Shown piece after piece: positions 1-64,000 of a DNA stretch of 64,000 nt (the stretch's first letter is position 1; each line of letters starts with the position of its first letter). The notes below the pieces were generated by a model, which saw nothing but the letters and a program-made list of their open reading frames with translations, did not search any database and was not told where the DNA came from. The position numbers were made by a program, and so were the translations under genes. Source of the stretch: Saccharomonospora xinjiangensis XJ-54. GTDB taxonomy: Bacteria > Actinomycetota > Actinomycetes > Mycobacteriales > Pseudonocardiaceae. Where the stretch lies: assembly GCF_000258175.1 (NCBI RefSeq), contig NZ_JH636049.1, positions 4,506,672-4,570,671 of the forward strand, in the 5' to 3' direction.

Positions 1-969
1 ACCGAGGTCCCGGTGACCGCGTGTGGCCCCACCGGGCTGCCGGTGTCCACCCGCTACGCGCGCCGGGGCGAGGTGGCGGTCGTGGAACTGGCGGACGTGT
101 CGGGTCTCGGCCGCCTCCCCGGCGGGCGCCGGGACCCGATGCGGGCCACGAGCCGGGGCACCGGTGAGGTCGTCGCGGCGGCCGTCGCGGCGGGGTGCCG
201 CGAGATCGTCCTCGGGGTGGGGGGTAGCGCCTCCACCGACGGGGGCGCCGGGCTCCTTCGCGCTCTCGGGGCGCGACTGCTCGACGCCGAGGGCGCTCAG
301 GTCGCCGACGGCGGTGCGGCGCTCGCGGACGTGGCGACGGTCGAGCTCGGCGGGCTCCGCGCGACGCTGCGCGGAGTCTCGCTGACGCTCGCCTCCGATG
401 TGGACAATCCGCTGACCGGGCCGTACGGGGCTGCCGCCGTGTACGCGCCGCAGAAGGGCGCGACAGCCGCGCAGGTGGCCCGGCTGGACGCCGCGCTCTC
501 CCGCTGGGCCGACGTGGTGGCCGCGGAGACGGGGCGGGACCTGCGGGCCGCGCAGGGAGCGGGCGCGGCAGGAGGGGTGGGGTTCGCCTGCCTCGCTCTG
601 CTCGGCGCGAGCGTGCGGCCGGGCATCGAGCTGGTCCTCGACCTCGCCGGGTTCGCCAGGCACCTCGCGGAGGCGGATCTCGTCGTGACCGGCGAGGGCG
701 CTCTCGACGCGCAGACCCTGCACGGGAAGGCGCCGGTGGGGGTGGCGCGTGCGGCCAGGGCCGCCGGGATTGACGTGGTGGCTGTGTGCGGGGTGAACAC
801 GCTGCCCGAGGACTCGCTCAGGGCGGTGGGGATCGGCACGACCTACTCGCTGGCCGACCTCGAACCCGATCTCTCCGTCTGTTTCAGGGAGGGCGGAAGG
901 CTGCTGCGGTCGCTCGGGGAACGCATCGCGGCCGAGCACCTGGCCGGACGGCCGGCGAGAACACGGTGA
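1..969 (+). CDS. glxK: Glycerate kinase, GlxK/GckA type (5' end outside window)
   Basis: Phosphorylates glycerate, the product of glyoxylate disposal downstream of allantoin or glycolate breakdown. The frame is open from base 1, so the N-terminus lies outside the window and the GTG at 13 is internal. 322 codons are visible; the family is usually about 370-380 residues, so roughly 50-60 residues are missing. Family signatures visible are the glycine-rich [15 protein letters not shown] stretch and [18 protein letters not shown] near the C-terminus. The allantoinase gene follows 53 bases downstream on the same strand, which fits a role in channelling ureide-derived glyoxylate into central metabolism. 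The family assignment is secure; which phosphoglycerate isomer it makes is not visible. Confidence 0.93.
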
Positions 970-1022
970 TCGGTGAAGGAAGGACCGGGACACGGGCCCG
1001 GCGACGACGGAAGGGACACAGC

Positions 1023-2363
1023 ATGACCGGCCGCGATCTGGTGATCCGCGCCCGCCGGATGGTGAGCGCGGACGGAGAAGGAGCCGTCGCCGTGGTCGTC
1101 CACGGCGACGAGATCGTCGGCGTCGAGCCCTTCGACGCCGAGGTGCCCGGCGCGGAGGAGGTGCGGTTGGCCGACGACGAGGTCCTGCTGCCGGGGCTCG
1201 TGGACTCCCACGTCCACGTGAACGACCCGGGGCGGGCCGAGTGGGAGGGTTTCCCGAGTGCCACCAGGGCGGCGGTCGCCGGAGGGGTGACGACCCTGGT
1301 GGACATGCCGCTCAACAGCATCCCGCCCACCGTTGACGTCCCCGCGTTGGAGGTCAAGCTCGCAGCGGCTGCGGACCGGGTCTACCTGGACGTCGGCTTC
1401 TGGGGCGGGGCGGTGCCGGGCAACCTCGCCTGCCTGCGTCCACTGCACGACGCGGGTGTGTTCGGGTTCAAGTGCTTCCTGCTGCACTCGGGGGTGGACG
1501 AGTTCGGGCACCTCGACACCGGCCAGGTGGAGGCGGCGATGCGGGAACTCGCCACGTTCGACGGGTTGCTGATCGTCCACGCCGAGGACCACGAGGCCAT
1601 CGCTGGGGCGCCCGCCTGCTCGGGCACGGACTACCGGGGTTTCCTCGACTCGCGACCGGGGGAGGCGGAGAACCGCGCGGTGCGCACGGTGGTGGAACTG
1701 GCCCGGCGCACCGGCTGCCGCGTCCACATCCTGCACGTGTCGAGCGCGGGCGCCGTCCCGATCATCGCGGAGGCGCGGGCAGGCGGGGTGCGGGTCACCG
1801 CGGAGACGTGCCCGCACTATCTCGCGCTGGTCGCCGAGGAGATCCCCGACGGGGCGACGGAGTACAAGTGCTGCCCGCCGATCCGCGAGCGCGCGAACCG
1901 GGATCGGTTGTGGGAGGCGCTGGGGGAGGGGGTCATCGATCTCGTCGTCAGTGACCACTCGCCGAGCACCCCCGACCTCAAGCACCTCGACACGGGAGAC
2001 TTCGGTACCGCGTGGGGCGGGATCTCGTCGTTGCAGCTCGGGCTTTCCGTGGTGTGGACGGAGGCGCGGGCGCGCGGGTTCGGCCTCGCCGATGTGGTGC
2101 GGTGGATGGCGCAGGCACCCTCGGAGCTGGCGGGACTGCGCCGCAAGGGCCGCATCGCGCCGGGCTACGACGCCGATCTCTGTGTCTTCGCGCCCGAGGA
2201 GGAGTTCGTCGTCGCCGCGCGGAACCTGTACCACCGCAACGCCATCACCCCGTACGACGGTCGCAGGCTCAAGGGGGTGGTGCGCCGCACGTGGCTGCGG
2301 GGTGCACCGGTCGATCTCGACGCCGCACCGAGGGGTCGCCTGCTGGTCCGCGGCGACGACTGA
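1023..2363 (+). CDS. allB: Allantoinase
   Basis: Hydrolyses allantoin to allantoate, the first ring-opening step of ureide catabolism; cytosolic dimetal amidohydrolase. The 446-residue protein shows the full metal set of the cyclic amidohydrolase fold: HVH at residues 63-65, the Lys that becomes carboxylated in GFKCFLLHS (K150), His186 (IVHAEDH), His238 (ILHVSS) and Asp311 (VVSDHSPS). The ATG at 1023 is chosen because GGAAGGG lies just upstream and the protein then begins in the normal place; the frame stays open further upstream but lacks family sequence there. It sits between glycerate kinase and ureidoglycine aminohydrolase, a coherent purine-salvage operon. Length and motifs match the family. 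Confidence 0.96.
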
Positions 2364-2395
2364 TCCCGCATCCGACAACGATGGGAGAGAACACC

Positions 2396-3226
2396 GTGAA
2401 TGGCCGCTACTACACGCCGGAGGGCGGGCTTCCGCCGCAGACCGGTCTCACCACCGACCGTGCCGTGTTCACCGACGCCTACGCGGTGATCCCGCGCGGC
2501 ACGATGACCGACATCGTGACGAGCTACCTGCCGTTCTGGGAGGGAACCCGGCTGTGGGTGCTCGCGAGGCCCCTGTCCGGTTTCGCGGAGACCTTCTCGC
2601 AGTACCTCGTCGAGGTCGCGCCGGGTGGCGGTTCGGATCGTCCCGAGCTGGACGCCGGGGCCGAGGCCGTGCTGTTCGTGGTGGGTGGTGAGCTCGCGCT
2701 GACCATCGAGGGCCGGGAGCACGTCCTCGGTGAGGGCGGGTATGCGTTCCTGCCGCCCGGTCTGGTGTGGACGTTGCGCAACCGGGGTGCCGACCCTGCC
2801 CGGTTCCACTGGATTCGCAAGGCGTACGAGCGGGTGGACGGTGTCGAGACGCCGCAGTCGTTCGTCACCAACGAGCGGGACGTCGAGCCGGTCGCGATGC
2901 CGGGCACGGACGGCGCGTGGGCCACCACCCGGTTCGTCGATCCCGCGGACGTCCGCCACGACATGCACGTCAACATCGTGACGTTCGAGCCGGGCGGCTC
3001 CATCCCGTTCCCCGAGACGCACGTGATGGAGCACGGCCTGTACGTGCTGGAGGGCAAGGGCGTCTACCTGCTCAACAAGGACTGGATCGAGGTGCGGGAG
3101 GGCGACTTCATGTGGTTGCGCGCGTTCTGCCCGCAAGCCTGTTACGCGGGCGGGCCGGGACGTTTCCGCTACCTGCTCTACAAGGACGTCAACCGCCACG
3201 CGACGTTGTGGCGGCCGGGACTGTGA
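2396..3226 (+). CDS. allE: (S)-ureidoglycine aminohydrolase (bicupin)
   Basis: Converts (S)-ureidoglycine to (S)-ureidoglycolate with release of ammonia, the step after allantoate amidohydrolase. The 276-residue protein is a two-cupin fold; both halves are visible, the second carrying the metal-type pattern around PFPETHVMEHGLYVLEG and ending in the family-typical YKDVNRHATLW. The GTG at 2396 is preferred because GGGAGA lies 7 bases upstream; an ATG at 2381 is in frame but overlaps that ribosome site. It follows allB by 32 bases and precedes the peroxiredoxin by 20. The allantoate amidohydrolase expected between the two activities is not in the window and may lie upstream of base 1. Confidence 0.92.
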   Translation: MNGRYYTPEGGLPPQTGLTTDRAVFTDAYAVIPRGTMTDIVTSYLPFWEGTRLWVLARPLSGFAETFSQYLVEVAPGGGSDRPELDAGAEAVLFVVGGELALTIEGREHVLGEGGYAFLPPGLVWTLRNRGADPARFHWIRKAYERVDGVETPQSFVTNERDVEPVAMPGTDGAWATTRFVDPADVRHDMHVNIVTFEPGGSIPFPETHVMEHGLYVLEGKGVYLLNKDWIEVREGDFMWLRAFCPQACYAGGPGRFRYLLYKDVNRHATLWRPGL

Positions 3227-3246
3227 CCGGGAAGGAGAACGTGGAC

Positions 3247-3726
3247 ATGGCACGGGGATGGCTTCGGCCGGGCGAGGTGGCACCGGATTTCTCGCTGCCG
3301 GATCAGAACAGGAAGCGGGTGACCCTCGGCAGCGTGCGCGGCTCCAGGGTGATCCTCTACTTCTACCCCGCGGCGGGCACGCCCGGGTGCACGACCCAGG
3401 CGTGCGATTTCCGGGACAACCTGATGTTCCTGCGGGGGGCCGGTTACGTGGTCGTCGGTGTCTCGCCGGACTCGCCAGAGCGGTTGGGGGAGTGGTCGCG
3501 GGAGGAGGGCTTGAGCTACCCGCTGCTGGCGGACGAGGACGGGGCGGTTCACCGGCGATACGGAGCGTGGGAGGAGAAGCGCGTGGACGGCGCGACGGTG
3601 GTGGGGCCGGTGCGATCGACGTTCGTGCTCGACGAGGAAGGAGTGGTCGAGCACGCCCATTACGACGTCACGGCTCGCGGCCATGTCGCGTGGCTGCGTC
3701 AACTCCTCGGTCTCTCCACCACATAA
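3247..3726 (+). CDS. Peroxiredoxin, BCP/PrxQ type
   Basis: Thiol peroxidase of 159 residues that reduces hydroperoxides in the cytosol with thioredoxin as electron donor. The peroxidatic Cys48 is in the TPGCTTQA motif and the resolving Cys53 follows five residues later (ACDF), the CX4C spacing of two-Cys PrxQ/BCP proteins; FYPAAGTPG and VVGVSPDSP are also family sequence. AAGGAG lies 9 bases before the ATG at 3247; a GTG at 3241 is in frame but too close to it. It is the last gene of the allantoin operon, where it may protect against peroxide from urate oxidation, although no uricase is visible here. That metabolic link is an inference from position only. Confidence 0.9.
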   Translation: MARGWLRPGEVAPDFSLPDQNRKRVTLGSVRGSRVILYFYPAAGTPGCTTQACDFRDNLMFLRGAGYVVVGVSPDSPERLGEWSREEGLSYPLLADEDGAVHRRYGAWEEKRVDGATVVGPVRSTFVLDEEGVVEHAHYDVTARGHVAWLRQLLGLSTT

Positions 3727-3730
3727 CGAT

Positions 3731-3770
3731 GTATAACGCTCTATACGGTCGGGCTTAAGCGGCGTAAGCC
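3731..3770. terminator. Two short inverted repeats after the allantoin operon
   Basis: GTATA (3731-3735) pairs with TATAC (3742-3746), and GGCTTA (3752-3757) pairs with TAAGCC (3765-3770). Both lie just after the peroxiredoxin stop and well before the next ATG. Either could be a terminator, or the first a GntR-type operator; neither has a T-tract, so the assignment is weak. Confidence 0.35.
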
Positions 3771-3850
3771 ATCGGTGCCTGGCCCAAGAGACCCCTTCCG
3801 GATACCGTCCATCGCACCGAAGCGAGAGAGCCTGACGGTGGGGGGAGTGC

Positions 3851-4465
3851 ATGGCACTGGAATCGACGTCGTCCGAGGGCCGTCGCCCGGCAGCACGGAA
3901 GGTGCCGATCCGGACCGTCGTCCGGGACGTGGTCACCGAGGTCGCCGTCCACGAACTTCCCGTCGTGGACGGACTGTTCCGGTTCGACGATGCCGTCGTG
4001 GTGCGGCGGCTCCGGCGCGGCGGGGCGCGCAGAGAACCATTGGGTTTCGGGCTCGGTGACGTGGTGGTGCTGGTGACCCCTGTCGTGTGGCTCGTCCTGG
4101 ACGAGATCGCCGCCAAGATCGTCGGTGGTGCGGTGGACAGCGTGTCCGGCAGGGTGAGGCGCCTGGCGCGCCGGGTGTTCCGGAAGGGGCGGGCCGCCCT
4201 CGTGGAGGTGCCGCCGTTGACTTCGGAGCAGTTGGCCGAGGTGCGCCGGCGGGTGGTGGCCGAGGCCGTTGCGCGAGGGCTCCCGCCGGAGAGGGCGGAG
4301 CTGATCGCCGATGCCGTCGTGGCGCGGTTGGTGCTGCCGCCTCCGGGACGGGACACCGACGACAGAGACCACAAAGGCGATAAAGGCGATAAAGGCGACA
4401 GAGACGATACGGACGATACGGACGGGACCGGCGGCATCGGCGACACCGGCGGCTGCGGGGTGTAG
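3851..4465 (+). CDS. Uncharacterised protein with repetitive charged tail
   Basis: I do not recognise a family for this 204-residue protein. The ATG follows a GGGGGAG ribosome site. Residues 1-60 are mixed; about 60-85 are hydrophobic (GDVVVLVTPVVWLVLDEIAAK), possibly one membrane-associated helix; then comes a basic segment and an amphipathic stretch rich in Glu/Arg/Ala. The last 35 residues are a low-complexity Lys/Gly/Asp tail made by 9-base repeats at 4373-4399 (KGD units) followed by DDT units. It stands alone between the allantoin operon and the oppositely oriented copper ATPase. Coding character is good (strong G/C at third positions) until the repetitive tail. Function is unknown. Confidence 0.7.
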   Translation: MALESTSSEGRRPAARKVPIRTVVRDVVTEVAVHELPVVDGLFRFDDAVVVRRLRRGGARREPLGFGLGDVVVLVTPVVWLVLDEIAAKIVGGAVDSVSGRVRRLARRVFRKGRAALVEVPPLTSEQLAEVRRRVVAEAVARGLPPERAELIADAVVARLVLPPPGRDTDDRDHKGDKGDKGDRDDTDDTDGTGGIGDTGGCGV

Positions 4466-4540
4466 TCAGCCGCGAGGCGCATACCTGATCACGGCTACCC
4501 CGGCGAGGCGGTGGTGGCATGGCCCGCCGTTGTGCCGGGG

Positions 4541-6550
4541 TCAGGCGGCCCGGACCGCTGCGTGTGCGGCGGCGGTCGTGGTCTGCGGTGTCAGGTCGAG
4601 ACGGCGCAGGAGTTGGGCGTTGGCCGCGACGACGATGGTGGAGGCCGACATGAGCACAGCGCCGATCTCCATGGGCAGGACGAATCCGATCGAGGCGAGG
4701 ATTCCGGCGGCGAGTGGGATGGCGGCGATGTTGTATCCGGCCGCCCACCAGAGGTTTTGCTTCATCTTGCGATACCCGGCGCGGGAGAGCTGGATGACTG
4801 ACAGCACCGAGCGGGGGTCGTCGGAGGCGAGGATGACACCGGCTGAGGCGATGGCGACGTCGGTGCCTGCTCCGATGGCGATGCCCACGTCGGCTTGAGC
4901 GAGAGCGGGGGCGTCGTTGACGCCGTCGCCGACCATGGCCACGATCCGGTTCTGGCGTTGGAGTCGCACGACCTTCTCGCTCTTGTGTTCGGGGCGTACT
5001 TGGGCGAAGACCTGGTCGATGCCGAGTTCGGCTGCCACGGCTTCGGCGACGGACTGGGCATCGCCGGTGATCATGACGACCTGGATGCCGAGTGCGTGCA
5101 GGGCGTCTACGGCCTCGCGGGACTCGGGGCGGATTTCGTCGGCCAGCGCGAGTGCGCCCGCGATGCGGCCGTCGATGAGGACGTGCAGCACGGTGGTGCC
5201 TGCCTCGGTCCACGGCAGGGTCGCGGGCAGCGGTTGGTGGCCGTGCTCGGTGAGCAGTGCGGGACCGCCGACGGCGACCGTGTGTCCTTCCACGGTCGCG
5301 GTGACGCCGACGGCTGCGGAGGCGCGGAAGTCGGAGGCGGCTGGCACGCGGAGGTGTCGTCGCCGGGCGGCGGTGACGACGGCTCTGGCGAGTGGGTGTT
5401 CGCTGTCGGACTCCGCTGCCGCAGCCATGGCGAGCAGGTGGTCGTCGCTGTGGTCGTGCGTGCTGGTGACGTCGGTGAGCACCGGTGTGCCTCTGGTGAG
5501 GGTGCCGGTCTTGTCGAACAGCACGGTGTCCACGGTGCGGGTGCGTTCGAGTGCGGCGCGGTCCTTGACGAGTACTCCGGCGAGTGCGGCGCGTTCGGTG
5601 GAGATGGAGACCACGAGTGGGATGGCGAGGCCGAGGGCGTGGGGGCAGGCGATGACGAGGACGGTGATCGTGCGGACGACGGCGAAGTCGGGTGTGGCGA
5701 TCGTGGTCCAGATCGCGATGGTGATGACGGCGGTGAGGACTGCGAACCAGAACAGCCATCCCGCGGCTCTGTCGGCCAGCAGTTGTGCACGGGTGGTCGA
5801 GGACTGTGCTTCGGCGACGAGGCGTTGGATGCCTGCGAGTGCGGTGTCGTCGCCGATGGCGCTGACGCGTATGCGCAGGGCGTTGTCGGTGGCGACAGTG
5901 CCTGCCACGACATGATCGCCTTCGTGCCGGGTGACCGGCCGGGACTCGCCGGTGATCATCGATTCGTCGAGGGCGGCGGTTCCCTGGGTGATGTCTCCGT
6001 CGGCCGGCACGCGGCCTCCGGGGCGGATGATCACGGTGTCGCCGACTTGGAGATCGGCGACGGGAACCGTGCTCACCTGGTTGTCGTGGATCTTCTCGGC
6101 TTCGTCGGGGAGGAGTGCCGCGAGGGTGTCCAGTGCGGAGGAGGTTTTCGCGAGTGAGCGCATTTCGAGCCAGTGGCCCAGCAGCATGATGACGACGAGG
6201 AGGGCGAGTTCCCACCAGAAGTCGAGTTCGGGGGACAGCAGGCCGGAGGTGGCGCCCCAGGAGGCGAGGAAGGCGACGGTGATCGCCATGCCGATGAGCA
6301 GCATCATGCCGGGTTCGCGGGCTTTGATCTCGTTGATCGCTCCGGTGAGGAACGGTCTGCCGCCCCAGAGGTAGATGACGGTGCCGAGGATCGGGGAGAT
6401 CCACGTCAGTCCGGGCAGGTCCGGCAGTGTGTAGCCGAGCAGGTCCGCGAACATGCCGCTGAGCAGCACGGTCGGCACAGCGAGTGCGAGGTTGAGCCAG
6501 AACAGTCGCCGGAAGAGGGCGACGTGGTCGGTGTGGTCGGTGTGGTTCAT
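4541..6550 (-). CDS. copB: Copper-translocating P-type ATPase, CopB-like (CPH type)
   Basis: Membrane pump of 669 residues that uses ATP to export copper or a related soft metal. It has the CPH metal motif in the key helix (residues 302-304) instead of CPC, typical of P1B-3 CopB-like pumps; TGES at 200-203; the phosphorylated Asp346 in DKTGTLT; and GDGVNDAP near the C-terminus. The N-terminus has only a short HTDHTDH run and no CXXC metal domain. The start at 6550 is chosen because the membrane part begins immediately after; the frame continues open upstream into non-family sequence. It diverges from the CueP lipoprotein gene (196 bases apart), making a two-gene copper-resistance unit. The exact metal (Cu(I), Cu(II) or Ag(I)) cannot be read from sequence. 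Confidence 0.93.
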   Translation of the reverse strand: MNHTDHTDHVALFRRLFWLNLALAVPTVLLSGMFADLLGYTLPDLPGLTWISPILGTVIYLWGGRPFLTGAINEIKAREPGMMLLIGMAITVAFLASWGATSGLLSPELDFWWELALLVVIMLLGHWLEMRSLAKTSSALDTLAALLPDEAEKIHDNQVSTVPVADLQVGDTVIIRPGGRVPADGDITQGTAALDESMITGESRPVTRHEGDHVVAGTVATDNALRIRVSAIGDDTALAGIQRLVAEAQSSTTRAQLLADRAAGWLFWFAVLTAVITIAIWTTIATPDFAVVRTITVLVIACPHALGLAIPLVVSISTERAALAGVLVKDRAALERTRTVDTVLFDKTGTLTRGTPVLTDVTSTHDHSDDHLLAMAAAAESDSEHPLARAVVTAARRRHLRVPAASDFRASAAVGVTATVEGHTVAVGGPALLTEHGHQPLPATLPWTEAGTTVLHVLIDGRIAGALALADEIRPESREAVDALHALGIQVVMITGDAQSVAEAVAAELGIDQVFAQVRPEHKSEKVVRLQRQNRIVAMVGDGVNDAPALAQADVGIAIGAGTDVAIASAGVILASDDPRSVLSVIQLSRAGYRKMKQNLWWAAGYNIAAIPLAAGILASIGFVLPMEIGAVLMSASTIVVAANAQLLRRLDLTPQTTTAAAHAAVRAA

Positions 6551-6745
6551 GTCGGGTCCTTGATCACCCGGCTGTCCTGCGTGGTGGGCCGGGGTCGGTT
6601 GGGTGTTCCCGTCGTTCGTGGATTCCCGGGTTGTCCGGCCATGTCCCTCGATGCTTGCAGGCGCTGTGCTGTGCCGCGAGTGGTGCGGGGTTGCGGGGGG
6701 TCCTCCCGGAGTCGGTGGGGCACGGCATGGGGCAAGGTGGGCAGG

Positions 6746-7348
6746 GTGAAACGAAACATGATCGCTTTGGGTGTGGTGGTTCTGCTGCTGCTCACCGGGT
6801 GTTCGGTCGCGGGGCCCGAGTCGTCCCGGACGTCGCAGGGCGAATCCGCCTCCACTGCGGGCGGTAGTACGTTGCTCGCGGATTTCGGTCTCGACGGCAT
6901 GGACGGCAAGCAGATCGTCGATCATCTCGATCGGGTGCCGGTGGCGCGGCGTTCTGCTGATCTGGTGGCCTCCGTTCGCGCCGATCACGTTGTGCTCGCC
7001 GATGGGGTGCGGGAGGTCAGGGTGCCGCTCGGTGAGGACCGGTTCTACCTGTCTGTCGCGCCGTATGTCGATCGCACCCACGACTGCGTCTACCACTCGT
7101 TGACGACCTGTCGTGGTGAGCTGGCAGGCAAGGAGGTGCGGGTCAGGGCCGTGGACGACGTGACGGGTGAGGTGCTCGTCGAGGAGCGGACCACCACGTT
7201 CGACAACGGTTTCGTCGGTTTCTGGCTGCCTCGGGGTGTGAACGGCAGTATCGAGGTCGCCTATGGCGACCTCACCGGCCGAAGTGCTTTCTCCACGACG
7301 GAGGACGGTGCGACCTGTTTGACCACGCTTCGGCTCACGGAGGGCTGA
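6746..7348 (+). CDS. cueP: CueP-family copper-binding lipoprotein
   Basis: Secreted, lipid-anchored 200-residue protein of the CueP family, which binds copper outside the cytoplasmic membrane. A hydrophobic signal peptide ends in the lipobox LLTGC (Cys19). The mature part carries the family core: LDRVPVARRSADL, then FYLSVAPYVDRTHDCVYHS followed by LTTCRGEL, with the conserved Cys and His residues. The GTG at 6746 has AAGGTGG just upstream; an ATG at 6758 is in frame but would shorten the signal sequence. It diverges from the CopB-like ATPase, so cytoplasmic export and extracellular buffering of copper are encoded back to back. No regulator of the unit is evident next to it. Confidence 0.88.
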   Translation: MKRNMIALGVVVLLLLTGCSVAGPESSRTSQGESASTAGGSTLLADFGLDGMDGKQIVDHLDRVPVARRSADLVASVRADHVVLADGVREVRVPLGEDRFYLSVAPYVDRTHDCVYHSLTTCRGELAGKEVRVRAVDDVTGEVLVEERTTTFDNGFVGFWLPRGVNGSIEVAYGDLTGRSAFSTTEDGATCLTTLRLTEG

Positions 7349-7609
7349 GCGCGCCGGATCGACCGTGCTCGGCTGTTCTGGGGGCCCTGTGCGGGTTTCC
7401 GCACCGGGGCAGTGGGTTCGTGCGGTTCACGTCGGCGGTTTCGTGGTGGAGGCCGTCGGCGAGAACCGCCTGATCCGGCCGGACGGCGCCGGTGGGTGGG
7501 GTGACACGGTCATCCTCGTCACCGGCTGCCGTCCTGACCTTTCCTTCTTCCCGCCACCCTGCGCGGTGTCGCTGGGACGCCCAGGGGTGTGGCGGCTTCT
7601 GGCGCGGTG

Positions 7610-8020
7610 TCAGGCCTTCTCGTCGAGGAGTTCGGCGAGAAGCCCCCGCACGCGGCGGTCGATTTCGTCGCGGATGGGCCGCACCTGCTCGACGGGCTTG
7701 CCCGCCGGGTCGTCGAGTGCCCAGTCGAGGTAGCGCTTGCCAGGGAAGATCGGGCAGGTGTCGCCACAGCCCATGGTGATCACCACGTCGGCGGCCCGCA
7801 CGGCCTCGGTGGTCAGCGGTTTCGGGAACTCCTGTGACAGGTCGAGGCCGAGTTCGGCCATCACCTCCACTACGGCGGGGTTGAGCCGGTCGGCGGGCTG
7901 AGAGCCGGCCGAGCGCACTTGGACGCGCCCCTTGGCGTGGTGGTGCAGCAGCGCGGCGGCCATCTGGGAGCGGCCCGCGTTGTGGACGCAGACGAACAAC
8001 ACCTCGGGAATCGGGGTCAT
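7610..8020 (-). CDS. arsC: Arsenate reductase, low-molecular-weight phosphatase fold
   Basis: Reduces arsenate to arsenite for export. The 136-residue protein has the phosphatase-like P-loop CVHNAGR (Cys11 to Arg17) and a redox Cys pair, Cys85 and Cys89, in MGCGDTCP, the pattern of thioredoxin- or mycothiol-linked LMW-PTP-type reductases. The ATG at 8020 follows an AAGGAG-like site and lies 2 bases after the stop of the arsenite transporter. It is the last gene of arsR-acr3-arsC. Since the host looks like an actinobacterium, mycothiol/mycoredoxin coupling is possible, but the Cys pair does not settle this. Confidence 0.93.
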   Translation of the reverse strand: MTPIPEVLFVCVHNAGRSQMAAALLHHHAKGRVQVRSAGSQPADRLNPAVVEVMAELGLDLSQEFPKPLTTEAVRAADVVITMGCGDTCPIFPGKRYLDWALDDPAGKPVEQVRPIRDEIDRRVRGLLAELLDEKA

Positions 8021-8022
8021 GA

Positions 8023-9108
8023 TCACTCCTTGGTCGGGGAGGGGCTCGGGTTGTGTGCTGTCCAGCGTGCGCGCAGGCGGAGGCTGACATAGACGAGCGC
8101 GACGAGGATGGGGACTTCGATGAGGGGGCCGACGACCCCGGCGAGGGCCTGTCCGCTCGTGACGCCGAAGGTGGCGATGGCCACGGCGATGGCGAGTTCG
8201 AAGTTGTTGCCCGCCGCGGTGAAGGACAGTGTCACCGTCCGTGGGTAGGACAGGCCGATGGCCTTGCCGAAAGCGAACGAACCGGCCCACATCACCGTGA
8301 AGTACGCCAGCAGCGGCAGCGCGATCCGCGCGACGTCCAGTGGTCTGCTGGTGATGGCCTCACCTTGGAGCGCGAACAGGATCACGATGGTGAACAGCAG
8401 GCCGTAGAGGGCGACGGGGCCGATCTTGGGCAGGAACCTGGACTCGTACCAGTCGCGGCCTTTGGCCCGCTCGCCGAGTTTGCGGGTGAGGTAGCCCGCG
8501 ACGAGCGGGATGCCGAGGAAGATCAGGACGTTCTTGGCGATCTCCCACGCCGAGGTGTCCAGGCCGGTTTGTGGGAGGCCGAGCCAGCCGGGCAGCACCG
8601 AGAGGTAGAACCAGCCGAGCACGGCGAACGCGATCACCTGGAAGATCGAGTTGAGGGCGATGAGCACGGCGGCGGCCTCGCGATCGCCGCAGGCCAGGTC
8701 GTTCCAGATCACCACCATCGCGATGCAGCGGGCGAGGCCGACGATGATCAGCCCGGTGCGGAACTCGGGAAGGTCGGGCAGGAAGATCCAGGCCAGCGCG
8801 AACATCAACGCTGGGCCCAGTACCCAGTTCAGCACGAGCGACGCCACCATGAGGCGCCTGTCTCCGGTGACGGTGTCGAGGCGGTCGTAGCGGACCTTGG
8901 CCAGCACCGGATACATCATCACCAGCAAACCCAGCGCAATGGGCAGGGACACCCCGTCTACCTGGACCGCGTCCAGGGCTGTCCCGAGGCCGGGGATCCA
9001 GCGCCCCGCGAGCAGCCCGGTCACCATGGCCGCGCCGATCCACACGGGCAGAAGGCGGTCCAGCGTCGGCATTCGCGCCGCCACGGCGTGTTCGTTCACC
9101 TGTGTCAT
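8023..9108 (-). CDS. acr3: Arsenite efflux transporter, ACR3 family
   Basis: Integral membrane carrier of 361 residues that extrudes arsenite. The protein has about ten hydrophobic segments; the ACR3 signature ARCIAMVVIWNDLACGD, with its conserved Cys, and the TAAGNNFELAIAVAIA motif in a later helix are both present. The ATG at 9106-9108 overlaps the arsR stop by 4 bases (ATGA), so the two are translationally coupled, and arsC follows after 2 bases. Length is normal for the bacterial ACR3 group. Confidence 0.95.
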   Translation of the reverse strand: MTQVNEHAVAARMPTLDRLLPVWIGAAMVTGLLAGRWIPGLGTALDAVQVDGVSLPIALGLLVMMYPVLAKVRYDRLDTVTGDRRLMVASLVLNWVLGPALMFALAWIFLPDLPEFRTGLIIVGLARCIAMVVIWNDLACGDREAAAVLIALNSIFQVIAFAVLGWFYLSVLPGWLGLPQTGLDTSAWEIAKNVLIFLGIPLVAGYLTRKLGERAKGRDWYESRFLPKIGPVALYGLLFTIVILFALQGEAITSRPLDVARIALPLLAYFTVMWAGSFAFGKAIGLSYPRTVTLSFTAAGNNFELAIAVAIATFGVTSGQALAGVVGPLIEVPILVALVYVSLRLRARWTAHNPSPSPTKE

Positions 9109-9470
9109 GCCGGCACCCCCGCCACGGGCATCAGTGACTCCGACAGTGACCGCAAGGCTTCGGGTCGCACCCGGTAATAGATCCAGGTTCCGCGGCGCTC
9201 GCTTTCGACGAGGCCGGATTCGCGAAGCACCTTGAGGTGGTGCGAGATCGTCGGTGCTGACAGCTCGAACGCGCCTGTGAGGTCGCACACGCATGCCTCG
9301 CCGTCGGCGTGGGAGGCGATCAGTGACAGCAGCCGCAACCGCACCGGGTCCCCTAGCGCTTTGAACGCCGAGGCGAGGTCATCGGCTTGCTCTTCGGTGA
9401 GCGGTTCGCGTGTCACGCGCGTCGCGCACAGGTCCCCGAGGTCCACCACCGGACCCTGTTGTTTCGACAT
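9105..9470 (-). CDS. arsR: Arsenic-responsive repressor ArsR
   Basis: Winged-helix repressor of 121 residues that releases operator DNA when As(III) or Sb(III) binds. The alpha-3-type metal motif is ACVCDL with Cys60 and Cys62, followed by the recognition helix region LSAPTISHHLKVLRESGLV. It heads the arsR-acr3-arsC operon and overlaps acr3 by 4 bases. A perfect 12-base palindrome (9473-9484) lies only two bases upstream of the ATG, leaving no room for a ribosome binding site, so the message may be leaderless. No good internal start is present, so I keep the ATG at 9470. Confidence 0.93.
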   Translation of the reverse strand: MSKQQGPVVDLGDLCATRVTREPLTEEQADDLASAFKALGDPVRLRLLSLIASHADGEACVCDLTGAFELSAPTISHHLKVLRESGLVESERRGTWIYYRVRPEALRSLSESLMPVAGVPA

Positions 9471-9472
9471 GG

Positions 9473-9484
9473 ATCTAATTAGAT
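9473..9484. promoter_or_regulatory. ArsR operator palindrome
   Basis: ATCTAATTAGAT is a perfect 12-base palindrome, strikingly AT-rich for this genome, ending two bases before the arsR ATG on the minus strand. ArsR-type repressors bind such imperfect or perfect dyads in their own promoter. The position suggests it overlaps the -10 region or the 5' end of a leaderless transcript. Confidence 0.7.
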
Positions 9485-9548
9485 GGCTGTCGAGTTGCTC
9501 GGTGCAAGTGTGCGGGCGGGGATGTGTCGAGCGACATGGTGCCTGCGG

Positions 9549-10052
9549 TCAGGCCGTCGGCTCGTACGGCGAGCCATCCCGCAGCGGTGGTGTGCCGGGC
9601 ACGAACAGCCGGTACAGGGCTTCCATCGGTGTGAACATCGGCCTTGCGTCGTCTTCGATGCCGTCCTCGTCCTCGTAGTCGAAGATCCTCTCCCACGGTG
9701 GCATCACGAACGGCCGGATGCGGGGTCCTGCGGCGGTGGGGGAGTCCGGGTGGTACTGCCAGGAGGTGCCGAAGTGGCGGTTGTGTACCTCGCCGAGGTA
9801 CCAGGCCGCGACGGGGAGCAGGTCGCCGTCCTCGCCGTCGCGGGCCTCGTCGTATCCGGGGTAGGCGGCGCGAACGAGTGTTTCCAGGCGGTCGAGCGAG
9901 TCGAGGCTGAAGTCCCACACTCCTTTGTGGCGCGACGTCCACGCGGGGAAGGCGTTGCTGTGCCGCGTCAGCCACGCTGTGAGCACCGGATTGTCCCGCC
10001 GCAACCGGTCCAGCAGACGGAGTTGCTCGAACTCCTCGTCATCGCAGTGCAC
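9549..10052 (-). CDS. Uncharacterised acidic protein
   Basis: I do not recognise this 167-residue protein by name. It starts at a GTG (10050-10052) with only a weak ribosome site. It is acidic (DEEFEQ near the start, FDYEDEDGIEDD near residues 127-138) and rich in aromatic residues (WYLGEVHNRHFGTSW), with no signal peptide or membrane segment, so it is probably a soluble cytosolic protein. It is upstream of, and co-oriented with, the ars operon but its stop is 64 bases from the ars operator, so it is a separate unit. Codon use matches the surroundings. Confidence 0.7.
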   Translation of the reverse strand: MHCDDEEFEQLRLLDRLRRDNPVLTAWLTRHSNAFPAWTSRHKGVWDFSLDSLDRLETLVRAAYPGYDEARDGEDGDLLPVAAWYLGEVHNRHFGTSWQYHPDSPTAAGPRIRPFVMPPWERIFDYEDEDGIEDDARPMFTPMEALYRLFVPGTPPLRDGSPYEPTA

Positions 10053-10233
10053 GCGCCGACTCTAGGCCGTGTTCGCCCCTGGCGGGTGCCGTCGCGGAGA
10101 AGATCGGTGTGACGCGACTCCGCCGGCACGTTGTCGTGTCCGGCTCGACTGCGGCGGGAGGGCGACCACCCTTGCCGCCGGTTCGATGATCCGAACGCCG
10201 GTCCGGATCGTCCAGCAGGGTGGGGCGGTGTGC

Positions 10234-11187
10234 TCACCCCGCGGGGCAGGGTGCTGCTGGCGCGTCGAGGTCCACCGTCGTGACCGTTCCGCCGAAACCT
10301 TCTTCCCGATGGCGGCGGCACGCCTGCTCGACGTTGGCCGGTTCGATGGCGTAATCCACCGCGAGCACCGTCTTGCCGGCGTCGCGCAGCGCGCGGACGT
10401 GGCCGAGGTTCTCGGCGCAGTAGTCCTCCTCGCAGGGGCGGTCGGTGTCGAGGAAGAACAGGTCCTCCATGCCGATGCCGTCGATGGCGGCGGTGTAGCC
10501 GTCGGTGAGCCGCAGTTCGGGAGCGTTCTGCGGGAACACGAGAAACTCGGTCCGCCGGCTCTTCGCGTGCTCGCTGACCTTCGTGACGAGGGCGGCCATG
10601 GCGCGGCCGAGGTCGTCGCGTGTCCTGCCGGGCACCAGCGCCAGGTCGATCTGCTCGTAGGCGATGAGGGTGTCGAGGTAGACGCCGTCGAAACCGGCGT
10701 CCATCGCGCGCTCCAGCCGGGGGAGCACGGTGTCGTCCCACCAGCGGGCGTCCCAGTAGCGCACGAAGTACTCGCCCGGCCACGACGGCACGTCGTTGAG
10801 CAGGAGATCGGCCTGCTCGTCGCGGATGCGGTCGAACTCGGGGCGGAAGTCCTCGATCGAGCCGATCTCGAAGTAGGCCAGCACGGTCTTGCCCGAGGCC
10901 CGCAGCCGGGTGATCTCGTGGGCGGTGAAGTAGCCGTCCACACCGTCGCGAGCGAGGTCGATCACGGCCACGTCGTGCGGTGCGGCGGTGAGCGCGTCGA
11001 GCCCGCCGCCGGGGTAGCCCTGGAGCTGATACGCCATCGACGGTGTCGGCGGAATGCCTGTGCCCGCGTCTGCTGTGCTGTGCGTTCGGTTGAGGGGCGT
11101 GGCAGGTGCGGAACCGCACGCGGTGAGGAGCAGAACGACAGCGGCCAGTGCCGCCACTCGGCGGTGGACAGTGGTGAGACGCGGCAT
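10234..11187 (-). CDS. Secreted lipoprotein, GH114/TM1410-like (beta/alpha)8 protein
   Basis: Exported lipoprotein of 317 residues resembling the GH114 (endo-alpha-1,4-polygalactosaminidase) / TM1410 family. The signal peptide ends in the lipobox LLTAC (Cys24). The mature protein begins with the family-style pairing of YQLQGYP and VAVIDLARDG, then AYFEIGSIEDFRPEF, WLDT-type acids in FDGVYLDTLIAYE, and DLFFLDTDRPCEED. These acids on successive strands are where a glycosidase would carry its catalytic groups, but I cannot assign a substrate. The ATG at 11187 has a GGGGG ribosome site. It is preceded by a tandem-repeat region and stands as a single gene. Confidence 0.8.
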   Translation of the reverse strand: MPRLTTVHRRVAALAAVVLLLTACGSAPATPLNRTHSTADAGTGIPPTPSMAYQLQGYPGGGLDALTAAPHDVAVIDLARDGVDGYFTAHEITRLRASGKTVLAYFEIGSIEDFRPEFDRIRDEQADLLLNDVPSWPGEYFVRYWDARWWDDTVLPRLERAMDAGFDGVYLDTLIAYEQIDLALVPGRTRDDLGRAMAALVTKVSEHAKSRRTEFLVFPQNAPELRLTDGYTAAIDGIGMEDLFFLDTDRPCEEDYCAENLGHVRALRDAGKTVLAVDYAIEPANVEQACRRHREEGFGGTVTTVDLDAPAAPCPAG

Positions 11188-11355
11188 CGAGAAACCCCCA
11201 GGTTCGGCCGCCGGAATTCTAGCGAGCGAGGCGGAGGGGGGTTCGGAGCACTGAATGGCGCGTGAGCTCGGCATGCGACCCGCGGTCGCATGCCGCTCGT
11301 CCGCCGGCGTTGCGGGAGGCCGGGGCCCCGAAGCCACCATCGCCACCGCGGTCAC

Positions 11356-11430
11356 GTCGAGGCCCGGCCTCGGTTCCCTTGTCGAGGCCCGGCCTCGGTT
11401 CTCTTGTCGAGGCCCGGCCTCGGTTCCCTG
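11356..11430. repeat. Three tandem 25-base repeats with internal hairpins
   Basis: Three head-to-tail copies (11356-11380, 11381-11405, 11406-11430), identical except at one or two bases. Each contains CGAGGCC-C-GGCCTCG, a 7-base-arm inverted repeat with a one-base centre. The array lies 60 bases after the stop of the phosphoesterase gene and upstream of the GH114-like gene, both read leftward. It may act as a terminator array or a protein-binding array. Confidence 0.85.
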
Positions 11431-11490
11431 CCGCTGACCTCATCGCCGACCACACCACGATCCCGCCGGGCAGGGAACTTCAGTGGATGC

Positions 11491-12669
11491 CTAGCTCCAG
11501 TCGGGCAGCGGCAGCGGGTCCATGCTCTGGTCGGTCACGGACAGGTCGATGCCGTAGTCCTTGGCGAAGACGGTGTAGGTGTCGGTGAGCACCCCGTCGG
11601 TGCCTTCGTCGAGTTTGAACACTCGCGCGCCGCGAAGGCGGTGCTTGTCGGCGCCGCCGAGTCCGTAGGTGCCGAAACCGGTGCCGGGGCCGTAGCCGAG
11701 GAGCACACCGTAGTAGTCGCCGACGTAGGTGTTGATGTGGTCGTGTCCGACGAACACGCCCCGCACGTCGCCTCGGTGCTGGATGGCGGAGAACATGCCG
11801 GAGTTGAACGGCCCTGGGCATTCGTCCTCGTTGCGCTCACCCACGATCGAGTGCTTGGCCACGGCGCGGGCGTGGTCGGCCTCCGTGCGGCTGTCCACGC
11901 TGGCGAACCACATGTAGCGGTGCTCCCACAGGCAGATGTGCTGGAACATCAGGCTCGGCACCGGCGCGCCGTAGCGGCGTTCGAGGGCTTCGGAGGTGTC
12001 CAGGTACCAGCGGACCTGGTCGGCGCGCAACCAGTCCCAGGTGGGGTAGCCGGTGAAGTCCTGGCCCGCGATCCGCTCCGGCGCGTACCGTCCGCTGTCC
12101 AGCAGCCACACGTTGAACGCGGGTTTGCCGTTCCGGGCGCTGCGGATCAGCAGGTTCGTGTTGCCCGTTCCGGTGATCTCGCGCGCGCCCGCGGGATTGA
12201 CGTTGTGCGGGTAGCGGCGGAAGAACCGCAGCATGTCGCTCTCATCGACACCGGTGCGGGCGGTGGAGTCCTCGTCGTGGTTGCCGAACGTGGCCGCCCA
12301 CGGGATCCGGCGGCGCTCCATCGGCTGGATGATGTTGTTCAGCGCCTGATACACCTGCGTGGCGTTGGCGGGGCCGCCGTTGATGTTGTCGCCCACGAGT
12401 ACGACGAGGTCGGGGCGCTCGCTGTCGAGGACGTGTTCCATCAGCTCGATGGTGCGCCGATCGGTGCGGTGGTCGTCCTGGGTGTCGTTGAACTGCACGA
12501 TGGTGAAGCCGCCGTCCTGCCGGAACCGCAGGCGGGAGTTGCCCTGTGGCGTGGCTTCGGCGGAGTGCCCTCCGGCGAGCCCGGAACCCAGGGTCAGGGC
12601 CAGTGCTCCCACCCCTCCCGCTCTGAGGGCGCCTCGTCGGCCGATCCCGCCGCCCGCTTGTGCTGTCAT
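11491..12669 (-). CDS. Tat-exported metallophosphoesterase (calcineurin-like)
   Basis: Secreted metal-dependent phosphoesterase of 392 residues. The N-terminus has twin arginines (GRRGALRAGG, Arg11-Arg12) and a hydrophobic stretch ending near AEA, a Tat signal. Calcineurin-type motifs are in order: NDTQ at 61-64, GDNING at 93-98, GNHDE at 129-133, FQHICLWEH in the middle, and GHDHIN in the C-terminal third. These supply the dimetal site. Tat export fits a protein that folds with its metals in the cytoplasm. It might release phosphate from extracellular esters, but the substrate is not visible and no Pho box was recognised upstream. Start at 12669 is supported by the signal peptide. Confidence 0.88.
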   Translation of the reverse strand: MTAQAGGGIGRRGALRAGGVGALALTLGSGLAGGHSAEATPQGNSRLRFRQDGGFTIVQFNDTQDDHRTDRRTIELMEHVLDSERPDLVVLVGDNINGGPANATQVYQALNNIIQPMERRRIPWAATFGNHDEDSTARTGVDESDMLRFFRRYPHNVNPAGAREITGTGNTNLLIRSARNGKPAFNVWLLDSGRYAPERIAGQDFTGYPTWDWLRADQVRWYLDTSEALERRYGAPVPSLMFQHICLWEHRYMWFASVDSRTEADHARAVAKHSIVGERNEDECPGPFNSGMFSAIQHRGDVRGVFVGHDHINTYVGDYYGVLLGYGPGTGFGTYGLGGADKHRLRGARVFKLDEGTDGVLTDTYTVFAKDYGIDLSVTDQSMDPLPLPDWS

Positions 12670-12818
12670 GTCCGCACTCTCCTCGATTCTCTCGGATTCC
12701 GCGGGCTCCGACGATCGTCGATCGGGGTGGTCGTGCCGTGAACGCAGGGCGGCGAGTCGAGGACGAGCCGGTGTCGGCCTTCGGGTGCGGCCAGCCCGAC
12801 ACCGTGGCTGGGTGCGGG

Positions 12819-13514
12819 TCAGTGCACGGCGTTCCCGCAGGCGGCGGGAACGAGGAGTGCGCGGGTGGGAATCGCGGTCGCCGAAGCGGGGACGCGCAGC
12901 AGTGCCTCACCGCCGCGGTGTGGCGGCGGGATGTCCACCGCGACGGTCACCACGCGGGCGGGTGCGCCGTCGTGCACGATCTCGGCCTGCGCCGGCTGTG
13001 GGGGTGGGGCGCCGGTCAGGTTGCCGAGGAGTATCGGGTCGTGCGGGGCGGAGGCGGTCACGACCACCCGCCAGTGCCGGTCGATCTCGGTGAGCAGGTC
13101 CCTGTGGCCGTTGCGGGCGAGCGCGGTGGTGTGGTGACGCGCGGAGTCGGCGATCGCGCAGCACAGGGGCACGCCCTGGGCGGTGCGGCCGAATCCGGCG
13201 TGCGGTAGGAGGGTCAGCGCGTCGTCGAGCAGGCTCACCGCCGTCGCTCTCGCGAGGGGGATGCCGTGCTCGGCGACGGCCGCGAGGATCGGTGCGGCGA
13301 CGGCGGCCGAGGGCAGGACGGCGGCGCTGTGGCCGTGGATGAGACCGCCGCCGGTGAGCATCGCGGTGGCCGCCCTGACATCGGCGTCCGTTGTCGCCGA
13401 TGTCAGCAGCCGCAGCCCTTCCTCGGCGTGCTCGGGCCGGTAGAAGCCCGGATGGCCGGGGATCGCCGCCCAGTCGATGCCGTCGAGGTCCACGGCGTGC
13501 TCCTGCGGGATCAC
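12819..13514 (-). CDS. Uncharacterised protein paired with coiled-coil protein
   Basis: Unrecognised 231-residue soluble protein starting at a GTG (13512-13514), four bases after the stop of the coiled-coil gene upstream, so the two are cotranscribed and probably coupled. The sequence is rich in Ala/Leu helices (DADVRAATAMLTGGGLIHGHSAAVLPSAAVAAPILAAV is described here only by position, about residues 43-81) and ends in a beta-rich, Pro-containing section. There is no signal peptide or obvious catalytic motif. The pairing suggests the two proteins act together; nothing in the sequence says how. Confidence 0.75.
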   Translation of the reverse strand: MIPQEHAVDLDGIDWAAIPGHPGFYRPEHAEEGLRLLTSATTDADVRAATAMLTGGGLIHGHSAAVLPSAAVAAPILAAVAEHGIPLARATAVSLLDDALTLLPHAGFGRTAQGVPLCCAIADSARHHTTALARNGHRDLLTEIDRHWRVVVTASAPHDPILLGNLTGAPPPQPAQAEIVHDGAPARVVTVAVDIPPPHRGGEALLRVPASATAIPTRALLVPAACGNAVH

Positions 13515-13518
13515 GTTG

Positions 13519-14610
13519 TCACCGCTGCGGTTCGGTGGGTGCCTCGGGGGCAGGGCGTGCGGGTCGTTCGCTCAGGACGCGGTCGAGCCGGGTGTTGGCC
13601 TGCCGGAGCTGGTCGGTGAGGTCGGCGATGCGGTTCTGCCTGTCCGTGGCGACGGCTTCCGCCGTGGTCGCCCTGGCTTCGGCCAGGCCGCGTGCCGTGC
13701 GCTCGGAGGCGAGCTGGTCGCGGGCGGCGTCGAGGTCGGCGCGCAGTGTCGCGGCGTCGTCGCGGGCTGCGGTGAGGTCGGCTCTGGTCTGGTCCAGTGC
13801 CGCGCTGAGGGCGTTGTTGTGTGTGGTGGCGGCGGTGAGGCGTTCCGTGGCCGCCGAGTGCGCCGCGGTCAGCTCGTGCAGTTCGACTCGCACGCGGTCG
13901 AGGCGGTCGGCGAGGTCGTCGCGTTCGGACCGGGCGGTGTTCAGTGCCTGCCGGGTTCGGTCCAGCTCGGCGGCCAGCGCGTCACGGGCCCTGGTCGCGG
14001 CGTCGGCCGCGGATTCGGCGGCTCCCCGTGCGCGTTCGTGCTCGGCGATGGCCGCCCACGCCTGGGTTTTCACCGACTCGGCCTCGGCTCTGGCGTGCTG
14101 GGCGGCGAGTTCGGCCTCCTCGCGTGCCGCGTTGTGGTCGCGTGCCTTGGCGAGCGCACGGTCCCTGTCGCGTTCGGCGGCGTCGGCGCGCTGCTGGGCT
14201 TCCTCGGCGTCGGCGCGGGCGGTCAGCGCCTGCTCCTCGGCGTGCCGCACCTGCGCCAGTGCGTGGTCTTCGGCGCTGGTGAGCTGCTGTCGCATGTCGG
14301 TCAGCGCCGACAGCAGGGGAGCCGACGCGCCCGCGAACGCCTCGGCCGCCGCGCGCAGTTCCACGAGTGGCTCGACCACGGCGGCCGTGCGGGCGGCGCG
14401 GCGTTGGCGGGACGCGGTGTCGGCGTGGGGTTTGCAGCAGTAGGACGATGGCCTTCCGCCTTTGCGTCGCCCGTTCTCGTCCACGGCCGGTAGCGGCAAC
14501 GGGTTGTCACATCCGTCGAGCGCGCACACTCCCCGCGTGCTGTCCTCGCGGGCCGTTCCGGGGTCGGTCTGCTCCGTCAGCTCCTCTGCCACCCGCTCAG
14601 TCTCGCCCAT
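13519..14610 (-). CDS. Long coiled-coil protein with N-terminal Cys/His cluster
   Basis: 363-residue protein whose residues from about 75 to 345 are one nearly continuous coiled coil rich in Ala, Glu, Arg and Asp. Before it is a short Cys/His cluster, CALDGCDNP...SSYCCKPHAD (about residues 29-63), which could bind zinc, followed by a basic SRQRRAART segment that could contact DNA. This layout (small DNA- or metal-binding head plus long rod) resembles KfrA-like or other chromosome-associated rod proteins, but I cannot assign a family. It is the first gene of a two-gene unit with the uncharacterised 231-residue protein. The ATG at 14610 begins the only sensible reading. Confidence 0.8.
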   Translation of the reverse strand: MGETERVAEELTEQTDPGTAREDSTRGVCALDGCDNPLPLPAVDENGRRKGGRPSSYCCKPHADTASRQRRAARTAAVVEPLVELRAAAEAFAGASAPLLSALTDMRQQLTSAEDHALAQVRHAEEQALTARADAEEAQQRADAAERDRDRALAKARDHNAAREEAELAAQHARAEAESVKTQAWAAIAEHERARGAAESAADAATRARDALAAELDRTRQALNTARSERDDLADRLDRVRVELHELTAAHSAATERLTAATTHNNALSAALDQTRADLTAARDDAATLRADLDAARDQLASERTARGLAEARATTAEAVATDRQNRIADLTDQLRQANTRLDRVLSERPARPAPEAPTEPQR

Positions 14611-14728
14611 AGCGCGGCGGGCTCAGCCCCTGGGCGGGGTGGCGGTGTTTCCGGCGTTGCTGGGAGAGGTGGCGGAGCCGGGAACGACCTTCCTGGAATT
14701 GTCGGGCCGGCGCGTTAGCGTGCGGGCC

Positions 14729-15049
14729 GTGACCGAGGGAGAAAATGCGGGTGCTGTGCTGCACCTGATGCGAGTCCGATACACCGGCTCGGAGGAAGAC
14801 GCCGCGCCGTTCGTCGCGGCACACGTCGAGTACCTGCGGCACCACCACGGCGAGGGCACGTTCGTGGTGTCGGGGCAGACCGTGCCCTCGCCGGAAGGCG
14901 GTGCGATCGTGGCGTGTGGTGTGGACCGGGCCACGGTGGAGGCCATCGCCGCGCGAGACCCGTTCGTCGCCGCCGGTGTGGCGGAGTATTCGATCACCAG
15001 TATCGAGGTGGGCCGCGTGCACCCCGCACTCGCGGCGCTGCTCACCTGA
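14729..15049 (+). CDS. YCII-domain protein
   Basis: Small protein of about 106 residues with a YCII (DGPF-related) fold: a ferredoxin-like barrel whose cellular role is generally unknown. Recognisable family sequence is LMRVRYTG near the start, then FVAAHVEYLRHHHGEGTFVVSGQ and ARDPFVAAGVAEYSI. The start is uncertain: GTG at 14729 gives the longest plausible protein, GTG at 14756 the most family-like N-terminus (VLHLMRVRY), and neither has a strong ribosome site. It diverges from the coiled-coil pair, sharing a promoter region of about 120 bases. Confidence 0.8.
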   Translation: MTEGENAGAVLHLMRVRYTGSEEDAAPFVAAHVEYLRHHHGEGTFVVSGQTVPSPEGGAIVACGVDRATVEAIAARDPFVAAGVAEYSITSIEVGRVHPALAALLT

Positions 15050-16900
<1,851 letters not shown>

Positions 16901-16973
16901 ACGGCGTTGAACGGCCGCCGCGTCCCGGCGCGCCGTGATCACCTCATTCGGCCACCGGCGCTCGGCGCACCGC

Positions 16974-18122
16974 TCACCGGCGCAGTGCCTGGCCGATCCG
17001 CGCCGCCTGCCGGGTGAGGTGGTGCCGTTCGGCCAAGGTTGGTGCGGCGTCGGCCGCCTCCGCGTACAGCCGTGCCGCGGTCGCGAGATCGCCTGCCTTC
17101 TCGTGCAGATACGCCGAGGCCGCGGCACGGCGGGGCAGGCCGGACTCCACGGAGGCCAGAGCGGCGAGCCCGGCCGTGGGGCCGTCCGCCTCACCCACCG
17201 CGACGGCCCGGTTGAGCCGCACCACCGGGCTGCCGGTGAGCGTGAGCAGCTCGTCGTACCACTCGACGATCTGCGCCCAGTCGGTTTCCTCCGCCCGTTG
17301 CGCGTCGGCGTGCAGCGCGGCGATGGCGGCCTGCGCCTGATATTCGCCGAGCCGGTCGCGCGCCAGCGCGTTCCGCAGGATCGCGATGCCCTCGGCGATG
17401 AGCGAGGTGTCCCAGAGGGAGCGGTCCTGTTCGGCCAGGGGGACCAGGGTGCCGTCGCGCAGGGTGCGTGCTCCTCGCCTGGCGTGGTGCAACAGCATCA
17501 ACGCCAGCAACCCGGCGGTCTCCTCGTCCTCGGTCATCGACGCGAGCTGCCTGGTGAGCCTGATCGCTTCGGCCGCCAGGTCCACGTCGCCGGTGTAGCC
17601 CTCGTTGAACACGAGATACAGCACCCGCAGCACGGTCGTGAGGTCGCCGGGTTGATCGAAGCGCGCCGTGGTGACGGTGCGTTTGGCACGGCTGATCCGC
17701 TGCGCCATCGTGGCTTCGGGCACGAGGTAGGCGCGGGCGATCTGCCGGGTGGTCAGGCCGCCGACGGCGCGCAGTGTCAGCGCCACCGCGGACGCCGGGG
17801 TCAGCGACGGGTGCGCGCACAGGAAGAACAGCCGCAGTGTGTCGTCGGCGACCCCGGCAGGGCCCGGCGGCGGTTCAGCGGAGACCCTGATTTCCCGGTC
17901 CCTGCGGGCGGACTCGGCGCGGTGGGCGTCGAGGAACTTCCGCCACGCCACCGTGACCAGCCAGCCCAGCGGGTCGGCGGGTGGTCGATCCGGCCAGGTC
18001 AGCACAGCTTGCACGAGTGCCTCCTGCACGGCGTCCTCGGCTGTCGCGAAGTCGGCTCCGCGACGGCAGAGGACGCCGATCACCACGGGAGTCAGCTCCC
18101 GCAACAGCAACTCGTCGATCAC
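16974..18122 (-). CDS. ECF-type sigma factor, ECF42 group
   Basis: 382-residue RNA polymerase sigma factor of the ECF42 type: sigma-2 region (FATAEDAVQEALVQAVLTWP) and sigma-4 region (LTTRQIARAYLVPEATMAQRISRAK), then a long helical TPR-like C-terminal domain of about 200 residues that replaces an anti-sigma factor. The GTG at 18120-18122 has GGGGAG six bases upstream. It lies 23 bases after the DGPF/YCII protein gene, the conserved partner of this group. In the studied family the pair responds to antibiotic or other stress, but the signal is not known in general. Confidence 0.92.
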   Translation of the reverse strand: MIDELLLRELTPVVIGVLCRRGADFATAEDAVQEALVQAVLTWPDRPPADPLGWLVTVAWRKFLDAHRAESARRDREIRVSAEPPPGPAGVADDTLRLFFLCAHPSLTPASAVALTLRAVGGLTTRQIARAYLVPEATMAQRISRAKRTVTTARFDQPGDLTTVLRVLYLVFNEGYTGDVDLAAEAIRLTRQLASMTEDEETAGLLALMLLHHARRGARTLRDGTLVPLAEQDRSLWDTSLIAEGIAILRNALARDRLGEYQAQAAIAALHADAQRAEETDWAQIVEWYDELLTLTGSPVVRLNRAVAVGEADGPTAGLAALASVESGLPRRAAASAYLHEKAGDLATAARLYAEAADAAPTLAERHHLTRQAARIGQALRR

Positions 18123-18145
18123 TGACGCTCCCCGGCCGGACCGGT

Positions 18146-18553
18146 TCACTCGCTGATCGTCTCCGGCGCTCCGAGGACGGGGCGCAGCTCCAGCCATTCG
18201 TGGATCGGCCTGCCACCCGCCCCAGGAGCCGCCGACAATTCGGCGGCCAGTTCGAGCGCGCGGTCATACGTCTCGACGTCGATCATCATCCAGCCCGCGA
18301 CGAGATCCTTGGTCTCGGCGAAGGGCCCGTCGGTGACCGGCGGCTTGCCCTCCCCGTCGTAGCGGACGAAGGTGCCTTCGGGTGAGAGCGCCCTGCTATC
18401 GACGTACTCGCCGGTGCGTTCGAGGCGGGCGGCGAAGTCGTCCATGTACTGGAGGTGGTTCTGGATCTCCTCAGGGGTCCACTGCTCCATCGGGACGTCG
18501 TTGACGGCGCTCGGAGCGCCCCGGTAGTGCTTGAGAAGCAGGTACTTCGGCAT
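18146..18553 (-). CDS. DGPF-domain (YCII) protein, ECF42 partner
   Basis: 135-residue protein with the signature VTDGPFAETKDLVAGWMM and an N-terminal MPKYLLLKHYRG. This family is consistently encoded next to ECF42 sigma factors and is a usual target of them. The ATG at 18553 has AAGGAG seven bases upstream. It is first in a two-gene unit with the sigma factor. Its biochemical role is not established; it may be a small-molecule sensor or enzyme. Confidence 0.92.
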   Translation of the reverse strand: MPKYLLLKHYRGAPSAVNDVPMEQWTPEEIQNHLQYMDDFAARLERTGEYVDSRALSPEGTFVRYDGEGKPPVTDGPFAETKDLVAGWMMIDVETYDRALELAAELSAAPGAGGRPIHEWLELRPVLGAPETISE

Positions 18554-18685
18554 GGTGATCTCCTTGTCGTGGTGCGGCCACAGGCGCCGCGTTCACATCG
18601 GGGACGGAGCCGAAGGGCCCGTTTCGACATCCCTTGCCACCCAGTATTCGCCGGATTCGCCGCGAAGCGGGGTGCCGGGCGCGGT

Positions 18686-19093
18686 TCAGGAGCCGGTGTA
18701 AGCCTGCGCGTACTCGGCGGTGGGTTCGATCGGCTGGATCACGTCCACCAGGACGTCGTCGGGGCCGGCCACGATGAAGTGCCGCTGCCCGAAGTCCTCG
18801 TCCCGCAGCGGCAGCACCGGGTCGAGACCGGTGTCGCCGACCAGGCGGGCGTGAACGGCGTCAACGTCGTCCACCTCGACGTTCACGATCACCCCGCGCG
18901 GCATCGCGCGGTAACCCTCGGGCACCGTCGCGTGATCGTGGGCCAAGATCGCCAGTTCGAAGGAACCGAGCCGCAGGCTGACGTACCAGTCGCACTCGAA
19001 CGTCGTCTCGAACCCGAACGCGGTGCGGTAGAACGAGGCCGCGGCGGCGACGTCGCCCGACATGAGGACGGGATAGAAGCTGGTGACAGGCAC
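18686..19093 (-). CDS. VOC (glyoxalase/bleomycin-resistance) family protein
   Basis: 135-residue protein of the vicinal-oxygen-chelate fold, with paired beta-alpha-beta-beta-beta halves: [24 protein letters not shown] at the start and [11 protein letters not shown] then [16 protein letters not shown] at the end. Such proteins bind or modify small toxic compounds. The GTG at 19093 has AAGGGGATT upstream. It diverges from a TetR regulator over a 77-base spacer that contains two matching dyads, so it is almost certainly the regulator's target. Substrate is unknown. Confidence 0.85.
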
Positions 19094-19104
19094 GGGAATC
19101 CCCT

Positions 19105-19156
19105 TTACGTACGATGTGTATGTAACGTAGCCCAGGATACATACACGATGTATGTA
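19105..19156. promoter_or_regulatory. Twin TetR operators
   Basis: Two dyads of the same sequence lie between the VOC and TetR genes: TTACGTAC-N5-GTATGTAA at 19105-19125 and TACATAC-N5-GTATGTA at 19138-19156, with centres 32 bases (three helical turns) apart. They cover the divergent promoters and are the likely operators of the TetR protein encoded at 19171. Confidence 0.85.
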
Positions 19157-19170
19157 AAGGAAGTGCGCCC

Positions 19171-19749
19171 GTGCCCCGTGCCACCGCTGCCGCCGCCGCC
19201 CAGACTGCCCATCAGATCCTCGACTCCGCGACCGGGCTGTTCGCCTCACGCGGGTTCGCCGAGGTGTCACTCGACGACGTCGCCAAGGACGCCGGTGTCA
19301 CCCGCGGCGCGGTCTACCACCACTACCGCAACAAGGCCGGGCTCTTCCGCGCCGTCGCCGCGCGGGCGCAGGCCGCGGTCGCCGACACCGTCGTCGAGGC
19401 GGCAGGCCGTGCCGGCACGGACCCGGGCGAACAGCTGCGAGCAGGCTGCCACGCCTTCCTCGACGCCATCACCGCCACGCCCTCGGTGCGCATTCTGCTC
19501 GTGGACGCGCCTGCCGTCGTGGGCTGGCAGGAATGGCGCAGGCTGGACGCGGAGAACTCGGCGCCCCACCTGCGCGACGCGCTGCACGACGTCGGCGTCG
19601 CCGACCAGCTGCTCGACGCCATGACCGCCCAGCTCTCCGGCGCGATGAACGAAGCCGCGCTCTGGACGGCTCAGCAGCCCGATCCCGCCGCCGCGCGGAC
19701 ACAGGCCCACGCGGTGCTGGACCGTCTCCTGTCCGCCGTGCTGACCTGA
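19171..19749 (+). CDS. TetR-family repressor
   Basis: 192-residue repressor with the N-terminal helix-turn-helix [26 protein letters not shown] and a helical ligand-binding domain with a Trp-rich segment ([14 protein letters not shown]). The GTG at 19171 follows AAAGGAAG. The two dyads in its upstream spacer indicate it controls itself and the divergent VOC gene. The inducer is unknown. Confidence 0.9.
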
Positions 19750-19949
19750 CCCGCGCCCGGCCACGGGAACGGGAACGGGTAGCCGGAGGACTTGGCTGCC
19801 GGTACCCGCGTCCGGCCACCTCGGCGGCTCCGGGACGCGGCGCTGGTTTCCGTCTCAGCGCGGCACCCTGGTGGGCGGAACCGGCTCAGCCGAGCGAGAG
19901 TCAACGTCGGCTCCGCCCTCCTGTCCGCCCCCAGTGCACAGCGCGGCGA

Positions 19950-20684
19950 TCACACGGCGTCCAGTACGAAGAACAGGAAACACAGAAACGCCTGCCTGTC
20001 GCCGAGTTCATCGGGGAACCGCTCGTGGGCGCCCGGCGCGGGAGGCGGTTCGCTGATCACGGCCGTGCGGAATCCGGCCTCGGTGAAGGCGTCGGTCATC
20101 GCGTGCAGCGGCCGGTGCCAATAGGTGAGCACCGCCCGCTGACCATCGAAGGTGTACTCGTCGGACCACTGGCACGTCGCGAAGTAGTCGGCCTCGGGAT
20201 GGACCAGCTTGTAGACGACGGGGTGGTTGACCGAGGTGATCAGCCTGCCGCCGGGCCGCAGCACCCGCCGCAACTCGGCCAGCGGTGCGGTCCAGTCCTC
20301 GAGGTAGTGCAGAACAAGGGATGCGACGACGTCGTCGAACGCACCGTCGGGAAAGGGCAGCGGCGCGCCGAGGTCAGCCACCCGCAGGTCCGCGTCGGCG
20401 CCGAGCCGCCGATGGGCCAGCTCCACCATCCTGGCGCTGGCGTCGAAGCCGGTCACGGTCGCGCCCCGGTCGCGCAGCGCCGCGAACAGCGGACCCGAAC
20501 CGCAACCGGCGTCGAGAATCCGCCGACCGCTCACCTCCCCGGCCAGCTCCAGGATCGCGGGCCGCGCGTAGTAGGCGTTGATGAGACTGTCCTCGTTCTC
20601 GGCCGTGTACGCGTCGGCGAAGGTGTCGTAGTCAGTGGCAGCAGCGGCCACGGAACCGGCGGAATCCTCGGATGCGGAAGACAT
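19950..20684 (-). CDS. Class I SAM-dependent methyltransferase
   Basis: 244-residue methyltransferase with a seven-stranded Rossmann fold: motif I ILDAGCGSG, an acidic loop GFDASARMVELAHRR, and VASLVLHYLEDW plus LRRVLRPGGRL as motifs post-I to III. The N-terminal part (YDTFADAYTAENE) is typical of small-molecule methyltransferases of the UbiE/type 11 group. Its start (ATG at 20684) faces away from the next ArsR gene. No pathway partner is adjacent, so the substrate cannot be guessed. Confidence 0.85.
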   Translation of the reverse strand: MSSASEDSAGSVAAAATDYDTFADAYTAENEDSLINAYYARPAILELAGEVSGRRILDAGCGSGPLFAALRDRGATVTGFDASARMVELAHRRLGADADLRVADLGAPLPFPDGAFDDVVASLVLHYLEDWTAPLAELRRVLRPGGRLITSVNHPVVYKLVHPEADYFATCQWSDEYTFDGQRAVLTYWHRPLHAMTDAFTEAGFRTAVISEPPPAPGAHERFPDELGDRQAFLCFLFFVLDAV

Positions 20685-20733
20685 GCGACCAAGCCTGGCA
20701 CGCCTGCCCGCCTGCGCGGCGATGAACGCGTGT

Positions 20734-21084
20734 TCACCGGGACCAGCCCGCGATCACAGCACGGCCCTGTGGCACGGCGAGGTCGAGAAGGCCGGGGAAG
20801 CGCGCGTCGAGATCGTCGCGGCGCAACCGGCTCAGCCGCCGGGTTCCCTCGTTGCGCTGACGGATCACGCCCGCTTCGCGCAGAACCTTGAAGTGTCCGC
20901 TCTGAGTGGACTTGCTGACGGGAAGCGCGAACGTCGCGCAGGCCAGCTCGCCTTCGGGTTCGACGTCGGCGAGGTGCGCGACGATGGCCAGGCGGACGGG
21001 GTCGCTCAACGCGCTCAGCACGTCAGTGAACCGTAGTTCGGTTCGATGAGGATGAACGAGCTCTGTCGCGGTGCGGCTTGCCAT
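20734..21084 (-). CDS. ArsR-family repressor of divergent MFS gene
   Basis: 116-residue winged-helix regulator: LSALSDPVRLAIVAHLADV, then the recognition helix VSKSTQSGHFKVLREAGVI. It lacks the Cys pair of metal-sensing ArsR proteins at the usual positions, so it likely responds to something other than a metal. The ATG at 21084 is preferred over an upstream one at 21126 that would run into the operator region. It diverges from an MFS exporter across 86 bases containing four copies of one half-site. Confidence 0.87.
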   Translation of the reverse strand: MASRTATELVHPHRTELRFTDVLSALSDPVRLAIVAHLADVEPEGELACATFALPVSKSTQSGHFKVLREAGVIRQRNEGTRRLSRLRRDDLDARFPGLLDLAVPQGRAVIAGWSR

Positions 21085-21103
21085 GGTCCCAACTCTAACC
21101 CAA

Positions 21104-21153
21104 ACATGTTCGAGATATCCGAACATGTGCTATGTTCGGCCACCGCCGAACAT
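21104..21153. promoter_or_regulatory. Array of four alternating operator half-sites
   Basis: ACATGTTCG (21104-21112), CGAACATGT (21120-21128), ATGTTCGGC (21132-21140) and GCCGAACAT (21145-21153) alternate in orientation, giving three overlapping dyads; the middle one, CCGAACAT-N5-ATGTTCGG (21119-21139), is perfect. They fill the spacer between the ArsR-family and MFS genes and are the likely binding sites of the repressor. Confidence 0.85.
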
Positions 21154-21170
21154 GAGAAGGGTGGGAAGGA

Positions 21171-22445
21171 ATGCGAACCGATCACCTCGACACAGGGCGA
21201 GACCGCCCTGGTGTCGCGGACAGCAGCGCCACGGGCGGGCCCAAACCGTCACCGCGGCGGGCCTCCACGTGGAGATTCTGGGCCACGGCCTACACGCTGC
21301 TGATCCTGTTGACCGGAACGAATCTGCCGACACCGCTGTACCGCGACTACGAAGACCGTTTCGGCTTGTCGCCCCTGACCACCACCTTGATCTTCGCCGC
21401 CTACGTCGTCGTGCTCATCCCCTCGCTGCTGCTGGTCGGCCCGCTTTCCGACGCGATCGGGCGACGCCGGGTGCTCATCCCCTCGCTGGCGGTGGCAGCG
21501 CTGGGAACGGTGGGGTTCGCGCTGGCGAGCGGGCCCGGGTGGCTCTTCGCCTCGCGGGCGCTGCAGGGCCTCGCCATCGGCGCGGCGGCCGGGCCGTTGA
21601 CGGCGGCCCTGACCGAACTCGAACCCACCGGCGACCATCGCAGAGCGGCACTGGTCTCGACCGTGGTCACGGTGGGCGGCATGGGTCTCGGGCCCGTACT
21701 GGGCGCACTGCTCGCCCAGTACGGGCCCGCGCCACGTGTGCTGCCGTTCGTGGTGGAGCTTATGCTGCTGATCCCTGCGGCGGTCGCCATCGCGCTGTTA
21801 CCGGATACCCGGCCCACGACCCGGTGGCGGCCACGGCGTCCTGAGATCCCGCCTTCGGTGCGAACCGTGTTCGCGACCAGCGGTACCGCCACTTTCCTGG
21901 CGTTCGCGGTGATCGGGTTGTTCCTCACCCTTGTTCCCGCCTACGTCGCCACGCTCGCCCACTCCGCCAATCTGGTCCTCGGCGGCGGGGTAGTGGCGCT
22001 GATGCTCGCCTCGTCGGCGATCGCCCAACTCGTCGCCTACGGCAGACCATCGCACAGCCCCGAGCGCGCGGGACTGCCACTGCTGGCCACCGGCCTGGGG
22101 TTGCTGGCGCTCGCGGGCACTCTCTCGTCGCCACTGGTACTGCTCGCGGCCGTCGTGGTGGCCGGTGCGGGCCAGGGGCTGGTGTACCTGGGGGGACTCG
22201 CGGCCGTCAACGCATCGGCCACCGCCGACCGCCGCGCCGGTGTGCTCTCCAGCTTCTATGTGATCACCTACATCGGTGTCGGTGTGCCCATCATCGGTGT
22301 CGGTTTCCTTGCCACCATCCTCGATGTCACCGTCGCCGTCCGGTACTTCGCCGGTGTGGTCGCGGTGTTGTGTCTCGCGCTGCTGTTCGTCCTCGGCCGA
22401 GCGCGGCGCCGCGGTGAAGAGGAGTGTCGCTCGTCGAACCCGTGA
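21171..22445 (+). CDS. MFS transporter
   Basis: 424-residue major facilitator with about twelve hydrophobic segments and the loop 2-3 motif GPLSDAIGRRRVLIPSL. It probably exports a drug or other small molecule by proton exchange. The ATG at 21171 has GGAAGG directly upstream. The divergent ArsR-family gene and the operator array between them indicate it is the regulated target. The 3' end overlaps the convergent AraC reading frame by 119 bases. Confidence 0.88.
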   Translation: MRTDHLDTGRDRPGVADSSATGGPKPSPRRASTWRFWATAYTLLILLTGTNLPTPLYRDYEDRFGLSPLTTTLIFAAYVVVLIPSLLLVGPLSDAIGRRRVLIPSLAVAALGTVGFALASGPGWLFASRALQGLAIGAAAGPLTAALTELEPTGDHRRAALVSTVVTVGGMGLGPVLGALLAQYGPAPRVLPFVVELMLLIPAAVAIALLPDTRPTTRWRPRRPEIPPSVRTVFATSGTATFLAFAVIGLFLTLVPAYVATLAHSANLVLGGGVVALMLASSAIAQLVAYGRPSHSPERAGLPLLATGLGLLALAGTLSSPLVLLAAVVVAGAGQGLVYLGGLAAVNASATADRRAGVLSSFYVITYIGVGVPIIGVGFLATILDVTVAVRYFAGVVAVLCLALLFVLGRARRRGEEECRSSNP

Positions 22446-23343
22446 CGGCGGTGTCCACCGTGGTGAGGCATTCCGGGATCTCGCGCATGAAGGGAGGGCA
22501 CGCCGGTGCGGTCCAGTTCGCCGCACCAGCGTTCCCCCGGCTACGGCTGCCCCGCTCCGTCGCCCCGGTACCCACGGCGAGCCCGCGGTCAGCTCCGCTG
22601 CGGATCCTCCCGGAAGGGGAGCCGGGCGTGTGGCCGAAGGCGCGTCGGAAGACGTCGATGAAGGTGCTCGCCGACGACCATCCGCACGCGTGGGCGACAG
22701 CGGTCACGGATTTCTTGTGCGCCAGGAGGATCAGGGCGTGTTGAAGGCGCAACTGGGTGCGCCACTGGGGAAACGACATACCGACTTCTCGGCGGAACAG
22801 CCGGGACAGCGTTCGATCGCTGGCACCGACCTCGCGCCCGAGCTCAGCCAGGGTGCGCGGGTCACCGGGATCGCGGCGCAGGATGTCGCACACCGCGCCG
22901 AGCACCGGGTCTTCCGGCTGGGGCACGCACAACGGTTGCCGAGGTGACGAGGCGAGCTCGTCGAGCAGCACTGCGCGAAGGCGCGCGAATTCCGGCCCGC
23001 CGCCCGCGCGCCGGGTGTAGGCGACGATGAGTTCGCGCAGCAGTGAACCGACGACCAGCACGGTCGGAGACTTCAGCCCGAGGGGATCCTCGGACACGGG
23101 AATCCCGGCAAGGTGCAGGTCGAGGCAGCCGTAGGCGCGGTGGGCGTGCACCGTTCCGGCAGGCACCCAGATCGCCCGCGTGGCCGGAGCGACCCAGGAC
23201 CCGGCGTCAGTGGTGACCGCCAGCGCGCCCCTCCCCGCGTACACGACCTGGTGGTCGTCGTGGCGGTGGGCGTCGATGCGCTCACCGGGGCAGAGTCGCT
23301 GAAGCCTCGTGGGAGCGATCGGTTGATGGCGGATTTCCGGCAC
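22327..23343 (-). CDS. AraC-family regulator with unusual C-terminal tail
   Basis: Transcription regulator with an N-terminal cupin-like sensor (CPGERIDAHRHDDHQVVYAG) and two C-terminal helix-turn-helix units (RTLAELGREVGASDRTLSRLFRREVG and SVTAVAHACGWSSASTFIDVFRRAFG). AraC proteins of this type normally stop just after FGHTPGSYR; here FGHTPGSPSGR continues for about 90 more residues of low-complexity Arg/Thr/Gly sequence into the 3' end of the convergent MFS gene. The tail suggests loss of the original stop or a small frameshift. It diverges from the fosmidomycin-type MFS gene 56 bases away, its probable target. Confidence 0.82.
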   Translation of the reverse strand: MPEIRHQPIAPTRLQRLCPGERIDAHRHDDHQVVYAGRGALAVTTDAGSWVAPATRAIWVPAGTVHAHRAYGCLDLHLAGIPVSEDPLGLKSPTVLVVGSLLRELIVAYTRRAGGGPEFARLRAVLLDELASSPRQPLCVPQPEDPVLGAVCDILRRDPGDPRTLAELGREVGASDRTLSRLFRREVGMSFPQWRTQLRLQHALILLAHKKSVTAVAHACGWSSASTFIDVFRRAFGHTPGSPSGRIRSGADRGLAVGTGATERGSRSRGNAGAANWTAPACPPFMREIPECLTTVDTAVTGSTSDTPLHRGAALGRGRTAARDTTPRPHRRSTGRRR

Positions 23344-23399
23344 AAACTGGCAGATTATCGGAAGCGCGACACGGCAGGCAGCCGCGAGGATCGGGAGCC

Positions 23400-24563
23400 G
23401 TGCGGAGAACCACGTCCACTTTTCTGCTGGCTGCCGGACACGCCTGCGTCGATGTGTATCAGGGTTCGGTCGCGGCTCTGGTGCCCTTTTTCGTCGCGGA
23501 ACGCGCCTACACCTACGCGGCGGTGTCCGGCCTCGTCCTGGCGGCGTCGCTGCTGTCGTCGGTGGTGCAGCCGCTGTTCGGCGCCTTGGCCGACCGGTAT
23601 TCGATGCCCTGGCTCATCCCGGCCAGCACTGTCCTCAGTGGAGTAGGAATCGCGGTCAGCGGGCTGACCGGCTCCTACGCCCTCACCCTGGCGGGTATCG
23701 CGGTGTCCGGCATCGGTGTCGCCGCCTATCACCCCGAGTCGGCACGCATCGCGCGCGCGGCCAGCGAGGGCAGCCACAGGGCAATGGCGTACTTCTCCAC
23801 CGGAGGTAACGTCGGTTTCGCACTGGCCCCCTTCCTCGTGGCCGTCGCGATCGGCACCGGAGGACTGCGCTGGACTCCCGTGCTGGTGCTGCCCGCGCTG
23901 GTGGGCGCGGTGCTCGTCCTTCCCGTCCTCCGTGCGCTGCACCGGAAATCCGATGCCCCGACACCACCGCGTGGCCCGGCACGGCAGAACGCCACCTCCT
24001 CGTTCGTGACACTGGCCGTGGCGATGGCGTTCCGGTCAATCGCCTTCGTCGGCTTGAGCGCCTTCCTTTCCCTGTTCGCCACGCAACGGCTGGGCGGCAC
24101 CGCCGGAACCATCGCCCTGTTCGTGCTGTATTCCGGAGGCATCGTCGGTTCGGCGCTCGGCGGTTCACTGGCGGCGCGCTGGGGCAGGATCGTGGTGTGC
24201 CGCTGGTCGTACGCGCTGAGCGCGGTCGCGATCGCGGGCGTGGTGTGGGTGCCGGGCCCGTTCCTCTACCTGTTCGTCGCTCTCACTTCGGTCGGGTTGT
24301 ATGTGCCGTTCTCGTTGCAGGTGACGCTGGGGCAGGACTATCTGCCCACTCGGGTGGGCACCGCGAGTGGGGTGACCCTTGGCTTGACGGTCAGCGTCGG
24401 TGGCCTGGCCAGCCCGGTGATCGGCAGCGTGGCCGATGCCACGTCGCTGCACACCGCGCTGGCGCCGTTGGTGGCGATGCCGATGCTGAGCTGGCTGCTG
24501 CTGCGCCGCCTTCGTGAACCGGAGCAACCATCTGCGGTCGTCGCGGGGGCAAGCCGCGCCTGA
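23400..24563 (+). CDS. MFS exporter, fosmidomycin-resistance type
   Basis: 387-residue membrane transporter resembling Fsr-type fosmidomycin efflux proteins: LAAGHACVDVYQGSVAALVPFF at the N-terminus, LFGALADRY in the second loop, and GVAAYHPESARIA in helix 4, a strong subfamily marker. About twelve membrane segments. The GTG at 23400 has GAGGATCGGGAG upstream. The divergent AraC gene 56 bases away is the likely regulator. The actual substrate in this host is unknown. Confidence 0.88.
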   Translation: MRRTTSTFLLAAGHACVDVYQGSVAALVPFFVAERAYTYAAVSGLVLAASLLSSVVQPLFGALADRYSMPWLIPASTVLSGVGIAVSGLTGSYALTLAGIAVSGIGVAAYHPESARIARAASEGSHRAMAYFSTGGNVGFALAPFLVAVAIGTGGLRWTPVLVLPALVGAVLVLPVLRALHRKSDAPTPPRGPARQNATSSFVTLAVAMAFRSIAFVGLSAFLSLFATQRLGGTAGTIALFVLYSGGIVGSALGGSLAARWGRIVVCRWSYALSAVAIAGVVWVPGPFLYLFVALTSVGLYVPFSLQVTLGQDYLPTRVGTASGVTLGLTVSVGGLASPVIGSVADATSLHTALAPLVAMPMLSWLLLRRLREPEQPSAVVAGASRA

Positions 24564-24821
24564 GCCCGGTCGCTGTCACGGCGGTGCCATCGGCGGCTCA
24601 GTCAGCGAGCCCGGCGGCCCGCATGGCCGTTGACCGCCGCACAGCGCCGCGTTCGGGTCAGTGTCCACCACGGCGGTCGTCCACTCCCCGCCGACTTCGC
24701 GCGCGACAAGAGGTTGTGAACAGCGCCGAGCGTTTCAATGGCATTCATCGGGTTGTGGAGTCTCCCCGGTAGCTGATCACCCGCGCCCGCGCGGCTGCCA
24801 TTCTCCTTCTCGTGGCGCCAC

Positions 24822-25448
24822 TCAGAGGAAGGCGGTGACGCCCTCATATTCACCGTGGGCTGCTCGGCCCCTTACCTCGTACTCGAGGAGCAGTAGTCCG
24901 CTGGGCGTCGCCTCGTGGCGGAGGAGACGCAGACCGCACGGGATGCCCCGGCCAGTCAGTAGTCGCCGCCCTGCTCGCAGCACGGTGGGCGCGATCGCGA
25001 GACGGAGAGTGTCGATCAGACCTGCCGTCAGGAGCACATCACCCAGACGGGCGCTGCCGTGGATCTGGAGTTCCCGCCCTGGTCGCATCTTGAGCTGGGC
25101 AACCGCCTGGACCGGGTCGCCGTTGAGCACAGTCGTGGGGTGCCAGGACCCCTCGGTGAGCGTGTTGGACACGACGTACTTCGGCAGTGTGTTCATCCGT
25201 TCGGCGAACGGGTCGGCGGGGTCGGTGATCTCCGGCCAGTCGCGCGCGAACGCCTCGTAGGTGCGCCGGCCGAGTAGGAGACCATCGGCGAGGTCGAGCC
25301 AGTCGGAGGTGTGCTGGACGAACATCCTGTCGAGGTGAGGCACCAGCCAGCCGCCTTGTGTGAACGCGCCGGTGGTGTCCTCGGTGGGCGAGCCGGGTCC
25401 CTGGCTGACGCCGTCGAGCGTGAGGAATTCAGTGACGGCGATCCTCAT
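24822..25448 (-). CDS. Dihydrofolate-reductase-like (RibD C-terminal) protein
   Basis: 208-residue NADPH-dependent reductase-like protein of the DHFR/RibD-C fold: MRIAVTEFLTLDGVSQGPGSP at the start, LLLGRRTYEAFARDWPEI in the middle and LQIHGSARLGDVLLTAGLIDTL later. These proteins are widespread in actinomycetes but mostly uncharacterised. The ATG at 25448 overlaps the stop of the SRPBCC gene by 4 bases, so the three-gene ArsR-SRPBCC-reductase operon is translationally coupled. Confidence 0.88.
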   Translation of the reverse strand: MRIAVTEFLTLDGVSQGPGSPTEDTTGAFTQGGWLVPHLDRMFVQHTSDWLDLADGLLLGRRTYEAFARDWPEITDPADPFAERMNTLPKYVVSNTLTEGSWHPTTVLNGDPVQAVAQLKMRPGRELQIHGSARLGDVLLTAGLIDTLRLAIAPTVLRAGRRLLTGRGIPCGLRLLRHEATPSGLLLLEYEVRGRAAHGEYEGVTAFL

Positions 25449-25921
25449 AGTGTGGCCGTGTCCTCGGCGAGCGCGGTCAACTGGTCGGCGACTGAGCCCC
25501 AGCCCTCGGCAAAGCCGAGCTTCTCGTGCCGAGCGCGAGCCTCCGGGTCGCCGTGTCGGACGAGCATCCGGTAATCCGTGCCGTCAGGGTGATCGTGCAG
25601 AGTGATCGTCGCGGTCATCGCGACCGGGGCGGGCTGCGCGGGGCGCCAGGTGTGGTCGAGTGCGTTGGTGAACACGATCCGTTCGCCTTCGTCGATGGCG
25701 AGGAAGCACGCGTCCAAATGTGGGACGAACTCGGCTCCGTCGTCGCTCAGTTGTGTCACGAACGCCCCTCCAGGCCACAGGTCCAGGCGCTCCACGCGGC
25801 AGCGGGACGGCGCCGGAACCCACCACTGCTCAAGCCGGGACGGGTCGGTCCAGGCTCTCCACACGGTCGTGCGCGGGGCTCGGATGATCCGCTCCAGAGA
25901 AAGGTCGAGGTCGGAGTTCAC
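25445..25921 (-). CDS. SRPBCC (AHSA1-like) protein
   Basis: 158-residue START-like fold protein of the activator-of-Hsp90 homologue 1 group: LERIIRAPRTTVWRAWTDPSRLEQWW at the N-terminus and RHEKLGFAEGWGSVADQL at the C-terminus. The fold encloses a hydrophobic cavity. In bacteria it commonly follows an ArsR-type regulator, as here. GTG start at 25921 overlaps the ArsR stop by 4 bases; its own stop overlaps the reductase start by 4 bases. Confidence 0.9.
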   Translation of the reverse strand: MNSDLDLSLERIIRAPRTTVWRAWTDPSRLEQWWVPAPSRCRVERLDLWPGGAFVTQLSDDGAEFVPHLDACFLAIDEGERIVFTNALDHTWRPAQPAPVAMTATITLHDHPDGTDYRMLVRHGDPEARARHEKLGFAEGWGSVADQLTALAEDTATL

Positions 25922-26256
25922 TGTTCGTTCTCCTTCTGGCCGGTGACGAACTGTTCAAGGCGGTCGGTGCGGTCCTCCCAGATTCGGCGCTGATCCTTGA
26001 GCCAGTCGTCGATCAGGGCGAGTCGCTCGCGGTTCAGCACGCAGGTCCGCACCCGGCCTGCCTTGACCGTGTGGACGAGCCCGGCCGTTTCCAGCGTGCG
26101 CACGTGTTTCATGAACGACGGAAGCGTCATCGGGAACTCGCGGGCGAGCTCGCCGACGCTGGTGGGACCACGGCCGAGGTGCTGGACGACTGCTCGCCGG
26201 GTCGAGTCGGCGAGGGCGCTCAGTACGTCGTCCAGCGGCGGCGAACACTTTGCCAT
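25918..26256 (-). CDS. ArsR-family regulator of SRPBCC operon
   Basis: 112-residue winged-helix regulator (LSALADSTRRAVVQHLGRGPTSVGELAREF; recognition segment LPSFMKHVRTLETAGLV). It belongs to the ArsR subgroup that is co-encoded with SRPBCC proteins and lacks metal-binding cysteines. It heads the three-gene operon. Sensing presumably involves a small molecule; the ligand is unknown. Confidence 0.9.
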   Translation of the reverse strand: MAKCSPPLDDVLSALADSTRRAVVQHLGRGPTSVGELAREFPMTLPSFMKHVRTLETAGLVHTVKAGRVRTCVLNRERLALIDDWLKDQRRIWEDRTDRLEQFVTGQKENEQ

Positions 26257-26590
26257 TTGGCTAAGTATTCAGGCTTGTGAGGATCGGCGCAAGCCGTGGC
26301 CGCGACAATCCGGGGCACCCTGGTCCGGCGCTGTGTCGCAGCGACCCCGCCCGATAAGGGGTGGGCGACACCGTGGGACGTGGCAGCGGCGCCCCCCGCG
26401 GCTGTGGAGTCCGCCCAGCAGTTGTTCTGCCACCAACGCGGAGGCGGTGCCGTCTGCTCGGATGCTGTCTTCGCGGCCGATGTGCACGACGAACCGCTGC
26501 CTGAGGACACGGCTTGCCTCGACCCGGGACCACGGAGCCGTACTGACCGGCGCGGCATATCGCGAACCTGCCGTCGTCCTGACTTCACCG
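26257..26590. other. Spacer without a convincing gene
   Basis: The 334 bases between the ArsR start and the stop of the flavoprotein gene hold no gene I can support. On the minus strand a stretch around 26420-26530 reads as RFVVHIGREDSIRADG, which has coding-like character and might be a gene remnant, but it has no start and no recognisable family. Confidence 0.4.
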
Positions 26591-27826
26591 CTACAGCAGA
26601 TCGGCGAGGAGGGCCTGCGCCGCGCGGCGGCCGGAGACGAGCGCCCCCTGGATGGATGGGGTGTCGCGGTGATCGCCACACACGTAACGACCCCGCCGCA
26701 CGCGCACCGGCCTGCGCAGCGGTGTGCCCGGCGGCAGCACAGGGAGGGCATGCTCGATGGGGTAGGTGGCGAGGAGGTCCCAGCCCCGGGTGTCGGTGGC
26801 GTAGAGCACGGCCAGCCGCTCGCGCACCCTCGGCTCCAGATCGCCCGCACTGTCGGCGACTCCGGGAACGGACGCCTGGACCAGCGACGCGCCGGGCGGG
26901 GCGTAGGTGGGGGCGGCCTGGCTGAGCACGAGGCTGTTGATCGGCAGCGCTCCGGTGCCGTCCAGTGCGAGCGTGGGTGCGCTGCACGGCGGTCGCGCCA
27001 CGCGGTAGTACCAGGTCGTGACGGCGTGCCAGGCGGGCGGCTCGATCTCAGGGAGCAGCCGCGCGGCGGTGGTGCCGTCGGTGGCGACGACGACGGCGTC
27101 GGCGCTGACGGTCTCTCCGCTGGTGAGCCGGACGTCGTGGTCGCCCAGTCCGGCCACCTCCTGGCCGGTTTCGACGGTGCCGGGCGGAAGCCGGTCGGCG
27201 AGGAGCTGGGGCAGTGTCTGCATTCCGAGTTCGGGCACCGCCGCTCCACCGAGGACGAAACTGCGCCAGATCAGGTGGAACAGTCGCGCCGAGGTCATGA
27301 GGTCGGGGTCGAGGAACACGCCGGCGACGAACGGACGCAGCACCGTCTCGACGGTCTCGGCGCTGAACCGCCCGCGCAGTTCCTCCGCCACAGTGTGATC
27401 ACCACCGCGCCCGAGAGCCGAGGCGGGCAGCGCCGCGTCTCGCACCGACAGCCGCGCGAGCGCGAACACGTCCCCCGGGCGCTGTCCGACCATCCTCGCC
27501 ACGCCCCGGACGGCGCCGGGACCGTGCCACGGCCCGGCCAGCAGCCGCATCCCGCCGTCCTCACGCACCAGCGCCCCGCGTGTGAAACCGCGCAGGCCGA
27601 GGCGGGCAGGCCGCACCAGCCGCCGGAACTCGGGATAGGCGGGCAGGAGTACCTGGAAGCCACGGTCGAGGCGGAAACCCTCGACGTGGTCGGTGGCCAC
27701 CCGCCCACCGGGTTTGCCCGCGCGTTCCAGCACGCGCACGTCCACACCGGCCTGCGTGAGCCGTGTCGCGGCGGCCAGACCCGCCAGCCCGGCACCGATG
27801 ACGATCACCTGTTTGGTCGCGGGCAC
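26591..27826 (-). CDS. FAD-dependent amine-oxidase-like oxidoreductase
   Basis: 411-residue flavoprotein of the protoporphyrinogen-oxidase/phytoene-desaturase superfamily. N-terminal FAD-binding motif VIVIGAGLAGLAAATRL followed by VLERAGKPGGRVATD, and the C-terminal second FAD motif YVCGDHRDTPSIQGALVSGRRAA. The GTG at 27826 has AGAGGA upstream. In related actinomycetes such proteins often sit next to photolyase-related genes and carotenoid genes; here the remains of a photolyase-related gene lie directly upstream on the same strand, so the pair was probably once an operon. The substrate is not known. Confidence 0.85.
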   Translation of the reverse strand: MPATKQVIVIGAGLAGLAAATRLTQAGVDVRVLERAGKPGGRVATDHVEGFRLDRGFQVLLPAYPEFRRLVRPARLGLRGFTRGALVREDGGMRLLAGPWHGPGAVRGVARMVGQRPGDVFALARLSVRDAALPASALGRGGDHTVAEELRGRFSAETVETVLRPFVAGVFLDPDLMTSARLFHLIWRSFVLGGAAVPELGMQTLPQLLADRLPPGTVETGQEVAGLGDHDVRLTSGETVSADAVVVATDGTTAARLLPEIEPPAWHAVTTWYYRVARPPCSAPTLALDGTGALPINSLVLSQAAPTYAPPGASLVQASVPGVADSAGDLEPRVRERLAVLYATDTRGWDLLATYPIEHALPVLPPGTPLRRPVRVRRGRYVCGDHRDTPSIQGALVSGRRAAQALLADLL

Positions 27827-28011
27827 TGTCGTGGTCCTCTCCTCGGTGAGTGCAGAATCGGCGGCGGCCGCGTTCCTGGTTGAGCAACCGGCCGAGATCC
27901 CGGAGCCGGGTCAATCCCGCCGGCGGTCGGCGCATGCGGTGGTTGCCACGGAGCCGGTCGGCGTTGCGGTGCGGGAGACCCCAGTAACCCGCCGTGACCG
28001 GGCAGGTATCG

Positions 28012-28168
28012 CGACCAGCACGAGCTGTAGGTTCTGCCGGTGGTAGCGCCTGCGCCCCAGCGCGCGGGCCGACTCGATCAGCCCGATGCCGCGGTCCGCG
28101 GGTTCTCCCGTGTCGTGGAAGTGCGATCCCAGTTGGTCACCGAGCGGCCACAGCGCGGGGGATGCCAT
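28012..28168 (-). pseudogene. N-terminal remnant of photolyase-related protein
   Basis: The first 52 codons from the ATG at 28168 read WPLGDQLGSHFHDTG and then LIESARALGRRRYHRQNLQLVLVA, the characteristic N-terminus of the FeS photolyase/cryptochrome-related (CryB/PhrB) family, which is normally about 500 residues long. After LQLVLVA the family sequence stops and the frame continues as unrelated Arg/Thr-rich sequence to a stop at 27911. More than 400 residues have been lost, so this is a deletion remnant. It lies just upstream of the flavoprotein gene on the same strand. Confidence 0.75.
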
Positions 28169-28268
28169 GCCGTGATGGTGCGGCAGGAGTCACCGCAGCG
28201 CAGCGCGACAGAGGCAGGCGGGCAGGACAACCTTGTGCGCGCGAGCTGCGGCGGCGGCGGTCGTTTCC

Positions 28269-28305
28269 CCATCATGGGGGCAGGTCAACGTTGTCCCCAT
28301 GATGG
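28269..28305. promoter_or_regulatory. Large inverted repeat upstream of DUF4383 gene
   Basis: CCATCATGGGG (28269-28279) and CCCCATGATGG (28295-28305) are perfect 11-base arms around a 15-base spacer, ending 19 bases before the ATG at 28325. It may be an operator or an mRNA hairpin in the leader, close to the ribosome site. Confidence 0.7.
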
Positions 28306-28324
28306 AGTGGGTTGGAGTGAGCCG

Positions 28325-29005
28325 ATGAACGTCAGCGGAGCTCCCGCGAGCAGGAAGGCCAAGGTGCGCGGATTTCGTGCCGAGGGCAAGGTGGTGGCGA
28401 CCCACCGCATCGGGTCGTTGCTCGTCGCGGCTGTCATCGCGATCTTCGGCATCCTCGGCTTCGTCGGTGGCATCCCGTTCTTCTCGACCAGCGGGCAACA
28501 GGTCGTCGATCTGTCGTCCAACGGGTTGTTGTCCGTGGTCTCCCTGGTCACCGCCGCCGTTCTGGTGTTCGCGGCCATCCGCGGCGGCCGGTTCGCCTCC
28601 ACCGTCATGATCGTGATCGGGGTGCTGTTTCTCATCGCCGCGCTGGTCGGCCTCGCCGTGCTCCGCACGGACCTCAACGTCCTGGCCTTCCGCCTGCCGA
28701 ACGTCTTCTTCTCGATCGGTGCGGGTCTCGTCCTGCTCCTGCTCGGCAGCTACGGCCGGATCACGGGGGCGCTTCCCGAGGACAACCCGTACCGGCCGAT
28801 GCGCAGGGTCCCTGAAACCCCTGTCGAGGAATCGGCGCTCGACGACACCGAGCGGCGCGCCGCGCGCCAGCTTGCCGCAGCGGAACGCGCGGTGGCGGAA
28901 GGCGTCGCCTCGCCCGAACAGCGAGCAGGCGTCGCGCGTGCACGCTCCTTCCGCACCCAGCCCGACCGGCTGCGCGCCTGGCTGCGCCGGAGTTCGACGG
29001 CCTAG
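28325..29005 (+). CDS. DUF4383-like membrane protein
   Basis: 226-residue membrane protein with four hydrophobic helices between about residues 30 and 145 (SLLVAAVIAIFGILGFVGGIPFF is the first), resembling DUF4383 proteins of actinobacteria. The C-terminal 75 residues are soluble and charged (TERRAARQLAAAERAVAEGVASPEQRAG). The ATG at 28325 follows GGAGTGAG. No function is established for the family. The inverted repeat just upstream suggests it is regulated. Confidence 0.8.
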   Translation: MNVSGAPASRKAKVRGFRAEGKVVATHRIGSLLVAAVIAIFGILGFVGGIPFFSTSGQQVVDLSSNGLLSVVSLVTAAVLVFAAIRGGRFASTVMIVIGVLFLIAALVGLAVLRTDLNVLAFRLPNVFFSIGAGLVLLLLGSYGRITGALPEDNPYRPMRRVPETPVEESALDDTERRAARQLAAAERAVAEGVASPEQRAGVARARSFRTQPDRLRAWLRRSSTA

Positions 29006-29036
29006 CGACGGGGCACAGATTCCCTGGAGAAGGCCG

Positions 29037-29077
29037 TTGACAAGACGGTCCAACCGGACCAATCTTGACACTGTCAA
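29037..29077 (+). promoter_or_regulatory. Promoter with two dyads before DoxX-like gene
   Basis: TTGACA (29037-29042) could be a -35 box. GGTCC-AACC-GGACC (29047-29060) is a dyad, and TTGACA-C-TGTCAA (29065-29077) is a perfect palindrome 23 bases before the GTG at 29101. The two dyads suggest regulator binding around the promoter; the regulator is not identified. Confidence 0.6.
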
Positions 29078-29100
29078 CTTCGTGTCTCCAAGGAATTCCC

Positions 29101-29583
29101 GTGGCCCCGTTCATCATTCTCGTCCTCGTTATCCTCGCCGTGGTTGCCCTGCGGGCCGTCGGCATCACCCGCATTCCGGCCTGGCCGTTCGCCGTGCAGT
29201 GCGGAGTCGCGGCGATGTTCGTCGCCACCGGCGTCTCGCACTTCGTCGGCATGCGCGACGAGCTGATCGCGATGGTGCCGCCAGCCATCCCCGCCCCCGG
29301 CGTGGTGGTCACGGTGACCGGTGCGCTCGAACTCGCGGGCGCGGTGGGCATCCTGTGGCGCCGGACGGCTCTGTGGGCGGCCGGCGGGCTCACCCTGATG
29401 TTGATCGGCATGTATCCGGCGAACGTCTACGCCGCCAACCAGGGAATCTCACCCTCGTTCGGTGACGCACTGGTGCCGCGCACGCTCATGCAGATCGTCT
29501 TTCTCGCCGCCACGGTGACCGTCCTTGTGCACTACGCGCGCGCCCGTCGCGCCCTCGGTGCGCGCGACAGTGTCGGCGACTGA
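29101..29583 (+). CDS. DoxX-like membrane protein
   Basis: 160-residue protein with four membrane helices, resembling the DoxX family (ALRAVGITRIPAWP, MFVATGVSHFVGMRDEL, GALELAGAVGILW, MLIGMYPANVYAA). DoxX-type proteins are small membrane proteins tied to redox or thiol stress in some hosts. The GTG at 29101 has AAGGA six bases upstream. It follows the DUF4383 gene but has its own promoter region with two dyads. Confidence 0.85.
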   Translation: MAPFIILVLVILAVVALRAVGITRIPAWPFAVQCGVAAMFVATGVSHFVGMRDELIAMVPPAIPAPGVVVTVTGALELAGAVGILWRRTALWAAGGLTLMLIGMYPANVYAANQGISPSFGDALVPRTLMQIVFLAATVTVLVHYARARRALGARDSVGD

Positions 29584-29864
29584 CACTGACACCGTGCGCG
29601 AAGGATCAGCTTCCGCATATCGCCCCGCGAGGACGATCGGACCGGATTCTGGCGGTAGCAGCGTGGCGATGAGGTCCGTGGGTTCGGTCTGGTCGCGGCA
29701 GCTCAGCGAGGTCAGCCGGGCAAGCCTGCCCGGTGCGTCGGGTCTCGAGTACCGATCTTGTCGGTATCCGGTTGGATGCGGTTGCGGTCTTTCTCGTGGG
29801 CCGCGATGAGTTCTGCGGTGTCCGGTGGTCTCAGTGTCGTACCCGTGACCGAGGAGGAGTCCTG

Positions 29865-29942
29865 ATGCGCGACGTTTCCCATCCGATGAGCGTCTCGCCT
29901 GGCGGCTGCACCGTCGGATCGGACGGAGACTGCTCATGTTGA
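29865..29942 (+). CDS. Possible 25-residue Cys-containing peptide
   Basis: A short ORF starting at the ATG 29865 behind one of the strongest ribosome sites in the window (GAGGAGGAG, 29850-29858). It encodes 25 residues beginning MRDVSHPMSVSPGG and ending GSDGDCSC, with three cysteines. Its stop overlaps the start of the metallo-hydrolase gene by 7 bases, so translation would be coupled. It may be a leader peptide that controls the downstream gene, or a real small protein. I do not recognise it; coding status is uncertain. Confidence 0.45.
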   Translation: MRDVSHPMSVSPGGCTVGSDGDCSC

Positions 29943-30769
29943 GGCAGGTCGCGGAGGGTGTGCTGGTCCACGAGAGCGAGTTCGTGCAGAGCAACGCCGT
30001 TGTGGTGCGGGGCCGGTCCGGTGTGTTGCTCATCGACCCCGGGGTGACCGGCTCCGAGATCGACTGCCTGGTGAACGACCTTCGCGAGCTGGGTGAGTCC
30101 GTTGTGGCGGGGTTTTCCACGCATCCGGATTGGGATCACCTGCTCTGGCACACCCGGCTCGGCGAAGCTCCCCGTTACAGCACGGCGCGCTGCGCGGCCA
30201 GCATCGGAGAGGAACTGTCGGACCCGGGCGCGAAGGCCCGCATCGCCGACCACCTGCTCGAAACGGAAATCGCCGGGCAGGTACCGCTGGAATTACTCGG
30301 CCTCGTCACCGGCCTGCCCGCCGAAACCACGTACATTCCTTGGCAGGGTCCTCAAGTCCGGATCATCGAGCATCAAGCGCATGCCCCGGGCCACGCGGGG
30401 CTGTTGATCGAGGAACGCGGGGTTCTCGTCGCGGGCGACATGCTCTCTGATGTCCTGGTTCCGATGCTCGACCTGGATGCTGCGAACCCGATCGAGGACT
30501 ACCTCACCGCGCTGCGGCTGCTGGAGGGCGTGGCGAGCGACGTCGATGTCGTCGTCCCCGGCCACGGTTCCGTCGGCGGAGCCGACCAGGTGCGGGAACG
30601 GATCGATCAGGATCGGGCGTACGTACTCGCGTTGCGCAACGGCCAAGACCCCGCCGACCCTCGGGTCGGCCCATCCGCCAAGCCCGGCTGGGAGTGGGTG
30701 AGCGACGTGCACGAAGGGCAACTCCAGCGCCTCGCCCGAAGAGACGAGCGAGACGGGGCACCCCGCTAG
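29936..30769 (+). CDS. Metallo-beta-lactamase-fold hydrolase
   Basis: 277-residue hydrolase with the MBL fold. The metal motif is STHPDWDHLLWH (HXDXDH form, about residues 61-67), with later ligands in HAPGHAG (about 146-152), GDMLSD and VVPGHGSVGG. It is a cytosolic enzyme with no signal peptide. The ATG at 29936 has GGACGGAG upstream and overlaps the tiny Cys-containing ORF. The substrate is unknown; similar proteins act on thioesters, lactones or glutathione-type conjugates. Confidence 0.88.
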   Translation: MLRQVAEGVLVHESEFVQSNAVVVRGRSGVLLIDPGVTGSEIDCLVNDLRELGESVVAGFSTHPDWDHLLWHTRLGEAPRYSTARCAASIGEELSDPGAKARIADHLLETEIAGQVPLELLGLVTGLPAETTYIPWQGPQVRIIEHQAHAPGHAGLLIEERGVLVAGDMLSDVLVPMLDLDAANPIEDYLTALRLLEGVASDVDVVVPGHGSVGGADQVRERIDQDRAYVLALRNGQDPADPRVGPSAKPGWEWVSDVHEGQLQRLARRDERDGAPR

Positions 30770-30987
30770 CGATCGGTGCACGACACAGCCAGTACGCGCG
30801 GGTCGCCGGTCGAGCTGGGCAGCGGCACGACTCTCCAGGGTGGTCGGGCCGGTCAGCGGGGACATCCTCGCTCCGCCCGCCGCAGGTTACTGACGCTCAC
30901 CACCACAGCACCGCGCTGACCAGCCCGTTGCCCTTTTTCGGGTTTGCCTGGCCTGCCCTCTAGAGGCCATCCGGTCGCCACCCGCAT

Positions 30988-31049
30988 CAGAACGGCCAGT
31001 GGCGATAACCCGAGCCCTCACAGGCTCTCCGACGTCACTGGCCGTTCTG
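30988..31049. repeat. 14-base inverted repeat around a 34-base loop
   Basis: CAGAACGGCCAGTG (30988-31001) and CACTGGCCGTTCTG (31036-31049) match perfectly; inside the loop GAGCC and GGCTC can form a second stem. It lies just beyond the stop of the minus-strand gene remnant, so it may be that gene's old terminator, or the end of a lost mobile element. Confidence 0.75.
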
Positions 31050-31086
31050 CTGTTGCTCAAGCCCCGAGTTTGGCTGGTGCTGCTGG

Positions 31087-31346
31087 TCAGGCGCGCTCAT
31101 CCGGGGTGAAGACCAGCCGGCGGCTGAGTATGGCGTCGTTCTGCTGCGGGGCCTTGCCGACAGGGAGTGGTTCCAGGTCGTACGCCAGATCAGTGGCGCG
31201 TCCTTGGCGGTCAGCCGGATGGTGTCGGCGATCTCCTCCCCGAGCTTCCACAGCAGTTCTGCGCTACCGCCAAACCTCGGTGTCCGATTCTCCTCGCGGG
31301 CCGAAAGGTTCGGCTGGAACGCCCGGTCGGGCAGCGCACGCTGTTG
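31087..31346 (-). pseudogene. Frameshifted C-terminal gene remnant
   Basis: Read leftward from an upstream in-frame stop at 31347-31349, one frame gives LPDRAFQPNLSAREENRTPR and then FGGSAELLWKLGEEIADTIR; at about 31200 the sense passes to another frame, which reads ATDLAYDLEPLPVGKAPQQN and then DAILSRRLVFTPDERA to a TGA at 31087-31089. Both parts have strong coding character and would join smoothly after removal of one or two bases. There is no start codon, so only the C-terminal part of a gene remains. I do not recognise the family. Confidence 0.6.
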
Positions 31347-31411
31347 TCAGGTCGCACGCCCCCACATCCCCTTTGCATGAACCCGCATTCAACGCATCCC
31401 CTTTTCGCGTG

Positions 31412-31484
31412 CGCGAAACGCGTAATAATTAAGCGGAACGCGAAACGCTTAACCCGGATGCCACACAATGGATGTTATGTGGCA
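31412..31484. repeat. Cluster of short repeats in an AT-richer segment
   Basis: CGCGAAACGC occurs twice as a direct repeat (31412-31421, 31439-31448, 27 bases apart). TTAAGCG (31429-31435) pairs with CGCTTAA (31446-31452), and TGCCACA (31459-31465) with TGTGGCA (31478-31484). They surround the ATG at 31472. The density of dyads suggests a former operator/promoter or recombination site. Confidence 0.6.
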
Positions 31485-31756
31485 CATTGATGATCAGGCT
31501 CGCCGAGCTGGTCGAACCCGCTCGCCGTCGCATTGGCGATGTGGGTGCGAGTCCAGACGTTGCAGAGCGGCGGCGACTGCACCCACGGGCTGCTCCTGAG
31601 GGACCACGCCCGAACCCGGCAACAGGCCCGCATCGCCCCCCAACAAACCCGTCTGCACCCATGGTGCGCGACACCACCGCAGTGCTGGTCAGCCTCCACC
31701 ACAGGTCCAACCCAGAACTCTCCGACTACGCCGGATGGCTCGGCCTCACCCACTGA
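31472..31756 (+). CDS. Doubtful short ORF in decayed region
   Basis: 94-codon ORF. The first 35 codons (IRLAELVEPARRRIGDVG) and the last 30 (VRDTTAVLVSLHHRSNPELS) look coding, whereas the Pro-rich middle does not, so this may be two fragments of one older gene brought together. No ribosome site is visible. No family recognised; low confidence that it is translated. Confidence 0.25.
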   Translation: MLCGTLMIRLAELVEPARRRIGDVGASPDVAERRRLHPRAAPEGPRPNPATGPHRPPTNPSAPMVRDTTAVLVSLHHRSNPELSDYAGWLGLTH

Positions 31757-31867
31757 GACGCCGTTTCCCGGCGTGGCAGCCCCGCAAGCGCCGCGACACG
31801 CCGGATGTTCCCCCGCTCCCGTGTGTGGTCCCCAGCTCAATATTGAAACCGTGGCTTGACTGAGGGC

Positions 31868-31910
31868 TGTCCCGTCAGTGCGTGGGCGGGGTCGGATGGT
31901 CTACGGGACA
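31868..31910. terminator. Hairpin after molybdoenzyme operon
   Basis: TGTCCCGT (31868-31875) pairs with ACGGGACA (31903-31910). It lies just past the stop of the leftward DUF2867 gene (31915), fitting a terminator. GGGCTGTCCCGT is also the style of sequence found at ends of some actinobacterial insertion sequences, so an IS-end scar is an alternative. Confidence 0.5.
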
Positions 31911-31914
31911 ACGC

Positions 31915-32532
31915 CTAGTGCGCGACGCGACGTTCGGTCCAGAATCGGTCGAGGTGTCGCAGGAGCGCCGGATAGATGATCGCGTAGCGGAACGGCTTGA
32001 TGAAGGCCATGTACGCCTTGCCCGCGGCGCCGCGCGGCTTGACGTAGACGGTCATGTAGGCCCGATACCGGCCGCCGCCCTGGTGCGCCCAAGCCAGGTG
32101 CTTCACGCCGTACATCGTCCGGTTCGAGATCTCGTCGGCGAACTCGGTGTCGGTGAGATACAGCGGACGGAATGGCTTGTCCGCGACGAGAGGACTCGTT
32201 GCCGTGTTACGGAGTTCCTCGGGCACCCGGCCGAGCAGCGACCGCTCCTCGGTTCCGGGCACGGGCGGCCAATCACCGGCGTCGTCCGCCGATGCCGAGA
32301 TGCGCCCCAGGCCGAATATGCGGCCGAGCAGGTCGCGAATATCCCACAGCAGGCGCACCGGCAGCGGCGCCGACCCGGGAAAGTCGATGGATCGCACGAG
32401 GTCGATGACGGCCTCGAAGTCGTCGGGCCCGCCCTCCATGGGGAGAACCCAGACGTCCTCGACGTCGAAGTCGTGGACGATGTCGTCGATGATCCATCGC
32501 CGGGCTCTCAGCACGTCCTTGGGCGCTCTCAC
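31915..32532 (-). CDS. DUF2867-like protein
   Basis: 205-residue protein resembling DUF2867 (DRSLLGRVP-type segment EERSLLGRVPEELRN, then TEFADEISNRTMYGVKHLAW and YVKPRGAAGKAYMAFIKPFRY at the end). The family is often fused to or encoded beside oxidoreductases; its role is unknown. The GTG at 32530-32532 overlaps the stop of the molybdoenzyme gene by 4 bases, so the two are coupled and likely act together. Confidence 0.82.
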   Translation of the reverse strand: MRAPKDVLRARRWIIDDIVHDFDVEDVWVLPMEGGPDDFEAVIDLVRSIDFPGSAPLPVRLLWDIRDLLGRIFGLGRISASADDAGDWPPVPGTEERSLLGRVPEELRNTATSPLVADKPFRPLYLTDTEFADEISNRTMYGVKHLAWAHQGGGRYRAYMTVYVKPRGAAGKAYMAFIKPFRYAIIYPALLRHLDRFWTERRVAH

Positions 32533-33209
32533 GAGTCCCGCGCTCCTTTCGAGGAGAGATAGCGGATCGGGCGGATGAGGGCGCGATAGAACGGCCGAAC
32601 CAGCCGCCCAGCGATGCGGGCGTGGCGTTCCTCGTGCCAGACGCGCGCCCGCGGATGCCCTTCGATCAGTCGCTCGACGATGCCAGTGCCGAGACGGTGT
32701 ACCGGCAGGGTCGAACACACTTCGATGAGGCAGAGGTGCTTGATGTTCATGTAGCCGTACTGCCCAGGGGAGACCAGACGTACCGGCGCACCGTGGTCGC
32801 CGCCGAGAGGTCGCCCGTTCAACCGGTCAGCCAGGAGGACATCGTCGGTGAGGGCGTCCCGCAACTCGACCACGGATGCGACTTCGTCGAGTCCTTCGAA
32901 CGCGAGGTGAGTGATCGTGGTGTCCGGTTCCAGTACGGGTTGGACGAACAGGCGATAGAAGTCGGCGAAGCGCACTCCTTCCCAGTGCAGGTCGGTTGCG
33001 GTCCAGCCTGCTACGCAGTGGAAGTCGGCGACGATTTCACGCCGGGGCAGCCGGGACAGTTCCTCCAGCCGCACCGGCGGGCGTCTGCGCACCGCACCGC
33101 TCAGGGCGATAACGGGGTCCTCGGGCATGGGAGGTGGCGGCCGGTGCAGATGTGTCCCGAAACGCGGGAATCCGTCGATGCGGCGTTGTCCGGGCGGAAG
33201 TTTCTTCAT
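32529..33209 (-). CDS. Molybdopterin-dependent oxidoreductase, YedY/sulfite-oxidase-like
   Basis: 226-residue protein of the sulfite oxidase/YedY (MsrP) molybdopterin-binding fold. The molybdenum-ligand Cys is in DFHCVAGWT; GDHGAPVRLVSPGQYGYMNIKH is the family's cofactor-binding segment. No Tat signal is present, unlike exported YedY, so it is probably cytosolic. The ATG at 33209 is preferred because GGGGAG lies 7 bases away; a GTG at 33212 is immediately upstream. It is followed by the overlapping DUF2867 gene and diverges from a TetR gene. Substrate unknown. Confidence 0.87.
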   Translation of the reverse strand: MKKLPPGQRRIDGFPRFGTHLHRPPPPMPEDPVIALSGAVRRRPPVRLEELSRLPRREIVADFHCVAGWTATDLHWEGVRFADFYRLFVQPVLEPDTTITHLAFEGLDEVASVVELRDALTDDVLLADRLNGRPLGGDHGAPVRLVSPGQYGYMNIKHLCLIEVCSTLPVHRLGTGIVERLIEGHPRARVWHEERHARIAGRLVRPFYRALIRPIRYLSSKGARDS

Positions 33210-33224
33210 CACAGGCTCCCCAAA

Positions 33225-33261
33225 CCGACTGACGGTCGTTCACCGACCGATGGTCAGTCGG
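33225..33261. promoter_or_regulatory. TetR operator between molybdoenzyme and TetR genes
   Basis: CCGACTGAC (33225-33233) and GTCAGTCGG (33253-33261) form a 9-base dyad, with further symmetric GGTCG/CGACC inside. It covers the divergent promoters and ends just before the TetR start, so it probably controls both directions. Confidence 0.8.
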
Positions 33262-33262
33262 T

Positions 33263-33931
33263 ATGCTTGGGCCGGTGAGTGTCAAGCGGCTTCGGGAACG
33301 GCAAGCGGAGGCCACGCGCGAACTGCTGATCGGGATCGCGCGGGAGCGATTCGTCGAGCAGGGGTACTCAGCGACCGCGATCGACGACATCGTGCGGCGC
33401 GCCGGTATCGCGAAGGGCGCGCTCTATCACCACTTCAGCGGCAAGGACGCGCTGTTCAAGGCGGTCTATGACGTGGTGCTGGGCGAAACCGCCGAATCCG
33501 TGATGACGGCGGCGCTGGCCGAACAGGATCCGTGGGCCGCGGTGCGGGCGGGATTGTCCGCGTTCCTCGACGCCTGCTTGCAGCCGGCGTTCCGGCGGAT
33601 CGTGATCATCGACAGCGTGGGGGTGCAAGCCGCGGACTCCTGGGAAGGCGGTCTCGAAGGCGTCGAGCTGCCGATGCTGCGCATTGTGCTGACCCCGCTG
33701 GTCGAGAGCGCCGCCTTGCCAGGTGTCGAGCTCGACCCTCTGGCACATGTCGCGCTGGGAGGCCTCTACGGCGCGGCGCTGTACATCGCCAGAGCCGCCG
33801 ATCCACAGGCCGCCCGCACCGAGGCCGAAGCCGTACTCGACATCGTCCTTCGCGGCGTGCGAGCCGCCATTACCGGGCGATCGGAAAAGCCTGCCGCCAG
33901 TGAGCCGGCTTCGGAGTGCTCTCGCATGTGA
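33263..33931 (+). CDS. TetR-family repressor
   Basis: About 220-residue repressor with helix-turn-helix SATAIDDIVRRAGIAKGALYHHFSGKDALF at about residues 36-65 and a C-terminal helical domain that includes RRIVIIDSVGV. Start choice is open: ATG 33263 or GTG 33275, both lacking a ribosome site and close to the operator, so the message may be leaderless. It likely represses itself and the divergent molybdoenzyme-DUF2867 operon through the dyad at 33225-33261. Confidence 0.88.
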   Translation: MLGPVSVKRLRERQAEATRELLIGIARERFVEQGYSATAIDDIVRRAGIAKGALYHHFSGKDALFKAVYDVVLGETAESVMTAALAEQDPWAAVRAGLSAFLDACLQPAFRRIVIIDSVGVQAADSWEGGLEGVELPMLRIVLTPLVESAALPGVELDPLAHVALGGLYGAALYIARAADPQAARTEAEAVLDIVLRGVRAAITGRSEKPAASEPASECSRM

Positions 33932-34096
33932 GCCGACGGCCACCTGCTGGGTCCAGGCAACCCTGACCGCTCGGATGCGGAAGTGCCGGCGCGACAGGGA
34001 TGGCCGTCACGCGTCGCAGCGGGTGACGGCCACAGTTCTCGGTGTCCGTTAATCTCCGGCCCGGCAGATCGCACCGCGCATCCTGGGGAATACTCG

Positions 34097-34216
34097 ATGA
34101 CCAAGAACGTCAACCGCCGGGCACTCCTCGCCGGGTTCTTCGCCATGCCCGTCCTCGTCGCCTGCGGCCGCAAGTACCGGAAGCGGCGGGGAAGCGACGG
34201 GAAGAGCTGGCGCTGA
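34097..34216 (+). CDS. Tiny lipoprotein (39 residues)
   Basis: A 39-codon gene with GGGGAA six bases before the ATG. The peptide starts MTKNVNRRALLAGFF, with twin arginines and a hydrophobic stretch, and has the lipobox LVAC at 21-24; after the lipidated Cys only 15 basic residues remain (GRKYRKRR and so on). It would be a minimal lysine/arginine-rich peptide anchored to the outer face of the membrane. A perfect 10-base-arm hairpin follows the stop, supporting a real transcription unit. Function unknown. Confidence 0.6.
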   Translation: MTKNVNRRALLAGFFAMPVLVACGRKYRKRRGSDGKSWR

Positions 34217-34247
34217 GCCGCTTGACCGATCCCTCTCGGGGTTTTCG

Positions 34248-34287
34248 GTGCCTCCGCAAGCGTGGGACACCTCGCTCGCGGAGGCAC
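34248..34287 (+). terminator. Hairpin terminator after tiny lipoprotein
   Basis: GTGCCTCCGC (34248-34257) pairs perfectly with GCGGAGGCAC (34278-34287) around a 20-base loop, 31 bases after the lipoprotein stop. It could also end transcription from the leftward transporter gene on the other side. Confidence 0.65.
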
Positions 34288-34466
34288 GGTGGAAGTTCCT
34301 GATCGGCTTTCGATCTTTTCAGGACGTGCCGGGGCCTCACCGGCGCCTTCACACCTCGTCAGCATCGCGTCCCTGGTCGTTCAAAACGTCCAGCCAGAGA
34401 CGCTACGCCGATTTCGCGTTCCTGCGGTGTCGCGTGTGGACTGTCCTGTCGGGTCCCCTCGGCCTC

Positions 34467-35201
34467 TCAGCGGAGGGCGGGGGCGCAGTCGCAGGCGTCA
34501 CCGCGCCACGCCTCGCGGCCTTCCTTCACCGCCACCGCGGCGATGACGAGGGCTGCCGCCGGGTCGGCCCACGACCAGCCGAGCAGGGAGTTGAGCAGCA
34601 GCCCCACCAGCAGCACTCCGGACAGGTACGTGCACAGCAGTGTCTGTTTGGAGTCGGCGACGGCGCTCGCCGAGCCGAGTTGGCGCCCGGCCCTTCGCTG
34701 CGCGGCGGACAGGAACGGCATCACCACCAGCGAGACCGCGGCGAGGGCGATGCCGACCGTGGAGTGCTCGGCGTCCTCGCCGCCGGTGAGACCGCGCACC
34801 GACTCCACGCTCACATAGGCCGCGAGCGCGAAGAACGACACCGCGATCACCTTCAACGCGACCCGCTCGCGTGCTTCGGGGTCCTTTCCGGCGAACTGCC
34901 ATGCCACGGCCGCCGCCGAGGCGACCTCGATCACCGAGTCGAGCCCGAAGCCGATGAGCGCGGCCGAGGAGGCGAGTGTCCCCGCTGTGATGGCGACGAT
35001 CGCCTCGACGACGTTGTAGGTGATGGTGGCGGCGACCAGGAGGCGAACCCGCCGGGTCAGTCGCGCGCGGCGGCTCGGCGTGAGTCCGGTCGGGGGCCGG
35101 TCGGCGCAGCACGTGTCGGCGCAGCATGCGTCGCCGCAGTCTGGCCGTTCCTGCGGCGTGGTCGTGAGGTCGAGGTCCTCGCGGGTGTCCTTTGTGGTCA
35201 T
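34467..35201 (-). CDS. Cd/Pb-responsive cation transporter with Cys-rich N-terminus
   Basis: 244-residue membrane protein related to cation-diffusion-facilitator transporters, with about five or six helices. Before the first helix is a cysteine cluster CGDACCADTCCAD (about residues 22-34), and the C-terminus has CDCAP; these could capture soft metals. The ATG at 35201 overlaps the cmtR stop by 4 bases. With the upstream CmtR-like sensor it forms a cadmium/lead resistance pair. Exported metal inferred from the regulator, not from the transporter. Confidence 0.85.
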   Translation of the reverse strand: MTTKDTREDLDLTTTPQERPDCGDACCADTCCADRPPTGLTPSRRARLTRRVRLLVAATITYNVVEAIVAITAGTLASSAALIGFGLDSVIEVASAAAVAWQFAGKDPEARERVALKVIAVSFFALAAYVSVESVRGLTGGEDAEHSTVGIALAAVSLVVMPFLSAAQRRAGRQLGSASAVADSKQTLLCTYLSGVLLVGLLLNSLLGWSWADPAAALVIAAVAVKEGREAWRGDACDCAPALR

Positions 35202-35554
35202 CGCGGCGTCTCGGTGTTCACGGTCGCCGCCGGTGTCGTGGGCTGCTCGTCGAGGCACGGCTCGGCGGTGTCCACGGCGAGCACCACCGTGACCAGCTCG
35301 CTCAATGCGTGGGCCAGGTGCACCTCGGCGATCTCGTAGCGGACCTGGCGGCCCTCGTGGGTGGCGATCACGAGCCCGCAACCGCGAAGGCAGGACAGGT
35401 GGTTGGACACGTTGGAGCGGGTCAGACCGAGTTCGGTGGCGAGTTTGCCCGGGTACTGCGCCCCGTCGAGCAGCGAGAGGAGGATGCGGCAGCGGGTGGG
35501 GTCGGCCAGCGCGCGGCCGAGGCGCGCCAGCGCCGACTCCCGCGTCTCATACAT
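35198..35554 (-). CDS. cmtR: Cadmium/lead-sensing repressor CmtR
   Basis: 118-residue ArsR-family repressor very similar to mycobacterial CmtR: ETRESALARLGRALADPTRC then GLTRSNVSNHLSCLRGCGLV. The metal-site cysteines are in ADPTRC, LSCLRGC and the C-terminal EPC segment. ATG at 35554 matches the family N-terminus; the frame is open further upstream through the operator, which argues against an earlier start. It is coupled to the transporter gene by a 4-base overlap. Confidence 0.93.
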   Translation of the reverse strand: MYETRESALARLGRALADPTRCRILLSLLDGAQYPGKLATELGLTRSNVSNHLSCLRGCGLVIATHEGRQVRYEIAEVHLAHALSELVTVVLAVDTAEPCLDEQPTTPAATVNTETPR

Positions 35555-35572
35555 CAGCACGAGGTGGATAGT

Positions 35573-35604
35573 ACAGCCAACGCTGATATAACAGCCAATG
35601 CTGA
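35573..35604. promoter_or_regulatory. Two CmtR operator repeats
   Basis: ACAGCCAACGCTGA (35573-35586) and ACAGCCAATGCTGA (35591-35604) are direct repeats 18 bases apart, each with a CAGC-N4-GCTG dyad. They lie 19-50 bases upstream of the cmtR start and are the likely CmtR binding sites. Confidence 0.75.
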
Positions 35605-35629
35605 ATAGTGCACTTTTCACTGACAGGAG

Positions 35630-35905
35630 TTGTCATCCGAGGTCGCCGCACTGGACCACGCCGGGGTGCACGTCGCCGGGTTTGTCCTCACGATGGCGGG
35701 CATCATCGCCACAAGTGCCGGGCTCACGCTTCTTTCCGGCGACCCGGTGACACTTGTCGCGTTCGTGCTGCTGATGACCGCCGTGGAGATCCAGGTCCGA
35801 GCGGTGGAAGAGCCTTACCTGCCGCACGCACACGGCTCGGCCTACCGCGATTATGCAGCCCGTGTCGGACGGTTCCTTCCTGGAATCGGGTGCGGCAGAA
35901 GTTGA
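35630..35905 (+). pseudogene. Truncated isoprenylcysteine methyltransferase-like gene
   Basis: 91 codons matching only the C-terminal half of ICMT-type membrane methyltransferases: a last membrane helix (LVAFVLLMTAVEIQVRAVEEPY) and AYRDYAARVGRFLPGIG. The family is about 150-200 residues; the SAM-binding and preceding helices with the usual RNPIYTG motif are missing. The frame opens at a TTG behind AGGAG, so it might be expressed, but the truncated product is unlikely to be an active enzyme. It diverges from cmtR across its operator, which suggests the upstream half was lost when the cmt pair arrived. Confidence 0.65.
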
Positions 35906-35911
35906 CCCCGG

Positions 35912-36724
35912 TCAGCCCAGCGCCTGTGGTGCGACGATCGCGGCGACCGCGACGAAGGCGGCCACGCCGAGCACGACGACGGCGAACGCCGTGCGTACGA
36001 TCCGGCCGGCAAGCCTGCTCGCCAGCCCGCCCGCCGCGATGGCCGCCACCAGAGTGGCGATCCCGAACGGCACGAACACGGCCGGATCGATCTCGCTGAT
36101 CGCGTCGGCGTGCGCGACGAGGCCCGACAGGGAGTTGGCCGCTACCACGACGAGTGAGGTGGCCACGGCCTGCTGCGGTGTCAGACCGAGGAGCAGGCCG
36201 AGCGCGGGCACGACGACGAACCCGCCACCGACGCCGAACAGTCCCGTCAGCACACCGACCGCGGCTCCCGCGAGAACGACCTTGGGCAGGCAGCGCCGCC
36301 AGTTCACCTTTTCACCGGACGCGCGGCAGGCACCAGCGTGGTCTTCGCCACCGTCATCACCGTCGCCACCCTCGCCACCGCCACGCAGCATGCGGACGGC
36401 GACGGCGACCATGAGTCCCGCGAAGGCCAGCAGTAGCCAGCGCTGCGGCAGGAGCCTGCCCAGTGCCGCGCCGCCGAAGGTGGCGGGAACACCGGCCGCC
36501 GCGAACGCGAACGCGATCCGCCACCGCACCGCCGCGCGGCGGCGTCCAGGCAGCAGCGCCCCGAGCGAGGCGACCGCGACCACGGACAGCGACATGGGGA
36601 TCGCCACGTCCAGTGGCTGACCCGCCCCGTAGACGAGGGCGGGCACGGCGAGGATCGCGCCCCCGGCTCCCAGCGCCCCGAGCGTCAGCCCGATGCCGAC
36701 ACCGATCCCGATCGCCGCGATCAC
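35912..36724 (-). CDS. TauE/SafE-family sulfur-anion transporter
   Basis: 270-residue membrane protein of the TauE/SafE (DUF81) family, thought to move sulfite, sulfoacetate or similar anions. About seven to eight helices in two related halves, each with a Gly-rich motif (GALGAGGAILAVPALVY and LTGLFGVGGGFVVVPAL). GTG start at 36724. It follows the MBL-rhodanese fusion gene by 81 bases on the same strand, a common sulfur-metabolism pairing: the enzyme oxidises persulfide to sulfite and this carrier exports it. Confidence 0.88.
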   Translation of the reverse strand: MIAAIGIGVGIGLTLGALGAGGAILAVPALVYGAGQPLDVAIPMSLSVVAVASLGALLPGRRRAAVRWRIAFAFAAAGVPATFGGAALGRLLPQRWLLLAFAGLMVAVAVRMLRGGGEGGDGDDGGEDHAGACRASGEKVNWRRCLPKVVLAGAAVGVLTGLFGVGGGFVVVPALGLLLGLTPQQAVATSLVVVAANSLSGLVAHADAISEIDPAVFVPFGIATLVAAIAAGGLASRLAGRIVRTAFAVVVLGVAAFVAVAAIVAPQALG

Positions 36725-36739
36725 GGCTCACCCGCGAGC

Positions 36740-36784
36740 ACCGGCACCACCGGCACAACCGGCACAACCGGCACAACCGGCACC
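36740..36784. repeat. Five tandem 9-base repeats
   Basis: Five copies of ACCGGCACA (the first and last end in C) at 36740-36784. They lie between the stop of the MBL-rhodanese gene and the start of the transporter gene, in the shared transcript leader. Slippage-prone; a possible length-variable spacer. Confidence 0.8.
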
Positions 36785-36805
36785 GCCGTCGAGTTCCGGC
36801 ACGGG

Positions 36806-38260
36806 TCAGGACTCCAACGGCACGCCCGCCTCGGCCGCGTTGTCGAAGGAGTCGTCGATCAACACGACGTCCCGCCCCGCGCGGGCGAGCAGGGACGCCG
36901 CCGCAGCGGCCCGGTAGCCGCTGCCGCAGTGCACCCACACCGTGCCGTGGGGAACCTCTCCTGCCCGCTGCGTCACCTCATACAGGGGCACGTGCACGGC
37001 CGACCGCACGTGGGAGTCGCCGAACTCGCTTCTCGTGCGCACGTCGAGAACGACGTCGGGGGCCGGTAGCTCCCCATCGGTGGCGCTGCCTCCGCCGCCT
37101 CCGCTGCCACCGCTGTCGAACGCGGCGGCGAGGTCGGTGAAGGTGGCCACCGGGATGCTCGTCAGCTGAGCCCGGTCGGCCGCCAGCTCATCCGGGGTTC
37201 CGGTGGCGGCCGCAGCCAGCCGGTCGATGCCGATGCGCGCGAGTTCGCGCTGAGCCTCGGCGACCTCGTCGGCGGTCTCGCCGAGCAGGGTCAGCGGGGC
37301 GCCCCAGTCGATCATCCAGCCGAGCCAGGTGACCATCGGGCCGTCCAGTCCGAGGCTCACGGTGCCCGCGAGATGCGACTTCACGAACGCCTTGCGGGAG
37401 CGGAGATCGACGACCCATTCGCCGCCGTCGAGCCGCCTGCGAAGCTCCTCGGGATCGGCGTGGGTGGGGGCGCGCAGGTCGAGCGGTTCGGGGCCTGCGA
37501 TGTTGCGCACGCCCATGTGCGCGTAGTAGGCGGGGTAGGCGTCGAGGCCCGCGAGTGTCTGCTCGACGAACTCGTGTTCGGCGAGTGTGAACGCCGGGTT
37601 CGCCGACTTCTGCTCTCCGATGGTGGAGGCGTCGCCCTCGGCGGGACTCGCGGAGCAGAAGCTGCCGAAGCCGTGGGTCGGCCAGATGTGCGCGCCGTCC
37701 GGCAGCAGATCGCCGAGCTTGCGGACCGACGTGTGCTGGTGGCGGGCCAGCTCCTCGCTGTGGTGCTCTCCCAGCAGGTCGGTGCGGCCCGTGGTGCCGT
37801 AGAGGAGGGAACCGCCGGTGAACACGCCGACCGGGCCTTCGCTGCCCTCCAGCACGTAGGACAGGTGGTGGAAGGTGTGTCCCGGGGTCGCGACGGCGCG
37901 GATGCGCAGGCGGGGGGAGACGTCGATGATGTCGCCGTCGTCGAGCGCGCGATGCGGGAACGGCGGGTCGTCCTTGGCGGAGACGCCGTAGTCCGCGCCG
38001 GTCAGCCGGGACAACTCCAGCCCTCCCGACACGTAGTCGTTGTGGACGTGGGTTTCGAGGACGAGCCCGATGCGCCCACCGAGCCTGCCCGCCGCGGCGA
38101 GCACTCTGTCGATGTCGCGTTGCGGATCGACCACCACCGCGACCTCGCCGTCGGAGGCGACGTAGCTGCGGTCTCCCAGCGCCGACGTCTCGATCACCTC
38201 GACGGTGAGCCCGCCCGACAGCCGGGGCCGGAGTGCGTCGCGTTCCGGTCGGTCGGTCAT
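36806..38260 (-). CDS. MBL-fold persulfide dioxygenase fused to rhodanese domains
   Basis: 484-residue fusion. Residues 1 to about 255 are an ETHE1/Blh-like persulfide dioxygenase: ETHVHNDYVSGGLELSR (HXHXD form), ATPGHTFHHLSYVL, FTGGSLLYG and WPTHGFGSFC. Next is a degenerate rhodanese-like domain (WVVDLRSRKAFVKSHLAGTV) without an active Cys, then a Gly/Ser linker (SGGSGGGGGS) and a C-terminal rhodanese with the loop VHCGSGYRA carrying the catalytic Cys. The ATG at 38260 has GAAGGG eight bases upstream. It oxidises persulfides to sulfite and can pass sulfane sulfur; the TauE/SafE gene downstream supports this. Confidence 0.9.
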   Translation of the reverse strand: MTDRPERDALRPRLSGGLTVEVIETSALGDRSYVASDGEVAVVVDPQRDIDRVLAAAGRLGGRIGLVLETHVHNDYVSGGLELSRLTGADYGVSAKDDPPFPHRALDDGDIIDVSPRLRIRAVATPGHTFHHLSYVLEGSEGPVGVFTGGSLLYGTTGRTDLLGEHHSEELARHQHTSVRKLGDLLPDGAHIWPTHGFGSFCSASPAEGDASTIGEQKSANPAFTLAEHEFVEQTLAGLDAYPAYYAHMGVRNIAGPEPLDLRAPTHADPEELRRRLDGGEWVVDLRSRKAFVKSHLAGTVSLGLDGPMVTWLGWMIDWGAPLTLLGETADEVAEAQRELARIGIDRLAAAATGTPDELAADRAQLTSIPVATFTDLAAAFDSGGSGGGGGSATDGELPAPDVVLDVRTRSEFGDSHVRSAVHVPLYEVTQRAGEVPHGTVWVHCGSGYRAAAAASLLARAGRDVVLIDDSFDNAAEAGVPLES

Positions 38261-38574
38261 TCCTGCCACCCTTCGTCACGGTTCCCTCGCGTGATTGCTC
38301 GCGTTGGAGCGCGTGCCCAGGACGGGGGAGTCGCAAACCCCGGCGCGGCCGAGAACACCGCAGGACACGGGCGGGGCACGAGGGCGCACCGGGACGACAC
38401 CGATCGGCGCCGATCGAGGCCGATCGGCACAGCACACGCGTGACGCTGAATTGCCACCACCGTGGCGGTGTGTTCGGTCGAGCACACCTCACCGGACACG
38501 GCACGTCAGCGATTTCCCACGGCCGGTACGGTCAGCGCGCTGAACCTGGCAGGAAGGTGTTGCGGGAGTTGTCT
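38261..38574. other. Divergent promoter region with phased CGATCG repeats
   Basis: About 310 bases between two divergent genes. It contains CGATCG three times in exact 10-base phase (38401-38406, 38411-38416, 38421-38426), producing the perfect 14-base palindrome GATCGGCGCCGATC (38402-38415). No gene supported here. Confidence 0.6.
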
Positions 38575-40641
38575 GTGTCCGATCCGCCCTCTTCGCGTGT
38601 GATCGCGGAGCCGACAGCAGAGCCGGTGGCGCCGCGGCGCCGCGCGTTCCGGCCCGAGTTGCAAGGTTTGCGTGCTCTGGCCGCGCTGCTCGTGGTCGTC
38701 TACCACGTCTGGCTCGATCGCGTGTCCGGCGGCGTTGACGTGTTCTTCGTGATCAGCGGGTTCCTGATCACCGGCCAGCTGTATCGGGCGACTTCCCGTG
38801 GGCGGATCGAGTTCCGGCGCGCCTGGGGCCGGATGGTCACCCGCCTGCTCCCCGCCGCGGTGATGGTCCTGACGGTGACCATGGTCGTGGCCGTGCTGGT
38901 GCTTCCGGAACACCGCTGGATGGCCACGGCGCGGGAGGTCGTGGCCTCGGCGCTGTTCTTCGAGAACTGGCAGCTCGCGGCGACCTCGGCGGACTACTTC
39001 GCCCAGCACTCGACGGCGAGTGTGACGCAGCATTTCTGGTCGCTGTCCATCCAGGGCCAGTTCTATCTGGTGTGGCCGCTGCTGGTGGCGTTCGTGGCGT
39101 TGCTGGCGCGTAGGGCGGGCTGGACCCTGCACCGGTCACTTCTGGCGGCTCTGGCGGTGGCGTTCGTGGTGTCGCTGTCGTACTCGGTGTGGTTGACCGC
39201 GACCGACCAGCCGCTGGCGTACTTCCACTCGGCGACCAGGGTGTGGGAGTTCGCCCTCGGTGGGCTGGTGGCGTTGACGATCGACGCGGTGAGCCTGCCG
39301 CGAACGGTGCGGATCGTGCTCGGCTGGGCCGGGGTGGCGGCGCTGGTCTCCTGCGGGATCGTGTTGCGGGTGGGTAGCTCCTTCCCCGGCTACGCCGCGT
39401 TGTGGCCGACGATGGCCGCGGTGCTGGTGCTGGTGGCGGGCTCCACCGGCAGCCGGTTCGGGGTAGACCGGTTTCTCTCGGCCCGGCCACTGGTGCGCAT
39501 GGGCGACTGGAGCTATGCGCTGTATCTGTGGCACTGGCCGCTGCTGGTGTTCTTCCTCGTGGCGAGCGAGAAGGACACCGTGGGCGTCGGTGAGGGCGCC
39601 GTCGTGATCGGTGTGTCGGTCGTGCTCGCCGTGCTCACCCACCGGTTCGTCGAGCAGCCCGCCCGCTCCGCGCGCCTGGTGACGGCGACGCCCTGGGGCG
39701 CCTACCGGTTCGGGGCGCTCGTGCTGGTTCCGGTGTTGCTGGCATCGGGCGGCTGGCAGTGGGTGACGGCGCAGCGCGCGTCGTTCACCGTGGCCGCCGA
39801 GGAGCGCGTCCACCTCGGGGCACAGGCCGTGCACAACCCCGCACCCCTGATGGACGCGCGCAAACCCGTCGTGCCACCGTTCGCGGCGCTGCCCGAGCAG
39901 TTCGACAGCTTCGGCGAGGAGGAGTGCCACTACTCGCCGGAGAACGAGGAGTTGCGGATCTGCACCGTTGACCCCGACGGCGAACCGATCCGCAGGATCG
40001 TCGTCGTCGGCGACTCCCATTCCCAGCAGTACATCGCCGCGCTGCGCCCCGTCGTCGAGCGGCGGGGCTGGCAGGTCGTCTCGATGGGCAAGGGCGGTTG
40101 CCCGTTCACCACCGACGCGGTGGAGGAGGACTGCCGTGCGTGGAACGACGCCGTGCTGGGGGAGATCATCGAGACCAGGCCGGACGCGGTGATCACGATG
40201 GCGACGCGGGACGTGCGCGCGGGATTGACGGAATGGACCCCTCCCGGCTACGTCGAGCAATGGCAGGCCCTCCACGACGCCGGGATTCCGGTGGTGGCGA
40301 TCCGCGACAGCCCCCGCTACGACTTCGAGCCGTCGGAGTGCGTGCAGAAACACGGCGCCGACGCGCCGCGCTGCGCGGGGGTGCGAGCGGACCTGCTGTC
40401 CCCGAACCCGCCGTACCTCGACATGGAGGGCGTGCCGCAGACGGTGTCGTTCCTCGATTTCAGCGACTACTTCTGCGACGCGCAGACGTGCCCACCGGTG
40501 ATCGGCAACGTGCTGGTGTACATGGACGACAACCACGTCACCGCGACCTACCTGGAGACGATGTCGCCGATCGTGGAGACCAGGCTGGTGGAGGCATTGC
40601 GCTGGCAGGACGACCCCTCGCCGGGCGGCCCCGACGAGTGA
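38575..40641 (+). CDS. OafA/YrhL-type membrane acyltransferase with SGNH domain
   Basis: 688-residue membrane protein. Residues about 20-380 form the acyltransferase-3 domain with about ten helices (FRPELQGLRALAALLVVVYH, VDVFFVISGFLITGQLYR, TQHFWSLSIQGQFYLVWPLL, YALYLWHWPLLVFF). The C-terminal third is an extracytoplasmic SGNH hydrolase-like domain with VVVGDSHSQQYIAAL (catalytic Ser) and a late DDNHVT (Asp/His). Such proteins transfer acetyl or similar groups to cell-surface polysaccharide or lipid. GTG 38575 has GGGAG six bases upstream; other upstream GTGs have no spacing. The acceptor is unknown. Confidence 0.9.
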   Translation: MSDPPSSRVIAEPTAEPVAPRRRAFRPELQGLRALAALLVVVYHVWLDRVSGGVDVFFVISGFLITGQLYRATSRGRIEFRRAWGRMVTRLLPAAVMVLTVTMVVAVLVLPEHRWMATAREVVASALFFENWQLAATSADYFAQHSTASVTQHFWSLSIQGQFYLVWPLLVAFVALLARRAGWTLHRSLLAALAVAFVVSLSYSVWLTATDQPLAYFHSATRVWEFALGGLVALTIDAVSLPRTVRIVLGWAGVAALVSCGIVLRVGSSFPGYAALWPTMAAVLVLVAGSTGSRFGVDRFLSARPLVRMGDWSYALYLWHWPLLVFFLVASEKDTVGVGEGAVVIGVSVVLAVLTHRFVEQPARSARLVTATPWGAYRFGALVLVPVLLASGGWQWVTAQRASFTVAAEERVHLGAQAVHNPAPLMDARKPVVPPFAALPEQFDSFGEEECHYSPENEELRICTVDPDGEPIRRIVVVGDSHSQQYIAALRPVVERRGWQVVSMGKGGCPFTTDAVEEDCRAWNDAVLGEIIETRPDAVITMATRDVRAGLTEWTPPGYVEQWQALHDAGIPVVAIRDSPRYDFEPSECVQKHGADAPRCAGVRADLLSPNPPYLDMEGVPQTVSFLDFSDYFCDAQTCPPVIGNVLVYMDDNHVTATYLETMSPIVETRLVEALRWQDDPSPGGPDE

Positions 40642-40669
40642 GAAACCGCGCCGGTAGAGTGCCCACACG

Positions 40670-41764
40670 ATGAGCGACATCGACGTGGCCGGGGCGCTGG
40701 GTGAGCACTTCGCGCTCGACGTTCGGGAGGTCGTGCCGATCGGCGAGGGCACCGACCGGGCGGCGACGGTGTGGAAGGTCCAGGTCCCCAGTGGCCGCGC
40801 CTACGCCGTGAAGTGGACATCCGGCGGGTCCCCCGCGGGGCTCGTATTGTCCTCGGTGCTCGCCGCCGTCCGGCCGGACACAACGCCGGCGTCGGCAACG
40901 CGCGGGGCGCCCGCGCCTGAACTGGATGGGGCGCCCGCGCCTGAACTGGATGGGGCGCCCGCGCCTGAACCGGATGGGGCGCCCGCGCCCGTGCGAACCA
41001 GGGCAGGCGCGCTGTGGGCGACGGTGGCGGGGCGGCGGCTGTCGGTGGTGGAGTGGCTGCCAGGACGCAGCGCCGCCGAGTCCGCTCCGACGAGCGAACA
41101 CTGGGTCGCGTTCGGTCGGCTTCTCTCTGCCCTCCACGGTCTGCCTCTCGACGACGAGCTGCGCCGGTGGCTGCCGCGCGAGGACTTCGACCCCAGCCGG
41201 TGGGCTGCCGCGTTCGACCGGGTCGATGCGGCACTGGACCGGGCACCGGACCGCGGCGAGGACGGCTGTCTCACTCGCCTTGCCGCGCTGTGGCGGCAGC
41301 GGCGCGACGACCTGCGCGGAGTGCGGGAACGCACTGTGCGTGCTGGGCGGTCATTGTCCGCGCGGGCCGGTGACGTGCGAATCGTTCCGTGCCACGGCGA
41401 CGCGCACGTGGGCAACCTCGTGCTCACCGGAGCCGACACGGTCGCCTTGCTGGACTTCGACGACTGCGTGCTCGCCCCGCCTGAGCGGGATTTGATGTTC
41501 GTCCTCGGTGGTGGCGTTTTCCCGGGGCGGCTGGTCACGCCGGAGCAGCAGGAGGCGTTCCTGCGGGGTTACGGCGCGCATGCGACCGACGACCGGCTGC
41601 TGAGCTACTACCGCGGCCTGCGTGTGCTGGAGGACGTCGCCGACCCCGCCGCGGTGGTGCTCGACACCACCGCGGCACAGGCCCAACGGTCGGACAACCT
41701 CGGTTACGTCGCCGCGACGCTGGCACCGGGTGGGTTGCTGGATCAGGCGCTCGGCGTGGGCTGA
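40670..41764 (+). CDS. Aminoglycoside-phosphotransferase-like kinase with repeat insert
   Basis: 364-residue protein of the APH/choline-kinase fold. N-lobe Lys in YAVKWTSGG, then the catalytic loop VPCHGDAHVGNLVL (the HGD motif with the base Asp) and the metal-binding LLDFDDC. Between N-lobe and hinge lies an insert of three and a half 24-base repeats (40904-40987) encoding GAPAPELD units, which lengthen a loop. The ATG follows the acyltransferase stop by 28 bases. It may phosphorylate an antibiotic or a small metabolite; the family does not tell which. Confidence 0.82.
   Translation: MSDIDVAGALGEHFALDVREVVPIGEGTDRAATVWKVQVPSGRAYAVKWTSGGSPAGLVLSSVLAAVRPDTTPASATRGAPAPELDGAPAPELDGAPAPEPDGAPAPVRTRAGALWATVAGRRLSVVEWLPGRSAAESAPTSEHWVAFGRLLSALHGLPLDDELRRWLPREDFDPSRWAAAFDRVDAALDRAPDRGEDGCLTRLAALWRQRRDDLRGVRERTVRAGRSLSARAGDVRIVPCHGDAHVGNLVLTGADTVALLDFDDCVLAPPERDLMFVLGGGVFPGRLVTPEQQEAFLRGYGAHATDDRLLSYYRGLRVLEDVADPAAVVLDTTAAQAQRSDNLGYVAATLAPGGLLDQALGVG
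40904..40987 (+). repeat. In-frame 24-base tandem repeat inside the kinase gene
   Basis: Three full copies (40904-40927, 40928-40951, 40952-40975) and half of a fourth (40976-40987). Copies 1 and 2 are identical; copy 3 differs by one base that turns Leu to Pro. Each copy adds eight residues to a surface loop without breaking the frame. Confidence 0.9.
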
Positions 41765-42225
41765 GTGTCGTACTCGCTGGCGTCCAGCCGCCGCTGGACG
41801 CTCTCGGCGATCGAGGCCAGCGCCGAGACCTGCTCGGGTGTGAGTTGATCGAACACCAGGTCGCGCACGGTGGCGACATGGCCAGGTGCGGCGCGCTCGA
41901 TGGCCTCGCGGCCACGGTCGGTGAGCACCACGAAAGAGCCCCTGGCGTCGCTGGGGCAGTCCTCGCGGCAAACGAGACCCCGCTTTTGCATCCGGGCGAG
42001 GTGGTGGGAGAGCCTGCTCTTCTCCCACTGGAGTGCCACCGCGAGCCTGCCGATGCGCATGCGCGGTTCCGGCTGGTCGGTGAGCTGGACGAGCACCTCG
42101 AAGTCGGAAAGGGACAGGCCGGATTCGGTCTGGAGCTGACGGCTCAGGCGCGCCGTGAGCTTGGCGTGCATGGCGAGGTAGCCGCGCCAGGCGCGCTGTT
42201 CGTGGTCGTCGAGCCATCGTGTCAC
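41743..42225 (-). CDS. MarR-family regulator
   Basis: 160-residue winged-helix repressor: SGLSLSDFEVLVQLTDQPEP, RIGRLAVALQWEKSRLSHHLARMQKRGLV, and the wing DARGSFVVLTDRGREAIE. GTG at 42225 is chosen at the family-typical N-terminus (TRWLDDHEQRAWRGYL). Its 3' end overlaps the convergent kinase gene by 22 bases. It diverges from YceI and a ring-cleaving dioxygenase, with two matching TGACRCGTCA dyads between, and so probably controls them, as MhqR-type MarR proteins do for quinone-stress genes. Confidence 0.9.
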   Translation of the reverse strand: MTRWLDDHEQRAWRGYLAMHAKLTARLSRQLQTESGLSLSDFEVLVQLTDQPEPRMRIGRLAVALQWEKSRLSHHLARMQKRGLVCREDCPSDARGSFVVLTDRGREAIERAAPGHVATVRDLVFDQLTPEQVSALASIAESVQRRLDASEYDTQPTPSA

Positions 42226-42249
42226 GCATCTCAGCCTACCCGGAATGGT

Positions 42250-42293
42250 TGACGCGTCACCTACGTTGAGAGGGATGACAGGATGACACGTCA
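42250..42293. promoter_or_regulatory. Two MarR operator sites
   Basis: TGACGCGTCA (42250-42259, perfect palindrome) and TGACACGTCA (42284-42293), each extended by flanking GT/AC so that GTTGACGCGTCA and TGACACGTCAAC face each other. Centres are 34 bases apart. They cover the promoter between marR and yceI. Confidence 0.82.
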
Positions 42294-42314
42294 ACTACCT
42301 GAAGGAGCGGACAC

Positions 42315-42872
42315 ATGACCGCGAGCACCGACTACGCCCAGCTGACCGGCACCTACACCATCGACCCCTCCCACAGCCGCATCGGTTTCGTGGCAAGGCA
42401 CGCCATGGTGACCAAGGTGCGCGGCGCGTTCAACGAGTTCGACGGCACCGCCACCGTCAACGGCGACGACCCCGCCGCCTCCTCGGCGCAGCTGACCATC
42501 AAGGCCGCGAGCATCGACACCCGCAACGCCGACCGCGACGGGCACCTGCGCAGCAACGACTTCCTCGCCATGGACGAGCACCCGGAGATCACCTTCCGCT
42601 CCACCGCGATCGCGCAGACGGGCCAGAACAGCTTCGACGTCACCGGTGACCTCACCATCAAGGGCGTCACGCGCACGGTCACCATCCCCCTGACCTTCGA
42701 GGGCCAGGCCACCGACCCGTTCGGCAACGTCCGCGTCGGCTTCGAGGGATCGACCACCATCAACCGCAAGGACTTCGGCGTCACCTGGAACGCGGCGCTG
42801 GAGACCGGTGGCGTTCTCGTCAGCGACAAGGTCACGCTGGAATTCGAGATCTCCGCCATCAAGCAGAGCTGA
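42315..42872 (+). CDS. YceI-family lipocalin-like protein
   Basis: 185-residue beta-barrel protein of the YceI family, which binds isoprenoid-type lipids such as polyprenyl or quinone molecules: GTYTIDPSHSRIGFVARHAMV at the start, FRSTAIAQTG, then DLTIKGVTRTVTIPL and RKDFGVTWN. No signal peptide, so it is cytosolic like many actinobacterial members. GAAGGAG lies upstream of the ATG. It is first in a MarR-controlled unit with the ring-cleaving dioxygenase. Confidence 0.92.
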   Translation: MTASTDYAQLTGTYTIDPSHSRIGFVARHAMVTKVRGAFNEFDGTATVNGDDPAASSAQLTIKAASIDTRNADRDGHLRSNDFLAMDEHPEITFRSTAIAQTGQNSFDVTGDLTIKGVTRTVTIPLTFEGQATDPFGNVRVGFEGSTTINRKDFGVTWNAALETGGVLVSDKVTLEFEISAIKQS

Positions 42873-42900
42873 GCCGCACGACGGCACGAGGAGTCCTGCC

Positions 42901-43905
42901 ATGTCATCAGCGCCTTCAGCGCCTTTCCTGGCACTCGCGAGCAGCGGGCTGCACCACGTCACGGCCATCGCCTCGGACCCGCAGGCCAACGCGGACTTCT
43001 ACCTGCGGACGCTGGGACTGCGGCTGGTCAAGACCACGGTCAACTTCGACGCACCCGACGTGTACCACCTGTATTACGGGGACGCCGAAGGCAGGCCGGG
43101 CACCCTGCTGACGTTCTTCCCGTTCGGCACCGTCCCCCCGGGGCGCCGTGGTGCGGGACAGGCCACCACCACGGCGTTCTCCGTGCCGGCCGAGTCGATC
43201 GGCTGGTGGCGGCAGCACCTGCGGAGACACGGAACCGACGTCGGTGAGGTGGTCGAACGCGACGGCGAGGCGACGCTGACGTTCTCGGACCCCGACGGGC
43301 TGGAACTGATGCTCGTCGCCCACCCCCAGCCCGATCCGCGCGATGCGTGGGACAACGGCGTCGTACCCGCCGAGCACGGCGTCAGAGGCCTGCACTCGGT
43401 GACGCTGTCCACCGCCGACGCGGCAGGCACCAGCACCATGCTGGAGCAGCTCGGCCTTCGCCTCACCGCGGAACACGGGCGGAGGCTGCGGTTCGCCGCC
43501 GACGAAACAGGGCCCGGTGCGCTGGTGGACGTGCTCGTCGCACCGGCCGAACCTCGCGGGCTTGTCGCGGGAGGAACCGTGCACCACGTGGCGTTGCGCG
43601 CGCCAGACGACGCCACGCAGCAACGCTGGCGCGACGAACTGGTCGCGAGCGGAAAGGACGTCACGGAGATCCGCGACCGCCGGTACTTCCGGTCGATCTA
43701 CTTCCGCGAGCCGGGAGGGACGCTGCTGGAGATCGCCACGGACGGGCCCGGATTCGGTGTTGACGAGCCGCTGCTGGAACTCGGCAGGGCGCTGAAGCTC
43801 CCGCCGTGGCTCGAACCGAACCGCGAGCAGATCGAAAACGCCCTTCCCTCACTGGCCGTTCCGGGCGAGAACAACCCGGATCTCGGGCAGCAGGCCGCGG
43901 TGTGA
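42901..43905 (+). CDS. Ring-cleaving dioxygenase, VOC family (MhqO/MhqA-like)
   Basis: 334-residue Fe(II)-dependent extradiol-type dioxygenase with two VOC modules: LHHVTAIASDPQANADFYLRTLGLRLVKTTVNFDAP at the N-terminus (first metal His) and VHHVALRAPDDATQQ with FREPGGTLLEIATDGPGF at the C-terminus (second His and the Glu). MhqO-type enzymes open hydroquinone or catechol rings in quinone detoxification. The ATG is 28 bases after the yceI stop. The MarR regulator upstream matches this role. Confidence 0.9.
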   Translation: MSSAPSAPFLALASSGLHHVTAIASDPQANADFYLRTLGLRLVKTTVNFDAPDVYHLYYGDAEGRPGTLLTFFPFGTVPPGRRGAGQATTTAFSVPAESIGWWRQHLRRHGTDVGEVVERDGEATLTFSDPDGLELMLVAHPQPDPRDAWDNGVVPAEHGVRGLHSVTLSTADAAGTSTMLEQLGLRLTAEHGRRLRFAADETGPGALVDVLVAPAEPRGLVAGGTVHHVALRAPDDATQQRWRDELVASGKDVTEIRDRRYFRSIYFREPGGTLLEIATDGPGFGVDEPLLELGRALKLPPWLEPNREQIENALPSLAVPGENNPDLGQQAAV

Positions 43906-43907
43906 AC

Positions 43908-43951
43908 CCGGCCGGGGTGGCGCGCCCACCGGGGCACGCCACCCCGGCCGG
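43908..43951. terminator. Bidirectional terminator hairpin
   Basis: CCGGCCGGGGTGGCG (43908-43922) and CGCCACCCCGGCCGG (43937-43951) are perfect 15-base arms around a 14-base loop. The hairpin fills the 50-base gap between the convergent dioxygenase and ABC permease genes. Confidence 0.9.
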
Positions 43952-43955
43952 TTCG

Positions 43956-46295
43956 TCACTCGGATCGCAGGCCGTCCTGCCTGCTTACCTGCCGGAGAAG
44001 GGGCAGGGCGAGTGCTGTGGCCGTGAGGACGGCGAGCACCGCCGCCCCGGACACGATCCCCAGAAGCCCTGCGTCCAGCCACAGGTCCAGCCCCACATAA
44101 CGCAGGATGGGCAGTGTGATGCCGCATCCCGCCACCAGCGCGAGGACAACGCCGACCGCCATCGGCACGGCGTTGTGCCACAGCGCTCCTCGCGCGAGCA
44201 CCGACAGTGGAACCCCGGAGGCCGCCAGTGCCGCCAGCGGGCGGCGCCGCTCCACGATCTGCTCGATCGACAGCAACAGCAGCGACAGCGCGGCCACCGC
44301 CAGCACGAACAGCGACGCCGCGAGCAGCAGGCTCCTCAGCGTGGCCGTCGCCTCGTCCAGCCGCCCGCTTTCGAACATGTCCGGCGAGCCCGGCCCGAGA
44401 GCCGCGTTCCACGCCAGGGGAGCGATGGCCAGTGCGGCTGCCTCGTAGACGGAAGCGGGTTCGCCCTGACCCACCACGTACAACACCTGTAGTCCAGCTG
44501 GCATCGGTGTCCGGCCGAGCGCTCCCGGCGTCACGAGCACGACACCCCTGACCGCAGGGGTGGCCCGCTGCGCGGGAACGTGAACGCCCTCGCCCCGAGG
44601 TATCCACACGGGACCGAGTTCCGCTTCCGGTCCCGCATGGGAGACGAATCGCATCGGCTCACTCGGCGGCCAGGCTGGCGTTCCGTCCTCGGAGCCGACC
44701 ACGAACACATCACCGTCGGCGCAGCGCCCGATCTCGGCGAGGACGGCGAGCGCCGCACAGTCGCCGATCTCCACGAACGCGCCGCCACCCTCGCTGTCGT
44801 CCACCGGCCGCAGCCAGGTGCGCACGACGTGATGGGCGCCGGTGATTCCCGGAGTGCCCGCGAGCAGGCGCTGCGCCTCCGCCGCGTTCTCTGCGTCCAC
44901 CACGACCTCGGCCGCCACCGGGGAGGACGACCGGGTTTCTCCGGGTTGACCGGGTTGGCCGGGTTGACCGGGTTGACCGGGTTGGTCACCGCCGATCGCG
45001 CCGAGCAGGGTCTGGACGAACACCGACCCGGCCAGCACGACGGCCAGCCCCGACACGACGCGGCTCGCGGTTCCGCTGTCGAGTTGCAGCCTGCGGATCG
45101 CCAGTTGCCAGGCAGGTGAGCCGCCACGCAACCGGGACACCAGCTTCTCGACCACCCACGGCAGCAACACCGCGACGCTGACCAGCAACAGCCCGCTTCC
45201 CGTGGCCAGGATCGGTCCCACGAGGTCGCTGCTCTCCCTCTCCTCCACGAACACCGTCGCCGTCATCAGCGAAGCGCCGAGTGCGGTGATCGCCCACCGC
45301 CAGCCCATCCGCCTGCGCCGGGGCCCGCCCTGGCGGACTACGCCCAGCGGTTCGACCACGACCCGGCGCAGCCCGAACACGGCCGCGCCCACGGCCAGCC
45401 CCGGCACGAGCAGCGCGATCGCCACCGCCACCAGGAGGGGCGGGGTGAAGTCCTCGGGGAAGAACCGGAGCCCGAAGAGATCGAGCCCGCCGATCAGCGG
45501 GCGCAGCATCATGAACAGCGCGGCACCGGCCGCGAGACCGGCGAGCGCGCCGAGCAGCGACTCGGCCGCCGCGATCCGGCGCACCTGGGCGGCGCCGACT
45601 CCCAGCAGGCGCAGCGCCGCCAGCCTCCGTTCCCGCTGCGCCGCGCCCATCCGCGACGCGGTGGTGACGAAGACGAGCAGCGGGAGCACGAGGATGACGG
45701 CGATGGGTGTCACGAGCGCGGCGGCGGTGACGTTCGGTGCCATGGCAGCCGGTTCGGCACCGAACCCGTAGACCGCCTCGGTGTCCCCGGCCTGCCTGAG
45801 CCGGTCCTCCTCGGCGCCGAGGTAGACGACGAGGTCACCCGCCGTGGCCAGTCCGGGCTTGCCGATCTCACCCACCACGGTGCCGCCGATCCGTGCTCGC
45901 GCGGAGACACCCTGCGGGCCTGCCAGAAACTCCGCCGCGGCGGGGGAGACCACGACCTCCCCTGGCGCGGGAATCCGGTCCAGCCCCGGCGGCACCGGCG
46001 CGTCCGGCCCGCCAGGGGCGACGACGACGGCCTGGACGTAGTCGTCACCGGTGTCGAGGAACCAGTCGAGCCGGTAGAGCGGATCGACACCCGGCCGGGG
46101 TACGAGCACGGGAGTCTGACCCGCCTCCCTGCGTTGCTGCTCGTCAACGAGCGTGATCACCGACGCCGCCGGAAGCAGCAGCGCGACCACCAGCGCCACG
46201 CCCAGCGTGGTCATGGCCAGCCGCAGCAGAGCCTGACCCGAGACCCGGCCGCCCCCGACGGCCAGCCGGAGCCCGAGCAGAAAATCGCGGATCAT
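43956..46295 (-). CDS. FtsX-like ABC transporter permease
   Basis: 779-residue membrane protein with an N-terminal helix, a large extracytoplasmic domain, a first FtsX core (three helices: AALVTPIAVILVLPLLVFVTTAS and following), another extracytoplasmic domain, and a second FtsX core at the C-terminus (LLLAASLFVLAVAALSLLLLSIEQ). Such MacB/LolC-like permeases export lipids, peptides or antibiotics. A QPG repeat from 9-base units (44941-44985) lies in the second outer domain. The ATG at 46295 overlaps the ATPase stop by 4 bases. Confidence 0.88.
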   Translation of the reverse strand: MIRDFLLGLRLAVGGGRVSGQALLRLAMTTLGVALVVALLLPAASVITLVDEQQRREAGQTPVLVPRPGVDPLYRLDWFLDTGDDYVQAVVVAPGGPDAPVPPGLDRIPAPGEVVVSPAAAEFLAGPQGVSARARIGGTVVGEIGKPGLATAGDLVVYLGAEEDRLRQAGDTEAVYGFGAEPAAMAPNVTAAALVTPIAVILVLPLLVFVTTASRMGAAQRERRLAALRLLGVGAAQVRRIAAAESLLGALAGLAAGAALFMMLRPLIGGLDLFGLRFFPEDFTPPLLVAVAIALLVPGLAVGAAVFGLRRVVVEPLGVVRQGGPRRRRMGWRWAITALGASLMTATVFVEERESSDLVGPILATGSGLLLVSVAVLLPWVVEKLVSRLRGGSPAWQLAIRRLQLDSGTASRVVSGLAVVLAGSVFVQTLLGAIGGDQPGQPGQPGQPGQPGETRSSSPVAAEVVVDAENAAEAQRLLAGTPGITGAHHVVRTWLRPVDDSEGGGAFVEIGDCAALAVLAEIGRCADGDVFVVGSEDGTPAWPPSEPMRFVSHAGPEAELGPVWIPRGEGVHVPAQRATPAVRGVVLVTPGALGRTPMPAGLQVLYVVGQGEPASVYEAAALAIAPLAWNAALGPGSPDMFESGRLDEATATLRSLLLAASLFVLAVAALSLLLLSIEQIVERRRPLAALAASGVPLSVLARGALWHNAVPMAVGVVLALVAGCGITLPILRYVGLDLWLDAGLLGIVSGAAVLAVLTATALALPLLRQVSRQDGLRSE
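44941..44985 (-). repeat. In-frame 9-base repeats coding QPG units
   Basis: Five 9-base copies (CCGGGTTGA or CCGGGTTGG on the plus strand) encode QPGQPGQPGQPG in the permease. Unit number could change by slippage without breaking the frame. Confidence 0.85.
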
Positions 46296-46972
46296 CCCAC
46301 CAGCTCCGGATCTCTCACCCTGCCGTCGCGGACGACGATCTCGCGATCGGAATGCGCGGCCACCCTCGCTTCGTGGGTGACCAGCACGACAGCCGCACCG
46401 GTGTCGCGGGCGGCCTCGGTGAGCAGCCGCATCACCGTCTCGCCGTTGAGCGAATCGAGTGCGCCGGTCGGTTCGTCGGCGAAGACGACCTTCGGGCCGG
46501 TGACCAGCGCTCTGGCCACCGCCGCGCGCTGGCCCTGCCCTCCGGACACGTCGCCGGGCCGCCGCGAGCCGAGATCGCCGACGTGCAGCCGCTCCAGCCA
46601 CTTCCCGGCCCTGGTCTCGGCGGCCCTGCGCCTGACACCGGTCAGGCGCAGCGGCAACGCGACGTTCTCCAACAGCGTCAGTTCAGGCACGAGCTGGCCG
46701 AACTGGAAGACGAACCCGAACTCGGTGCGGCGCAGTGCGCTGCGTTGCCTGTCGCTCATCGCGTGCAGGTCGTGTCCGTCGTAGTGGATGGTGCCCGAGT
46801 CCGGCGTGACGATCCCGGCGAGGCAGTGCAGCAACGTCGATTTGCCTGACCCCGACGGCCCCATCACCGCCAGTACCTCACCCGCCTTCACGGTCGCGCC
46901 GGCACCGCGCAGCGCCGTCGTGGGGCCGAACGACTTGTGCAGGTCACGGGCCACCAGCAGTGGTTCGGTCAT
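46292..46972 (-). CDS. ABC transporter ATPase, LolD/MacB type
   Basis: 226-residue nucleotide-binding subunit. Walker A GPSGSGKST (about 39-47), Q-loop FQFGQ, signature VSGGQGQRAAVARAL, Walker B VVFADEPTGALDS and H-loop VTHE. It pairs with the FtsX-like permease. ATG 46972 overlaps the PadR stop by 4 bases, and its own stop overlaps the permease start by 4, so padR-ATPase-permease is one coupled operon. Confidence 0.94.
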   Translation of the reverse strand: MTEPLLVARDLHKSFGPTTALRGAGATVKAGEVLAVMGPSGSGKSTLLHCLAGIVTPDSGTIHYDGHDLHAMSDRQRSALRRTEFGFVFQFGQLVPELTLLENVALPLRLTGVRRRAAETRAGKWLERLHVGDLGSRRPGDVSGGQGQRAAVARALVTGPKVVFADEPTGALDSLNGETVMRLLTEAARDTGAAVVLVTHEARVAAHSDREIVVRDGRVRDPELVG

Positions 46973-47493
46973 GACCGCACCGCCTCGCCGAGCGCGTCGA
47001 GCCGGTCGGCCGTCAGTTCCAGCCACCGCAGGTCGGCTTCGAGGTGGAACAGCGCGTGGTCGCAGATGAGCTGATCGGCCAGATCCCCTTCGGCCTTGCG
47101 CCTGGTCAGCTTCCGCATGACCGCGAGGTGAGCCGCGCGCTGGGTGTCGAGGATGTCGTGGGCGCTGCGGCCGGACAGCAGCGCCAGCACCACCTTCGTG
47201 TAGAGGGTGTTCTGGAGGTACGGTTCCGGGTCCTCCGGGGTGGTCAGCCAGCTCTCCACATCGGTCACGCCCGCGTCGGTGATGGTGTAGCGCTTGCGGT
47301 CCGGCCCCGCGCCCTGCTCCACCCCGGCCTCCTCGACGAGGCCGTTGCGCAGCAGCCGCGACAGCGTCGCGTACACCTGGCCGTAGGCGAGTGGTTTGCC
47401 CTGCGCGAAGCGCTCGTCGTAGGCGCGCTTGAGGTCGTAGCCGTGTCGTGGCGCTGGTTCGAGCAAGGCCAGCAGTGTCCTGGACACCGACAT
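46969..47493 (-). CDS. PadR-family repressor
   Basis: 174-residue regulator with an N-terminal winged helix (LLALLEPAPRHGYDLKRAYDERFAQG, then YGQVYATLSRLLRNGLVEE) and a long C-terminal dimerisation region. PadR-type repressors commonly control a downstream drug or lipid exporter, and here the ABC genes overlap its stop. The dyad at 47537-47551 upstream is its probable operator. Confidence 0.92.
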   Translation of the reverse strand: MSVSRTLLALLEPAPRHGYDLKRAYDERFAQGKPLAYGQVYATLSRLLRNGLVEEAGVEQGAGPDRKRYTITDAGVTDVESWLTTPEDPEPYLQNTLYTKVVLALLSGRSAHDILDTQRAAHLAVMRKLTRRKAEGDLADQLICDHALFHLEADLRWLELTADRLDALGEAVRS

Positions 47494-47536
47494 GCCTTCC
47501 CCCTCTTGTCTTCGTCGGTCACTGGATCATCGGACT

Positions 47537-47551
47537 ATACACCGAGTGTAT
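47537..47551. promoter_or_regulatory. PadR operator
   Basis: ATACAC-CGA-GTGTAT is a perfect 6-base dyad 43 bases upstream of padR, with a further ATGTATAC half-site at 47559-47566. AT-rich GTGTAT/ATACAC elements are typical of PadR sites. Confidence 0.75.
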
Positions 47552-47601
47552 TCACTAAATGTATACCCATGGTGGATAGCTCGCCTTGTTGCGGAAAGCA
47601 C

Positions 47602-47621
47602 AATTGCATAATTCTGCAATT
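47602..47621. promoter_or_regulatory. Dyad upstream of ArsR-SulP pair
   Basis: AATTGCA (47602-47608) and TGCAATT (47615-47621) are perfect arms around TAATTC, 25 bases before the arsR-type start at 47647. Unusually AT-rich for the genome; the likely operator of the regulator encoded next. Confidence 0.8.
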
Positions 47622-47646
47622 CGAGACATCATGGAGCGGTCACTCG

Positions 47647-48006
47647 ATGTCCGACAGCGTGGGGAGTGCCGTGCCGGTCCCGCTCTATCAGGCGAAGGCG
47701 GAGTTCTTCCGCATGCTCGGCCACCCGGTGCGCATCCGGGTTCTCGAACTGCTCCAGGACGGCCCCAAACCCGTCCGCGAACTTCGCGCCGCCATCGACG
47801 TCGAAGCTCCCAGCCTGTCGCAGCAACTCGCGGTGCTGCGCCGCTCCGGCATCGTCACCGCCACCCGCGACGGATCGACCGTCGTCTACGCGCTCGCGGG
47901 CGGCGACGTCGCCGAGTTGATGCGCGCGGCCCGCCGCATCCTCACCGACATGCTGGCAGGGCAGAACGAACTGCTCGACGAGCTGCGCGCGGAGGAGGCC
48001 GGATGA
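47647..48006 (+). CDS. ArsR-family regulator of SulP transporter
   Basis: 119-residue winged-helix regulator: AKAEFFRMLGHPVRIRVLELL, recognition segment APSLSQQLAVLRRSGIV, and wing TRDGSTVVYAL. It has no Cys pair of the metal-sensing type. This subgroup is regularly found in front of SulP-family genes, and here overlaps the transporter start by 4 bases. Regulation presumably responds to sulfate, bicarbonate or a redox signal. Confidence 0.92.
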   Translation: MSDSVGSAVPVPLYQAKAEFFRMLGHPVRIRVLELLQDGPKPVRELRAAIDVEAPSLSQQLAVLRRSGIVTATRDGSTVVYALAGGDVAELMRAARRILTDMLAGQNELLDELRAEEAG

Positions 48007-49706
48007 GCGAGACGCTCTCCGCCGCGTGGTCGCGGGTGCGTTCGCTGTTGCCGGGCCGCGCCGATCTCAAGGCGGTGCGGCGCAACCCGCGCCGCGATCT
48101 GCTGGCCGGACTCACCGTGGCGATCGTCGCGTTGCCACTGGCGCTCGGTTTCGGAGTGTCCTCGGGACTCGGCGCGGAGGCGGGGCTCGCCACGGCCGTG
48201 GTCGCGGGCGCTCTCGCCGCCGTGTTCGGCGGGTCGAACGTGCAGGTCTCCGGCCCCACCGGCGCGATGACCGTCGTGCTCGTCCCGATCGCCGCGGCCC
48301 ACGGCCCCGGCGGTGTGCTCACGGTCGGGCTGATCGCCGGGGGCATTCTCGTGGTGCTCGCCTTCGCCCGCGCGGGGCGGGCGATGCGCTACATCCCGGC
48401 CTCCGTCGTGGAGGGTTTCACGCTCGGCATCGCCTGCGTGATCGGGTTGCAGCAGATCCCGAACGCGCTCGGCGTTGACGGGCTCGACGGCGACCACGTC
48501 CTCGGCCTCACCTGGCAGGCCGTGGTGGCCTTCGTGGGGCAGCCGCACTGGACACCGGTCGCGATCGCCGTCGGCGTGGCCGTCGTGATGCTCGCCGGTA
48601 GCCGCTGGCGCCCCGGCGTCCCTTTCTCCATCCTCGCGATCATCGTCGCGACCGTGGTCGTCGAGATCGCGGGCCTCGACGTGACGCCGATCGGTGAACT
48701 GCCTTCCGGGCTGTCTGCGCCGTCACTCGGCTTCCTCGACCTCGCCACGATTCCCGGCCTGCTGCCGTCCGCGTTCGCCGTCGCCGCACTGGCCGCGCTG
48801 GAGTCGCTGCTGTCGGCCTCCGTCGCCGACGGCATGACCGTGGGACAGCGGCACGACCCCGATCGCGAACTGTTCGGCCAGGGCCTTGCCAACCTCGCCG
48901 CGCCGCTCTTCGGCGGAGTTCCCGCGACGGGCGCCATCGCCCGCACGGCCGTGAACGTCAGGGCGGGCGCCGGTTCCCGGCTCGCGGCGCTGACGCACGC
49001 CGCCGTGCTCGCCGTGATCGTCTACGCCGCCGCGCCGCTGGTGTCCGCGATACCGCTCGCCGCGCTCGCGGGGGTGCTGCTGGCCACGGCGGTGCGGATG
49101 GTGGAGGTCGGCAGCGTCACCGCGATGGCGCGGGCGACCCGGCCCGACGCCGTCGTGCTCGCCGTGACCGCCGTCGCCACCGTGGCCCTCGACCTGATCT
49201 ACGCAGTGCTGATCGGGATGCTCCTGGCAGGCGCGCTGGCGTTGCGCTCGATCGCGCGCAACGCCCGCCTGCACAAGATCACGCTCGCCGGGGACCTTCC
49301 CGGAGCCACCACCGACGAGGAACACGCACTGCTGTCGGAGCACATCGTGGCCTACCGCCTCGACGGGCCCTTGTTCTTCGCCGCAGCCCACCGGTTCCTG
49401 CTGGAGCTGGCCGACGTCACCGACATGTCGGCGCTGATCCTGCGAATGTCACGGGTCACCACCATCGACGCCAGCGGCGCGCTCGTGCTCAAGGACGCCG
49501 TCGAGAAACTCGAACACCGGGGCATCGTCGTCTACATCTCCGGCATCCGGGACGGCCACCGCAGGCCGCTGGAAGCACTCGGCCTGCTCACCAGGCTCAC
49601 GGACGCGGGCAGGGTCTTCACCACGACCCCCGAGGCCATCGCCGCGGCCCGCGCGCACCTGCACGGCACCGGAACACTCCCGGCGTCACGACCCGGACCC
49701 GGCTGA
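48003..49706 (+). CDS. SulP-family anion transporter with STAS domain
   Basis: 567-residue membrane transporter of the SulP/SLC26 family for sulfate, bicarbonate or another anion. The core has about 12-14 helices with LLAGLTVAIVALPLALGFGVSSG near the start and the family motif SVADGMTVGQRHDPDRELFGQGLAN in the middle. The C-terminal STAS domain (YRLDGPLFFAAAHRFLLEL, then LRMSRVTTIDASGALVL) regulates transport. ATG overlaps the arsR-type stop by 4 bases. The 3' end overlaps the convergent SARP gene by 21 bases. Confidence 0.93.
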   Translation: MSETLSAAWSRVRSLLPGRADLKAVRRNPRRDLLAGLTVAIVALPLALGFGVSSGLGAEAGLATAVVAGALAAVFGGSNVQVSGPTGAMTVVLVPIAAAHGPGGVLTVGLIAGGILVVLAFARAGRAMRYIPASVVEGFTLGIACVIGLQQIPNALGVDGLDGDHVLGLTWQAVVAFVGQPHWTPVAIAVGVAVVMLAGSRWRPGVPFSILAIIVATVVVEIAGLDVTPIGELPSGLSAPSLGFLDLATIPGLLPSAFAVAALAALESLLSASVADGMTVGQRHDPDRELFGQGLANLAAPLFGGVPATGAIARTAVNVRAGAGSRLAALTHAAVLAVIVYAAAPLVSAIPLAALAGVLLATAVRMVEVGSVTAMARATRPDAVVLAVTAVATVALDLIYAVLIGMLLAGALALRSIARNARLHKITLAGDLPGATTDEEHALLSEHIVAYRLDGPLFFAAAHRFLLELADVTDMSALILRMSRVTTIDASGALVLKDAVEKLEHRGIVVYISGIRDGHRRPLEALGLLTRLTDAGRVFTTTPEAIAAARAHLHGTGTLPASRPGPG

Positions 49707-52337
49707 CCGCCCGCGAACGGTGATCGGCACAAGACACGATCCGGTCAAGGCAGCAGTCTGCCGCGCTGTTCGTGCTGTTCTCGCCCTCGGCCGAGGTGCC
49801 CTTGGCCCGGACCACACCGTGTTGCGCAGGTGGTCGAGCGTCGCGGCGATGGCCTCGTCACCGCCGCGACCCCGGTAGACGTCGATGGCCACCTTGCGAT
49901 ACCCCTCGGCCTCGTCGTGCCGTCGCAGCCTCCGGCACACCTCGGCCAGCGCCATCGCCGCGAACCCCTCTGCGTAGAGGTTGCCGCTCTCGCGGCACAC
50001 GGCGAGAGCCTCGGCGTAGTGGTCGGCGGCCTCCTCGTAGCGGTGCAACTGGGCGTGTCCGAACGCCATGCCGAGCAACAGTTCGCTCTCCGCGGCACTC
50101 TCACCGCTCCTGCGGGCCGCGGCGAGTGCCGTCTCGTACACGGCGATGGCGTCGTGCCAGTGGCCGCGCAGGTCGAAGTACCCGGTGAGCCGGAGCGGAA
50201 GCTGCCACGCGTGCTCGTCGAAGCCGTGCTCCTCCGCCGCCTCGACCAGCCGCCGCAGGTGCGGGTGGGTGTCGTCCCACCAGGACAGCGCCTGCTCGAC
50301 ACCGCCGAACGTCAGCGGCACCACCACGGGGTCGGGAGGGGTGAGGGGCGTGCGCCTCGGTGCGGGATGGATGAGCAGGTCGGTGGCGTCCGCCGTGTGC
50401 AGGTAGCAGTCGAGCAGGCGGCGCATCGCGGCGTGGACGTCCGCACGGTGCTGGGAGCGAACCCGATCGGCGAGGAACGCGGCGAGAAGATTGTGCAGTT
50501 CGTACCGGTACGGGGCGGACTGCCGCAGCAGGTGGGCATCCACGAGCCGCTCCAGCACCCGGTCGGCCTCGGCGACGCCGAGACCGGCGAGCGCGGCTGC
50601 GGCGTTGAGATGCATGCTCGTCGCCGGGTTCAGGGACAGCAGTGCCAGCACCCGCCGTGCTTCCGGGCCGATCCTGGTCATCGACACGGTGAATGCACCC
50701 GCGACGCCGTGCCCGCCCGCGCACAGCTCCCGCAGAGTCCTCCGATGGTCGCGCAGCCGTTCCCGCAGGTGCTCCAGTGTCCACGAAGGACGGTCGCGGA
50801 ACCGGGTCGCCGCGATGCGCAGCGCCAGGGGCAACTGCCCGCACAGTTTCGCCACCTCGGCCAGCAGCGCGGGCCGTTGCCCGCTCAGCCGTGCCGCGCC
50901 CGCGACCCGCGTGAACAGGGTTACGGCGTCGTGCAGCGGAAGGATGTCGAGGGACACCGGGTGCGCCTGCGGCAGCCCGGTCAGACGCGTGCGGCTGGTG
51001 ATCACGGTGCGGCTCACGCCCGCACCGGGCAGCAGGGGGCGGACCTGCTCCTCGCTATGCGCGTCGTCGAGCAGGACGAGCACCGCGCGGTCGGCCAGCA
51101 GCGACCGGAAGAGGTTGGCACGGGCGGTGATGTCGCCGGGAATGTTCCGTTCGGCCACTCCGAGGGCATGCACCATCTGGCCGAGCGCGTCGTCCGGCGA
51201 CAGCGGACCGGTGCCGGGCGTGTGCCCGCGCAGATCGACGAAAAGCTGTCCGTCGGGGAAGGCGGGCGCGAGCCGGTGGGCAGCGTGCACCGCGAGCGTC
51301 GTCTTGCCCACGCCTGCCATGCCGTCCACCGTGGTGATCGCCGGCCCCCGGTCGTCCTCGGGGAAGCAGTCGCCGAGGAGTTCGGCCAGTTCCGCCGCCC
51401 TCCCGGTGAAGGAAGGTAAATCGGCAGGGAGTTCGGCCGGGTGCGGGGAGTGCCGCTCGCCGAGCACCGCGCGTGGCGCCGGGGGTGCCGGAGGTTCGTC
51501 GCACGGCTGGGCTGGTTCGCCACCGGTGCCGCCGGCGCTGGTCACCGCACGTCCTGGCGTGGCAGCCGCGAGGAGAAAGCTGTCACCCTCTCCGCCCGCG
51601 AGCAACTGCTGATGCAGGGAACGCAGCTCGGTGCCCGGCTCGATACCGAGTTCCTCGACGAGCCTCACCCTGGTCTGCCGGAACACGGTCAGCGCCTCGG
51701 TGCGCTGGCCGCATCGGTGCAGCGCGAGCATCAGCATGGCGGCCACCCGCTCCCAGAGCGGGTTCTTCAACAGCAGGGCGCGCAGCTCAGGCAGTACCTC
51801 GGCGTGCCGTCCGAGAGCCAGCCGGGTCATGAGGTACTGCTCGCGCACCTGTTCCCTGCGCGCTTCGAGCTGGGCCGCCTCTGCTTCGAGCTGGGGCCCG
51901 AGAGCCACGGTGTCCAGTGCCCTGCCGTGCCAGGTGGCCAGAGCGCTTTCGAAGTAGCGGCAGGCGACGGCACGGTTGGTGGCCCGCTCTCCCTTCGCCG
52001 CGAGGTCGGTGAAGGTCGCGAGGTCCAGCTCGCCCGGCCGCACGTGCACAAGGTGGCCGCCCCTGCCGGTCCGGAGCCGCGACTCCGGCTCGCCCGGCAC
52101 CCGCAATGCCCTGCGAAGGCGGGTCAGGTAGGTGCGCAGGTTGGAGGGTGCGGAGGTGGGCAGGTCGTGCCAGACCAGTTCAAGAAGCCGCGCCGTCGGC
52201 AGCTCTTTGTTGGCGTGCAACAGCAACGCCACGAGCACCGCCCGCTGCCTCGGCCCTCCCACGGGGCGGTTCTGGCCGTGGAGGCGGACGCCGACCGGGC
52301 CGAGCAACCGGAATTCCACCGTGCGGCTGCCATGCAT
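49686..52337 (-). CDS. SARP/AfsR-type pathway regulator
   Basis: 883-residue transcription activator. Residues 1-95 are an OmpR-type DNA-binding domain (EFRLLGPVGVRL, GPRQRAVLVALLLHANKELP); about 100-245 a bacterial transcription activation domain; about 290-560 an NB-ARC ATPase with Walker A GMAGVGKTTLAVHAAHRL and VLVLLDDAHSEEQ; and the rest TPR-like helices. AfsR-like proteins activate antibiotic and other secondary-metabolite genes. The ATG at 52337 has GGGGAG eight bases upstream. It diverges from the StrR-like regulator at the left end of the terpenoid cluster, so it is a plausible cluster activator. Confidence 0.93.
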   Translation of the reverse strand: MHGSRTVEFRLLGPVGVRLHGQNRPVGGPRQRAVLVALLLHANKELPTARLLELVWHDLPTSAPSNLRTYLTRLRRALRVPGEPESRLRTGRGGHLVHVRPGELDLATFTDLAAKGERATNRAVACRYFESALATWHGRALDTVALGPQLEAEAAQLEARREQVREQYLMTRLALGRHAEVLPELRALLLKNPLWERVAAMLMLALHRCGQRTEALTVFRQTRVRLVEELGIEPGTELRSLHQQLLAGGEGDSFLLAAATPGRAVTSAGGTGGEPAQPCDEPPAPPAPRAVLGERHSPHPAELPADLPSFTGRAAELAELLGDCFPEDDRGPAITTVDGMAGVGKTTLAVHAAHRLAPAFPDGQLFVDLRGHTPGTGPLSPDDALGQMVHALGVAERNIPGDITARANLFRSLLADRAVLVLLDDAHSEEQVRPLLPGAGVSRTVITSRTRLTGLPQAHPVSLDILPLHDAVTLFTRVAGAARLSGQRPALLAEVAKLCGQLPLALRIAATRFRDRPSWTLEHLRERLRDHRRTLRELCAGGHGVAGAFTVSMTRIGPEARRVLALLSLNPATSMHLNAAAALAGLGVAEADRVLERLVDAHLLRQSAPYRYELHNLLAAFLADRVRSQHRADVHAAMRRLLDCYLHTADATDLLIHPAPRRTPLTPPDPVVVPLTFGGVEQALSWWDDTHPHLRRLVEAAEEHGFDEHAWQLPLRLTGYFDLRGHWHDAIAVYETALAAARRSGESAAESELLLGMAFGHAQLHRYEEAADHYAEALAVCRESGNLYAEGFAAMALAEVCRRLRRHDEAEGYRKVAIDVYRGRGGDEAIAATLDHLRNTVWSGPRAPRPRARTARTARQTAALTGSCLVPITVRGRSAGSGS

Positions 52338-52524
52338 CACCGACGCTCCCCTCGAACGGCCTGCCGATACGCGCGGCGTGTGCGTATCTGTGTGCGGTCG
52401 ATCGCAAGACTGTCTGTCTGCACAGTCCTCGCACACCGGCAACCGGGTGATCCTGGACACGTCCTGGCGGGTCTGTGGCAGCGGTGACGAGGTGGCACAC
52501 GAACGGCCCGGGAAGGGGGCGCCG
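52338..52524. promoter_or_regulatory. Shared promoter region of two cluster regulators
   Basis: 187 bases between the divergent SARP and StrR-like genes. GACTGT (52408-52413) and ACAGTC (52422-52427) form a dyad around an 8-base spacer; no clear match to a known SARP heptamer or StrR site was found by eye. Confidence 0.55.
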
Positions 52525-53583
52525 ATGGCGGATGACGTACGGGGAAGGGCGTGTGCGGAGGCCCCTTCGCCGTGGCATGCGCACCAATCGGCCGAGGTTC
52601 CGGAGCAACTCGTACCCGTCAAACTGTTACGGCTCGGTGTCGTTCCCCGTACCGGCGGGGTCGATGACGCACACGTGCTGGCCCTGGCCTCGGCGAGCAC
52701 CAGCCTTCCCCCGATCATCGTCCACCGGCCCACCATGCGGGTCATCGACGGTGTGCATCGCCTGCGCGCCGCGGAACTCGCGGGGAGGACCGCGATCGCA
52801 GTGCGGTTCTTCGACGGTGACCCCGACGACGCCTTCGTGCTCGCCGTCGAGGCGAACAGGGCTCACGGCCTGCCGTTGTCGCTGGCCGACCGCAAGGCCG
52901 CCGCCGCACGGATCATCCGCACACACCCGCTGCGGTCGGATCGGTGGATCGCCCGCGTCAGCGGGCTTGCCGCGACGACGGTGGGTGCGCTTCGCCGGTG
53001 TTCGAGTGTCGGAGACGAGCGGTCGAACACCAGAATCGGGCGCGACGGCAGGAACCGCCCTATCGACAGCTCGGTGGGGCGCAGGCAGGCCGCCGACCTC
53101 ATGCGGGCCGACCCGGCCCGATCCCTGCGTGCCGTGGCGCGGGCTGTGGGAATCGCTCCGTCCACTGTGCTCGATGTGCGCAACCGGATCAGCGCGGGAC
53201 TGGACCCCGTGCCCGCGCGGAAGGACGGCGCGGCGCGAACGAGCCGCACACGAGGGGAGCCATCGCGAAGGCGCACGAGCACCCGCACGGTGGCGGAGCC
53301 CGGCCCCGACGCGATCCTGCACATGCTGCGCCGCGACCCGTCGTTGCGGTTCAGCGAGGCGGGAAAGGCGCTGCTGCGCTGGCTCGACAAGCACACCGTT
53401 GCCGGTGTCGCTTCACCACCCGCCACGGGAATTCCCGCTCACTGCCTCGGAGTCGTCGCCGCACTCGCCCGCCACAACGCGCGCTTCTGGGCCGACTTCG
53501 CCGAGCGCGTCACCGAACTCGAAGAATTCGACGACCGCAGCGAGCTCGGCGAGGCGAAAGGATCAGCGGAGCAGGCCCGGTGA
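52525..53583 (+). CDS. StrR-like ParB-domain transcription regulator
   Basis: 352-residue DNA-binding protein of the StrR/Bbr group, pathway-specific activators found in aminoglycoside, glycopeptide and related clusters. The ParB/sulfiredoxin-like domain carries LPPIIVHRPTMRVIDGVHRL and AVRFFDGDPDDAFVLAVEAN; a helix-turn-helix follows (WIARVSGLAATTVGALRR) and another putative one (AVARAVGIAPSTVLDVRNR). GGAAGGGGG precedes the ATG at 52525. It is the first rightward gene of the cluster, 84 bases before the epimerase, and is its best candidate activator. Confidence 0.9.
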   Translation: MADDVRGRACAEAPSPWHAHQSAEVPEQLVPVKLLRLGVVPRTGGVDDAHVLALASASTSLPPIIVHRPTMRVIDGVHRLRAAELAGRTAIAVRFFDGDPDDAFVLAVEANRAHGLPLSLADRKAAAARIIRTHPLRSDRWIARVSGLAATTVGALRRCSSVGDERSNTRIGRDGRNRPIDSSVGRRQAADLMRADPARSLRAVARAVGIAPSTVLDVRNRISAGLDPVPARKDGAARTSRTRGEPSRRRTSTRTVAEPGPDAILHMLRRDPSLRFSEAGKALLRWLDKHTVAGVASPPATGIPAHCLGVVAALARHNARFWADFAERVTELEEFDDRSELGEAKGSAEQAR

Positions 53584-53667
53584 CCGGCGAAGGCCGTGGC
53601 AGGGCAGGCAGAGCAGGCAGAGCAGGCACTGACGCCGCGCTGGCCGCCGTCTGGATGGGAACGCGAC

Positions 53668-54678
53668 ATGGAACGCAGCAGCGCACGATCCACCGTGCTC
53701 GTCACGGGAGGATGTGGCTTCGTCGGCGGCCACCTGGTCCGGAGCCTGGCCCGGCACGGTCACCGTGTCGTCGTGGTCGATCGCCTTCCCTGGCGTGACG
53801 GCCATGCCGAGTCGGTGTGCCTCGACGTGACCGACCCCGAAGGATGCCGCGAGGTGATGCGCGAGGTCGATCCGAAGGTGGTGTTCCACCTCGCCGCGTC
53901 CTCGACCATCGACTCCGCCTTCGCCGACCCGCACGGCTCCCTCATGTGCAACGTCACGGGCACCATGAACCTGCTCGAAGCCGCACGAAGGCATTGCACG
54001 AACCTGCACCGGTTCGTGCTCGCTTCCACCGACAAGGTCTACGGCGAACTTCATGCGGACGCCTACCTGGAAACGTCACCGCTGGCGGCGCGGGGTGTCT
54101 ACGACGTCGGGAAACTGGCCGCCGACACGGTCACGCGCCTCTACGGCGACGAACTCGGGTTACCGGTGGCGACACTGCGGCTGTGCAACGTTTTCGGGCC
54201 CGGCGACCGGCACACCGGCTCCCGCATCGTGCCTCGCACTCTGAGCAGGCTGTTCGCGCCGGACGGCCCGCTCCCACCGGTGGTCTACGAGGGCTCGATG
54301 GAGCACGGCCGCGACTACGTCTACGTCAGCGACGCCGTGCGGGCTTTGCGCACCGTGGCTTTCCACCCGCGTGCCCTCGGAGAGGTGTTCAACATGGCAC
54401 CGGCCGCCCACCGCACCACGCTCGACCTCGTCGAGGACCTCATCGAGGAGGCGCGGCGCGAGTGCGAGAAGCCCGACCCCGACCGCGCCCGCGCGATCGT
54501 GAAGAACGGATACGTTGTCGTGGCAGCCGACACCGGGGCGGCACTGCCCCGTGCTTTGACGAGACAACACTGCGACGCCACGAAACTCGGTGGCCTGGGA
54601 TTCCGCGTCACCGTGTCGATGAAGGACGGCCTGCGCCGTACCGTACGCGCCTTTTCCGGTTCATCGGGGCGAACCTGA
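53668..54678 (+). CDS. Extended SDR sugar-nucleotide epimerase/dehydratase
   Basis: 336-residue NAD-dependent enzyme of the GalE/RmlB type. NAD motif TGGCGFVG (13-20), CLDVTD, VVFHLAASST, the catalytic STDKVYGE plus YDVGK (Tyr145, Lys149), and RLCNVFGPGDR for substrate binding. It would epimerise, dehydrate or decarboxylate an NDP-sugar. Lying in the cluster with a GT1 glycosyltransferase, it likely prepares the sugar that decorates the product. ATG 53668 is preferred since upstream sequence is not family-like. Which sugar cannot be read. Confidence 0.9.
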   Translation: MERSSARSTVLVTGGCGFVGGHLVRSLARHGHRVVVVDRLPWRDGHAESVCLDVTDPEGCREVMREVDPKVVFHLAASSTIDSAFADPHGSLMCNVTGTMNLLEAARRHCTNLHRFVLASTDKVYGELHADAYLETSPLAARGVYDVGKLAADTVTRLYGDELGLPVATLRLCNVFGPGDRHTGSRIVPRTLSRLFAPDGPLPPVVYEGSMEHGRDYVYVSDAVRALRTVAFHPRALGEVFNMAPAAHRTTLDLVEDLIEEARRECEKPDPDRARAIVKNGYVVVAADTGAALPRALTRQHCDATKLGGLGFRVTVSMKDGLRRTVRAFSGSSGRT

Positions 54679-54888
54679 CGAACACCCCCGATCCCTTGTG
54701 TCGCACGGGAAACGCTGGCTACGGTCGGCGAACAGGTGACCGGAAACAGCAGCGGGAAAAGCTGGAAAAGCTCCGGGAAACGATTCCCGGAAATCGACAC
54801 CGCGAATTGACGGGCAGCACCGCCGCGCACTGCGGTGGACGTGAATCGTCCTGTCCCGATAGACAAGCCGAGCACATTCGGAGGAATG

Positions 54889-55977
54889 GTGGGCGAGCTG
54901 TCGAGCACCGAGCGGTCCTTCGACGGTGCCGATGAAGAGGATCGCCGCAGGACGGACTACGAACGCGAGCTGGCCGGCCTGCTCGCGCAGGGCATGTTCT
55001 GCGGCCCGCGCGCGGGAACGTGCCCGTGGTGCGGACATCCGGGACCGGGATTCCGTGCCCGGCTCGTGGATACCCGCCAGTGCAAGCCAGGCGTGTTCGA
55101 CATGGACGAATGCCGATCCTGCGGCCACGTGTTCCAGAACCCCCGGCTCACGCCTGCCGCGCTCGCCTACTACTGCCGGGACTCCTATGACGGTCTCGGC
55201 CGCGACCACTACGCCTCGGTGGCGGAGTACAGCCGCTCGGCGCAGCGTGCGCGGGTGCGGCTGGTCACGGCTCACCGCCGCCCGACATCGTGGCTGGACG
55301 TGGGCGCCCGGCAGGGACATCTGTGCCGGGAGGCGCGGCGGATGCTGCCAGGGACACGCGTGACGGCTCTCGATCCGAGCCCCGAGGTGCTGCGCGCGAG
55401 GGACCGTGGCTGGACCGACGAGGCCGACCAGCGCCCGCTGACCCGCTTCGCCGAGGACCACCCCGGCGAGTTCGACGTCGTGAGTCTGGTCCACTACGCC
55501 GAACGCACCGCCGACCCGAGAGCGCAGTTCGCGGCCGCGCGGCGCCTGCTGCGGCCCGGCGGCGTGGTCTTGATCGAACAGGTCAACCCGCTCAGCCGGT
55601 ACGCGGATCTGCACGGCCGTTACTGGTACTGCTGGCTGGCCCCGCAGAACCTGCACCTCATGCCCGCGGACAACGTGTGCGGCGCGCTGGGGGAACTCGG
55701 CTTCACCGTGGCGGACGTGCGGCGCGGTGCGGCGAACAAACCCTTCGACAACGTCGCCGCACTGCTCACGGCCCTCAACCACCGGCTTCCTCCGGCCCGC
55801 TCGTGGCCGTGGTCGTCGCGGAGGGCGAGCGTGGCGGGACGGGCGGCCAGAACGGCGGCGATGGTGCTGGCCGCTCCGGCGCTCGCGCTCGCACTGGCCG
55901 TGGACTCGCTGCTCCATCCGCTGATCAGCAGGGGCGGTGGAGGCAACACCTACCGGATCGTGGCCGTGGCGCGCTGA
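54889..55977 (+). CDS. Methyltransferase with N-terminal zinc ribbon
   Basis: About 362-residue protein. The N-terminal part has a zinc-ribbon: CPWCGH and CRSCGHVFQNPRLTP. The middle is a class I SAM methyltransferase (WLDVGARQGHLCREARR as motif I, DVVSLVHYAERTADP, RLLRPGGVVLIEQ). The C-terminus ends in a hydrophobic stretch (AAMVLAAPALALALAVDSLL), perhaps a membrane contact. This Zn-MT layout occurs in sugar C-methyltransferases and other natural-product enzymes. Start uncertain: GTG 54889 has CGGAGG four bases upstream; ATG 54886 and GTG 54835 are alternatives. It lies 49 bases before the cyclase. Confidence 0.85.
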   Translation: MGELSSTERSFDGADEEDRRRTDYERELAGLLAQGMFCGPRAGTCPWCGHPGPGFRARLVDTRQCKPGVFDMDECRSCGHVFQNPRLTPAALAYYCRDSYDGLGRDHYASVAEYSRSAQRARVRLVTAHRRPTSWLDVGARQGHLCREARRMLPGTRVTALDPSPEVLRARDRGWTDEADQRPLTRFAEDHPGEFDVVSLVHYAERTADPRAQFAAARRLLRPGGVVLIEQVNPLSRYADLHGRYWYCWLAPQNLHLMPADNVCGALGELGFTVADVRRGAANKPFDNVAALLTALNHRLPPARSWPWSSRRASVAGRAARTAAMVLAAPALALALAVDSLLHPLISRGGGGNTYRIVAVAR

Positions 55978-56026
55978 GCACCACAACCCGGCAGCAGGAG
56001 CACCGTGACGACGGAAGGCGGATTCG

Positions 56027-57733
56027 ATGAACGTCGAGCAGTTGCAGGCTCGCGCCGAGAAGACGGCCGAGCGCGCCATCACCCACCTCTACGACCGGCA
56101 GCGTGAGGACGGCTCGTGGGTGGATCGGTTGTCCTCCTCGACGATCGCGACGGCGCTGGGGGCGTTGTCGTTGCACCGCGCCGATTCGGTGGCCTACGGG
56201 GCGAGGGTCGAGAACGCGGTGCGGTGGCTGCGTACCCATCAGCGGGAGGACGGGGGCTGGGCCATGGCCGACGCCGAGTGGCCGAGCAGCCCCGGGATGA
56301 CCGCGTTCGGGCTCGCCGCCCTGCACGAGATCGACCCGCACGACTCCCAGCGCGCCATCGAGCGGGCGCACACGTTCATCGACGTCAACGACGGCATGAA
56401 CGTGATCCCCGGACTCACCGGCGAAGCACCGAAGACGTGGCCCGCGGCGCTGCCGACGATCTGGGCTCTCACGGGGTTGCGGGACTTTGAGGCGCAACCC
56501 GACCTTCCCGTCGAGACGATCCTGGTGCCGCGCCGCTGGCGCAACAAGGTGTCGATCGCGCTGCCCGCGATCCTCGGCCTCGGGGTCATGCAGGCGCGCA
56601 CGATGCGCCGTAGCCTGCCGCGGCGCGTCCTCGGCCGGATCGCCGAACCGCTGGCGCTGCGGTGGTTGCGGGGGATCTCCGGCACCAACGGCGGTATCGA
56701 GGAATGCCCCATGATCGCGGGATTCCTCTACCTCGGGCTCCGGCAGGCGGACGTCGCACCCGACCTGCAACGGGCGTCGCTGCGCTACCTGCTTGAGACG
56801 CAGCGGGACGACGGTTCGTGGGCCATCGACCGTGACCTGGAGATCTCGGTCACCGCCTACTCCATCATGGCGCTGTCGGAGTTCTCCGACGTGGCGAAGG
56901 AACCGCTGCTGGAAGGCACCCGCGAGTGGTTGCTGCGCAACCAGTGGAACAAACCGTTCAGCGAGTTCGACATCCCGGCAGGCGGCTGGAGCTGGGCCAA
57001 TCCGTCCGGCTGGCCGGAATCCGAGGACACCGCCGTCGTGCTCGGCGTCCTGGCCGACCTCGGCGTGCCGCGCGAACATCCCTCGGTACAGCTCGGGATC
57101 GACTGGCTGCTGGCGATGCAGAACCGCGACGGTTCGTGGTCGGAATGGGTGCGCAACACGCACATCATGAACGACCGTCCCTGCCCCGGCGTCACCGCGC
57201 ACGTGATCATGGCGCTTCAGCGGTACGGGATGCCCGACTCGCCCGGCAGCGCGATCGCCAGGGCGCTGGCCTACCTGCGCGGCCACCAGCAGAACGACGG
57301 CTCGATCTCGTCGGTCTGGTTCAGGGACAACACCCACGGCACGAGCAGGCTGCTCGAGGCGTTCGTGGATTCCCGCAGGGGCAGCGCTCCCTCCGCCGTC
57401 GCCGCCCGCGAATGGCTGCTCGCCAACCAGGCCGAGGACGGCGGGTGGCCGCTGCGGCACGAGCTGCCGCCGAGGGGCAGCACGGCCGAGGAGACGGCGT
57501 GGGCGTTGTTCGCGCTGGTGAAGGGCGGGGTCGATCCCCGCGATCCCGCTGCGCTGAGGGCGGTGGAATGGCTGGTGGACCACCAGGACGACCAGGGAAC
57601 GTGGCGGCCGAGCAACGTCGGCCTCTACTTCGACGACCTGTGCTACACCGACGACCTCATCGCGCACACTTTCGCGTTGCGCGCCATCGGCCGCTGGTTG
57701 AGAAGGCTGGCTCCGGCGGGGGAGACCCGGTGA
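56027..57733 (+). CDS. Squalene-hopene-cyclase-like protein with ESEDTA motif
   Basis: 568-residue protein of the squalene/oxidosqualene cyclase (class II terpene cyclase) superfamily, somewhat shorter than typical hopene cyclases (about 630-720). Several QW-type repeats: QREDGSW 25-31, QREDGGW 72-78, QRDDGSW 259-265, QNRDGSW, QAEDGGW and QDDQGTW, the alpha/alpha-barrel scaffold. The position of the catalytic DXDDTA reads ESEDTA (331-336; 57017-57034): both outer acids are Glu. So it may protonate an alkene with Glu, or have lost cyclase activity. ATG 56027 follows CGGAAGGCGG. The stop overlaps the first P450 by 4 bases. Substrate: likely a C30 or other polyprene; inferred. Confidence 0.85.
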   Translation: MNVEQLQARAEKTAERAITHLYDRQREDGSWVDRLSSSTIATALGALSLHRADSVAYGARVENAVRWLRTHQREDGGWAMADAEWPSSPGMTAFGLAALHEIDPHDSQRAIERAHTFIDVNDGMNVIPGLTGEAPKTWPAALPTIWALTGLRDFEAQPDLPVETILVPRRWRNKVSIALPAILGLGVMQARTMRRSLPRRVLGRIAEPLALRWLRGISGTNGGIEECPMIAGFLYLGLRQADVAPDLQRASLRYLLETQRDDGSWAIDRDLEISVTAYSIMALSEFSDVAKEPLLEGTREWLLRNQWNKPFSEFDIPAGGWSWANPSGWPESEDTAVVLGVLADLGVPREHPSVQLGIDWLLAMQNRDGSWSEWVRNTHIMNDRPCPGVTAHVIMALQRYGMPDSPGSAIARALAYLRGHQQNDGSISSVWFRDNTHGTSRLLEAFVDSRRGSAPSAVAAREWLLANQAEDGGWPLRHELPPRGSTAEETAWALFALVKGGVDPRDPAALRAVEWLVDHQDDQGTWRPSNVGLYFDDLCYTDDLIAHTFALRAIGRWLRRLAPAGETR

Positions 57734-59124
57734 AGCCAGCGGCGGGCAGGCGGCCCCAGCCGGGCCGAGGCGGCGGCGCGGGCCTCCCTGCCGGCCCCGC
57801 GCTGCCCGCAGTGGTGCAGACCGCGCTGTGGGCAGCGGCGCCCGTGTGGTTCGGCCGGACCTGCCTCCGCCGGTACGGGCCGCTGTTCACCGCCCGCATC
57901 CTCGGTTTCGGACCCGTCGTCTACGCCTGTTCGCCCGAAACGATCCGGCGCATCCTGCTGGACGACGCCGCCGCGTTCGACGCCGCCTCGGCCAACGAGT
58001 CGATCCGGTTCGTGGTCGGTGAGCATTCGCTGCTGATGTCGGGCGGCGCCGAGCACACCCGGCGGCGCAAGCTGCTGATGCGTCCGCTGCACGGGCGCAA
58101 CGTCGCCGACTACGTCGATGTGATGGTGTCCATCGTGGAGCGGGAGATGCGGTCGTGGCGACCGGGTTCCACGGTCAGGCTGCTCGACTGCTTCCAGCGC
58201 GTGACGCTGGAGGTGATGATCCGCGCGGTGTTCGGCATCACCGATTCCGCCCGGCTCGACCGGCTCCGCGTGCTCGTGCCCAAGCTGCTCGCGCTGAACC
58301 CGCTCATCATCCTGCTTCCCGCTCTGCGCAAGCCGTTCGGCGGCATTGGACCGTGGGCGCGATTCCAGCGGCTGCTGCGCGAGGTCGATGACATCATCCA
58401 CGCCGAGATCCGCCAGCGGCGGCAACGGCTGGCCGCCGAACCGGACCTGCGGGGCAGCGACGTGCTCACGCTGCTGCTCACCACCTCCAGTTCCGGGACT
58501 CCGCTGTCCGACACCGAGTTGCGCGACCACATGGTGACGCTGCTGGCCGTGGGGCAGGAGACCACGGCGACGCAGCTCGCGTGGTTCTTCGAAAGGGTGC
58601 TCCGCAGCGGCTCCGCACTGCGGAGGGTGCAGGCCGCGGTCGATGAGGGAGACACCCGCGTCCTCGACGCGGCCATCCACGAGGCGATCCGTGCCAGGCC
58701 GACCACATTGGACGTCGGGCGCATCACCGTCGGGCGATGGGAGGCCGAGGGCCACTCGTTCCCGGCTGGCACGCTGTTCGCGGTGTCGCTCGGCCTGTTG
58801 CACCTTTCGCCGGACCTGCACCCGGTGCCGGAGTCGTACTCGATCGACCGGTTCCATCCTGTCGAGCCGCCCAGCACGCACTTCCTGCCCTTCGGCGGCG
58901 GGAACCACCGATGCCTCGGCGCGTCGCTGGCGATGGTGGAGATGCGCACGGTGATCACCACAATCCTGCGCAACGCCAGGTTGCGGCCTCGCCGCGCCGC
59001 GCCGGAGCGGGTCAAGCCCAAGGGGCCGATGCTCGTACCAGGACACGGCGCGGAGGTGGTCGTTGACGCGAACCACCTTCCCGCCTACGCCGCGAGCGCG
59101 ACCGTGAGCGAGGAGACGACATGA
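57730..59124 (+). CDS. Cytochrome P450 (first of the cluster)
   Basis: 464-residue heme monooxygenase, longer than typical bacterial P450s, with a Pro/Arg-rich N-terminus and PLFTARILGFGPVVYA before the fold. I-helix LLAVGQETTATQLAW has the normal acid-alcohol pair; ExxR is EAIR; the heme Cys is in FLPFGGGNHRCLGAS. The eukaryote-like GGGNHRC form suggests a class acting on large lipophilic substrates. GTG at 57730 overlaps the cyclase stop by 4 bases, so it is coupled to the cyclase and probably oxidises its product. Confidence 0.93.
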   Translation: MKPAAGRRPQPGRGGGAGLPAGPALPAVVQTALWAAAPVWFGRTCLRRYGPLFTARILGFGPVVYACSPETIRRILLDDAAAFDAASANESIRFVVGEHSLLMSGGAEHTRRRKLLMRPLHGRNVADYVDVMVSIVEREMRSWRPGSTVRLLDCFQRVTLEVMIRAVFGITDSARLDRLRVLVPKLLALNPLIILLPALRKPFGGIGPWARFQRLLREVDDIIHAEIRQRRQRLAAEPDLRGSDVLTLLLTTSSSGTPLSDTELRDHMVTLLAVGQETTATQLAWFFERVLRSGSALRRVQAAVDEGDTRVLDAAIHEAIRARPTTLDVGRITVGRWEAEGHSFPAGTLFAVSLGLLHLSPDLHPVPESYSIDRFHPVEPPSTHFLPFGGGNHRCLGASLAMVEMRTVITTILRNARLRPRRAAPERVKPKGPMLVPGHGAEVVVDANHLPAYAASATVSEETT

Positions 59125-60380
59125 CCGCCACCGTCCGCGCCTTCCCGTTCCCCCGCGCCAGGCGTCTCGACCTCGAACCCGAGTACCGGGCGCTACGGGA
59201 ACGGGAACCGGTGAGCAGGGTCGCCTTCCCCTACGGCGAGCAGGCGTGGCTCGTCACCCGCTACGCCGACGTGCGCACCGTGCTCACCGATCCCCGCTTC
59301 TCCCGCGCCGTGTCCCTTGAGCGTGACGTTCCGAGGGTGACCGAGGAGAACTTCAGCGGCGGGCTCGTGGCCATGGACCCGCCGGAGCACACCCGCGTGC
59401 GTTCGGTGTGCAGGCACGCGTTCACCGCCCGCACCGTGGCCAGGCTGCGGCAGCGGGCCACCACGATCGCCACCGACCTGGTCGAGACGGCGCGGCGTGA
59501 GGGCGGGTTCGACGCGGTGGAGGACTTCGCGCTGCCGTTCACCCTGAAGATGATCTGCGAACTGCTCGGTGTCCCTTACGAGGACCGCGACCACTTCCGC
59601 TACTGGGCCGAAGCGGGACTGGCCACCACCTCGCTCACCGAGGACGAACGGTGGCGCGCCACCGGCAACATGTGGGACTACGTCGCGAACCTGGTGGCCG
59701 AGCGGCGCGCGCACCCGCGCGACGACCTGATCTCGGCGATGCTGGCCGTGCAGTCCGAGACGGGCGCCGTCAGCGACGACGAACTCGTGATCGTGGCCAT
59801 GACCATCCTCGTCGCCGGCTACGAGACCACCTCAACGCAGTTGCCCAACTTCCTGTACGTGCTGCTGGAGGACCGCGCCCGCTTCGAGACGCTGGTCGCC
59901 GACCCCGGGCTGATCCCCGGCGCGGTGGAGGAGCTGATGCGGTACGTGCCGCTGGAGGCCAACGGCACCTCACCCCGCTACGCGCTGGAGGACGTGACGC
60001 TGAGCGGCGTGCGCATCGAGGCGGGTGAGCCGGTGGTACCGGCGTCGGTGATCGCCAACCGGGACCCCGAGGTCTTCACCGATCCCGATCGGCTCGACTT
60101 CACCCGCAGCCCCAACCCGCACCTCGGATTCGGGCTGGGGGCGCACTTCTGCCTCGGAGCCCCGCTCGCGCGGCTGGAACTTCAGGTCGCCCTCGACGTC
60201 GTCACCACGGCGGTGCCGGACCTGCGGCTACCGGAGGACAACGACGGCATCGAGTGGAAGGAGGGGATGCTCGTGCGCGGCCCCTCCCGGCTCCCGCTTG
60301 CCGTGGATTCCGTGGACCCCGTGGACCCCACAGCGCCCGCACCGACCGCGTCACCTCGTCCCCAAAGGAGCAGGCCATGA
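59121..60380 (+). CDS. Cytochrome P450 (second of the cluster)
   Basis: 419-residue P450 of standard bacterial size. I-helix [15 protein letters not shown] with the acid-alcohol pair, ExxR as EELMR, and heme motif [19 protein letters not shown]-terminal 35 residues form an Asp/Val/Pro-rich tail ([13 protein letters not shown]). It resembles CYP105/107-type hydroxylases. The ATG overlaps the previous P450 stop by 4 bases and its own stop overlaps the next by 4, all within the single cluster transcript. Site of oxidation unknown. Confidence 0.94.
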
Positions 60381-61636
60381 CCGCACCCGAACAACCGCAG
60401 GCAGGCGTCACCTCCCGCGAACCGCCTCCTGTCGAACGCTTCCGCCCCGCCGACCTCGACGAGCGCGACTGGAGCCGGTTGAGGGCGACCTGCCCGGTGT
60501 CGCGTGTGGACACCCCGGAGGGCGGCGAGGTGTGGCTGGTGAGCCGCTACGCCGACATCCGCGCCGTCCTGGCGAGCAGGCAGTTCAGCGTCTCACCCAT
60601 CGACCCCGACAGGGGAACAGGCACGGCGGAGGCCAACGAGTCGATCTTCCAGGATCCACCGGAGCACACCCGCCTCCGCGGTCTGGTCGCGGGACCCTTC
60701 GCGGTGGGCTACGTCGGCCGGTACCAGGACACGATCCGCGCGGGGGCCGACCTGCTCCTCGACCGGATTCGCGAGGTGGACGGGCCGGTTGACGTGATGG
60801 AGGACTTCTCGAAGCCGCTGACGATGAACGTCATCTCCGAGGTCGTCGGCGTCCCGGAACCCGATCGCGCGCTCTTCCAGCGCCTGTCCGACCAGCTTCT
60901 CGTCCCGCTGTCCGAGGCGCAGGGAGTGGTCGCCCTTGAGGGCTGGCGGCAGCTCAACGACTACGTGCGCGACCTGATCGCCCAGCGCCGCCGCGACCCG
61001 CAAGGCCGGGATCGCCCCGACCTGCTCGCGCACATGATCCGCGCGCAGGAGGAGGACGGCATCGTCGATGACGTCGAGCTGGCCACCATGGTGCTCGGCC
61101 TTCCCGTCGCAGGGTATGTCAGCACAGCCAACGCGATCGCCGTCGCCATGCGGTACCTGCTGGAGTTCGGGTGGCTGGCCCGGCTGCGCGGCGAGCAGGA
61201 GGCCGGGCTGCGCAAGCAGTTCGTCGAGGAGGTCCTGCGCATCCAGTCCGGTGACAACGGCGAGTCCATGCCCCGGTTCGCCGCCGAGAACGTGCGGATC
61301 GGGGGCGTGCTGATCAGCAAGGGGGACACCGTGGTGGCGCCGCTGGTGGCGGCCAACCGCGACGCCGACATCTTCTCCGACCCCGAGGTGTTCGACCCGC
61401 ACCGGCCGAACCTCGGCCGCCACGTCGCCTTCGGGTTCGGCATCCACCGCTGCCTCGGCGCGAACCTCGCGCGGCTGGAGCTGCGGATAGCGGTGGACGC
61501 ACTCGTCGAGTGCGGAATGGACTTCGTGATGCTCGAGGCATGGAAAGCGGTCCCCTGGAAGGTCAACATGCTGGGCGACCGGTTCCCCGAACGGATGCCG
61601 GTGCGGGCGCTGCCCGCCGCGAACGGAGGCGAGTGA
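60377..61636 (+). CDS. Cytochrome P450 without the I-helix acid (third)
   Basis: 419-residue P450. The heme motif is intact ([18 protein letters not shown]) and ExxR is EEVLR, but the I-helix reads [15 protein letters not shown] (245-249: AGYVS), so Val stands where Glu or Asp normally sits. That acid takes part in proton delivery in most P450s. The enzyme may rely on substrate-assisted proton relay, on peroxide, or on an unusual reaction. AAAGGAG precedes the ATG at 60377; it overlaps the previous gene by 4 bases and the glycosyltransferase by 1. Confidence 0.93.
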
Positions 61637-62796
61637 TGGGATGCCACATCCTCTTCGCGTCGATTCCCGCATGGGGCCACCTCTACCCGGTGCTTCCGGG
61701 GCTGGCCGAACTCGTCCGCAGGGGACACCGCGTGAGCTGCCTCGCCTCGGGTGGTTTCGCCGGTGAGGTGGGCAAGGTTCTCGACGTCGTGCCGTACGAC
61801 TCGCCGATGGACTCGACCGAGGTGGACCTCGCCGACATGGGCAGCGTGCTGCCGATGATGCTCGACGAGACCCGCGCCGCCTACAGCGTGCTCGCCGACG
61901 TCGTGCGTGCCGACCCTCCCGAGGTGATCGTGTCCGACGTGCTGTCGAACGCGGGCTGGCTGCTGGGCAGGGCTTTCGACCTTCCCGTCGTCCGCACCTG
62001 GCCGGTGTTCGCGTCGAACTCCGAGTTCTCCCTGCACGAGGACTACACCTCCCGCACCGATACCGAGGAGTCGATGACGGCGTTCTTCCGTGCGGTCGCG
62101 GCGTTCCTCGACGAGGTGGGGCTCGACACGGTGTCGCCGGAGCAGTTCTTCGACAACGAGGCCGAGCACAACATCGCGTTGTTCCCTCGCGCGTTGCAGC
62201 CGCGCGGGGAGACGTTCGACGCGCGCTTCACCTTCATCAGCCCGTGCATCAGGCCAGCCGAGGGCTCGCCGGAGGTGCCGTGGCTGGCCCGCTCGCAACC
62301 ACTGGCCGTGGTGTCGCTGGGCACGGTGTTCAACGAGAAGATCGACTTCTTCCGCACCTGCCTCGACGGCATCGACCGGCTCGGCTGGTATGCCGCCGCC
62401 GCGCTGGGCAAGCGGGTCAACCCGGCCGCGATCGGTCCTGTCTCGCCGAGGGTGTTGCTCACACCGACCCTGCCGATGATCGACGCGTTGCGCCATGCCT
62501 CCGTCGCGGTCACTCACGGGGGCCTGACCAGCACGCTCGAAGCACTCGCCGAGGGCGTTCCCGTGCTGATCTCACCGCAGATCGGGGAGCAGCGCGGCGT
62601 CGCCGACCGTGTGGAGGCGCTCGGGCTCGGCCAGCTCCTCCCCGATCCGTTCACCGCGGAGGAGCTGGCCGAGCTGATCAAGCAGGTGTCCCAGGACAGC
62701 GCGATGGCCGAACGGCTCGACCGGTTCCGCGCCACGGTGCGGGACGCCGACGGACCCGCCCAGTTCGCCGACGCCGTCGAAGCCGTGCCGCGCTGA
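61636..62796 (+). CDS. GT1 glycosyltransferase, macrolide/terpenoid type
   Basis: 386-residue GT-B glycosyltransferase that moves a sugar from an NDP donor to a small acceptor. N-terminal acceptor domain begins ILFASIPAWGHLYPVLPGLAEL (catalytic His13 region); C-terminal donor domain has LPMIDALRHASVAVTHGGLTSTLEAL and PQIGEQRGVADRVEALGLG. Macrolide-type GT1. ATG overlaps the third P450 stop by 1 base (TGATG). With the epimerase at 53668 it indicates a glycosylated end product or self-resistance by glycosylation. Confidence 0.92.
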   Translation: MGCHILFASIPAWGHLYPVLPGLAELVRRGHRVSCLASGGFAGEVGKVLDVVPYDSPMDSTEVDLADMGSVLPMMLDETRAAYSVLADVVRADPPEVIVSDVLSNAGWLLGRAFDLPVVRTWPVFASNSEFSLHEDYTSRTDTEESMTAFFRAVAAFLDEVGLDTVSPEQFFDNEAEHNIALFPRALQPRGETFDARFTFISPCIRPAEGSPEVPWLARSQPLAVVSLGTVFNEKIDFFRTCLDGIDRLGWYAAAALGKRVNPAAIGPVSPRVLLTPTLPMIDALRHASVAVTHGGLTSTLEALAEGVPVLISPQIGEQRGVADRVEALGLGQLLPDPFTAEELAELIKQVSQDSAMAERLDRFRATVRDADGPAQFADAVEAVPR

Positions 62797-62857
62797 GCAG
62801 GACCGTACCCGACCAAGCCGAAGAGTGTCAGGAACGAGTGCCAGGAAAGAGACCGAC

Positions 62858-64000
62858 ATGCAGGAGCACCTCGCCGGCTCGCTCGCCGACTACCCCTTCG
62901 TCCGCGATTCGATCATCGACCCCTCACCCGAGCTGGCCAGGCTGCGGGACTCGGCCCCGATCCACAAGGTCACGACGAGCGGGGGAGGGCAGGCGTGGCT
63001 GGTCACCCGCTACGCCGACGTCCGCGCCGTGCTCGGGCACGCGGCGTTCGGAACGCAGTACCCGGGAACCATCCCCACCGCCGACGAGAACAACCTCGCC
63101 GCCGGGTTCATGTTCCTCAAGGACCCGCCGGAACACACCCGGTTGCGGCGTAGCGTCAGCAGGGCGTTCACCGCCCGGCGCGTCACCGTGCTGCGCGAAC
63201 GCGCGCAGGCGGTCGCCGACGGGCTGGTGGCCGACCTGCTCGCCGAAGGTCCTGTCGCGGACCTCCAGGAAGGCTTCGCCTACCCACTGCCGATCACCGT
63301 GATCTCGGAGTTGCTCGGCATCCCCGAGCAGGACAGAGGCCGGTTCCGGGGCTGGGCCGACATCGTCCTGCGGTCGGTGGAGGGTGATCCCGCCGAGACC
63401 GCCACGGCGTTCACCGACCTGCAACGGTTCGTCCTCGATCTCGTGGCGGCCAAACCCGACGGTGACGACCTGCTCAGCGACCTCGCCCGCCAGTCGGATC
63501 AGCCGGACGGGCTCAGCAGGCTGGAGATCGCGTCGATGGCGATGGGGCTTTTGATGGCCGGGTACGTCACGACGGCGTCGGCGATCTCCCACGGCATGCT
63601 GCGCCTGTTCGACCACCCGGCTGTGCTCGACGGGCTGAGGACCGGTGAGGTCCCAGTCACCGGTGTGGTCGAGGAGCTGCTGCGGTTGCAGGACGAGGAG
63701 GTCGGCATCCAGCGCATCGCGCAGGCCGACATCGACCTCTGCGGGGTGCGGATCAGCAAGGGAGACGTCGTGATCGCCTCGCGGGTCGGGGCCAACCGCG
63801 ACCCCGCCGAGTTCGACGCCCCCGAGACGTTGCGCGTCGGCGGGAGACGCAGCCCGCACCTGGCGTTCGGCCACGGCATCCACCACTGCCTCGGCGCGGC
63901 ACTGGCCCGCATGGAGCTGGCCGTCGCGCTCACCACGCTCAACACCGGAATCCCAGGACTGCGGCAGGCGGACCCGCCGCACGAGGTGTTGTGGAGGGCC
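62858..64000 (+). CDS. Cytochrome P450 (fourth; 3' end outside window)
   Basis: Open frame of 381 codons from the ATG at 62858 (GGAAAG upstream) to the window edge; about 20-30 residues are missing. It shows [22 protein letters not shown] as ExxR and the heme motif AFGHGIHHCLGAALARME. The I-helix reads LLMAGYVTTASAISH (234-238: AGYVT), again with Val for the usual acid, like the third P450. The two are therefore probably related paralogues within the cluster. It follows the glycosyltransferase by 61 bases. The cluster continues beyond the window. Confidence 0.92.
   Translation, partial: MQEHLAGSLADYPFVRDSIIDPSPELARLRDSAPIHKVTTSGGGQAWLVTRYADVRAVLGHAAFGTQYPGTIPTADENNLAAGFMFLKDPPEHTRLRRSVSRAFTARRVTVLRERAQAVADGLVADLLAEGPVADLQEGFAYPLPITVISELLGIPEQDRGRFRGWADIVLRSVEGDPAETATAFTDLQRFVLDLVAAKPDGDDLLSDLARQSDQPDGLSRLEIASMAMGLLMAGYVTTASAISHGMLRLFDHPAVLDGLRTGEVPVTGVVEELLRLQDEEVGIQRIAQADIDLCGVRISKGDVVIASRVGANRDPAEFDAPETLRVGGRRSPHLAFGHGIHHCLGAALARMELAVALTTLNTGIPGLRQADPPHEVLWRA

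Follow-up and report, generated by a model that had tools for sequence, protein, structure and literature searches.

An inserted gene cluster of Saccharomonospora xinjiangensis XJ-54 that probably makes a glycosylated, heavily oxidised meroterpenoid

Saccharomonospora xinjiangensis XJ-54 carries a 26-kb insert that is, in our judgement, probably a horizontally acquired cluster making a glycosylated and heavily oxidised meroterpenoid, by a route in which a prenylated acceptor would be epoxidised, cyclised and then decorated. Comparison with three congeners that retain both flanks placed the edges of the insert near 49.69 and 75.57 kb, congener homology stopping at 49683-49709 on the left in all three; between the same flanks these congeners carry other DNA of 4.5-6.9 kb. 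The cyclase was found in none of 11 congeners. The 64,000-nucleotide stretch of DNA that was analysed (hereafter the window) truncates the cluster, and the original prediction falls short of its full extent: the cluster goes on for approximately 11.5 kb past base 64000. Boundaries of this kind simplify cloning, which should be straightforward because they are known from congeners keeping the flanks.

Within the window, gene calls confirmed the predicted gene order from the regulators to the fourth P450 (Table 1). The ORF of the SARP-type regulator probably has its true start near 52.3 kb, judging from relatives whose full-length matches begin near residue 143, at about 52.3 kb; this regulator is matched in 3/9 relatives' clusters at 56-63%, the match in L094 being partial. 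The neighbouring regulator is retained in 8/9 relatives' clusters (48-66%). Its putative ParB-like assignment is a reading from the sequence: no Pfam match to a ParB domain was obtained, and NCBIfam gave no match at all. The top solved-structure matches of the SDR are dTDP-glucose 4,6-dehydratases, and its TDK motif is present in 8/10 aligned rows, the window copy counted and L093 left out; of the other two, one close row is gapped and the distant SDR of L065 differs. The zinc-ribbon methyltransferase was found in 6/10 clusters. The glycosyltransferase, scored on a longer ORF (61510-62796), reached 265.5 bits against a cut-off of 260 with the macrolide-type GT1 model, and its top solved-structure match is 2iya. 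The I-helix acid is missing from P450c (AGYVST) and from P450d (AGYVTT) in 10/10 clusters each. An ORF at 57643-59076 on the minus strand, antisense to P450a and without a family match, was rejected as a gene.

Table 1. Genes of the cluster that begin within the window
Feature	Coordinates	Strand	Remarks
SARP-type regulator	49686-52745	-	Pfam BTAD, NB-ARC, TPR; left edge of insert
Putative ParB/StrR-like pathway regulator	52525-53583	+	Weak HTH Pfam matches
NDP-sugar SDR (4,6-dehydratase/epimerase-like), TDK motif	53596-54678	+	Pfam Epimerase
Zinc-ribbon class I SAM methyltransferase	54835-55977	+	Pfam Methyltransf_23; CxxC pairs
SHC-like class II terpene cyclase	56027-57733	+	Pfam SQHop_cyclase N and C
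Cytochrome P450 a	57730-59124	+	
Cytochrome P450 b	59121-60380	+	I-helix canonical AGYETT
Cytochrome P450 c	60377-61636	+	I-helix AGYVST, acid lost
GT1 glycosyltransferase, OleI/MGT-like	61636-62796	+	TIGR01426
Cytochrome P450 d	62825-64045	+	I-helix AGYVTT, acid lost; last 45 bases past window

The 20 genes of the full insert co-locate a class II cyclase gene with those for a polyprenyl diphosphate synthase, a UbiA prenyltransferase and an FAD monooxygenase (FMO), the last three lying past base 64000. The insert also encodes a PhyH oxygenase, an NPPF methyltransferase, an acyl-CoA-dehydrogenase-like protein, a hydrolase and a cobalamin radical-SAM methyltransferase, the last belonging to the KedN5 family of C-methyltransferases (NF033712, 1031.3 bits against a cut-off of 700). 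The four P450s of the original prediction hold for the window, but two more follow it, so that a count of four does not stand for the full insert, which has six. Since this combination matches the prenylate-epoxidise-cyclise gene set known from bacterial meroterpenoids, the product is likely to be an oxidised, methylated and glycosylated C20/C25 meroterpenoid and not a triterpenoid.

From these genes we infer the following chemical steps and their order, together with a role for the regulators. The polyprenyl synthase would make GGPP, or possibly the C25 chain GFPP; it scored 200.1 bits with the GGPP model and 167.3 with the GFPP model, both below cut-off. UbiA would then place the chain on a small acceptor from primary metabolism, and the FMO would epoxidise the terminal olefin. 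Next, the soluble SHC-like cyclase would open the epoxide by means of Glu333 of its ExED motif, with closure of the rings. The resulting skeleton would be oxidised by the six P450s and the PhyH-type dioxygenase, P450a probably acting early because it accompanies the cyclase across its clade. Methylation would be carried out by the cobalamin radical-SAM, zinc-ribbon and NPPF enzymes, and the OleI-like glycosyltransferase would attach a sugar, perhaps one supplied by the TDK dehydratase. The SARP and ParB/StrR-like proteins would turn the cluster on.

Largely the same cluster is present in nine other genomes, including Kibdelosporangium, Actinokineospora, Amycolatopsis, Kutzneria and Nonomuraea, with the block rearranged in two of the nine; because it recurs in this way, the gene block is not a chance assembly. 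All ten close clusters contain the SDR, cyclase, P450a-d, glycosyltransferase, PhyH, UbiA and FMO genes, and nine the polyprenyl synthase, the tenth stretch ending too early; the radical-SAM gene is absent from the 30 kb of close cluster G642. This comparison suggests a division between scaffold genes and genes for decoration only. The predicted overlaps of 4, 4, 4 and 1 bases from cyclase to glycosyltransferase are exact at the junction bases, and co-translation, proposed on the same grounds, is plausible from them. However, relatives keep the gene order rather than the overlap: their tblastn spans, which are match spans and not mapped gene ends, mostly leave short gaps with order and direction kept. 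The overlaps thus look peculiar to the XJ-54 copy and, not being generally seen in relatives, were set aside as evidence in themselves.

A wider circle of 19 loci shares the ExED-type cyclase; it includes a MAG locus (L015; cyclase 65% identical, different neighbourhood) that falls outside the ten close clusters. Here P450a and the polyprenyl synthase were each found in 18 loci, UbiA in 17 and the FMO in 16. Two loci (L095 and L096) have P450a and the polyprenyl synthase without UbiA or FMO in 18-20 kb, and another (L102) has neither P450a nor FMO in 20 kb. In 18 regions around more distantly related cyclases, the polyprenyl synthase occurs 17 times and UbiA 16 times, showing that cyclase and UbiA travel together. 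The FMO was detected in just one of these 18 (L063, 29% identity), and we therefore do not extend the three-enzyme route to the wider UbiA-linked family. Loci L082-L091 entered the motif survey and the UbiA alignment only and are outside the neighbourhood counts. The UbiA motifs GDxxDRxLD and DxxxD are kept in 38/38 aligned copies. A point against the proposed route is that the FMO matches solved structures of ring hydroxylases, tropone 2-monooxygenase for example, with no terpene epoxidase named among the 56.

The cyclase has E331-S-E333-D334 where DXDD would be expected. E-[ST]-E-D occurs in all 19 cyclase sequences at ≥52.8% identity (query included), while in more distant cyclases the motif reads D/E-x-DD or the central acid is absent. 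At this position related cyclases, mostly UbiA-linked, carry Asp (SHC and some UbiA-linked enzymes) or Glu (the ExED clade), and the LE[ST] group has neither. The central Asp is almost 100% conserved across the bacterial type II families surveyed in PMC9814783. An AlphaFold2 model of the XJ-54 cyclase (mean pLDDT 76.7) gave as its best fold match the SHC of Alicyclobacillus acidocaldarius (1sqc/1gsz; Foldseek E 2.6e-20 to 1sqc), with the acid motif aligned to the DVDD of 1gsz. The two enzymes nevertheless differ in length (568 versus 631 residues) and in motif (E-S-E-D versus D-V-D-D), and are about 23% identical. Residue D303 of drimenyl diphosphate synthase SsDMS is presumably the central acid of that enzyme. 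SsDMS (7xq4, 7xr7) is the second-best fold match (TMq 0.67 versus 0.71 for 1sqc; rmsd 5-7 Å) and was crystallised, according to its PDB titles, as the D303E variant, an Asp-to-Glu change; Glu was engineered there, whereas it is natural and fixed in the XJ-54 clade. With SQHop domains and an SHC fold but no DXDD with a central Asp, the cyclase is homologous to class II (squalene-hopene type) cyclases and is not a canonical DXDD enzyme. It may work like one, with Glu as the acid, and the clade offers a natural test of what the class II central acid must be. A plasmid search with the cyclase returned 55 records, all below 60% identity, the best-covered places being about 25% identical. More tentatively, and with rather less confidence than we place in the meroterpenoid reading, the permanent Asp-to-Glu change might define a clade tuned to protonate the epoxide of a UbiA-prenylated substrate. 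Such a clade could anchor an undescribed meroterpenoid glycoside family spread by horizontal transfer over at least six actinobacterial genera, in which two or three dedicated P450s without the I-helix acid perhaps catalyse something other than ordinary hydroxylation.

The gene content fits the heavily oxidised, glycosylated terpenoid of the original prediction, but not its comparison with triterpenoid clusters. A triterpenoid or modified hopanoid cluster, with squalene or oxidosqualene as the cyclase substrate, is very improbable, even though the cyclase has SHC-family matches above the Pfam cut-offs (SQHop, 143.8 and 95.0 bits) but below those of NCBIfam, and the genome holds a strong SHC match elsewhere. 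The Pfam matches of the insert's 20 genes include no squalene synthase family, a polyprenyl synthase and UbiA being present instead, and the cyclase has no DXDD and falls some 60 residues short of SHC in length. An unlikely reading, but a weightier one, is a glycosylated diterpenoid with no non-terpene partner, the cyclase making a bicyclic diphosphate from GGPP and UbiA serving as a second cyclase, as in platencin biosynthesis. UbiA-type diterpene synthases are known in actinomycetes (PMC10301674), and a likely UbiA cyclase is encoded by 14% of the ent-CPP synthase clusters of actinobacteria (PMC9814783); moreover, the insert holds no recognised acceptor-biosynthesis gene, and that the FMO is so rare in the more distant regions also suits this reading. 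Against it, the cyclase is SHC-like and not CPP-synthase-like, an FMO accompanies it in most ExED loci, and the top solved-structure match of UbiA is a prenyltransferase, digeranylgeranylglyceryl phosphate synthase.

Somewhat less likely again is that the meroterpenoid is of the phenalinolactone, atolypene or tiancilactone kind and already described, the strain alone being new. The core gene set is indeed of the same kind. The phenalinolactone cluster contains pyrrole-acid and amicetose genes, none of which was recognised in the XJ-54 insert. Phenalinolactones are tricyclic terpene glycosides whose cluster includes the oxygenase genes plaO2, O3 and O5 (PMC10301674). Their biosynthesis is described as 'sequential prenylation, epoxidation, and cyclization' in a title that PMC13307353 cites, and a squalene-monooxygenase homologue of the cluster is believed to epoxidise GGPP (PMC5618424). 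Compared by description, the cluster of Streptomyces sp. Tu6071 resembles ours as one for a terpene glycoside with oxygenases and an epoxidase, but the six P450s, OleI-like glycosyltransferase and KedN5-family radical-SAM enzyme of XJ-54 set it apart, and they differ likewise from the tailoring known for the other clusters. The atolypene cluster of Amycolatopsis tolypomycina has UbiA, FMO and cyclase genes; compared by description, atolypenes are tricyclic sesterterpenes and are not known to carry a sugar, unlike the glycosylated product proposed for XJ-54. Refactoring was used to activate the Amycolatopsis cluster that yielded these cyclic terpenoids (PMC10301674, PMC8532670). A search of open-licence papers found no described product or cluster joining this combination.

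The cluster family, which has sharp edges, recurs across genomes and is apparently not yet characterised, enlarges bacterial meroterpenoid biosynthesis. The bacterial meroditerpenoid cluster zig of Micromonospora zingiberis yields the quinolone diterpenoid zigralone and resembles that of XJ-54 in its polyprenyl synthase, UbiA-like prenyltransferase and five P450s; it differs in having a TPP-dependent enzyme and a cyclase that is transmembrane and Pyr4-like, not SHC-like (PMC13307353).

The window lies at C2:4506672-4570671 (C2 being its contig) in a genome of 4.78 Mb. It contained all the genes named in the original prediction, and inspection of the junction bases confirmed the overlaps running from the cyclase to the glycosyltransferase as 4 (GTGA), 4 (ATGA), 4 (ATGA) and 1 base. 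The four P450s of that prediction were likewise all present, but the full insert contains six. The whole cluster comprises 20 genes, ten in the window (P450 d included) and ten past base 64000. The latter were located on L006, the stretch that continues the window to the right, in which position p corresponds to window position p+63928.

Cluster genes at and past base 64000, in the numbering of the window
Feature	Position	Remark
P450 d, 3' end	to 64045	
PhyH dioxygenase	63991-64932	true start probably internal
UbiA	64977-65969	minus strand
FAD monooxygenase	65947-67182	
NPPF methyltransferase	67322-68071	
acyl-CoA-dehydrogenase-like protein	68103-69152	
hydrolase	69152-69964	
P450 f	69970-71133	
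KedN5-family cobalamin radical-SAM methyltransferase	71194-73125	1031 bits (cut-off 700)
polyprenyl diphosphate synthase	73172-74218	
P450 e	74285-75466	

The edges were mapped against the three congeners, out of 11, in which the two right-flank genes adjoin each other. Left-flank homology stops at 49709, 49683 and 49683, and right-flank homology starts at 75574, 75574 and 75564; in these congeners about 6.9, 4.6 and 4.5 kb of different DNA separates the flanks. Since the stop codons of the SARP gene (49686) and P450 e (75466) fall at the edges of homology, the cluster is an insert of about 25.9 kb. No cyclase match was detected in any of the 11 congeners (82-100% complete) at the E-values used and, with the flanks intact, this absence points to probable horizontal acquisition. 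At the insertion site of one congener (L106:11317-15400) we noted a partial GntP permease, an MvdD-type ATP-grasp protein and a PCMT-type methyltransferase, which are possibly a RiPP (ATP-grasp peptide) locus.

A scan of the genome collection returned eight loci, and a survey across 390 genomes of the family turned up 70 loci of the broad cyclase family (E <= 1e-40), counting the window's. Ten close clusters were compared: the window, two Kibdelosporangium, one titled Rhodococcus rhodnii, Actinokineospora fastidiosa, Amycolatopsis coloradensis, Kutzneria sp., Nonomuraea terrae and two further genomes (L092/L093 and L094), with genera as in the record titles. The Rhodococcus title (L008, JOAA01000033.1, strain NRRL B-16535) is probably wrong; its 12.4-Mb genome falls in group g263 with both Kibdelosporangium genomes.

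The SDR, cyclase, P450s a-d, GT, PhyH, UbiA and FAD monooxygenase (FMO) genes each occur in all ten close clusters. The polyprenyl synthase is present in nine, the L094 stretch stopping short of its position, and the NPPF methyltransferase in eight, the Nonomuraea stretch stopping short and L092/L093 yielding none. The radical-SAM gene is present in 7/10; among the other three, the 30 kb of L092/L093 yielded none and the L094 and Nonomuraea stretches do not reach its position, although Nonomuraea has one on a small contig. Six clusters carry the zinc-ribbon methyltransferase, and six the acyl-CoA-dehydrogenase/hydrolase pair (none found in two, outside coverage in two). For genes present in the fetched stretches, window order is kept in seven of nine relatives. 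The two exceptions are Nonomuraea, with its polyprenyl synthase and a P450 e relative upstream, and L092/L093, where the other end holds the GT, SDR and polyprenyl synthase genes.

The ORF at 52525-53583 is kept in eight of the nine relatives (48-66% identity), with the sugar SDR directly downstream in seven of those eight. It gave weak HTH matches only in Pfam and no NCBIfam match; its putative ParB/StrR-like identity is our own reading of the sequence.

Related loci were also seen further afield. L097-L101 represent a second type of cluster, in which genes for the cyclase, P450a, polyprenyl synthase, UbiA, FMO and the radical-SAM enzyme are found at 45-70% identity, and the L101 genome carries this type and a close cluster side by side. 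L095 and L096 have an ExED cyclase, P450a and polyprenyl synthase, with UbiA and FMO absent from the 18-20 kb fetched; L096 also has a GcpE (MEP pathway) gene close by.

At the DXDD site, 48 extracted cyclases were surveyed. E-[ST]-E-D occurs in 19/19 sequences with at least 52.8% identity to the query, itself included (the ExED clade), L-E-[ST] without the central acid in 18/48, and D/E-x-D-D in 11/48, among them the genome's own SHC. The L-E-[ST] group consists of L056, L058-L064 and L082-L091, and UbiA shares a stretch with the cyclase in 8/8 of L056 and L058-L064. E331-S-E333-D334 aligns onto D-V-D-D of 1gsz, and the cyclase model (mean pLDDT 76.7; 89 over 331-340, 95 over 341-350, poor at 123-177) superposes on SHC in Foldseek at TMq 0.71, the rmsd being large. 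For comparison, structure titles describe substrate-bound crystals of D303E variants of drimenyl diphosphate synthase, and the substrate in these crystals suggests to us that such an Asp-to-Glu change impairs that enzyme. Elsewhere in the genome, G000:C2:4220618-4221559 matches SHC strongly (455 bits), and G000:C2:1356720-1356968 is an SHC-like ORF with a weak score (36 bits).

The cyclase travels with UbiA, since UbiA is found in 17/19 ExED loci and 16/18 more distant cyclase regions; the polyprenyl synthase is found in 18/19 and 17/18, gene distances varying and contig ends cutting some stretches. Both UbiA Asp motifs are intact in all 38 aligned rows, the first with Gly for the Asn of the canonical motif, and among solved structures digeranylgeranylglyceryl phosphate synthase matches best. 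The FMO, counting this family only, occurs in 16/19 ExED loci but in just one of the 18 more distant regions (L063, 29% identity), and thus epoxidation by this family would be a feature of the clade and not of the wider UbiA-linked group. The parts match those of the route cited for phenalinolactone, a product of sequential prenylation, epoxidation and cyclisation according to a title cited in PMC13307353; in its cluster, the consulted part of PMC5618424 states, a squalene-monooxygenase homologue is believed to epoxidise GGPP. By these features the cluster probably makes a meroterpenoid, every chemical step being a prediction. No description of this gene combination was found in the available portions of open-licence literature (PMC9814783, PMC10301674, PMC5183585, PMC13307353, PMC8532670, PMC5618424, PMC11795633, PMC10421486).

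P450 motifs include an I-helix acid, EXXR and the haem Cys. The usual acid is missing from P450 c (AGYVST) and P450 d (AGYVTT) in all ten close clusters, and from P450 f (GGQLTT) in the six, the window's included, that have an orthologue of at least 56%; EXXR and haem-Cys motifs are intact in the window copies of all three. The GT is nearest to OleI, a likeness by which it could be a tailoring or self-protection enzyme.
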